A stretch of 30,550 bases of DNA from a virus. Shown in pieces: positions 1-30,550 of the stretch; the first letter of the stretch is position 1, and each line of letters begins with the position of its first letter. The notes below the pieces were generated by a model, which saw only the letters and a list, made by a program, of their open reading frames with translations, did not search any database and was not told the DNA's origin. The position numbers and the translations under genes are program-made. The stretch spans positions 1-30,550 of IMG/VR virus record IMGVR_UViG_3300042514_000185. One strand, given 5' to 3'.

Positions 1-2
1 CA

Positions 3-647
3 TTTAGTATTATTAATGTAGTTGGCAGCGGAAATGTTGTTGCCAACGGTGTTAGTAGCACAGTATCTTTTGGAAGCGGCAATAATATTTCAATTACAGG
101 CAACGCTGCTGCTGACATTATTACATTTAGTTTGTCAAACAATCCAAGTGTTACTGGAAATATAACAGGTAATAGTGTTTTTGCCACTAATATTATCAGT
201 GCTGCTGGCAATATATTTGGTGGTGGTATACGATCAACTTCTAGTCCAACACCTCCTAGTAATCCTAGCGTGGGTGATTTTTGGTACGATACTAGTACAA
301 ACGCACAATATCGCTATACTTTTGATGGAACAGACTATTTTTGGTTAGATGATTATGGCTCAACCTTAGGAATTAACGGTTCGTTTAGTGCAGTTACTAA
401 TGGAACTAGTAATATTACCATTGCTAATACTAATTCAAATGCTGCGGTTAGCATTAATGGTACCAGTAATGTAGCAGTTTTTGCCAACACAGGATTTTAT
501 ACATCAGCATTAAATGTAACAACAAGTTTCACTCCGGCTAGTAGTTCGGCCACGGGAGTAGCAGGGCAAATAGCATGGGATTCTAACTATGTATACGTTT
601 GTATAGCCACAAACACATGGAAACGATCTCCTATAGGCACATGGTAA
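3..647 (+). CDS. Tail fibre-like protein, C-terminal part (5' end outside window)
   Basis: The reading frame is open from the left edge (codons from base 3), so this is the 3' end of a longer gene; the TTG at 132 is not a credible start. The product is rich in Gly, Asn, Thr, Ser and Ala, like the giant fibres that follow. Codons for GIRSTSS through GDFWYDT (about 223-300) encode a module with Trp/Tyr/Asp pairs that recurs near the end of the 2218-aa fibre (bases 6318-6480). The extreme C-terminus (GQIAWDSNYVYVCIATNTW, then a short tail) is a domain I know from ends of many environmental phage fibre or structural proteins. It is probably an extracellular virion adhesin; receptor and attachment point are unknown. 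Confidence 0.75.
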   Translation, partial: FSIINVVGSGNVVANGVSSTVSFGSGNNISITGNAAADIITFSLSNNPSVTGNITGNSVFATNIISAAGNIFGGGIRSTSSPTPPSNPSVGDFWYDTSTNAQYRYTFDGTDYFWLDDYGSTLGINGSFSAVTNGTSNITIANTNSNAAVSINGTSNVAVFANTGFYTSALNVTTSFTPASSSATGVAGQIAWDSNYVYVCIATNTWKRSPIGTW

Positions 648-661
648 CGTATGTACGATAC

Positions 662-669
662 TATAAATA
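662..669 (+). promoter_or_regulatory. T4-type late promoter motif TATAAATA
   Basis: The exact T4 late consensus octamer TATAAATA, 28 bases upstream of the ATG at 698. A Shine-Dalgarno AAAGGA (686-691) lies 6 bases before that ATG. In T4 this element sits at -10 and is read by the late sigma gp55 with the sliding clamp gp45. The next genes are packed with little spacing, so it probably drives the whole fibre operon. Confidence 0.7.
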
Positions 670-697
670 AGAATAGCAGTTTAACAAAGGATTCATA

Positions 698-3600
698 ATG
701 GCATTTCCAACCTCACCAACCGACGGACAGACAGCAGTAGTTAATAATATAACATATGTTTACTCATCTGCGTCTAACGCATGGACAAGAACTGCCACAG
801 GATTCGTAAATCTGTCGGCTTCAGCTAATATTTCGGCAGGCGGAAATGTCGTAGGCGGTAATATTCTTACAAGTGGCATTGTTAGCGCACTGGGAAATAT
901 TACTGGTAACTATTACTTTGGTAATGGTAGTCAATTAACAGGTATTACTGCTAATAGTATTGTTGGTGCATACAGCAACAGCAACGTTTTAGCTTATTTA
1001 AGCACAGGATTTAATGGCAACATTATTCCATCTGCTGCTAACACATATTCATTAGGTAATGCGACAAATACTTGGCAACATCTTTATGTAAGCAATACAT
1101 CAATTTATATCGGCGGAGTTCAGTTAACTGGAAATGCTACTCAACTGACTTATGCCGGAAATGCTATTCCAGTCACCAATGCTAATGGTAACATTTCACT
1201 TGGTAATGTATTTTCAAGTGGTGCGGTAAGTGCTACCGGCAATTTAATTGGTGGCAATATTACAACAGCTGGGTTAGTTTCAGCAACAGGAACTGTTACA
1301 GGATCAAGTGTACTAGGTACTGTTGTATCAGCAAGCGGTAACGTAATTGGTGGCAATATCACAACTGCCGGATTAGTTTCAGCAACTGGCAACGTAACTG
1401 GTAACTATATTTTAGGCAATGGTTCACAATTAACTGGTGTTATTACATCAGTATCAAACGTAACAAATGGCAATAGTAATGTTAATATTGCCGCTGCTGC
1501 TGCGAACATAACTGTTTCAGTAAGTGGCGTAGGCAATGTTGCTGTATTTTCTCCGACTGGTGAATATGTAACAGGTGTTATTAGCGCATCGGGCAATATT
1601 ACTGGTGGTAATTTATCAGGTACATTGGTTACTGGTACATTAACTACTATCGCACAACCTAACGTTACTAGTTTAGGTACATTAACAAGTTTAAGTGTTA
1701 CTGGCAATACTACAGGTGGTAACTTTACTACAAGCGGAACACTATCAGTTGGTGGTATTGTAATAAGCGGCAATACAATTGTAGGAGCAGGTCCAACTCT
1801 AACTATTGATCCAAATGGATCAGGTGGCACAGATGGTAACGTGGTCATTACAGGTAACTTGACCGTTAATGGTACAACAACTACTATTAACTCAAATACA
1901 ATTACCACAAACGATTTACAAATTAACATGGCCAATAATGCGGCCAATGCAACAGCGGCTAACAATGGCGGTATTGGAGTAGGTCCGTTAGGTGCTGAAT
2001 ATGCAACATTATTGTACAACACAGCCTCAAATGTCTGGGTATCTAGTTTAGGTATTAGTGCAGTTGGTAACCTAACAACCGGTGCTGGCGTTACTGCAAC
2101 CGGCAACGTATATGGCGGTAATATTTTAACTGCTGGTGTGATGAGCAGCACAGGTAACGCCATACATGGAAATATTTTAACAGCTGGCATAGTATCAGCA
2201 ACTGGTAATATTACAACGGCTGGATTCTTCGTTGGTACATTTGCGGGTAGTATTAGCGGTAACGTAACTGCTGCTGGTGCCAATACACAGGTACAATTTA
2301 ATAATAGTGGTAACTTAGCTGCTACTGCTGGATTGACATTTAACACAGTGGGTAATGTATTAACTGTAGCCGGTAATATTGCCGGCGGTAATTTACTAAC
2401 AGCAGGATTGATTAGTTCAACAGGAACAATTACATCAGCCGCAAACGTAATTGGTGGTAATATTACTACTGTTGGTTTAGTAAGTGCTACTGGCACAGTA
2501 ACAGGATCAAGTTTATTGGGTACTGTTGTTAGTGCGTCTGGTAATGTATATGGCAATAATATTGGCGCAATAACTGACATTAGTGCTGGCGGTAATATTA
2601 CTGGTGCTAATTTTTCAACAACAGGCGCAAGTGGTAACATCACTGGCGCTAATGTAATTGCATCAACTACATTAACAGCAACTGGCAACGTTTACGGTGG
2701 TAATTTTCTAACAGCAGGTTTAATTAGTTCAACTGGTGCCATAACAGGCGCAGCATTAACTGGAACAAGTTTAACAGTATCAACCGGTAATATTACTGGT
2801 GGTAACTTATTATTGAGTGGAGCAATTACTGACTCAGGTCAATTAGATATTCAAACTAGTGCAGGTAATGCTAACATTGTGTTAACTCCTAATGGAACAG
2901 GTAATGTTAATACAGGCGCTAACGTAAGTGTTACAGGAAATGTTCAAGCGGGTAATGTCAGAACAGCTGGACTAGTATCAGCTACGGGAAATGTTACTGG
3001 CGGTAACTTACTAACTGCTGGGTTAATATCAGCAACAAGCACTATCACATCAGCGGCCAATATTGTTGGCGGTAATATTACTACGGCTGGCTTGGTAACT
3101 GCTACAGGTAATGTAACTGGTGGTAATGTTTTAACAGCGGGATTAATTTCAGCAACAAGTACTATTACAAGTGCAGCAAATATTACAGGTGGCAATTTAC
3201 TAACAGCTGGATTAATTAGTGCTACGAGTACTATTACAAGTGCTGCTAATATTGTCGGTGGTAACTTATTAACAGCTGGATTAATTAGTGCTACGAGTAC
3301 TATTACATCAGCGGCAAACGTAGTTGGTGGTAATATTACAACGGCTGGGTTAGTAACTGCTACCGGTAACGTAACCGGCGGAAATGTATTAACTGCTGGT
3401 ATTATGAGTAGTGCTGGTAATGCGATACATGGCAATATTTTAACAGCTGGATTAATAACTGCTACTGGTAATGTAACTGGTAATTTCTTTATTGGTAACG
3501 GTAGTCAACTAACTGGTATTAGCTCAACGGCAGGAACAGCATTAACAAACGGTAATACTAATATTACCACAGCACTAAACGGTAACGCTAATATTACTAT

Positions 3601-6600
3601 TAGCGGAACAAGTAATGTTGTAGTATTCACAGCGACCGGCGTTAACGTAACGGGAGTTGTCAGTGCATCTGGTAACGTAACTGGCGGTAATGTTTTAACA
3701 GCAGGATTAATCAGCGCAACAAGCACAATTACCTCAGCAGCAAATATTACAGGCGGTAATTTATTAACAGCCGGATTAGTTAGTGCTACTGGCACAGTAA
3801 CCGGTTCAAGTTTATTAGGTACTGTTGTTAGTGCTTCCGGCAACGTAATTGGTGGTAATGTAACTACAGTGGGATTAATTTCAGCTACTGGTAACGTTAC
3901 GACAGCTAATTATTTCTTAGGTAATGGCGCATTATTATCGGGTATTAACGTAGCTGCTTCGTCAAGCAAAATCAGCAACGGCGGAAGTTATGCTAATATT
4001 CCAACTAGTGGTAGCAATTTAAGTATTGGTATTGGGGCAAGTTCAAACGTAGTTGCTGTATTTTATGACTCAGGCGTAAACTTTACTGGACCAATTAGTG
4101 CAAGTGGTAATGTAACTGGCGGAAATTTATTAACAGCTGGATTGATTTCAGCAACTTCGACTATCACAAGTGCTGCTAATATCACAGGCGGCAATATACT
4201 AACTGCTGGTATTATGTCAAGTACTGGTAATGCGATACATGGTAATATTTTAACAGCTGGATTGATTTCAGCAACAAGTACAATTACATCAGCAGCAAAC
4301 GTTGTTGGTGGCAATATTTCAACTGCCGGACTAATAACTGCTACTGGTAATGTAACTGGTGGCAATGTATTAACAGCTGGCATCATGTCAAGCACAGGTA
4401 ATGCGATACATGGCAATATTTTAACAGCAGGATTAGCGAGTGCCACTGGAAACGTTATTGGTGGCAACGTTACAACAGCTGGATTAATTAGTGCCACTGG
4501 TAATATTACAGGTGGTAATTTATCAGGCACATTAGTTACTGGCACATTAGCTACAGCGGCACAGCCAAATGTTACCTCAGTTGGCACTTTAACAAGTTTA
4601 AGTATTACTGGTAATACTACAGGTGGCAATTTCACAACAGGTGGAACTTTATCAGTTGGTGGAATTGTAATTAGTGGAAACACAATCGTTGGTGCAGGTC
4701 CAACACTAACTATTGATCCAAATGGATCAGGTGGCACAGATGGTAACGTGGTCATTACAGGTAACTTAACCGTTAATGGTACAACGACTACAATTAATTC
4801 TAATACAATTACCACAAACGATTTACAAATTAACATGGCCAATAATGCTGCTAACTCTACTGCGGCAAATAATGGCGGTATTGGTGTTGGCCCAGTAGGA
4901 GCAGAATATGCAACATGGTTGTATAATACAGCATCAAATGTTTGGATATCTAGCTTAGGTATTAGCTCAGTCGGTAATGTAACAGCTGGACTTGGTATTA
5001 CTGCTACAGGAAACTTAGCGGGTGGCAACGTATTAACAGCTGGCATTATGTCAAGTACTGGTAATGCTATACACGGCAACATCTTAACAGCTGGACAAGT
5101 AAGTGCTACAGGTAATATTACTACAGCCGGTTTCTTTGTAGGAACATTTGCGGGTAGTATTAGTGGTAACGTAACGGCAGCAGGAGCAAACACACAAGTA
5201 CAATTTAATAATAGCGGCAATTTAGCTGCTACAGCTGGATTAACTTTTAACACAGTAGGTAACGTATTAAGTGTAACCGGTAACGTAGTTGGTGCTAACT
5301 TACTAACAGCTGGATTGATTAGTTCAACAGGAACAATTACATCAGCAGCAAACGTAATTGGTGGTAATATTACTACCGCTGGTTTAGTAACGGCTACTGG
5401 TAACGTAACTGGCGGTAATGTATTGACCGCTGGTATTATGTCAAGTACTGGTAATGCCATACATGGTAATATCTTAACAGCTGGATTAATTTCAGCAACA
5501 AGTACAATTACTAGTGCTGCCAATATTATAGGCGGTAACTTATTAACAGCTGGATTAATTTCAGCAACAAGTACAATTACTAGTGCTGCTAATATTATCG
5601 GTGGTAATATTACAACAGCAGGATTAATTTCAGCTACTGGTGCTATTACAGGTGCAGCACTAACTGGCACAAGTTTAACAGTATCAACCGGCAATATTAC
5701 CGGCGGAAACTTGCTGCTAAGTGGTGCAATTACTGATTCTGGCCAATTAGATATTCAAACTAGTGCAGGTAATGCTAACATTGTATTAACTCCAAACGGC
5801 ACAGGTAATGTTAATACTGGAGCTAATTTAAGTGTTACTGGTAATGTCCAAGCAGGTAATGTCAGAACAGCTGGACTAGTATCAGCTACTGGAAACGTTG
5901 CTGGTGGAAATATTCTAACAGCTGGTATTATTAGTGCTACTGGCAACATAACTGGTAACTTTATACTTGGTAACGGTAGTCAATTAACTGGTATCATTAC
6001 ATCAGTATCAAACGTAACAAACGGCAACAGTAATGTTAATATTTCCGCTGCTGCCGCTAACGTAACCATATCAGTAAGTGGTGTTGGCAACGTAGTTGTG
6101 TTTGCCCCAACTGGTGAATATGTAACTGGTTTATTAAGTGTTAGTGGTAACGTAACTGGTGGTAATGTATTAACAGCTGGATTGATTTCAGCTACAAGTA
6201 CAATTACTTCGGCAGCTAATATAACTGGTGGAAATATTCTAACAGCAGGTATCGTTAGCTCAACTGGTAATATAACTGGCGGAAACATTGTTTCTTCTGG
6301 TATTATTAGCACATCAGGTAACATATTTGGTGGTGGTATACGCTCAACATCAAGCTCTACTGCTCCAAGCAGCCCAAGCGTGGGTGACTTCTGGTACAAC
6401 ACTGATACAAACGTACAGTATCGCTTTACATTTGACGGTACAAGTTACTACTGGATTGATGATTTTGGTGCATCAACTGGAATGAATGGCACATTTAATG
6501 CTATTACAAACGGTACAAGTAACGTAACTGCTAGTGCTAGTGCTAACATTACAGTTGGCGTAGCCGGAACACCAAACGTTGTTGTTTGGGCAACTACGGG

Positions 6601-7354
6601 ACAATATGTAACTGGTATTGTCAGCGCAACTGGAAACGTAATTGGTGGTAATATTACTACTGCTGGATTAATTAGTGCTACAGGTAATGTATCAGGCGGT
6701 AATTTAAACGTAACAGGCAATATTGTTGATACTGGGGCATTAACTATCATAACGGGCAGTAATGGAAATATTGCGTTGACTCCAAATGGCACAGGTATAG
6801 TCACAGTTTCTAGTAATGTTAGTATAACAGGAAATGTAATTGGTGGCAATTTATCAGTCGGCACTGGAACAATTACTGTAGGAAATATTGTTAATTCAAA
6901 TGCTAACGCGGTAGGTAACATTGGTTCGGCAAGTAACTACTTTAACACAGTATTTGCTAAATCAACATCAGCACAATACGCCGACTTAGCTGAAACTTAT
7001 ATTGCTGATGCTGGATATGCTCCTGGAACACTAGTTATATTTGGTGGTGCTGATGAAATTACTGCGTCAACTGTATCACATGATACAAGAGTAGCTGGTA
7101 TTATTTCAACAGCTCCTGCTTACTTAATGAACTCAGGTGCAGTTGGTTTGCCAGTAGCATTAACTGGGCGTGTTCCATGTAGTGTAGTAGGAACAATTAG
7201 AAAAGGAGACAGATTAGTTGCTAGTGATATAAAAGGTGTAGCAACTGCTTTAGATATCACTAAATACTTGCCAGGATGTATCATTGGCAAAGCTCTAGAG
7301 AATTATGATTTAGATTCAACAGGAGTAATTGAAGTAGCTGTCGGAAGGTATTAA
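698..7354 (+). CDS. Giant repetitive tail fibre protein, 2218 aa
   Basis: Probable virion fibre/adhesin. Residues 1-40 form an N-terminal domain shared with the next gene (MAFPxSPxxGQTAxVNN). Residues of about 45-2080 are a chain of degenerate Gly/Asn/Thr/Ser-rich repeats, mostly units of about 17 aa of the type SATGNVTGGNxLTAGLI and 23-aa variants containing STITSAAN; such repeats suggest an extended beta-rich trimeric shaft. Long modules are duplicated in frame: 455 bp at 1616 and 4523, 240 bp at 2732 and 5636. Residues 2087-2218 form a distinct C-terminal domain (FAKSTSAQYADLAETYIAD, then a DTRVAG and AYLMN region) shared with the 624-aa protein and reminiscent of phage autoproteolytic or chaperone tail domains. 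The only cysteines I see are in that domain. Start: ATG with AAAGGA at 6-base spacing. The stop overlaps the next ATG by one base. Confidence 0.85.
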   Translation: MAFPTSPTDGQTAVVNNITYVYSSASNAWTRTATGFVNLSASANISAGGNVVGGNILTSGIVSALGNITGNYYFGNGSQLTGITANSIVGAYSNSNVLAYLSTGFNGNIIPSAANTYSLGNATNTWQHLYVSNTSIYIGGVQLTGNATQLTYAGNAIPVTNANGNISLGNVFSSGAVSATGNLIGGNITTAGLVSATGTVTGSSVLGTVVSASGNVIGGNITTAGLVSATGNVTGNYILGNGSQLTGVITSVSNVTNGNSNVNIAAAAANITVSVSGVGNVAVFSPTGEYVTGVISASGNITGGNLSGTLVTGTLTTIAQPNVTSLGTLTSLSVTGNTTGGNFTTSGTLSVGGIVISGNTIVGAGPTLTIDPNGSGGTDGNVVITGNLTVNGTTTTINSNTITTNDLQINMANNAANATAANNGGIGVGPLGAEYATLLYNTASNVWVSSLGISAVGNLTTGAGVTATGNVYGGNILTAGVMSSTGNAIHGNILTAGIVSATGNITTAGFFVGTFAGSISGNVTAAGANTQVQFNNSGNLAATAGLTFNTVGNVLTVAGNIAGGNLLTAGLISSTGTITSAANVIGGNITTVGLVSATGTVTGSSLLGTVVSASGNVYGNNIGAITDISAGGNITGANFSTTGASGNITGANVIASTTLTATGNVYGGNFLTAGLISSTGAITGAALTGTSLTVSTGNITGGNLLLSGAITDSGQLDIQTSAGNANIVLTPNGTGNVNTGANVSVTGNVQAGNVRTAGLVSATGNVTGGNLLTAGLISATSTITSAANIVGGNITTAGLVTATGNVTGGNVLTAGLISATSTITSAANITGGNLLTAGLISATSTITSAANIVGGNLLTAGLISATSTITSAANVVGGNITTAGLVTATGNVTGGNVLTAGIMSSAGNAIHGNILTAGLITATGNVTGNFFIGNGSQLTGISSTAGTALTNGNTNITTALNGNANITISGTSNVVVFTATGVNVTGVVSASGNVTGGNVLTAGLISATSTITSAANITGGNLLTAGLVSATGTVTGSSLLGTVVSASGNVIGGNVTTVGLISATGNVTTANYFLGNGALLSGINVAASSSKISNGGSYANIPTSGSNLSIGIGASSNVVAVFYDSGVNFTGPISASGNVTGGNLLTAGLISATSTITSAANITGGNILTAGIMSSTGNAIHGNILTAGLISATSTITSAANVVGGNISTAGLITATGNVTGGNVLTAGIMSSTGNAIHGNILTAGLASATGNVIGGNVTTAGLISATGNITGGNLSGTLVTGTLATAAQPNVTSVGTLTSLSITGNTTGGNFTTGGTLSVGGIVISGNTIVGAGPTLTIDPNGSGGTDGNVVITGNLTVNGTTTTINSNTITTNDLQINMANNAANSTAANNGGIGVGPVGAEYATWLYNTASNVWISSLGISSVGNVTAGLGITATGNLAGGNVLTAGIMSSTGNAIHGNILTAGQVSATGNITTAGFFVGTFAGSISGNVTAAGANTQVQFNNSGNLAATAGLTFNTVGNVLSVTGNVVGANLLTAGLISSTGTITSAANVIGGNITTAGLVTATGNVTGGNVLTAGIMSSTGNAIHGNILTAGLISATSTITSAANIIGGNLLTAGLISATSTITSAANIIGGNITTAGLISATGAITGAALTGTSLTVSTGNITGGNLLLSGAITDSGQLDIQTSAGNANIVLTPNGTGNVNTGANLSVTGNVQAGNVRTAGLVSATGNVAGGNILTAGIISATGNITGNFILGNGSQLTGIITSVSNVTNGNSNVNISAAAANVTISVSGVGNVVVFAPTGEYVTGLLSVSGNVTGGNVLTAGLISATSTITSAANITGGNILTAGIVSSTGNITGGNIVSSGIISTSGNIFGGGIRSTSSSTAPSSPSVGDFWYNTDTNVQYRFTFDGTSYYWIDDFGASTGMNGTFNAITNGTSNVTASASANITVGVAGTPNVVVWATTGQYVTGIVSATGNVIGGNITTAGLISATGNVSGGNLNVTGNIVDTGALTIITGSNGNIALTPNGTGIVTVSSNVSITGNVIGGNLSVGTGTITVGNIVNSNANAVGNIGSASNYFNTVFAKSTSAQYADLAETYIADAGYAPGTLVIFGGADEITASTVSHDTRVAGIISTAPAYLMNSGAVGLPVALTGRVPCSVVGTIRKGDRLVASDIKGVATALDITKYLPGCIIGKALENYDLDSTGVIEVAVGRY
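1616..2070 (+). repeat. 455-bp fibre module, copy A
   Basis: Encodes about 152 aa beginning SGTLVTGTL and containing a TIDPNGSGGTDGN stretch and NSNTITTNDLQINMANN. Copies B (4523-4977) and C (10336-10790, in the next gene) have the same length with no indels and long near-identical DNA blocks. Copies A and B remain collinear for several hundred more bases downstream: the GTFAGSISGNV codons lie 606 bases after the module start in both. Confidence 0.85.
2732..2971 (+). repeat. 240-bp fibre module, copy 1
   Basis: Encodes 80 aa from TGAITGAALTGTSLTVSTGN through a region reading IVLTPNGTGNVNTGAN to RTAG. Full-length copies recur at 5636-5875, 8026-8265, 11812-12051 and 12610-12849, all exactly 240 bases. 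A shortened copy lies at 13369-13575 and a partial one at 14560-14634. The copies span three genes. Confidence 0.85.
4523..4977 (+). repeat. 455-bp fibre module, copy B
   Basis: Same-length copy of the module at 1616-2070, lying 2907 bases downstream in the same reading frame. It contains stretches of DNA that appear identical to copy A, such as the IDPNGSGGTDGN codons and the following VVITGN codons. It is followed by the same GTFAGSISGNV and VQFNNSGNLAATAG segments as copy A. Confidence 0.85.
5636..5875 (+). repeat. 240-bp fibre module, copy 2
   Basis: Second full-length copy of the TGAITGAALTG module, in frame in the 2218-aa gene. It is without indels relative to the copy at 2732-2971. 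Confidence 0.85.
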
Positions 7355-10300
7355 TGGCATTTCCCGTATCGCCCGTAAATGGGCAAACCGCAACCGTAAA
7401 CAATATTGTTTACGTATTTTCCACTGCTAACAACACGTGGACTAGGTCTGCGACGGGATTTGTTAATATTGGTGCATCTGGTAATATATCAGCTGCTGGA
7501 AATATCTACGGTAATTATATCGTAGGTAATATTTCCGGCACAGTTACTACTGCTCAAACAGTTACTACCAATGCTCAACCGAATATTACATCAGTAGGAA
7601 CATTAACTAGTTTAACATCGTCTGGTTTAATCAGTACAACGGGCAACATTGTTGGCAATTACCTATTTGGTAATGGTAACCTACTAACTAACGTTGTTGC
7701 CAATACTATAAACACAACATTTAGCGGCTCGGCAAATACTTTTTACATTGATTTTGTTGCAGATGACGGTGCTAACGCTCAGACAATTTGGAATTCACCA
7801 TTTTTAACTTTTGTTCCAATTAGTGGAATATTAGGCGCATCAGCATTCACGGCAACTGGCAATATAAATGGCGCTAATATTTTATCTGCTGGATTATTAA
7901 CTGCTACTGGTAATATATTAGGTGGTAACATACTTACTGCCGGATTAATATCAGCAACAAGTACTATCACAAGTGCCGCTAACATTACTGGTGGCAATCT
8001 TCTAACAGCAGGTTTAATTAGTTCAACTGGCGCCATAACAGGCGCAGCATTAACTGGAACAAGTTTAACTGTATCAACCGGCAATATTACTGGTGGTAAC
8101 TTACTATTGAGTGGAGCAATTACTGATTCCGGTCAATTAGATATTCAAACTAGTGCAGGTAATGCTAACATTGTGTTAACTCCAAATGGAACTGGTAATG
8201 TTAACACAGGTGCTAATTTAAGTGTTACAGGAAATGTTCAAGCAGGTAATGTCAGAACAGCTGGATTAATTTCAGCAACTGGAAATATAAACGGCGGTAA
8301 CATTGTAACAAGTAGAGTAGTTGTTTCAGGTAATGCTGCTGTTAATACATTAGTATCTATCACAGACACAGCGCCACAAGGAACTGGCGCGGCATTTAGT
8401 GTTACTAATGCTGGAAATACAATTTCTATACTGCCCAATATTTCTGCTGGATCATTTAACAGCTTACAGTCAAATGGTGACATAGCAATATTAACTACAG
8501 GTCCTACTATAGGTAATGTAGGATTTTCAATTATACCATGGGCAGGCGGAACTAATGGTATAAAAATGAATACTGTGTCAAACGTAACTACTATAACGTT
8601 GGCTGCGGCAACACTTTCAACTACTGGCAATATAACTGGCGGAATTGGTAATTTAACAACTGGAAATATACTAACTCCCGGTATTATGAGCAGTACTGGT
8701 AATGCGATACATGGTAATATCTTAACTGCCGGTATTATGTCAAGTACTGGCAACGCAATACATGGCAATATTTTAACTGCTGGCCTAATTTCAGCTACTA
8801 GCACAATTACATCAGCAGCAAATATTACTGGTGGTAATATATTAACTGCCGGTATTATGAGCAGTACTGGTAACGCAATACATGGCAATATTTTAACTGC
8901 TGGCCTAATTTCAGCTACGAGCACAATTACATCAGCAGCAAATATTACTGGTGGTAACATATTAACAGCTGGATTAATGTCAAGTACTGGCAACGCAATA
9001 CATGGAAATATCCTAACAGCTGGATTAATAACTGCTACTGGTAACGTAACTGGCGGAAATATCCTAACAGCAGGAGCAGTTAGTTCTGCTGGAATAGTAA
9101 CCGCAGCTAGCGTAGTTGGCGGTGTTATTACAGGTTCAAGTACCTCAGTTACTGGTGCTACAGTCGCAGCATCGGTTACTGCTAATACTGCCACTGGTAG
9201 AGTAGGATTAGGTACAGATGGAGGAGGATCTTTAACATTAGGATTTCAAGCTAACAACGCATCTGCTACTACTCCTTATATTGATTTTAATTCTAGTGCT
9301 AATTATGTTGATTTTGATGCTCGTATACAAGCTTCTGGTAATACTGGCACGACTGGTGCCGGCACATTAACTGTAACCGCTGCTATTCTTGCAGCAAGCG
9401 CATTGTTCAGCGCAGCAGGTAATGTTATTGGTGGAAATATCCTAACAGCCGGTATAATGTCAAGTACTGGCAATGCAATACACGGCAATATCTTAACAGC
9501 CGGCTTAGTTTCAGCAACCGGAAATATTACTGGTAACTTTATACTGGGTAATGGATCGCAACTTACTGGTATTATTACAAGTGTATCTAACGTTGTAAAC
9601 GGTGGAAGTAATTTAAACATTGCTGCGGCAAACGCCAATGTAACTATATCAGTTAGCACAGTCGGTAACGTTGCTGTATTTTCACCAACTGGTGTTAGTG
9701 TACTTGGAACTATAGCTGGAAATGGTAATATTACTGGCGGCAATTTATTAACAGCAGGATTGATTAGTTCAACAGGAACTATCACAGGATCAAGTCATTT
9801 AGGTGCTGTAGTTTCGGTAACTGCAAACGTAACTGGCGGTAACTTATTAACAGCTGGATTGATTTCAGCAACTTCAACAATTACATCAGCAGCAAACGTT
9901 GTTGGTGGAAATATTACAACTGCTGGTCTAGTAACTGCTACAGGTAACGTAACAGGCGGAAATATCTTAACTGCCGGTATTATGTCAAGTACTGGCAACG
10001 CAATACATGGTAATATTTTAACAGCAGGTATTGTAAGTGCTACTGCTAATGTAACTGGCGGTAATGTTCTAACAGCAGGATTGATTAGTTCAACTGGAAA
10101 TATAACAGCAAACTATCACATTGGTAATGGTTCTACATTAACATCATTAACCGGTGGTAACGTAACTGGTACTGTAGCAAACGCAACATTTGCTGTATCA
10201 GCAGGATCGGCGGTTGGAACTGCTGCTACTGTTACTACAAATGCTCAACCAAATATTACTTCGGTTGGTACATTAACTAGTTTAACATCAAGTGGATTAA

Positions 10301-13212
10301 TCAGTACAACTGGTAATATTGCCGGCGGTAATTTATCGGGTACATTAATTACAGGTACTCTTGCTACAGCGGCACAGCCAAATGTCACTAGTTTAGGTAC
10401 ATTAACAAGTTTAAGCGTAACAGGCAACACGACTGGTGGTAATTTCACAACAAGTGGAACTATATCAGTTGGTGGTATCACACTAAGTGGTAACTTAATT
10501 GTAGGTGCTGGCCCAACATTAACTATTGATCCAAATGGATCGGGTGGTACTGATGGTAACGTTGTTATTACAGGTAACTTAACTGTCAATGGTACAACAA
10601 CCACAATTAATTCTAATACAATTACCACAAATGATTTACAAATTAATATGGCCAACAATGCTGCTAACGCAACAGCAGCAAATAATGGCGGTATTGGGGT
10701 TGGTCCTGCGGGCGCAGAATACGCAACATTATTATATAACACAGCATCAAACGTTTGGGTATCAAGTTTAGGTATTAGTTCAGTTGGTAATATAACAGCG
10801 GGCCTTGGAATTACTGCCACTGGAAACTTAGCCGGCGGTAATATATCAACCGCCGGATTAATATCAGCAACTGGAACAATTACTACAACATCGGGGATTG
10901 TGTTAAACAATGGCCTCTCTGATGGTGCCGGAATCCAATTCCAATCGGCAGGAAACCAAACATGGGAAATTGATAATTTACTTAATTTAAGATTCTTCCA
11001 ACCTGGAAATACTTACATGACTCTGAGTAATACCTCAGGATTAAGTGTCACAGGTAACGTTACTTCTGGTAATGTGGTAACCGCTGGGTTAATAACAGCA
11101 ACTGGAAACTTAACCGGCGGAAATATCCTAACTGCTGGTATTATGTCAAGTACTGGTAATGCGATACATGGCAATATTTTAACTGCTGGCCTAATTTCAG
11201 CAACAAGTACTATTACTTCAGCAGCAAACGTAATTGGTGGCAATATTACAACTGCCGGTCTTGTAACGTCTACAGGTAACGTAACTGGCGGCAACCTCTT
11301 AACAGCTGGACTAATTTCAGCAACTTCAACAATTACATCGGCAGCTAACATAATTGGCGGCAACATTACAACTGCTGGTTTAGTGACCGCCACTGGTAAC
11401 GTAACCGGCGGTAACGTGTTAACAGCTGGATTAATGAGCAGTACTGGTAATGCGATACATGGAAATATTTTAACAGCTGGATTAATTTCAGCAACTTCAA
11501 CTATTACAAGTGCTGCTAATATTACTGGCGGTAACATATTAACTGGTGGGTTAATTAGTTCAACAGGCACTATTACTGGTTCAAGTCATTTAGGTGCTGT
11601 TGTTTCGGTAACTGCAAACGTAACTGGTGGAAATATTACTACTGCTGGCCTAGTGTCGGCAACCGGCAATATAACGGGTGGTAATTTATTAACAGCTGGA
11701 TTAATCAGTTCAACAGGTACTATTACTGGATCAAGTCATTTAGGTGCTGTTGTTTCAGTAACAGCAAACGTAACTGGCGGCAACATATTAACAGCAGGAT
11801 TAATCAGTGCCACTGGTGCTATTACCGGCGCAGCATTAACTGGAACAAGTTTAACAGTATCAACTGGTAATATTACCGGCGGCAACTTGCTGCTAAGTGG
11901 TGCAATTACTGATTCCGGTCAGTTAGACATTAATACTAGTGCTGGTAATTCTAATATTGTATTAACTCCAAATGGAACAGGTAATGTTAACACAGGTGCT
12001 AATTTAAGTGTTACAGGTAATATTCAAGGTGGTAATGTCAGAACAGCTGGTATTGTATCAGCAACTGGAAACGTTACTGGCGGTAATATTCTAACGGCTG
12101 GCATTGTATCAGCAACTTCAACGATTACTTCGGCAGCTAATATAACTGGTGGTAATATTTTAACTGTTGGACTAGTAAGTGCTACTGCTAACGTAACTGG
12201 CGGTAACTTACTAACAAGCGGACAGGTGTATGCCACTGGTACTGTTACAGGGATCAACGGATTCATAGTAGGGCCTTGGAATTTAGGATCAACTGATATT
12301 TCAGCCGCTGCTATTGGTGGTGGTACTACATCATCTGGTAGAACATTATTAGGATGGAATAGATCTGGCGGCGGTGGCGAATTTGATATTATTGTCAATA
12401 GAAACGGTGGCAGTACCGGTGGATTAGCTCTATACGAATGGGCCAATACACTATCCAATACTACCACACTGGTTTTTAATGTTACAGCAGCTGGCGCAAC
12501 ATCGGCAATTGGCAACATCACCGGTGCTAACTTAAATACTGCAGGATTAGTAAGTGCTAGCGGTAACGTAACCGGTGGTAATGTCAGAACAGCAGGGTTG
12601 ATAAGTGCCACTGGTGCTATAACAGGCGCAGCATTAACTGGAACAAGTTTAACTGTATCAACTGGTAATATTACTGGCGGTAACTTAATTTTAAGTGGAG
12701 CAATTACTGATTCAACCGAATTGCTCTTACAAACAACTGCTGTTAATGCTAATATTGTATTAACACCAAATGGCACAGGTAATGTTAACACAGGCGCTAA
12801 CGTAAGTGTTACTGGAAATATTCAAGGTGGTAACTTACGGACCGCTGGTATTGTATCAGCAACTGGTAATATTACAGGTAGCTTTATACTGGGTAACGGC
12901 AGTCAACTGACTGGAATTAGTACTGGCAGTAGCTCAAACATAAGCAATGGTACAAGTAATGTAAGCATTACCGCAAGTGGTGGTAATGTAACTGTGGGTG
13001 TTGGTGGCACAGCCAACGTGGCAACATTTACATCATCCGGCGTAAAGGCTCCTGTTGTAGAAGCCACAAACGGTATTTTAGTTAACAGTAGCAACGTAAC
13101 AGCTAATTATACTATAGCAGCGAATACAAATGGATTTAGTGTGGGTCCAATTACTACTAACGGTGGTGTAGTTGTCACAGTTACCGCTGGGCAGCGTTGG
13201 GTAATTATTTAA
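7354..13212 (+). CDS. Giant repetitive tail fibre protein, 1952 aa
   Basis: Probable second long fibre/adhesin, paralogous to the 2218-aa protein. It has the same N-terminal domain (MAFPVSPVNGQTATVNN) and the same shaft repeats, but a different C-terminus that lacks the YADLAE-type domain and ends GVVVTVTAGQRWVII. The repeat chain is interrupted by four non-repetitive islands: residues about 320-416, 613-681, 1181-1231 and 1629-1713. The third carries QTWEIDN and the fourth LLGWNRSGGGGEFDIIVN. These are candidates for folded side domains or receptor contacts. It contains modules also present in the other fibre genes (455 bp at 10336; 240 bp at 8026, 11812 and 12610). Start: ATG in TAATG overlap with the upstream stop, with GGAAGG (7343-7348) as Shine-Dalgarno, so translation is probably coupled. 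Confidence 0.85.
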   Translation: MAFPVSPVNGQTATVNNIVYVFSTANNTWTRSATGFVNIGASGNISAAGNIYGNYIVGNISGTVTTAQTVTTNAQPNITSVGTLTSLTSSGLISTTGNIVGNYLFGNGNLLTNVVANTINTTFSGSANTFYIDFVADDGANAQTIWNSPFLTFVPISGILGASAFTATGNINGANILSAGLLTATGNILGGNILTAGLISATSTITSAANITGGNLLTAGLISSTGAITGAALTGTSLTVSTGNITGGNLLLSGAITDSGQLDIQTSAGNANIVLTPNGTGNVNTGANLSVTGNVQAGNVRTAGLISATGNINGGNIVTSRVVVSGNAAVNTLVSITDTAPQGTGAAFSVTNAGNTISILPNISAGSFNSLQSNGDIAILTTGPTIGNVGFSIIPWAGGTNGIKMNTVSNVTTITLAAATLSTTGNITGGIGNLTTGNILTPGIMSSTGNAIHGNILTAGIMSSTGNAIHGNILTAGLISATSTITSAANITGGNILTAGIMSSTGNAIHGNILTAGLISATSTITSAANITGGNILTAGLMSSTGNAIHGNILTAGLITATGNVTGGNILTAGAVSSAGIVTAASVVGGVITGSSTSVTGATVAASVTANTATGRVGLGTDGGGSLTLGFQANNASATTPYIDFNSSANYVDFDARIQASGNTGTTGAGTLTVTAAILAASALFSAAGNVIGGNILTAGIMSSTGNAIHGNILTAGLVSATGNITGNFILGNGSQLTGIITSVSNVVNGGSNLNIAAANANVTISVSTVGNVAVFSPTGVSVLGTIAGNGNITGGNLLTAGLISSTGTITGSSHLGAVVSVTANVTGGNLLTAGLISATSTITSAANVVGGNITTAGLVTATGNVTGGNILTAGIMSSTGNAIHGNILTAGIVSATANVTGGNVLTAGLISSTGNITANYHIGNGSTLTSLTGGNVTGTVANATFAVSAGSAVGTAATVTTNAQPNITSVGTLTSLTSSGLISTTGNIAGGNLSGTLITGTLATAAQPNVTSLGTLTSLSVTGNTTGGNFTTSGTISVGGITLSGNLIVGAGPTLTIDPNGSGGTDGNVVITGNLTVNGTTTTINSNTITTNDLQINMANNAANATAANNGGIGVGPAGAEYATLLYNTASNVWVSSLGISSVGNITAGLGITATGNLAGGNISTAGLISATGTITTTSGIVLNNGLSDGAGIQFQSAGNQTWEIDNLLNLRFFQPGNTYMTLSNTSGLSVTGNVTSGNVVTAGLITATGNLTGGNILTAGIMSSTGNAIHGNILTAGLISATSTITSAANVIGGNITTAGLVTSTGNVTGGNLLTAGLISATSTITSAANIIGGNITTAGLVTATGNVTGGNVLTAGLMSSTGNAIHGNILTAGLISATSTITSAANITGGNILTGGLISSTGTITGSSHLGAVVSVTANVTGGNITTAGLVSATGNITGGNLLTAGLISSTGTITGSSHLGAVVSVTANVTGGNILTAGLISATGAITGAALTGTSLTVSTGNITGGNLLLSGAITDSGQLDINTSAGNSNIVLTPNGTGNVNTGANLSVTGNIQGGNVRTAGIVSATGNVTGGNILTAGIVSATSTITSAANITGGNILTVGLVSATANVTGGNLLTSGQVYATGTVTGINGFIVGPWNLGSTDISAAAIGGGTTSSGRTLLGWNRSGGGGEFDIIVNRNGGSTGGLALYEWANTLSNTTTLVFNVTAAGATSAIGNITGANLNTAGLVSASGNVTGGNVRTAGLISATGAITGAALTGTSLTVSTGNITGGNLILSGAITDSTELLLQTTAVNANIVLTPNGTGNVNTGANVSVTGNIQGGNLRTAGIVSATGNITGSFILGNGSQLTGISTGSSSNISNGTSNVSITASGGNVTVGVGGTANVATFTSSGVKAPVVEATNGILVNSSNVTANYTIAANTNGFSVGPITTNGGVVVTVTAGQRWVII
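8026..8265 (+). repeat. 240-bp fibre module, copy 3
   Basis: Full-length, indel-free copy of the TGAITGAALTG module found twice in the upstream gene; first of three in the 1952-aa gene. Confidence 0.85.
10336..10790 (+). repeat. 455-bp fibre module, copy C
   Basis: Same length as copies A and B in the upstream gene. It diverges from them downstream of 10790, where a different continuation (AGLGITATGNLAGGN, then a unique island) follows. Confidence 0.85.
11812..12051 (+). repeat. 240-bp fibre module, copy 4
   Basis: Full-length copy of the TGAITGAALTG module. It has small substitutions, for example DINTSAGNSN instead of DIQTSAGNAN, but no indel. Confidence 0.85.
12610..12849 (+). repeat. 240-bp fibre module, copy 5
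   Basis: Full-length copy in the last part of the 1952-aa gene. The middle diverges (DSTELLLQTTAVNAN) while both flanks remain close to the other copies. Confidence 0.85.
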
Positions 13213-13221
13213 AGAGAACAT

Positions 13222-15096
13222 ATGAGTAATATATCAGCTGGAACTTCGACCACAACAAGTTTAGTCCAAACTGGTGATCTCACTGGTAATTTGGTATTAC
13301 AAAGTAATGCAGTATCCATTGCCACTGTTACCAGCACAGGAGTATTGGTTTCTGGTATTGTAAGTGCTACAGGTGCTGTAACAGGTGCTGCCTTAACAGG
13401 TACAAGTTTAACTGTATCAACTGGTAACATTACCGGTGGTAACTTGATATTGTCAGGCGCAATCACTGATACTGCTGAACTAACCATACAAACTACTGCT
13501 GCTAACGGAAATATTGTTTTGACACCAAATGGCACAGGTAATGTTAATACAGGTGCCAACGTAAGTGTTACTGGTCGTGTAACAGCAGCGTCGGTTGTGG
13601 GTGGAGTTATTACTGGTACTTCAACAAGTGTCACTGGCACTACCACAGCAGCGTCAGTAGTAGGCGGTGTAATAACAGGTACTTCAACTAGTGTTACAGG
13701 TACAACCACAGCAGCATCAGTAGTGGGTGGTGTCATTACAGGCTCAAGCACCTCAGTAACAGGTACAACAACCACCGGAGGTACAACGACATCTGGTGGA
13801 TATATAAGCCAAACGCAATCCACTAATGTCATGTCTAGAATATCATTGGTAAACTCAGTGAGAAACTGGTCAATATCCAATTACGGAAATCAGTTTAGTC
13901 CCAATGGTTCATTTACTATTGCCGATGAAACTGGTGCTGCAGTTCGCTTACAAATTACTACCGATGGCATTACTTCCATAACTGGCAGTCTTGGTGTAAG
14001 TGGTAACGCCACAATTGGTAATGTTTTAACCGGAGGTTTGTTAAGTTCCACTGGCAACGTACAAGGTGGTAATTTACGCACAGTTGGACTAATAACTGCT
14101 ACTGGTAATGTAACAGGAAATTTCTTTATTGGCAATGGCTCAGTATTAACTGGTATACCGTTAAAAACACTGGGCCAACAAGTTATTGCGGCAAATACCA
14201 CATTAACTTCTTCCAATTATGGAACAAATATACTTGTTACTGTAGCGGGAATTACAATTACTCTACCCACGACTGCTCCAAGTGGTACAGTAATATCAAT
14301 ATCAAATCTTGCGAATGGTACTCTTAATCTTTCATATACTGGGTCATCGGGCACAGATGGTCCTATATCATTGCAGTATCAACAAAATATCATGCTTATA
14401 TCTGATGGCGGATCCCCGACGTCATTTTGGCGACAATTTTTTGGTAGCCCAGGATATTTACCAGCTGGTACTGGATTTGTAGGTACTACATTTGTATCAC
14501 TTACTGCAACTGGCAACGTACAGGGTGGTAACTTACGCACAGTTGGTTTAATATCAGCAACTGGTGCTGTTACAGGTGCCGCACTAACAGGCACAAGTTT
14601 AACAGTATCAACTGGTAACATCACTGGCGGTAATATTGTCAATGCCAACGCTAACGGTGTAGGTAATATTGGCAGTGCCACTACTTACTTCAACACAGTA
14701 TTTGCCAAAGCAACTTCAGCACAATACGCTGACTTGGCTGAAAATTACTTGGCTGATGATGAATATGCGCCTGGGACTGTTGTTATATTTGGCGGCGACA
14801 ACGAAATTACAATCACAACAGAAATGGCTGACGAGCGAGTAGCAGGAGCAATATCTACAAATCCAGCTTATCTAATGAACACTGGACAGACAGGGCTTCC
14901 GGTAGCCTTACGCGGTCGTGTTCCGGTAAAAGTAACTGGTCCTGTTGAAAAAGGCGATAGTTTAGTAACATCTAGTGTAGCAGGATACGCTGTCAGTGTT
15001 GGTAGAGATTGCGGTTACGGTCAGGCTGTATTTGCCAAATCACTTGAAACTAACAATGATACCGGCACAAAAGTCATCACTGCTGTAATATTATAA
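13222..15096 (+). CDS. Tail fibre protein with shared C-terminal domain, 624 aa
   Basis: Probable fibre or fibre-tip protein. Residues 1-45 (MSNISAGTSTTTSLVQTGDLTGN) resemble the N-termini of the next two genes rather than those of the giant fibres. Residues 50-118 are a shortened 240-bp-type module. Residues 121-183 are three tandem 21-aa repeats (TAASVVGGVITGTSTSVTG core). Residues 190-255 are a non-repetitive domain (SRISLVNSVRNWSI). Residues 310-418 are another unique domain, ending in FWRQFFGS. Residues 494-624 are the FAKATSAQYADLAENY domain, homologous to the end of the 2218-aa fibre. It starts 9 bases after the previous stop, with a purine-rich AAAGAGAA upstream. It belongs to the fibre operon; attachment site and receptor are unknown. 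Confidence 0.8.
   Translation: MSNISAGTSTTTSLVQTGDLTGNLVLQSNAVSIATVTSTGVLVSGIVSATGAVTGAALTGTSLTVSTGNITGGNLILSGAITDTAELTIQTTAANGNIVLTPNGTGNVNTGANVSVTGRVTAASVVGGVITGTSTSVTGTTTAASVVGGVITGTSTSVTGTTTAASVVGGVITGSSTSVTGTTTTGGTTTSGGYISQTQSTNVMSRISLVNSVRNWSISNYGNQFSPNGSFTIADETGAAVRLQITTDGITSITGSLGVSGNATIGNVLTGGLLSSTGNVQGGNLRTVGLITATGNVTGNFFIGNGSVLTGIPLKTLGQQVIAANTTLTSSNYGTNILVTVAGITITLPTTAPSGTVISISNLANGTLNLSYTGSSGTDGPISLQYQQNIMLISDGGSPTSFWRQFFGSPGYLPAGTGFVGTTFVSLTATGNVQGGNLRTVGLISATGAVTGAALTGTSLTVSTGNITGGNIVNANANGVGNIGSATTYFNTVFAKATSAQYADLAENYLADDEYAPGTVVIFGGDNEITITTEMADERVAGAISTNPAYLMNTGQTGLPVALRGRVPVKVTGPVEKGDSLVTSSVAGYAVSVGRDCGYGQAVFAKSLETNNDTGTKVITAVIL
13369..13575 (+). repeat. Shortened 240-bp fibre module, copy 6
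   Basis: 207 bases match the TGAITGAALTG module up to ANVSVTG. The module then breaks off into the tandem 63-bp repeats. A further fragment (14560-14634) covers only the first 25 codons of the module. Confidence 0.75.
13582..13770 (+). repeat. Three tandem 63-bp repeats
   Basis: Units at 13582-13644, 13645-13707 and 13708-13770 each encode 21 aa (TAASVVGGVITGTSTSVTGTT type). A single related unit lies at 9100-9162 in the 1952-aa gene. The period is a multiple of three, so expansion or contraction keeps the frame. Confidence 0.8.
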
Positions 15097-15112
15097 TTCT
15101 GAATCATAAAAT

Positions 15113-15391
15113 ATGGCATCAAGTATAAACGCACAATCAGACACAACAGTAGGCACTCTTACCAAATCAGGAGATGCCACTGGTAATATCACGCTTCAAA
15201 CAAATGGCACCACAGCATTAACAATCAATACCAGTCAAAACATAACATTCAACGGTACTGGCGCATTTACAGTTCCAGTTGGTAATACAGCACAACGTCC
15301 TAGTCCAGCAGCAAATGGTATGATTAGATACAATACTACTACAGCTAGACTTGAAGGATATATAAATTCAACATGGGCTAACATAGCATGA
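15113..15391 (+). CDS. Small tail fibre-like protein, 92 aa
   Basis: The N-terminus (MASSINAQSDTTVGTLTKSG) and the repeat-like core resemble the starts of the 624-aa and 358-aa neighbours. The C-terminal half (VPVGNTAQRPSPAANGMIRY and following) is a compact module I know from phage fibre ends. It is essentially the first 90 residues of the next protein without its glycine-rich domain, so the two look like a tandem duplication. It lies 16 bases after the previous stop with no clear Shine-Dalgarno. Its stop overlaps the next start by 4 bases (ATGA), implying coupled translation. It may be a minor fibre or a cap; this is inferred. Confidence 0.7.
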   Translation: MASSINAQSDTTVGTLTKSGDATGNITLQTNGTTALTINTSQNITFNGTGAFTVPVGNTAQRPSPAANGMIRYNTTTARLEGYINSTWANIA

Positions 15392-16464
15392 CAGTCATAA
15401 TCAACGCAAACAGTTCAGGGTTAGTTGAAACAGTAGATACAAGTGGTAATCTACAATTTCAAACCAATGGATTAGCAGCATTACATATCAATAACAGTCA
15501 AAATATTACAGCAAACAGTACCGGTGCAATCACAGTAAATGTGGGTAATACAGCACAGCGGCCGACCGGCGCCAATGGCATGATCAGATACAGTAACACA
15601 TCAAATGCAATGGAAGTATATGTCAACGGAGCTTGGGCAAATGTCAATACCAGTGCAGGTAGTCCTGTAGCTTATAATATAACTGTGGCTGTAGTAGCAG
15701 GTGGCGGTGGCGGTGGGGCATTTTTAGGTGGTGGTGGTGGCGCAGGCGGTGTTGTATCTTTTGCAGCATTCACATTAAATCCAGGCACTGCTTATACTGC
15801 CAACATAGGAGCAGGCGGTGCAGGTGGTGTATCAGCAGGTGCTGGCACAGCTGGATCAAATAGTACATTTGGATCAGGATCATTATCACGAATCACAGCA
15901 ATTGGCGGATCAGGCGGTGGTGGATCCGGCGCTGGGCCAGGGGCAAACGTAGGAGGATCAGGTGGTGGGTTAGGTGGTCAAAATAACTATGCCTCGTTTG
16001 GAGCATTAAGTCCTGGAATTCCCGGCCAAGGTTTTAATGGTGGATCAAACTCCAGTGCAGTATTCTGCGGCGGTGGTGGGGCAGGGGGTGTAGGTGCCAA
16101 TGGAGCAAGTACAGCATCAGGTGGAGTTGGTGTAATTAATGGCATAGCAGGTTCAACAGCGGGACAATTAATTTCTGGCAACTATTGGTTAGCAGGTGGT
16201 GGTGGTGCTGGATCAAGTACAACTAGCACAGGCGGTAACGGTGGCGGGGGAAATACCGGAGTAGCAGGCACAGTCAACACCGGTGGTGGTGGTGGTGGAA
16301 CTAACAACGGCACAGGCGGTGCTGGCGGATCTGGTGTAGTAGTTATATCTATTCCTATCGCTAATTATCCGGGTAATGGTAATGTAAGTGGAACTTATAC
16401 ATACGCCAACACAGGCACAGCTATTGTGCTGGGATTTACGGCTAATACTGTTTACACAGCATAA
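15388..16464 (+). CDS. Glycine-rich fibre-tip/adhesin-like protein, 358 aa
   Basis: Residues 1-90 parallel the 92-aa upstream protein, including NTAQRPTGANGMIRYSNTS. Residues of about 105-315 are extremely glycine-rich, with runs of 5-6 Gly separated by short Ala/Ser/Asn segments (GGGGGGAFLGGGGGAGG). Glycine-rich tip domains in phage adhesins such as the S16 gp38 type pack as polyglycine helices and expose variable loops for receptor binding; assigning that fold here is inference. The last 40 residues (VVVISIPIANYPGNG to the end) look like a closing beta domain. It starts in a 4-base overlap with the previous gene. It is the best candidate in the window for a receptor-binding tip. Confidence 0.7.
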   Translation: MTVIINANSSGLVETVDTSGNLQFQTNGLAALHINNSQNITANSTGAITVNVGNTAQRPTGANGMIRYSNTSNAMEVYVNGAWANVNTSAGSPVAYNITVAVVAGGGGGGAFLGGGGGAGGVVSFAAFTLNPGTAYTANIGAGGAGGVSAGAGTAGSNSTFGSGSLSRITAIGGSGGGGSGAGPGANVGGSGGGLGGQNNYASFGALSPGIPGQGFNGGSNSSAVFCGGGGAGGVGANGASTASGGVGVINGIAGSTAGQLISGNYWLAGGGGAGSSTTSTGGNGGGGNTGVAGTVNTGGGGGGTNNGTGGAGGSGVVVISIPIANYPGNGNVSGTYTYANTGTAIVLGFTANTVYTA

Positions 16465-16480
16465 AGATACGGAAATTAAA

Positions 16481-16861
16481 ATGCCATATTACGCTAAAGT
16501 AGAAAATAACATAGTAACTGAAGTAATGTCAGTTACTGAAGAACAATCTTCATCGTACTCATCAACAGGTGAACTTTGGGTGCAAACCAGTTATAATACC
16601 GAAGGTGGAATTTATTATATTCCAAATGTTTATCCCAGAGTGCCAGCACCAGACCAATCTAAAGCCCTACGAGCAAATTATGCTGGCATAGGATACACAT
16701 ATGATGACATAAATGATGTATTTTATGCCCCGCAACCTTATCCAAGCTGGAGTATATCAGCACCAACTTGGATATGGTCGTCACCAGTTCCATATCCCAC
16801 TGATGGAAATTTATATTATTGGGATGAAGCAACATTATCATGGGTTGAGTATATTCAATAA
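16481..16861 (+). CDS. Conserved phage protein of the fibre cluster, 126 aa
   Basis: The start is placed at ATG 16481 (MPYYAKVENNIVTEV); the frame is open further upstream but would overlap the previous gene, and GGAAA (16471-16475) lies just upstream. The product is rich in Tyr, Trp and Pro, with a central ALRANYAGIGYTYDDINDVF stretch followed by YAPQPYPSW and a terminal FW/YYWDE region. I know this pattern from T4-like phages of aquatic bacteria, where it sits next to fibre genes and has no assigned function. Its small size and aromatic content would fit a virion accessory or tail-fibre assembly protein, but that is a guess. Confidence 0.65.
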   Translation: MPYYAKVENNIVTEVMSVTEEQSSSYSSTGELWVQTSYNTEGGIYYIPNVYPRVPAPDQSKALRANYAGIGYTYDDINDVFYAPQPYPSWSISAPTWIWSSPVPYPTDGNLYYWDEATLSWVEYIQ

Positions 16862-16862
16862 T

Positions 16863-17525
16863 ATGGAAGCTAGATACAGACGAGATTATCCAGGCGAATT
16901 TGTAATCACAGAAACTAAATTTTCTGGTGGTAGAAAACACGAAAAACGTGAATGGATAGCAAATCCCATCGTAAATCAACATTTATCAGGCCGTGCTGTT
17001 GCCATAGGTAGCAGCAATGATCAAGCAAGATTTGACTATCGCATACTGGCAACACATCGTGGTGGATTGTTAGGAAGTTTAAAAGTTCAAACGTATGGCA
17101 CAAGTGAAATAGCCAAACAAATGAGATTAGATTTTACTGTAGATACTGATTATGATAAGCTAATTCCATTAGTAGAAAGTAAGTATACAGAAAATAATAT
17201 TGTCTATACTACTGCTAAAAATTGTACAAAGAAACCTGGTGAATTTTATTTAATACCTCAACATCCACATATGTGCCCTGAAGTATTGCCCATTTATCTC
17301 GCGGCATTTGACGGACACAATGAAGTTTATTTAATAGGTTACAGTAAAGAAATGACAGCGGGACATGATAACTGGGTTAAACAAATTACAGATGTCATAA
17401 AGGCATACGCTGGCACTATGTTTATTATGGTAGGAAATGAATTTAATATGCCAGATGAATGGCTATCATGTTCAAATACAAAAACCCTGACCAATAGAGA
17501 TTTTGTAACTTACTGTGATGTTTGA
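16863..17525 (+). CDS. Conserved hypothetical protein, 220 aa
   Basis: The start is chosen at ATG 16863, one base after the previous stop (TAATATG), giving MEARYRRDYPGEFVITETKF. The open frame extends upstream only through the previous gene. The sequence is a soluble mixed alpha/beta type with a basic N-terminus (SGGRKHEKREW), a PNPIVNQH-like motif (ANPIVNQHLSGRAVAIGSS) and a C-terminal stretch VIKAYAGTMFIMVGNEFNMP. No transmembrane segment or known catalytic motif was recognised. The last 16 bases overlap the 3' end of the convergent Nudix gene. Function unknown; codon use and composition differ from the repetitive fibre genes and look like ordinary phage coding DNA. Confidence 0.7.
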   Translation: MEARYRRDYPGEFVITETKFSGGRKHEKREWIANPIVNQHLSGRAVAIGSSNDQARFDYRILATHRGGLLGSLKVQTYGTSEIAKQMRLDFTVDTDYDKLIPLVESKYTENNIVYTTAKNCTKKPGEFYLIPQHPHMCPEVLPIYLAAFDGHNEVYLIGYSKEMTAGHDNWVKQITDVIKAYAGTMFIMVGNEFNMPDEWLSCSNTKTLTNRDFVTYCDV

Positions 17526-17959
17526 AGTTGCGTTTGTATAATAGCTATCTTACTGCGTACTGCTTCAAAATTTACAGTACTCCATAGTCCAGGGTGTAGC
17601 GGTTTAGGCCAAGTGCCAGAATCAATCCAAGCATAACCTAAATGTTCATCATTTAAAATAGGCTTAAATTCATCTGCTACAATACAAAAAAATGTGTTGT
17701 AAACAAATCCATTGTCAGCACTTGTGAATTTTTCTAGAGGCATTAGCTTGATATAATCAGGCATTGAGCCTAATTCTTCTTCGCACTCACGAACCATAGC
17801 AGCCATGATACTTTCGCCTGATTCTATTTTTCCACCTGCTAATCCCCACGAGTCAGGATTTTTAACATCATTTCTTAGCAGATATAGATAGCGATTAGTA
17901 GATTGACTATAAAACCAAATGCCAACTGCGTTAACAGTTTTTAAATTATAAGGCTCCAT
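17510..17959 (-). CDS. Nudix hydrolase, 149 aa
   Basis: A complete Nudix box is visible at residues 43-64, G43-x5-E49-x7-R57-E58-x-x-E61-E62, which binds the catalytic divalent cation. The family hydrolyses nucleoside diphosphates linked to another group (dNTPs, ADP-ribose, NAD derivatives, RNA caps); the substrate here cannot be read from sequence. The start at 17959 (MEPYNLKTVNAVG) is preferred over one 13 codons upstream because GGAGG (17963-17967) sits 3 bases before it. The gene then overlaps the end of gp15 by 19 bases. It is the last gene of a unit with gp14 and gp15, so it is probably expressed late. Its 3' end overlaps the convergent 220-aa gene by 16 bases. Confidence 0.85.
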   Translation of the reverse strand: MEPYNLKTVNAVGIWFYSQSTNRYLYLLRNDVKNPDSWGLAGGKIESGESIMAAMVRECEEELGSMPDYIKLMPLEKFTSADNGFVYNTFFCIVADEFKPILNDEHLGYAWIDSGTWPKPLHPGLWSTVNFEAVRSKIAIIQTQLQTSQ

Positions 17960-19341
17960 TGGCCTCCGGGATATTGCCCTTGGTATGACTTGACCCAATT
18001 GTATCCTGTCCAGCGATATTGAATTTCTGTTGTGATGTTAGTAACATATTGTGTATTTACTGGACTTGATTGCGAATCAAAAGTAATTACCCAGCGTGAT
18101 CCATCATATTGTATAATATCATTAGGATACGCTACTAATATTTCACCTGTAGTGCCTGCCCATGCTTGAGCATATCCATTATCGCTGCCGGTAGATTCAG
18201 TCAACAAATATCTTTGACCAATACTAGCAGCGGGCAATCCCTCTCCTGGTCCACTGACTCGAGGATTGATAACTGAACTTACAGGCGACATTGTATTAGC
18301 AGGAATAGATTCTGGCATTACTGCAAATAGTAAAAATTGATCATTTGTGGGATCAAAACTTACGTGCCCATACACTTGACTACCATCTTCTTGGGTCAAT
18401 GCTACTATACTGATCCCAGGACGTAGTACACCATACATATTAACAACCGGTGTCCATAGTACATTGCTAGGTTCAACTGGGTCAGGAGGTGCTAGTTGTT
18501 CATTATTTTCGTCGACTATTGCAGAACGGGCTAAAATTTGTAATTTATTACCAATTAATACCACTTGATATCCATACGGAGTAATGTATTGTCGTGTACC
18601 TAACAATAAATCACTATCGGCAATGGCGTTAATTAAATCACCAGATCCATCATAAATTGAAGCAATAATGGTTTCTACAACTCCTAATTTTTTAACTTTA
18701 GCAGGTAATGATAACCATACTGGTAACACAAATTTAATGGTAGAAATATCAATAGGATCTTCTGTACCCTGGGGAATACTTCTGCTTGACCATCCAGTGG
18801 ATGCTAGTTCTACTATACTTAAACTAGTCCAATCTAAAAAATTATCTGTACTTTGTATTTCTAAACTGGGATTGAATAGTGGTAAAATTTGTTCTAACAA
18901 TTGCATTTTTTGATTGGTATTGCTGGTCCAAATGTCTAAATTAATTGACAATTTGTACGGTGCTGGCATGTATCGCTCAACAGTAAATGCGTTGCCTTGT
19001 GTAGTTTCATAAGTGCCAGTGGCTTGATCATATTCGCGTTGACGTATAGATTTATTATCAACATATGTTGGATTCTGCATACGAGGACGATCAAAATCTA
19101 GTCCAGTAATATAAAATGTCATTAAAGGTGTGGATGGCATGTTACTGGCGCTGTTATCCTGGAGAATAGTTTGAACTTGTCGTGTGCTGTCACCGTATCT
19201 AACGGGAACACGATATAATGTATCTCCTGTGTTTGCTGCACCTGCTTCATTACGTCCAAACTCTACTTGGAAGCCTGAAAACATACGAGCAAATTGTGTT
19301 AGATAACGACGTATTTGCCCATCGAAAAAATATTGTTGCAT
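17941..19341 (-). CDS. gp15: gp15-like tail sheath stabiliser / tail terminator, 466 aa
   Basis: The N-terminus (QQYFFDGQIRRYLTQFARMF) follows the T4 gp15 pattern YF-x-RRY-x-FS, and the following YRVPVRYGD and PAPYKLSINLDIWT...LLEQILPLFNP blocks align by eye with gp15. gp15 forms the hexamer that caps the tail tube and sheath and joins the tail to the neck. T4 gp15 is 272 aa; this protein is about 190 aa longer. The extension holds a domain at about 370-430 ending in YDGSRWVITF and a Trp-rich end (YRWTGYNWVKSY), reminiscent of modules also seen in gp14 and gp18 here. The start ATG overlaps the gp14 stop by one base (TAATG), with AAAGGG upstream. Confidence 0.8.
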   Translation of the reverse strand: MQQYFFDGQIRRYLTQFARMFSGFQVEFGRNEAGAANTGDTLYRVPVRYGDSTRQVQTILQDNSASNMPSTPLMTFYITGLDFDRPRMQNPTYVDNKSIRQREYDQATGTYETTQGNAFTVERYMPAPYKLSINLDIWTSNTNQKMQLLEQILPLFNPSLEIQSTDNFLDWTSLSIVELASTGWSSRSIPQGTEDPIDISTIKFVLPVWLSLPAKVKKLGVVETIIASIYDGSGDLINAIADSDLLLGTRQYITPYGYQVVLIGNKLQILARSAIVDENNEQLAPPDPVEPSNVLWTPVVNMYGVLRPGISIVALTQEDGSQVYGHVSFDPTNDQFLLFAVMPESIPANTMSPVSSVINPRVSGPGEGLPAASIGQRYLLTESTGSDNGYAQAWAGTTGEILVAYPNDIIQYDGSRWVITFDSQSSPVNTQYVTNITTEIQYRWTGYNWVKSYQGQYPGGQWSLII

Positions 19342-20693
19342 TATCGCCCTTTAGGTCTTGGTTTAGCTGGCAAATTACCGCCCTGATTGCCATTGTCAGC
19401 TTGCGGTTTAAGTAATTCTGATAGTGATTGTCTAGACGGAATGTTGCCTTGGTCTGATGTTGGCACAGTATAAGTGTTGTTGACAAAAGAACTACGTTGT
19501 GTTTCATTCTGTGGACCCCAATCTAAAGGAGTACGAACATCTTCACTGATGGCTAGCCAATTTGCTCCGCTGAATCTGAATAAACGATTTGGGAAATAAT
19601 CCAACCGTAAACAATAATCTCCTTTACTAGGATTAAACGGAAAGCTAACTCCTGGAGTAACTGGCAATCCATTTGGCGCCATATCATCGCCGGTTAAGTA
19701 TCCCATTGTCCATCCGAAATCCTGTGGACTAGTACCCTCGTCTGACTGAGCACCGTCTACCGTGAGAGCAGTTTGATCAGCAAATAATCCTTCTCCACCT
19801 GGTTGACCATTGGGAGTAGTTGGTAATATATAAAACGACACGTTATCATAACCTGATTGTGGAACTTCGATGTTTGCCTGTATAACTAAGGCATCATTAA
19901 TAGCTAAATCTTTGTTTCTAGTTGAATTAACATCGCCCATCGTAGTTGGTTTTTCAATCAATGCCCAGTAGGTTGAGTCGTTGATATCAGTACCAGGCGG
20001 TGTATTTTTTGTTGCTTCGTAATATTTTCCACCATTATCTACAACCATTCCCTGAGGATAAAAGTTTCCATTATCCCAAATATTGTCTGGCATTAGTGGT
20101 TGATTAATGATTTGTTGATATTCTTGGGCATTCACCATGGGAGTAGCTTTAACACGCCAAACGTGAGGCAACCAAGTTTGACTGAACCCTTCGGCGGCAT
20201 AAGCAGCATCTTGTATAACATAATACTTAGGCAAAGCACGAGTAATATTTTGATTTAGTGGATAGTAATCTTTCATATTTGGCAATTCTAATACATCGCC
20301 AGTCATTAATTTACGCCCAAAACTATCAATCATATCATTGTAATGAAATGTAATATATAACGTATCGTTGTTTAAAAACAACCCAAATTGCGTTAGGTCA
20401 AAATTGATATCCTGATGCGTATATACACCACGCATAACGTAAATGTTAGGGTCATACGCTCTGTCTCTGTTTTCTAACAGCAATAAATCTTCGATAAACA
20501 AGGGATTTTCCGAAGTATATACTGGTAAAGTAGCATCAGTATTTCCAGGATTGTCAGTAGTATCTACAATCGGTCCCATGTATTTGTGTACATAAAGATC
20601 AAGCCCTCCGACGGTATATCGTTCGGAAATGATACGATCCAGGTATTGGTAATCTGAAGTTCGGTTAGGTCTATAAAGGCTGAGTCTTGGCAT
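19341..20693 (-). CDS. gp14: gp14-like neck protein, 450 aa
   Basis: T4 gp14 is a neck component that, with gp13, closes the filled head and receives the tail. Family features are at residues 1-190: an N-terminal LYRPNRTSDYQYLDRII, then YTVGGLDLYVHKYMGP, FIEDLLLLENRDR, MTGDVLELPNMKDYYPL and ALPKYYVIQDAAYAAEGFS. T4 gp14 is 256 aa; here about 250 extra residues follow. Residues 206-247 (W206 ... Y214-type aromatic core ... W243) look like a chitin-binding type 3 (CBM5/12-like) module. Residues 354-385 include YFPNRLFRFSGANWLAI. The C-terminus is basic and Gly/Pro-rich. The ATG is the first possible start (a stop lies two codons upstream) and has no Shine-Dalgarno; a late promoter motif ends 7 bases before it. 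Confidence 0.8.
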   Translation of the reverse strand: MPRLSLYRPNRTSDYQYLDRIISERYTVGGLDLYVHKYMGPIVDTTDNPGNTDATLPVYTSENPLFIEDLLLLENRDRAYDPNIYVMRGVYTHQDINFDLTQFGLFLNNDTLYITFHYNDMIDSFGRKLMTGDVLELPNMKDYYPLNQNITRALPKYYVIQDAAYAAEGFSQTWLPHVWRVKATPMVNAQEYQQIINQPLMPDNIWDNGNFYPQGMVVDNGGKYYEATKNTPPGTDINDSTYWALIEKPTTMGDVNSTRNKDLAINDALVIQANIEVPQSGYDNVSFYILPTTPNGQPGGEGLFADQTALTVDGAQSDEGTSPQDFGWTMGYLTGDDMAPNGLPVTPGVSFPFNPSKGDYCLRLDYFPNRLFRFSGANWLAISEDVRTPLDWGPQNETQRSSFVNNTYTVPTSDQGNIPSRQSLSELLKPQADNGNQGGNLPAKPRPKGR

Positions 20694-20700
20694 AGTTTAG

Positions 20701-20707
20701 TATTTAG
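20701..20707 (-). promoter_or_regulatory. Late promoter motif CTAAATA for gp14-gp15-Nudix
   Basis: On the minus strand CTAAATA ends 7 bases before the gp14 ATG (20693). It is the same motif found upstream of gp13, gp18 and gp19 and one base off the core of T4 TATAAATA. If transcription begins about 5-7 bases after the motif, the mRNA would have almost no leader. Confidence 0.55.
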
Positions 20708-20718
20708 CTAAGATTCAC

Positions 20719-20747
20719 TTGACAGTTAATTACAAAATACATATAAT
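20719..20747 (+). promoter_or_regulatory. Perfect-consensus sigma70 promoter
   Basis: TTGACA (20719-20724), a 17-base spacer and TATAAT (20742-20747) match the housekeeping consensus at all twelve positions with optimal spacing. The ATG at 20754 begins 7 bases after the -10 box, about where transcription should start. It lies back to back with the gp14 late motif, 11 bases away. Confidence 0.8.
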
Positions 20748-20753
20748 TACTAT

Positions 20754-21005
20754 ATGGATGAAATTTTAGAACGTTTGTCGGCCGCAGAAAAACAACTGCT
20801 TCTTGTCAAAAAGAAACGTAATCAGCGTGATCTTCAAAAAATGATCAGTAATATCGATAAAGTAATTACCGAAATTAGCAGAGAATCTGTAGAATGCAGA
20901 CGTCTTAAAAAAGAAACAACAAAATACAAGGATTTATTAGTTGAAGCTACTAAATTGTTAGACAACCTAGAGCATCAAATAATTTTTGCGATGCTGTTAG
21001 GTTGA
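20754..21005 (+). CDS. Small coiled-coil protein, 83 aa, unknown function
   Basis: The product (MDEILERLSAAEKQLLLVKK and onward) is almost all charged and aliphatic residues in heptad-like spacing, with no Gly/Pro until the end, predicting a long helix or coiled coil. It has 18 Lys/Arg-rich positions in the first half, so nucleic-acid or protein contact is possible. The ATG is at the expected start point of a perfect sigma70 promoter and has no Shine-Dalgarno, so translation is probably leaderless. The stop TGA lies inside the -35 box of the next promoter. Host-type promoters mark it as an early gene; the function is not recognised. Confidence 0.65.
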   Translation: MDEILERLSAAEKQLLLVKKKRNQRDLQKMISNIDKVITEISRESVECRRLKKETTKYKDLLVEATKLLDNLEHQIIFAMLLG

Positions 21006-21030
21006 CTTTTTTTAATTTAACCACTATACT
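21002..21030 (+). promoter_or_regulatory. Strong sigma70 promoter
   Basis: TTGACT (21002-21007), 17-base spacer, TATACT (21025-21030): ten of twelve consensus positions. The -35 box overlaps the stop of the upstream gene. The ATG at 21040 begins 10 bases after the -10 box. Confidence 0.75.
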
Positions 21031-21039
21031 ATTAACACT

Positions 21040-22185
21040 ATGGCAAAAATACAAACTACAATCAAACGACTTGTCCCACGCGGCGAAGATGCTAAATTTA
21101 TTGGCTCAGAACCCGAATGGCCTACACAACCTTCCGACGAAACTCGTGTTAGCACATTAACAAAAGCATTCAATTGGTATAATTATTCTTATGGCCGTAA
21201 AGAAGCTAGGGATATGATTATTCAATATTTTGAAATAAATCAAAAAGCTAAAGAAGCAAAGCTAATCCGAGGTATTTCAGATAACCGCGTTAAACCCACT
21301 ACAGGATGGATTTGTAGAATGTCAGTTATGGGATTAATTCTCACAGAAATTGAACAATCTGTACTAGATGATCACTTAACTGAATTATTGGCTAGCAAGC
21401 AAGAAGAACAAAAAGTTGCAGCTACCTCTGAAGAAACAGCTCAACAAAAGCTAACTATTCAAGATCATTTACGTGAAAAAGCAAGTGAATGTGCCGCTGA
21501 ACTTGAAGGCATGTATGATGATTTTATCCAAGCTGATGCCAAAATGTCAGCGAATTTCAAGCCTATTGCGCTAATTCGTGGCATGAATATTTCTACACAA
21601 ATGATTCCTAATATTACTGCTGTATGGAAGTTGCGACTAGCAGAACTTGAAGAAGTATTAGAGGGAAAAGATCCACAACTTGTAGAAGGCTTTAGCCATC
21701 TTACTAAACCTCAGTTGAAAAGCTGTGTGAAATTTTGTGAAACTGTGCTGGCAGACTGCCAATCTTACATTTCACTTAAGAAAGTAGAACGTAAACCCCG
21801 CGCTAAAAAGGCAGTTAGTCCTGAAAAAGTAGCGTTAAAGTTTAAATATCTTAAAGAATTTGTCGAACTTGGGCTTAAATCTTTGTCCCCTGTAAGTTTA
21901 GTAGGTGCTTCTGAAGCTTTCCTTTATGACACAACTAAACGTAAGCTAATTTATGTGGTAGCAGATACACATGCAGGTACATTTACTATTAAAGGTTCAT
22001 CATTGTTGGCATTTGATGCTCTAGCAACTGTACAAAAAACTCTACGCAAACCTAAAGAGCAGATTAAAGCTATTATGAGTGTGGGTAAACCTGCTGCTCG
22101 TAAGGCGTTTAAGGATATTAAATCTACTGAAATTAAATATACAGGGCGTAGCAATGACAACTTGGTTATCTTGAAGGCTTGGTAA
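21040..22185 (+). CDS. Conserved phage hypothetical protein, 381 aa
   Basis: The product starts MAKIQTTIKRLVPRGEDAKF. It has an alpha-helical, Lys/Glu-rich character with FNWYNYSYGRKEARDMIIQY near residues 45-64, a probable coiled segment around 125-160, a very basic linker at about 250-265 (ERKPRAKKAV) and a C-terminal beta/alpha part containing LIYVVADTHAGTFTIKGSS. I associate this pattern with T4-like phages of aquatic bacteria, where it is uncharacterised; I cannot assign a function. No signal peptide, membrane helix or catalytic signature was seen. It follows a strong sigma70 promoter with an almost absent 5' leader and no Shine-Dalgarno, which fits early expression although gp13 downstream is a late gene. 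Confidence 0.7.
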   Translation: MAKIQTTIKRLVPRGEDAKFIGSEPEWPTQPSDETRVSTLTKAFNWYNYSYGRKEARDMIIQYFEINQKAKEAKLIRGISDNRVKPTTGWICRMSVMGLILTEIEQSVLDDHLTELLASKQEEQKVAATSEETAQQKLTIQDHLREKASECAAELEGMYDDFIQADAKMSANFKPIALIRGMNISTQMIPNITAVWKLRLAELEEVLEGKDPQLVEGFSHLTKPQLKSCVKFCETVLADCQSYISLKKVERKPRAKKAVSPEKVALKFKYLKEFVELGLKSLSPVSLVGASEAFLYDTTKRKLIYVVADTHAGTFTIKGSSLLAFDALATVQKTLRKPKEQIKAIMSVGKPAARKAFKDIKSTEIKYTGRSNDNLVILKAW

Positions 22186-22190
22186 ATCTG

Positions 22191-22197
22191 CTAAATA
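22191..22197 (+). promoter_or_regulatory. Late promoter motif CTAAATA for gp13
   Basis: CTAAATA lies 18 bases before the gp13 ATG and overlaps the first base of the inverted repeat at 22197-22217. The expected late start site (about 5-8 bases downstream) would fall inside or just after the 5' arm of that repeat. Confidence 0.6.
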
Positions 22198-22217
22198 TAT
22201 GGACACGGAGTCCATAT
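22197..22217 (+). promoter_or_regulatory. Hairpin covering the gp13 ribosome-binding site and start
   Basis: ATATGGAC (22197-22204) and GTCCATAT (22210-22217) are perfect 8-base inverted repeats around the loop ACGGA. The Shine-Dalgarno GGAG (22207-22210) is in the loop and stem edge. The 3' arm contains the first two bases of the gp13 ATG (22216-22218). RNA made from upstream promoters can form the hairpin. RNA started at the late motif would lack most of the 5' arm. Confidence 0.65.
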
Positions 22218-22986
22218 GGCAGAGCAATCACAATCTACTTTAGAAACACTTAAACAAGATCTAATCGAATACGTTAGGCTTCAATTAGGCGATGATATCA
22301 TCGATATAGAGCTGGATGCTAGTCATTATGAGTCGGCATATCGCAACAGTATCGGAACTTATCGTCAACGAGCACAAAATGCCTATGAAGAAAGTTATAC
22401 GTTTATGGAACTGGTTACTAACGTAAACATCTATGATTTGCCAGACGAAGTTATACAAGTAAGACAGATTTTCCGTAGAACTTTTGGTGATTCATCCGGC
22501 CCGAATGCCAGCAATTTTGACCCATTTAGTCAAGCTTCGTTAAATGTATATTTGATGAACTTTAACGTATCTGGTGGGTTAGCTACATATGATTTTTACT
22601 CTCAATATATTGAGTTAGCTGGACGCATGTTTGGTGCGTATATGAATTATACTTGGAATCCAGTTACCAAAAAACTCCAATTAATACGCGATCCCAAGGG
22701 GTCGGGCGAGAATGTATTGTTATGGACTTATAACTTAAAACCTGAAGTAAATTTACTCAGTGATTATCAAATTCGCCAATGGATACGTAATTATATGTAC
22801 GCCAATTGTAAGATGATTATTGGCGACGCACGAGAAAAATTTGGTACTATTGCCGGCCCGCAAGGCGGAACCACACTAAATGGTGCTGCAATGAAGGCCG
22901 ATGCCAAAGAACTAATGGCACAATGTCTTAAAGACCTAACAGATTATGTAGATGGTTCGGCTCCGTTGACCTGGATTATAGGATGA
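22216..22986 (+). CDS. gp13: gp13-like neck (head completion) protein, 256 aa
   Basis: Matches the gp13 neck protein pattern of T4-like aquatic phages: LGDDIIDIELDASHYESAYRN, IYDLPDEVIQVRQIFRR, YIELAGRMFGAYMNYTWNPV, LLWTYNLKPE, MIIGDAREKFGTIAGPQGG, with a terminal LTWIIG. Length is close to the family norm, with no added domain, unlike gp14, gp15 and gp18 here. In T4, gp13 and gp14 bind the portal after DNA packaging and make the tail-binding platform. The start is ATG 22216 with GGAG 5 bases upstream, both inside a hairpin. gp13 is on the opposite strand from gp14 and gp15, unlike the collinear 13-14-15 order in T4. Confidence 0.85.
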   Translation: MAEQSQSTLETLKQDLIEYVRLQLGDDIIDIELDASHYESAYRNSIGTYRQRAQNAYEESYTFMELVTNVNIYDLPDEVIQVRQIFRRTFGDSSGPNASNFDPFSQASLNVYLMNFNVSGGLATYDFYSQYIELAGRMFGAYMNYTWNPVTKKLQLIRDPKGSGENVLLWTYNLKPEVNLLSDYQIRQWIRNYMYANCKMIIGDAREKFGTIAGPQGGTTLNGAAMKADAKELMAQCLKDLTDYVDGSAPLTWIIG

Positions 22987-23015
22987 TTGGTTAGAATATT
23001 ACTTGGATGATAGGC

Positions 23016-23032
23016 TAACATAAATAATGTTA
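23016..23032 (+). promoter_or_regulatory. Inverted repeat with late-like motif at homing endonuclease start
   Basis: TAACAT (23016-23021) and ATGTTA (23027-23032) are inverted repeats with the loop AAATA. The 3' arm includes the A of the start codon at 23032. The sequence CATAAATA (23019-23026) is one base from the T4 late octamer. No good Shine-Dalgarno is present. The stem is short and AT-rich, so evidence is moderate. Confidence 0.4.
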
Positions 23033-23862
23033 TGACCTTAAGACAACAATTAATAGAAATAATAGATACTGATACAACCTACAAGAAACGTGCTGTTAAA
23101 TACCTATACCTACGACATCCTGATTTATGGAGCGAGGCATTAGAGTTAACATCTTTCTTGCCAGATACTGCTAAACCTAAGCAGAGAGTATGGCACATTT
23201 TAAATGATATTTGGGAAATACCCAAGTGTCCAGAAACAGGAAAGGAAGTCAACTGGTTTGATAATCGTTATCTCACATACGCATCTGTCAAAGCATCTAG
23301 AAAGATTGTAGCAAAAAAGTTAAGTGAGTCTACTAAAGGTACTGGCCATTGGCGCAATAAAGATCCTGATAAATCGAAAGAAGCTAACAAAAATTTTACT
23401 ACTGGGTTCACATCAGGTGATCATAAACCCTGGGAAGACCGCGATAGAGATCCAAAGGCGTATGCTGTAAAAGCAAAAGAAACCTGGCTTGAAAAATACG
23501 GAGTAGATAATCCCAGTAAACTTAAAGAAGTGAAAGAAAAAATCTACCAGAAAGCTGTAGATCGAGGTTGCACTCGTCGTGAAGAAAGATCAGATCGCCG
23601 GATCTATTATGAAGCAGTATGGCGTTTTACTGAAGAAAGTTGGAAGACACATTTTGATGAAATAAATCCTACGAGATTAAATCGTTCGCATAATGCCCTG
23701 GATCATATCTATTCAATACAACAGGGTTTTCGTGATTGCATACCACCATATATTATCGGACATTATACCAATCTGCGTGTTATTAGTCTAAGCGAAAATG
23801 GTATTAAGGGTATGCGATGTGATAAAACTCGAGAAGAACTTTTTGAAGACTTTTTTGCTTGA
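23032..23862 (+). CDS. Probable HNH-type homing endonuclease, 276 aa
   Basis: The C-terminal region carries the signature LDHIYSIQQGF (D224-H225), then TNLRVIS (N247) and N256 with K259, the layout of a phage HNH homing nuclease family in which D-H and N form the metal site; a final histidine is not obvious. Residues 155-171 (KYGVDNPSKLKEVKEKI) are a short DNA-contact-type motif common in these enzymes, and a CPETGKEVNW turn lies at 66-75. Such enzymes cut DNA lacking the gene and spread by recombination. It stands alone between gp13 and the exonuclease cassette, with no intron boundaries seen. The start is ATG 23032 by frame; the ribosome-binding site is weak. Confidence 0.75.
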   Translation: MTLRQQLIEIIDTDTTYKKRAVKYLYLRHPDLWSEALELTSFLPDTAKPKQRVWHILNDIWEIPKCPETGKEVNWFDNRYLTYASVKASRKIVAKKLSESTKGTGHWRNKDPDKSKEANKNFTTGFTSGDHKPWEDRDRDPKAYAVKAKETWLEKYGVDNPSKLKEVKEKIYQKAVDRGCTRREERSDRRIYYEAVWRFTEESWKTHFDEINPTRLNRSHNALDHIYSIQQGFRDCIPPYIIGHYTNLRVISLSENGIKGMRCDKTREELFEDFFA

Positions 23863-23887
23863 CTAACCTGTGCTACTCTGCTATAAT
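23859..23887 (+). promoter_or_regulatory. Near-perfect sigma70 promoter of the exonuclease-dNMP kinase cassette
   Basis: TTGACT (23859-23864), 17-base spacer, TATAAT (23882-23887): eleven of twelve consensus positions. The -35 box overlaps the stop of the endonuclease gene. An ATG at 23894 begins 7 bases after the -10 box, and the exonuclease ATG is at 23918. Confidence 0.8.
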
Positions 23888-23893
23888 AGTGTT

Positions 23894-23914
23894 ATGAACA
23901 ATACGAGATACTAA
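23894..23914 (+). CDS. Possible leaderless six-codon leader peptide MNNTRY
   Basis: ATG AAC AAT ACG AGA TAC TAA begins at the expected transcription start of the promoter at 23859-23887. It is followed directly by a second in-frame stop (TAA) and then the exonuclease ATG at 23918. It could act as a leaderless mini-ORF that delivers ribosomes to the weak exonuclease start, or be coincidental. Confidence 0.35.
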   Translation: MNNTRY

Positions 23915-23917
23915 TAA

Positions 23918-24445
23918 ATGTCAAGTCATCTTATGGTGGATATCGAAGGCCTGGCTACAACGCCAGATGCTACTATTTTGACTATTGCTGCACAGTCATT
24001 TAATCCCTTTGACACTGGTTACTACGATAATAGATTCTTTTATGCTCGAGTAACATTAGAAAGTCAAGAAGATCGTGCAATAAATGACGAAACAATTGCA
24101 TGGTGGGCAACACAAAAAGAAGCACAGGAAGAAGCATTTAACGAAAATAATCGTATTTCTTTAGAAGATGCTCTAGATGGACTTTATAAAATTTCATGGC
24201 AACATGATTTTATTTGGGCAAATGGCCCAACTTATGATATTAATATTTTAGAACATGCTTATCGTTCTAAAGACAAAAAACAACCGTGGCAATATTATAA
24301 AATACGTGATGCTAGATCTATCTATTCACTTTATCCTGGTTTGCCAAAACCACTTACTAGTCATCATGCATTGGAAGATTGTAAACGTCAAATTGACATG
24401 CTGCAAGCCACCTTTAAACATTTGAATATAACAGAAATTAGATGA
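23918..24445 (+). CDS. DEDDh-family 3'-5' exonuclease (exoribonuclease-like), 175 aa
   Basis: The RNase T/DnaQ-type active site is complete: D8-x-E10 in LMVDIEG, D107 in NGPTYDINIL, and H149-x-A-x-x-D154 in HHALED. The RAINDETIAWWATQ stretch (residues of about 52-67) and compact length match small phage and bacterial exonucleases related to the Rv2179c-type exoribonucleases. It probably removes nucleotides from 3' ends of RNA or DNA in the cytoplasm; the true substrate cannot be read. It is first in a tight operon: its stop overlaps the next start by 4 bases (ATGA). The start at 23918 follows two in-frame stops; only a weak GAGA is available as Shine-Dalgarno. Confidence 0.85.
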   Translation: MSSHLMVDIEGLATTPDATILTIAAQSFNPFDTGYYDNRFFYARVTLESQEDRAINDETIAWWATQKEAQEEAFNENNRISLEDALDGLYKISWQHDFIWANGPTYDINILEHAYRSKDKKQPWQYYKIRDARSIYSLYPGLPKPLTSHHALEDCKRQIDMLQATFKHLNITEIR

Positions 24446-24831
24446 TTAATCTTAAATCTACCAGCCCAAAATATAACCCATATGTTCCTGAAAAGAGTTT
24501 TAGGCCCAAATGTGAGCATGAAGGCTGCTCTGAGCCAAAAGTTATTTGCACTATATCTAAAAAAACTAACGGGCCATTATACAACAGATTATGTCGTAAG
24601 CACCACAATCAAAAATACTATAATGATGAACCTGCGTTGACTTCTACAGCTAGGAAGTTAGGATTAACATCTACACAATATGTCGAACGAGCAGCAATCA
24701 TACGCGGATTTAATTCACATTGGGATTATGAAAAATGGTTAAAAACACAGCCTAAACAAGCATTACCAACAATTAAAGATGTTATATTCACGGAAATTAA
24801 TGCAAGATCTAGGGTAACTATTTCAGAATGA
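24442..24831 (+). CDS. Small zinc-motif protein, 129 aa
   Basis: C24-x4-C29, C36 and C51-x2-H54-H55 make a plausible zinc-binding site in the first 60 residues (KCEHEGCSEPKVIC and LCRKHH). The remainder is basic and helical, with LGLTSTQYVERAAIIRGF suggesting a small helical DNA- or RNA-contact segment. Function is not recognised. It sits in 4-base overlaps with both neighbours (ATGA at each end), so it is translated as part of the exonuclease-acetyltransferase-kinase cassette. Confidence 0.65.
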   Translation: MINLKSTSPKYNPYVPEKSFRPKCEHEGCSEPKVICTISKKTNGPLYNRLCRKHHNQKYYNDEPALTSTARKLGLTSTQYVERAAIIRGFNSHWDYEKWLKTQPKQALPTIKDVIFTEINARSRVTISE

Positions 24832-25304
24832 TTTCTATAGAAATTGTCAATGAACTAACTAATCAAAGTAGTGTAAGTGAACTGTTGAAACGTTCATTCT
24901 TATACAAATCTGCTGGGGAAATGCCTTCTCTAATATCTAAAAATGTAGAACATTTGATTGAAATAGAGAAAATAACATATCTAATTAATCTAATTGAGAA
25001 CCCCAAGTTTTACATACTGGCAAAAGATCAAGAAAAGATAGTTGGGTTCGGTATAGTTAGCGAGTCAAGTTTACAATACTTTTACGATTTGACTTGGGTA
25101 TGTGTTGATCCTGATTATAGAAATCAAGGTCTCGGTAAACAAATAACTGCAAAAGCAGTAGAATTTGCTAGCAGTCGTGATAGAACAATTATAATTACAA
25201 CAGAAATTCCTAAATTTTATACAGATTTAGGATTTATACAGTTAGGATCTTACCGCCCAGGGTGGTACTTAATGTCATCATCCATACTAAAGGACAACAT
25301 ATGA
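24828..25304 (+). CDS. GNAT-family N-acetyltransferase, 158 aa
   Basis: The acetyl-CoA binding motif A is clear: VDPDYRNQGLGKQI with R98-x-x-G101-x-G103. It is preceded by the beta-strand DLTWVCV and followed by motif B, KFYTDLGF (residues 129-136). The length is typical for a single GNAT domain. These enzymes transfer acetyl from acetyl-CoA to an amine; the acceptor (host protein, small molecule, modified base) is unknown. Start and stop overlap the neighbours by 4 bases, so it is co-translated with the exonuclease and dNMP kinase. A role in modifying host proteins early in infection is possible but only inferred. Confidence 0.8.
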   Translation: MISIEIVNELTNQSSVSELLKRSFLYKSAGEMPSLISKNVEHLIEIEKITYLINLIENPKFYILAKDQEKIVGFGIVSESSLQYFYDLTWVCVDPDYRNQGLGKQITAKAVEFASSRDRTIIITTEIPKFYTDLGFIQLGSYRPGWYLMSSSILKDNI

Positions 25305-25951
25305 TTATTGGAATTTCAGGATTAATAGGCAGCGGCAAAGATACTGTAGCTGATTATCTAGTGAATGTGCATGGGTTTCGTAGAGAAAGTTTTGCAGGAA
25401 CTCTTAAGGACGCAGTATCAGCAGTATTTGGTTGGGATAGAGTACTGTTAGAAGGTCGTACTAAAGCGTCGAGGGAATGGCGTGAGCAAGTAGATCTATG
25501 GTGGGCAGAACGGTTGCACATGCCTCACTTAACTCCACGCTGGATATTACAATACTGGGGTACTGAAGTAATGCGTAAGGGCTTCCATGATGATATTTGG
25601 ATTGCCAGTATTGAAAATAAAATACGAAATCTTAAAGATAATGTGGTAATTTCAGATTGTCGTTTTCCCAACGAACTTACAGCAATTAGATCTTCTGGAG
25701 GGTTAGCCATTAGAACCAAGCGAGGTCCTGATCCAGAGTGGTTTCATGCAGCAGAAGTAGTAAATGGTGGCCCTACGCAGAATTTAAGTTGGGCTAGTAA
25801 TAAATCAGTACTAGATACTTATAAAGTACATGCCAGCGAAACTGCCTGGGCGGGAACAGAATTCAATCATGTACTAGACAATAACGGCACAATGGATGAG
25901 CTATATGCTCAAGTTGACTCTTTAGTGCTGGGTATTAAAAATTCTCAATGA
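25301..25951 (+). CDS. gp1: Deoxynucleoside monophosphate kinase (T4 gp1-like), 216 aa
   Basis: The start is placed at ATG 25301 (MIIGISG), which has AAAGGA 7 bases upstream and overlaps the previous stop (ATGA); the frame is open 13 codons further but no better start exists. The P-loop GLIGSGKDT spans residues 7-15. TPRWILQYWGTEVMR (78-92) and ISDCRFPNE (117-125) match the T4 gp1-type kinase family, followed by the HASE segment (177-180). The enzyme phosphorylates dNMPs, including hydroxymethyl-dCMP in T4, to dNDPs for phage DNA synthesis. Length is close to the family norm (T4 gp1 241 aa). The 3' end overlaps the convergent HNH-like gene by 7 bases. Confidence 0.85.
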   Translation: MIIGISGLIGSGKDTVADYLVNVHGFRRESFAGTLKDAVSAVFGWDRVLLEGRTKASREWREQVDLWWAERLHMPHLTPRWILQYWGTEVMRKGFHDDIWIASIENKIRNLKDNVVISDCRFPNELTAIRSSGGLAIRTKRGPDPEWFHAAEVVNGGPTQNLSWASNKSVLDTYKVHASETAWAGTEFNHVLDNNGTMDELYAQVDSLVLGIKNSQ

Positions 25952-26292
25952 TCTGGTTCAAGATCACCTTGCTTCCAAGGTAAATCAGACTTAGCTACAT
26001 CCACTACGCAATTTTGACAAATTGTTTTAAGATTTTGTGCTACATTGTTATTTAGATTTCCATCTATATGAACCACTAAAAGCTGTGCGGCCCATCTCGA
26101 TCTAAATCCACATCGATCACAAACTGTTTTCTTTTTATATCCCGAGGTAGCCCACCTTGGTTCTTGTGGTTTTTTCTTTCGTCCTCGCTTTATACAGTAC
26201 TCGCAACGACTACGATATTGTATATTACCATTGGGTCTATGGTAAGCTACCGCTCTAGGACGCTGATTACAAGAGGAACATATAGGACGCAT
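25945..26292 (-). CDS. HNH/zinc-ribbon protein, 115 aa
   Basis: Four cysteine pairs form two probable zinc sites: C5-x2-C8 with C30-x2-C33, and C58-x2-C61 with C92-x2-C95. The second site encloses VVHIDGNLNNN ... NLKTICQNC (H75, D77, N79, N87), the layout of an HNH nuclease fold, but the last histidine seems absent. I know closely similar small proteins (MRPIC start, DLPWxxGDLEPD end) from T4-like aquatic phages, where the role is untested. The start is ATG 26292 (MRPIC), not the TTG six codons upstream; neither has a good Shine-Dalgarno. It is alone on minus between dNMP kinase and gp18 and could be a nuclease or a DNA-binding regulator. Confidence 0.7.
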   Translation of the reverse strand: MRPICSSCNQRPRAVAYHRPNGNIQYRSRCEYCIKRGRKKKPQEPRWATSGYKKKTVCDRCGFRSRWAAQLLVVHIDGNLNNNVAQNLKTICQNCVVDVAKSDLPWKQGDLEPDH

Positions 26293-26311
26293 GTAGTTAT
26301 TTATTACCAAA

Positions 26312-26326
26312 CCCTATCCAGTAGGG
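26312..26326. other. Short hairpin in divergent intergenic region
   Basis: CCCTA and TAGGG pair around TCCAG between the divergent HNH-like gene and gp18. On plus, a T-run follows about 18 bases later, so it is a poor intrinsic terminator. It might form in the 5' leader of the minus-strand gene. Confidence 0.3.
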
Positions 26327-26357
26327 AGCCGTTGTTGGGGTCTTTTTCAATAATTTA

Positions 26358-26364
26358 CTAAATA
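26358..26364 (+). promoter_or_regulatory. Late promoter motif CTAAATA for gp18
   Basis: CTAAATA lies 28 bases before the gp18 ATG, the same spacing as TATAAATA before the 2218-aa fibre gene. TAAGGA (26378-26383), 8 bases before the ATG, is the ribosome-binding site. Confidence 0.6.
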
Positions 26365-26391
26365 TTGTATATTATTATAAGGATTTAAATT

Positions 26392-29300
26392 ATGTCTAGC
26401 ACATTAGTATCCCCAGGCGTACAAGTTACGGTAGTTGATCAAAGTCAATATCTTCCAGCTGCTACTAACTCGGTTCCTCTCTTAGTTATCGCAACGGCTT
26501 CGAACAAACTGTCAGCAGATGGTGCAGGCATTGCTTCTGGTACATTGGCTGTTAATGCTGATAAATTATTCTTGGCAACAAGCCAACGTGCGTTATCTGC
26601 CAATTATGGCGTACCATTCTTTTATCAAACAACTAATGGCACTCCGATCAACGGATATGAACTTAACGAATATGGTCTTCTTGCTGCTTATTCGGCACTA
26701 GGCGTAACTAATCAATGTTATGTATTACGTGCTAACATTGACCTAGCTGCTCTTTCGGCTAGCTTAACTCGTCCAGTTGGCGATCCAGATAATGGCACAT
26801 ACTGGTTAGACACAGTTAATAGCACATGGGGCATTTATCAGTGGAATCAAACTACTTCGGCGTTTACTAATCAAATTCCTTTAGTAATTACTAGTACTGA
26901 TTATTTGAATTCAGGTTCTTCTATACCTTTACAAAGTTATGGTAGTATTGGTAATTACGCAGTGACAGCTACATACACTACAAATCCTATCTATTTTAAG
27001 CGTGGCGGACCAACAACAACTCAGTCAGATGACACAAGAATTACTGGTTTGTATAACACATGGGCACTCGTTGGTAGTACAGAATGGCAATCAGCTTGGG
27101 CGACAGTGCAAGGTACTAATACTCCAACTAGCTTAACTGCTGCTAATACATTCATAATTAATGGAACAACAATTACTGTTCCGGCTAGTCCAAATAATAC
27201 AGTAACAGGCATTGTTGATGCTATTACTTCGGCTGGGTTAACTGGTGTTTATGCTGCTAATATGGGCGGTGCACTTAATTTATACGCTGATCATGATGCT
27301 ACTGGTGTCACAATTGCAGTAACTGGCGCGTCTGGTAGTGGTACTGCTGCAACATTAACATTTGCTAGCCAAGCATCAGCTCCATTTACTGTTGGCAGTT
27401 CAATTTCAGTTAGTAACATTGATCCAGTTGAATATAATGGAACTTATGTTGTCACAGCCTGTACTACAACATCAGTATCGTATGCTTCTACTGAAGTCGC
27501 TGCATATGTTGACGGTGGTACAGTTGGTACACCAACCGGAACTGTTGTAGTGGCAGCTGGTACAGGAACAGTCCTTACTACATTAGGAATTACTGCAAAA
27601 ACCTATACATGCCCACGATATCAAGCAACTCCTAGCTATCAAGTACCGACTTGGAGCCAAGGCGGGTCAACTGCTATTGGAGTAACTGGTTCTATTTGGC
27701 AAAAAACAAATAATATTAACCTTGGTGTTAATATTGTAATGAAGTCATATAATTCGGCGTTGGGAGTATATGTAATTAATAATACTCCTGTTTACACAGG
27801 TTATAGCGCAGCAATTTATGGCTTAGATCCATCGGGTGGCGGCGAAAATATTCCAGCTGGCGCATTGTTTGCAAAGGCTATTCCATTTAATAATAGTACT
27901 GCTGGATTTACAATTTATAAGCGTTATGTAACTGGTCCAACGATTGTTACTGGTGATACAGTAAATCAAACATTCACTAATGGTAATGAATTTACTATTT
28001 CAGCAACACAGCCGGGAACAGAAACACTTACATCTGCTACTGTAACCCTTACAGGAACTACACCTAGTAGCTTTATTGCTGCTGTAAGTTCAGCTGACGT
28101 GCCATATGTTAGTGCTTCCATTGACAGCAACGGTGCAATTGTGTTCACACACAGCGCAGGTGGTAATATTATCCTGACAAACGTTACTGGAACTCCAGTT
28201 ACAGCAGCAGGATTTACAACTAGCACTTTCTTATGTTTCCAAAATTACGTAGCGGGTGTAGCATCAGGTATCACATTAAGCAATTGGGTATCTAGCCCAA
28301 CATTTACATATACTGCATCTAGTACAGCACCTGATCAAAATCCAACAGACGGTACATATTGGTATTACAGTGACCCAACTCAAGCTGATATTATGATTCA
28401 ACAGAACGGTGAATGGGTAGGATATCAAACTGTAACCTCTGATTCTCGTGGATATAATTTAACATTGTGTAATGCTACTGGGCCTATCATTAGTGCAACT
28501 GCACCTACTACACAAACTAATACAGCAGCTAGTCCATTAGCGTACGGTGATTTATGGGTCAACACAAGTGATTTAGAAAATTATCCGTTGTTATATCGTT
28601 GGCAAAATGTTAATGGTGTAGATCAGTGGGTAGAAATTGTTAATACAGATTCTACACAATCTAATGGTATCCTATTTCAGGATGCTCGTTGGGCTCCTAA
28701 TGGAATAACAGATCCAGTAAGCGCCGCGTTACCAACAATTCAAAGTTTGTTAACTAGCAACTATTTAGATCCAGATGCTCCTACCGCTGAATTGTATCCA
28801 GCAGGTCTATTGTTATGGAATACACGCCGTTCAGGATTTAACGTTAAGACTTATCAATCAAACTATTTTAATAATAATAGTTTTCCTACATATGAGTGGG
28901 CATCTACTACAACATATACAGTTGGTGAATACGTACAATACGATAGTCTTGTGTATGCGTGTATTGCTAACAGTACTGACGATATTCCAGATGCAAGTCC
29001 ATCTTTTTGGTCACTTCAGTCAGTAACTAACACATGGTTATCGGCTGCTGGTGTTCGTCCGGATGGTTCGCCATATATGGGTCGTCAAGCTCAACGTAAG
29101 ATTATTGTTAGTGCTTTGAAGAACGCAATAGATACTAATTCGTCTATTCGTGAAGAACAAAATGCGTTTAACTTAATAGCAGTTCCTGGATATCCGGAAC
29201 TATCTACTAACATGGTAGCATTAAACAATGAAATTAACAACGTAGCATTTAGTATTATTGATACTCCATTGCGTTTATCACCCGCTGATGTTGCTGCATG

Positions 29301-30027
29301 GGCAACTAATAATAACGGATTAGGATTACCAACTGCTGACGGTAATTTAGCAGCAGGCGATAGTTATGCAGCGGCATTTTATCCAAGTTGCCAAACAACT
29401 GATTTAAGTGGTAATACTGTTGTTACATATCCAAGCCATATGATGGTTCGTACAATTATACGTAACGATGAAATTGCTTATCCATGGTTAGCTCCGGCAG
29501 GTACAAGACGTGGTCTAGTTGATAATGCATTCCAATTAGGTTATATAGAGTCTATTACCGGGGCATTTACAACACTGGGTGTAAGTCAAGCACTACGTGA
29601 TGTATTATATCAAAATCAAGTTAATCCAATTACCTTTATTCCTGGTGTTGGTATTACTAACTTTGGTAATAAAACATTACAAGGTACATCATCAGCATTA
29701 GATCGTATCAACGTAGCTCGTTTAGTTTGCTATATGCGTGCCAGACTTGAGACAATTGGTAAACAATATTTGTTTGAACCAAATGATCAAATCACACGTA
29801 CTGAAATTAGCAACACAATTACAAGTTTACTAATTGATTTAGTGGCTAAACGTGGTGTTTACGACTATCTAGTGGTATGTGATACAACTAATAATACACC
29901 TACAACGATTGATCAAAATCAATTATGGGTTGATATTGCTATTGAACCAGTTAAGGCAGTGGAATTTATTTACATTCCATTACGTATTGAAAATACTGGA
30001 TCGATTGCAGCACAGGCAGTAGCCTAA
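26392..30027 (+). CDS. gp18: Tail sheath protein gp18, expanded form, 1211 aa
   Basis: Contractile tail sheath subunit. The N-terminus (SSTLVSPGVQVTVVDQSQYL) and residues 881-1211 are typical gp18: GRQAQRKIIVSALKNAIDTN, IREEQNAFNLIAVPGYPEL, SITGAFTTLGVSQALRDVLY, NPITFIPGVGITNFGNKTLQ, and a terminal VKAVEFIYIPLRIEN. T4 gp18 is 659 aa; about 550 extra residues lie in the middle. Those hold repeated Trp/Tyr modules: GTYWLD...YQWN at 130-160, GTYWYYSDPTQ at 650-675, GDLWVNTSDLENYPLLYRW from 718, and a chitin-binding-type module at about 834-873 (YTVGEYVQYDSLVYACI ... FW). The insertions are expected to face outward because the termini build the sheath contacts. It has its own late promoter and is followed by a hairpin and gp19. 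Confidence 0.88.
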   Translation: MSSTLVSPGVQVTVVDQSQYLPAATNSVPLLVIATASNKLSADGAGIASGTLAVNADKLFLATSQRALSANYGVPFFYQTTNGTPINGYELNEYGLLAAYSALGVTNQCYVLRANIDLAALSASLTRPVGDPDNGTYWLDTVNSTWGIYQWNQTTSAFTNQIPLVITSTDYLNSGSSIPLQSYGSIGNYAVTATYTTNPIYFKRGGPTTTQSDDTRITGLYNTWALVGSTEWQSAWATVQGTNTPTSLTAANTFIINGTTITVPASPNNTVTGIVDAITSAGLTGVYAANMGGALNLYADHDATGVTIAVTGASGSGTAATLTFASQASAPFTVGSSISVSNIDPVEYNGTYVVTACTTTSVSYASTEVAAYVDGGTVGTPTGTVVVAAGTGTVLTTLGITAKTYTCPRYQATPSYQVPTWSQGGSTAIGVTGSIWQKTNNINLGVNIVMKSYNSALGVYVINNTPVYTGYSAAIYGLDPSGGGENIPAGALFAKAIPFNNSTAGFTIYKRYVTGPTIVTGDTVNQTFTNGNEFTISATQPGTETLTSATVTLTGTTPSSFIAAVSSADVPYVSASIDSNGAIVFTHSAGGNIILTNVTGTPVTAAGFTTSTFLCFQNYVAGVASGITLSNWVSSPTFTYTASSTAPDQNPTDGTYWYYSDPTQADIMIQQNGEWVGYQTVTSDSRGYNLTLCNATGPIISATAPTTQTNTAASPLAYGDLWVNTSDLENYPLLYRWQNVNGVDQWVEIVNTDSTQSNGILFQDARWAPNGITDPVSAALPTIQSLLTSNYLDPDAPTAELYPAGLLLWNTRRSGFNVKTYQSNYFNNNSFPTYEWASTTTYTVGEYVQYDSLVYACIANSTDDIPDASPSFWSLQSVTNTWLSAAGVRPDGSPYMGRQAQRKIIVSALKNAIDTNSSIREEQNAFNLIAVPGYPELSTNMVALNNEINNVAFSIIDTPLRLSPADVAAWATNNNGLGLPTADGNLAAGDSYAAAFYPSCQTTDLSGNTVVTYPSHMMVRTIIRNDEIAYPWLAPAGTRRGLVDNAFQLGYIESITGAFTTLGVSQALRDVLYQNQVNPITFIPGVGITNFGNKTLQGTSSALDRINVARLVCYMRARLETIGKQYLFEPNDQITRTEISNTITSLLIDLVAKRGVYDYLVVCDTTNNTPTTIDQNQLWVDIAIEPVKAVEFIYIPLRIENTGSIAAQAVA

Positions 30028-30030
30028 ATA

Positions 30031-30054
30031 AATTGGGTAGGAAACTACCCAATT
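30031..30054 (+). terminator. Strong hairpin between gp18 and gp19 (terminator or processing site)
   Basis: AATTGGGTAG (30031-30040), GAAA loop and CTACCCAATT (30045-30054) form a perfect 10-bp stem closed by a GNRA-type tetraloop, 3 bases after the gp18 stop. Only a weak T-run (ATTTAAC) follows. It may stop transcription, protect the gp18 mRNA 3' end or mark RNase processing. The gp19 late motif begins 7 bases later. Confidence 0.6.
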
Positions 30055-30061
30055 CATTTAA

Positions 30062-30068
30062 CTAAATA
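30062..30068 (+). promoter_or_regulatory. Late promoter motif CTAAATA for gp19
   Basis: CTAAATA lies 21 bases before the gp19 ATG. GGAG (30078-30081), 8 bases before the ATG, is the ribosome-binding site. It gives the tube gene its own late transcript apart from the sheath. Confidence 0.6.
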
Positions 30069-30089
30069 AAGTATATCGGAGATTAACAA

Positions 30090-30550
30090 ATGGCAACATC
30101 ATCACTAACTAACATGACAGTTCCTCTAGGAATAAACGGTCAAAGTCCATCGACACAAGGCCTTTTAATGCCTAAGCTGGCATATCGTTATCGTGTTTTC
30201 TTTAATAACTTTGGTGTTAGTACTCCTACCACGGAATTAACTAAACAAGTTATGAAGTTTGATCGTCCTCATGTTCAATTTGAGGAAATTAAACTGCCAA
30301 TTTATAACAGTACTGTTAAAATTGCTGGAAAACACAGCTGGCAAGATGTTACTTGCGATTTGCGCGATGATGCTGTTGGTAATGTAAGCCGTTTAGTTGG
30401 CGAGCAATTACAAAAGCAATTAGACTTTTTGGAACAAAGTTCTGCAACTGCTGCTAATACGTATAAATTTACTGTTACATTACAAGTATTAGATGGCGGC
30501 AATGGTATACAAGAAGCTGTTGTATTAGAGCAATGGAATATCTTAGGTTG
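30090..30550 (+). CDS. gp19: Tail tube protein gp19 (3' end outside window)
   Basis: The first 153 codons are present; the frame is open at the window edge. The sequence MATSSLTNMTVPLGINGQSP is followed by LMPKLAYRYRVFFNNFGV, TKQVMKFDRPHVQFEEIKLP, IYNSTVKIAGKHSWQDVTCD and ending VVLEQWNILG. This is the gp19 tail-tube fold, which stacks as hexamers inside the sheath. T4 gp19 is 163 aa, so only a short C-terminal part should be missing. Its place directly after gp18 matches the T4 order 18-19. Confidence 0.88.
   Translation, partial: MATSSLTNMTVPLGINGQSPSTQGLLMPKLAYRYRVFFNNFGVSTPTTELTKQVMKFDRPHVQFEEIKLPIYNSTVKIAGKHSWQDVTCDLRDDAVGNVSRLVGEQLQKQLDFLEQSSATAANTYKFTVTLQVLDGGNGIQEAVVLEQWNILG

Follow-up and report, generated by a model that had tools for sequence, protein, structure and literature searches.

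The neck gene gp13 of a jumbo-phage relative is probably translated only late in infection, through a hairpin that would hide its start codon in long RNA from early promoters, and that RNA begun at the adjoining late promoter could no longer form. Both the covariation of the hairpin arms and the predicted opening energies argue that a masking hairpin in the long gp13 RNA is under selection, and a T4-like explanation for gp13 is well supported by sequence comparison. The window, i.e. the whole stretch of DNA analysed (30,550 nucleotides), is a 30.5-kb virus record, a fragment from a relative of jumbo myophages. Among named phages, the nearest matches to its gp13, with identities of about 34-43%, come from Agrobacterium phage Atu_ph07, Sinorhizobium phage Phosso, Xanthomonas phage XaC1 and the RaK2/GAP32/121Q group. 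IMG/VR holds hundreds of relatives, the best 80 of them at 79-100% identity. We gathered 201 gp13 loci, some of which are repeats of one contig, and compared 80 distinct leaders of relatives. The features of the region are collected in Table 1.

Table 1. Features around the start of gp13, with positions in the window.
Feature	Position	Strand	Basis and remarks
Sigma70-type promoter TTGACA-17-TATAAT	20719..20747	+	12/12; the ATG of the 83-aa ORF follows after 6 nt; a relative contig also has a homologous promoter
83-aa ORF opening the putative early unit	20754..21005	+	ORF list
Sigma70-type promoter TTGACT-17-TATACT	21002..21030	+	10/12; directly before the 381-aa gene
381-aa gene, phrog_11903	21040..22185	+	ORF list, profile match; RNA would continue into gp13
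Outer helix, 5' arm TCTGC	22187..22191	+	Fold; covariation in close relatives; partner 22219-22223
Late promoter box CTAAATA	22191..22197	+	Sequence, position, relatives; CTAAATA in Aeh1 (PMC1524935)
Hairpin, 5' arm ATATGGAC	22197..22204	+	Sequence, fold, arm pairing in relatives
Putative late start region (bases 4-8 counted from the box end)	22201..22205	+	22203 under the T4/Aeh1 rule (box end = -6)
Hairpin loop ACGGA, containing GGA of the Shine-Dalgarno	22205..22209	+	Sequence
Shine-Dalgarno GGAG	22207..22210	+	Sequence
Hairpin, 3' arm GTCCATAT (last Shine-Dalgarno G, spacer, AT of ATG)	22210..22217	+	Sequence, fold, arm pairing
gp13-like neck gene / head-tail adaptor Ad2	22216..22986	+	256 aa
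Outer helix, 3' arm GCAGA, inside gp13 codons 2-3	22219..22223	+	Fold; covariation

A hairpin encloses the gp13 start region

A first-pass annotation of this DNA had described an 8-bp perfect inverted repeat around ACGGA, with a 5' arm starting at the last base of the CTAAATA motif. Both points are borne out by the sequence, eight perfect pairs joining 22197-22204 to 22210-22217. It had also placed the Shine-Dalgarno and the start codon (ATG at 22216-22218) within the hairpin. A correction applies to the Shine-Dalgarno: its GGA lies in the loop, and the stem takes up only its final G, together with the spacer and AU of the start codon. The window hairpin encloses most of the Shine-Dalgarno rather than base-pairing it, and the mean unpaired probability of GGAG is 0.75. 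The same layout is usual across the window clade, where GGA generally occupies a 3-6-nt loop and the last G alone is paired. Since GGA is looped, inhibition would have to rest on the tight loop and on the paired spacer and AUG, not on a paired Shine-Dalgarno. T4-type masking is recognised by a Shine-Dalgarno and/or an AUG held in an RNA helix, and the predicted fold places AU of the gp13 AUG in one.

The fold of positions 22171-22245 has a predicted energy of -21.0 kcal/mol, against -12.1 for shuffled sequences (sd 2.7; z = -3.3). A single sequence is nevertheless weak proof, because comparable perfect stems are present elsewhere in the window: we counted 11 (at least 8 bp, loop 3-8), several of them nested, for a shuffle mean of 4.9. 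A lone 8-bp stem is therefore not rare, and a chance origin of the hairpin was ruled out only through the relatives. A search of Rfam returned nothing at gathering threshold, and a single chance-level U7 match elsewhere.

Pairing is maintained by compensatory changes

In the window clade, TAAATA is found in nearly every gp13 leader, and most of these leaders then carry a stem around the Shine-Dalgarno, made of differing letters. Comparison of the leaders, which the first-pass annotation had suggested as a check, brought out the compensatory changes sought, pairing being retained in most of the 80 distinct leaders. Compensated arm pairs include TATGGAC/GTCCATA, TAAGGAC/GTCCTTA, TATGAAC/GTTCATA, AGGAAC/GTTCCT, AGGGAAC/GTTCCCT, GGGGAC/GTCCCC, AGAGAAC/GTTCTCT and AGCAA/TTGCT, among others, so that several steps of the stem show altered yet still paired letters. 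Pairing was scored by permuting arms between leaders rather than from automatic column alignments, because the register of the stem shifts with loop size. With this permutation, which ignores relatedness, arms paired with their own partner scored 5.45, against 3.80 with shuffled partners (sd 0.15; maximum 4.19 in 1000 permutations). Given the variety of compensated arms, a neutral origin of the stem is very unlikely.

An outer helix encloses the late box and extends to codons 2-3 of gp13 (TCTGC/GCAGA in the window). Its variants in close relatives include CTCGGC/GCCGAG, AAGTGC/GCACTT, ATTGC/GCAAT and AATGC/GCATT, and in the CTAAATA subgroup it scored 3.66 against 2.61 for permuted arms, none of 2000 permutations being as good.

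Loss of the pairing in close relatives would have spoken against masking. Most of them keep the stem, but a single internal mismatch is present in each of four leaders (L003, L004, L005 and L019), and to judge from these a weakened stem is tolerated.

The late box and the expected start of the late RNA

As a word, CTAAATA shows no excess in the window (8 occurrences versus 9.75 expected). Its identification as a late motif by the first-pass annotation is supported on other grounds, namely its position before ORFs, a published box and the presence of a suitable sigma factor in relatives. We measured the distance from TAAATA to the ATG over the window and four relative contigs (621 ORFs in all). 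Two peaks were found, at 4-7 nt (49 cases) and at 16-24 nt (46 cases); the motif was rare at 8-15 nt and almost absent at 0-3 nt. Control words of the same length were fewer and lacked this two-peak pattern. The published late box of Aeh1, a T4-like phage, is CTAAATA, beginning at -12, and the T4 late box TATAAATA spans -13 to -6 (PMC1524935). A gp55-like sigma gene was detected in three relatives, with E about 1e-7 (the window record being a 30.5-kb fragment). Taken together, these observations point to a T4-type late promoter directly upstream of gp13.

The distances also bear on where late RNA would begin. As the 0-3 nt distances are unused, RNA should start no earlier than base 5 past the box, and the 16-24 nt peak implies a start early enough for short leaders with a Shine-Dalgarno. 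The two peaks together would place the late start of gp13 inside the 5' arm, near 22203. We thus infer a start some 5-8 bases after the box, so that late RNA would lose the 5' arm.

The putative early unit upstream and probable read-through

The first-pass annotation had proposed sigma70 promoters at 20719 and 21002, and both stand, with 12/12 and 10/12 consensus matches, respectively. The 83-aa ORF behind the first of them had no match in Pfam or PHROGs. Of 67 relatives, 61 have a sigma70-type promoter before the 381-aa gene, and none has TAAATA there. Between the 381-aa gene and gp13, the + strand of the window shows no terminator-like site. The conserved promoter and the lack of a terminator-like site make it likely that early RNA reads through into gp13.

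Predicted cost of opening the start region

The opening energy was defined as the cost of freeing the stretch from the Shine-Dalgarno to the AUG, and the late form as RNA with its 5' end 6 bases past the box. When the two transcript forms are folded, truncation at the expected late start is predicted to free the start region. The mean cost is 9.5 kcal/mol for read-through RNA and 2.9 for late-start RNA, and the window leader goes from 13.8 to 1.6 kcal/mol. For comparison genes with TAAATA 14-28 nt before the ATG, the respective values are 4.75 and 2.5 kcal/mol. Upon sliding the 5' end along the leader, the mean cost is 6.2 at base 3, drops to 3.3 at base 5 and stays at 2.9 from base 6 onward. 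This collapse just before the expected start indicates that the 5' arm begins shortly before that expected start and extends over it. The opening cost was below 6 kcal/mol in 12 of the 79 leaders scored.

Suggestive association with the upstream gene

We next compared leaders according to the gene that precedes gp13, counting stems of at least 5 bp and assigning upstream genes by tblastn. The hairpin is present in 56 of the 61 leaders where gp13 directly follows the 381-aa gene, and in 1 of the 7 where a radical-SAM gene (PF04055) lies between the two. Along the gp13 tree, 3-6 of 8 independent pairs show adjacency and hairpin shifting in the same direction, with no pair showing the reverse (median p 0.06), so that after tree correction the association is only suggestive. 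The hairpin is also retained where other genes precede gp13 (L027, L063, L074, L215 and L239). In Atu_ph07, Phosso, a Vibrio phage and L163, the gene upstream of gp13 lies on the opposite strand, and no comparable hairpin beside the late box was seen in these four leaders; a costly opening is predicted for the Phosso leader, through another fold.

The radical-SAM gene between the 381-aa gene and gp13 is found in scattered relatives (L073, L018, L020, L021, L050, L062 and L071), with 7 changes on the gp13 tree, and several copies of this gene carry TAAATA or TAAGTA 4-5 nt before their start codon.

A different hairpin in the RaK2/GAP32-type clade

In the RaK2, GAP32, 121Q, Munch and XaC1 group, the upstream genes are co-directional and the gp13 hairpin differs from that of the window. 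Its stem pairs CCCC or CCTC, together with the first bases of the late box in most cases, with a GGGG or GAGG in the Shine-Dalgarno region. The Shine-Dalgarno itself is paired, with an unpaired probability of 0.00. The 5' arm, located either upstream of the box or within it, stops short of the expected late start. The predicted opening cost is 17.7 kcal/mol for the long form and 3.8 for the late form, and arm pairing scored 9.3 versus 7.1 upon permutation. The RaK2/GAP32-type hairpin looks built for the same job as that of the window.

A T-run 3' of the hairpin is confined to this clade. Many of its leaders have one (L134, L138, L140, L142, L156, L157 and relatives), and the combination resembles an intrinsic terminator in the read-through RNA; premature termination of early RNA could therefore add to masking.

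Other promoters and leaders

TAAATA lies 4-7 nt before the ATG in 49 of the 621 genes, for instance at 20701-20707 (- strand) and 23021-23026 (+ strand) of the window and in many places of contigs L097-L131. If transcription begins 5-8 nt past the box, the corresponding late mRNAs would have almost no leader, or none. One such gene is a homing-endonuclease-like ORF directly 3' of gp13 (23032-23862), with TAAATA 5 nt before its ATG. Sigma70-type promoters fall into two classes, in which the -10 hexamer lies either 5-9 nt before the ATG, giving putative leaderless early RNA, or 22-30 nt before it, with a Shine-Dalgarno; these classes are seen at 20719-20756 and 21002-21042 of the window and in relatives. 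Positions 20694-20753 form a divergent control region, with a late box for the 450-aa virion gene on the - strand and, on the + strand, a sigma70 promoter of perfect match for the early unit.

Further leaders also carry stems near the box. In L103 (955-1670, - strand), a gene for a glycine-rich protein, behind a GIY-YIG-like homing endonuclease ORF, has TAAATA and a 9-11 bp hairpin over its Shine-Dalgarno, and is possibly a second masked late gene. A gene of 133-156 aa has a small stem of varying sequence (GGAC/GTCC, GGCC/GGCC) just past TAAATA, with the Shine-Dalgarno free (L099 near 3998, - strand; L107 near 12202, + strand; L112 near 7514, + strand; L121 near 16850, - strand). This small stem may be a 5'-end stabiliser.

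The proposed switch and its alternatives

According to the late-only switch, RNA initiated from the sigma70 promoter of either the 83-aa or the 381-aa gene (around 20754 and 21040, respectively) would run into gp13 and fold into the 8-bp hairpin and the 5-bp outer helix. The Shine-Dalgarno would be caught in the 5-nt loop and the spacer and AUG start would be paired, so that ribosomes would seldom initiate at gp13. A gp55-type sigma would then activate CTAAATA, and RNA beginning about 5-7 bases past the box, within the 5' arm, could form just 2-3 of the eight pairs, which would leave the start site open and allow gp13 to be made.

Among the rivals, the strongest is translational coupling, in which ribosomes finishing the upstream gene would melt the 5' arm, and early read-through RNA would still yield some gp13. 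The upstream stop codon of the window lies 11 nt before the 5' arm (gene end 22185), and many relatives use the TAA of TAAATA as that stop codon, so that a ribosome completing the upstream gene may open the stem; a co-directional ORF precedes nearly all hairpin leaders. However, persistence of the hairpin behind other upstream genes argues against coupling as its main reason, the opening energy drops where late RNA is expected to start, and gp13, a virion gene, has a late box to itself. We consider coupling unlikely. A hairpin that stabilises the 5' end or presents the site to ribosomes would require late RNA to keep the whole stem and display GGA in the loop. GGA is exposed in this way in the window clade, and the stem begins right after the box, but the box ends at -6 in both T4 and Aeh1 (PMC1524935), the near absence of TAAATA 0-3 nt before the ATG, as opposed to 4-7 nt, puts the start at base 5 or later, and the RaK2-type 5' arm, being upstream of or inside the box, cannot be part of the late RNA. 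This makes such a role quite improbable.

We give still less credence to an RNA processing site, where cleavage by a RegB-like enzyme at the looped GGAG, or by RNase III, would inactivate or mature the long RNA. By its annotation, T4 RegB cuts mRNAs at GGAG, and the gp13 GGAG sits at the hairpin loop; yet no convincing regB relative was found in the contigs of five relatives, and GGAA replaces GGAG in some leaders. The least plausible reading is a DNA operator, a protein bound to the dyad blocking the late promoter. The dyad does overlap the late box, like the I-TevI operator of T4 (PMC2988022), but its arms vary widely while pairing is retained, which suits RNA pairing and not a fixed binding site. 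Masking of the gp13 start in read-through RNA is the reading that we retain.

It is possible, and we propose it tentatively, that two divergent jumbo-phage clades each evolved their own neck-gene hairpin, along with promoters elsewhere (late, and some early) that start RNA at or beside the AUG. If so, promoter-coupled starts, whether through a hairpin or a leaderless RNA, would tie translation to the promoter used on a genome-wide scale. The approach offers a sequence-only means of placing late transcription starts in uncultured phages, and the other type of hairpin occurs in the cultured phages RaK2, GAP32, 121Q and Munch, which makes it testable in laboratory hosts.

Comparison with known systems

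Among open-licence full texts, we found no report of masking at gp13 or in this phage group. The excerpts of the study of CBB and GAP32 (PMC5259590) mention ATAAATA before structural genes, the same box type as in the window, and a gp55-like sigma in CBB; no gp13 hairpin or start-site masking is described in them.

T4 e and I-TevI are established cases of start masking in read-through RNA, and soc, 49 and others are listed alongside (PMC3014915, PMC2988022). In T4 e, structure lowers lysozyme synthesis from the long RNA about 100-fold (PMC3014915). As proposed for gp13, e is a late gene behind an early unit, its start region is hidden in a stem of the long RNA, and its late RNA lacks the 5' arm (PMC3014915). 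Unlike gp13, where GGA is looped and a single box is present, e has its Shine-Dalgarno AGGAGGT within the stem, and two late boxes. The gp13 hairpin of the RaK2 clade is nearer to this layout than that of the window. Beyond the box, no sequence similarity was seen between T4 e and the window gp13 leader. The ribosome site is likewise masked by RNA structure in T4 I-TevI, segB, soc and 49 and in Aeh1 mobE, and in I-TevI masking is relieved by an internal late promoter (PMC2988022). The gp13 leader fits T4-type masking by its proposed mechanism and is not a homolog of those leaders.

The T4 cases of read-through masking that appear in reviews are few (e, soc, 49, I-TevI and some homing endonucleases). 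I-TevI, segB, mobE, soc and 49 are homing endonuclease, lysis or other genes, whereas gp13 encodes a neck protein and is found in two divergent jumbo-phage clades. In gp13, the same logic would operate on a virion assembly gene, with compensatory changes preserving the pairing in dozens of environmental jumbo phages.
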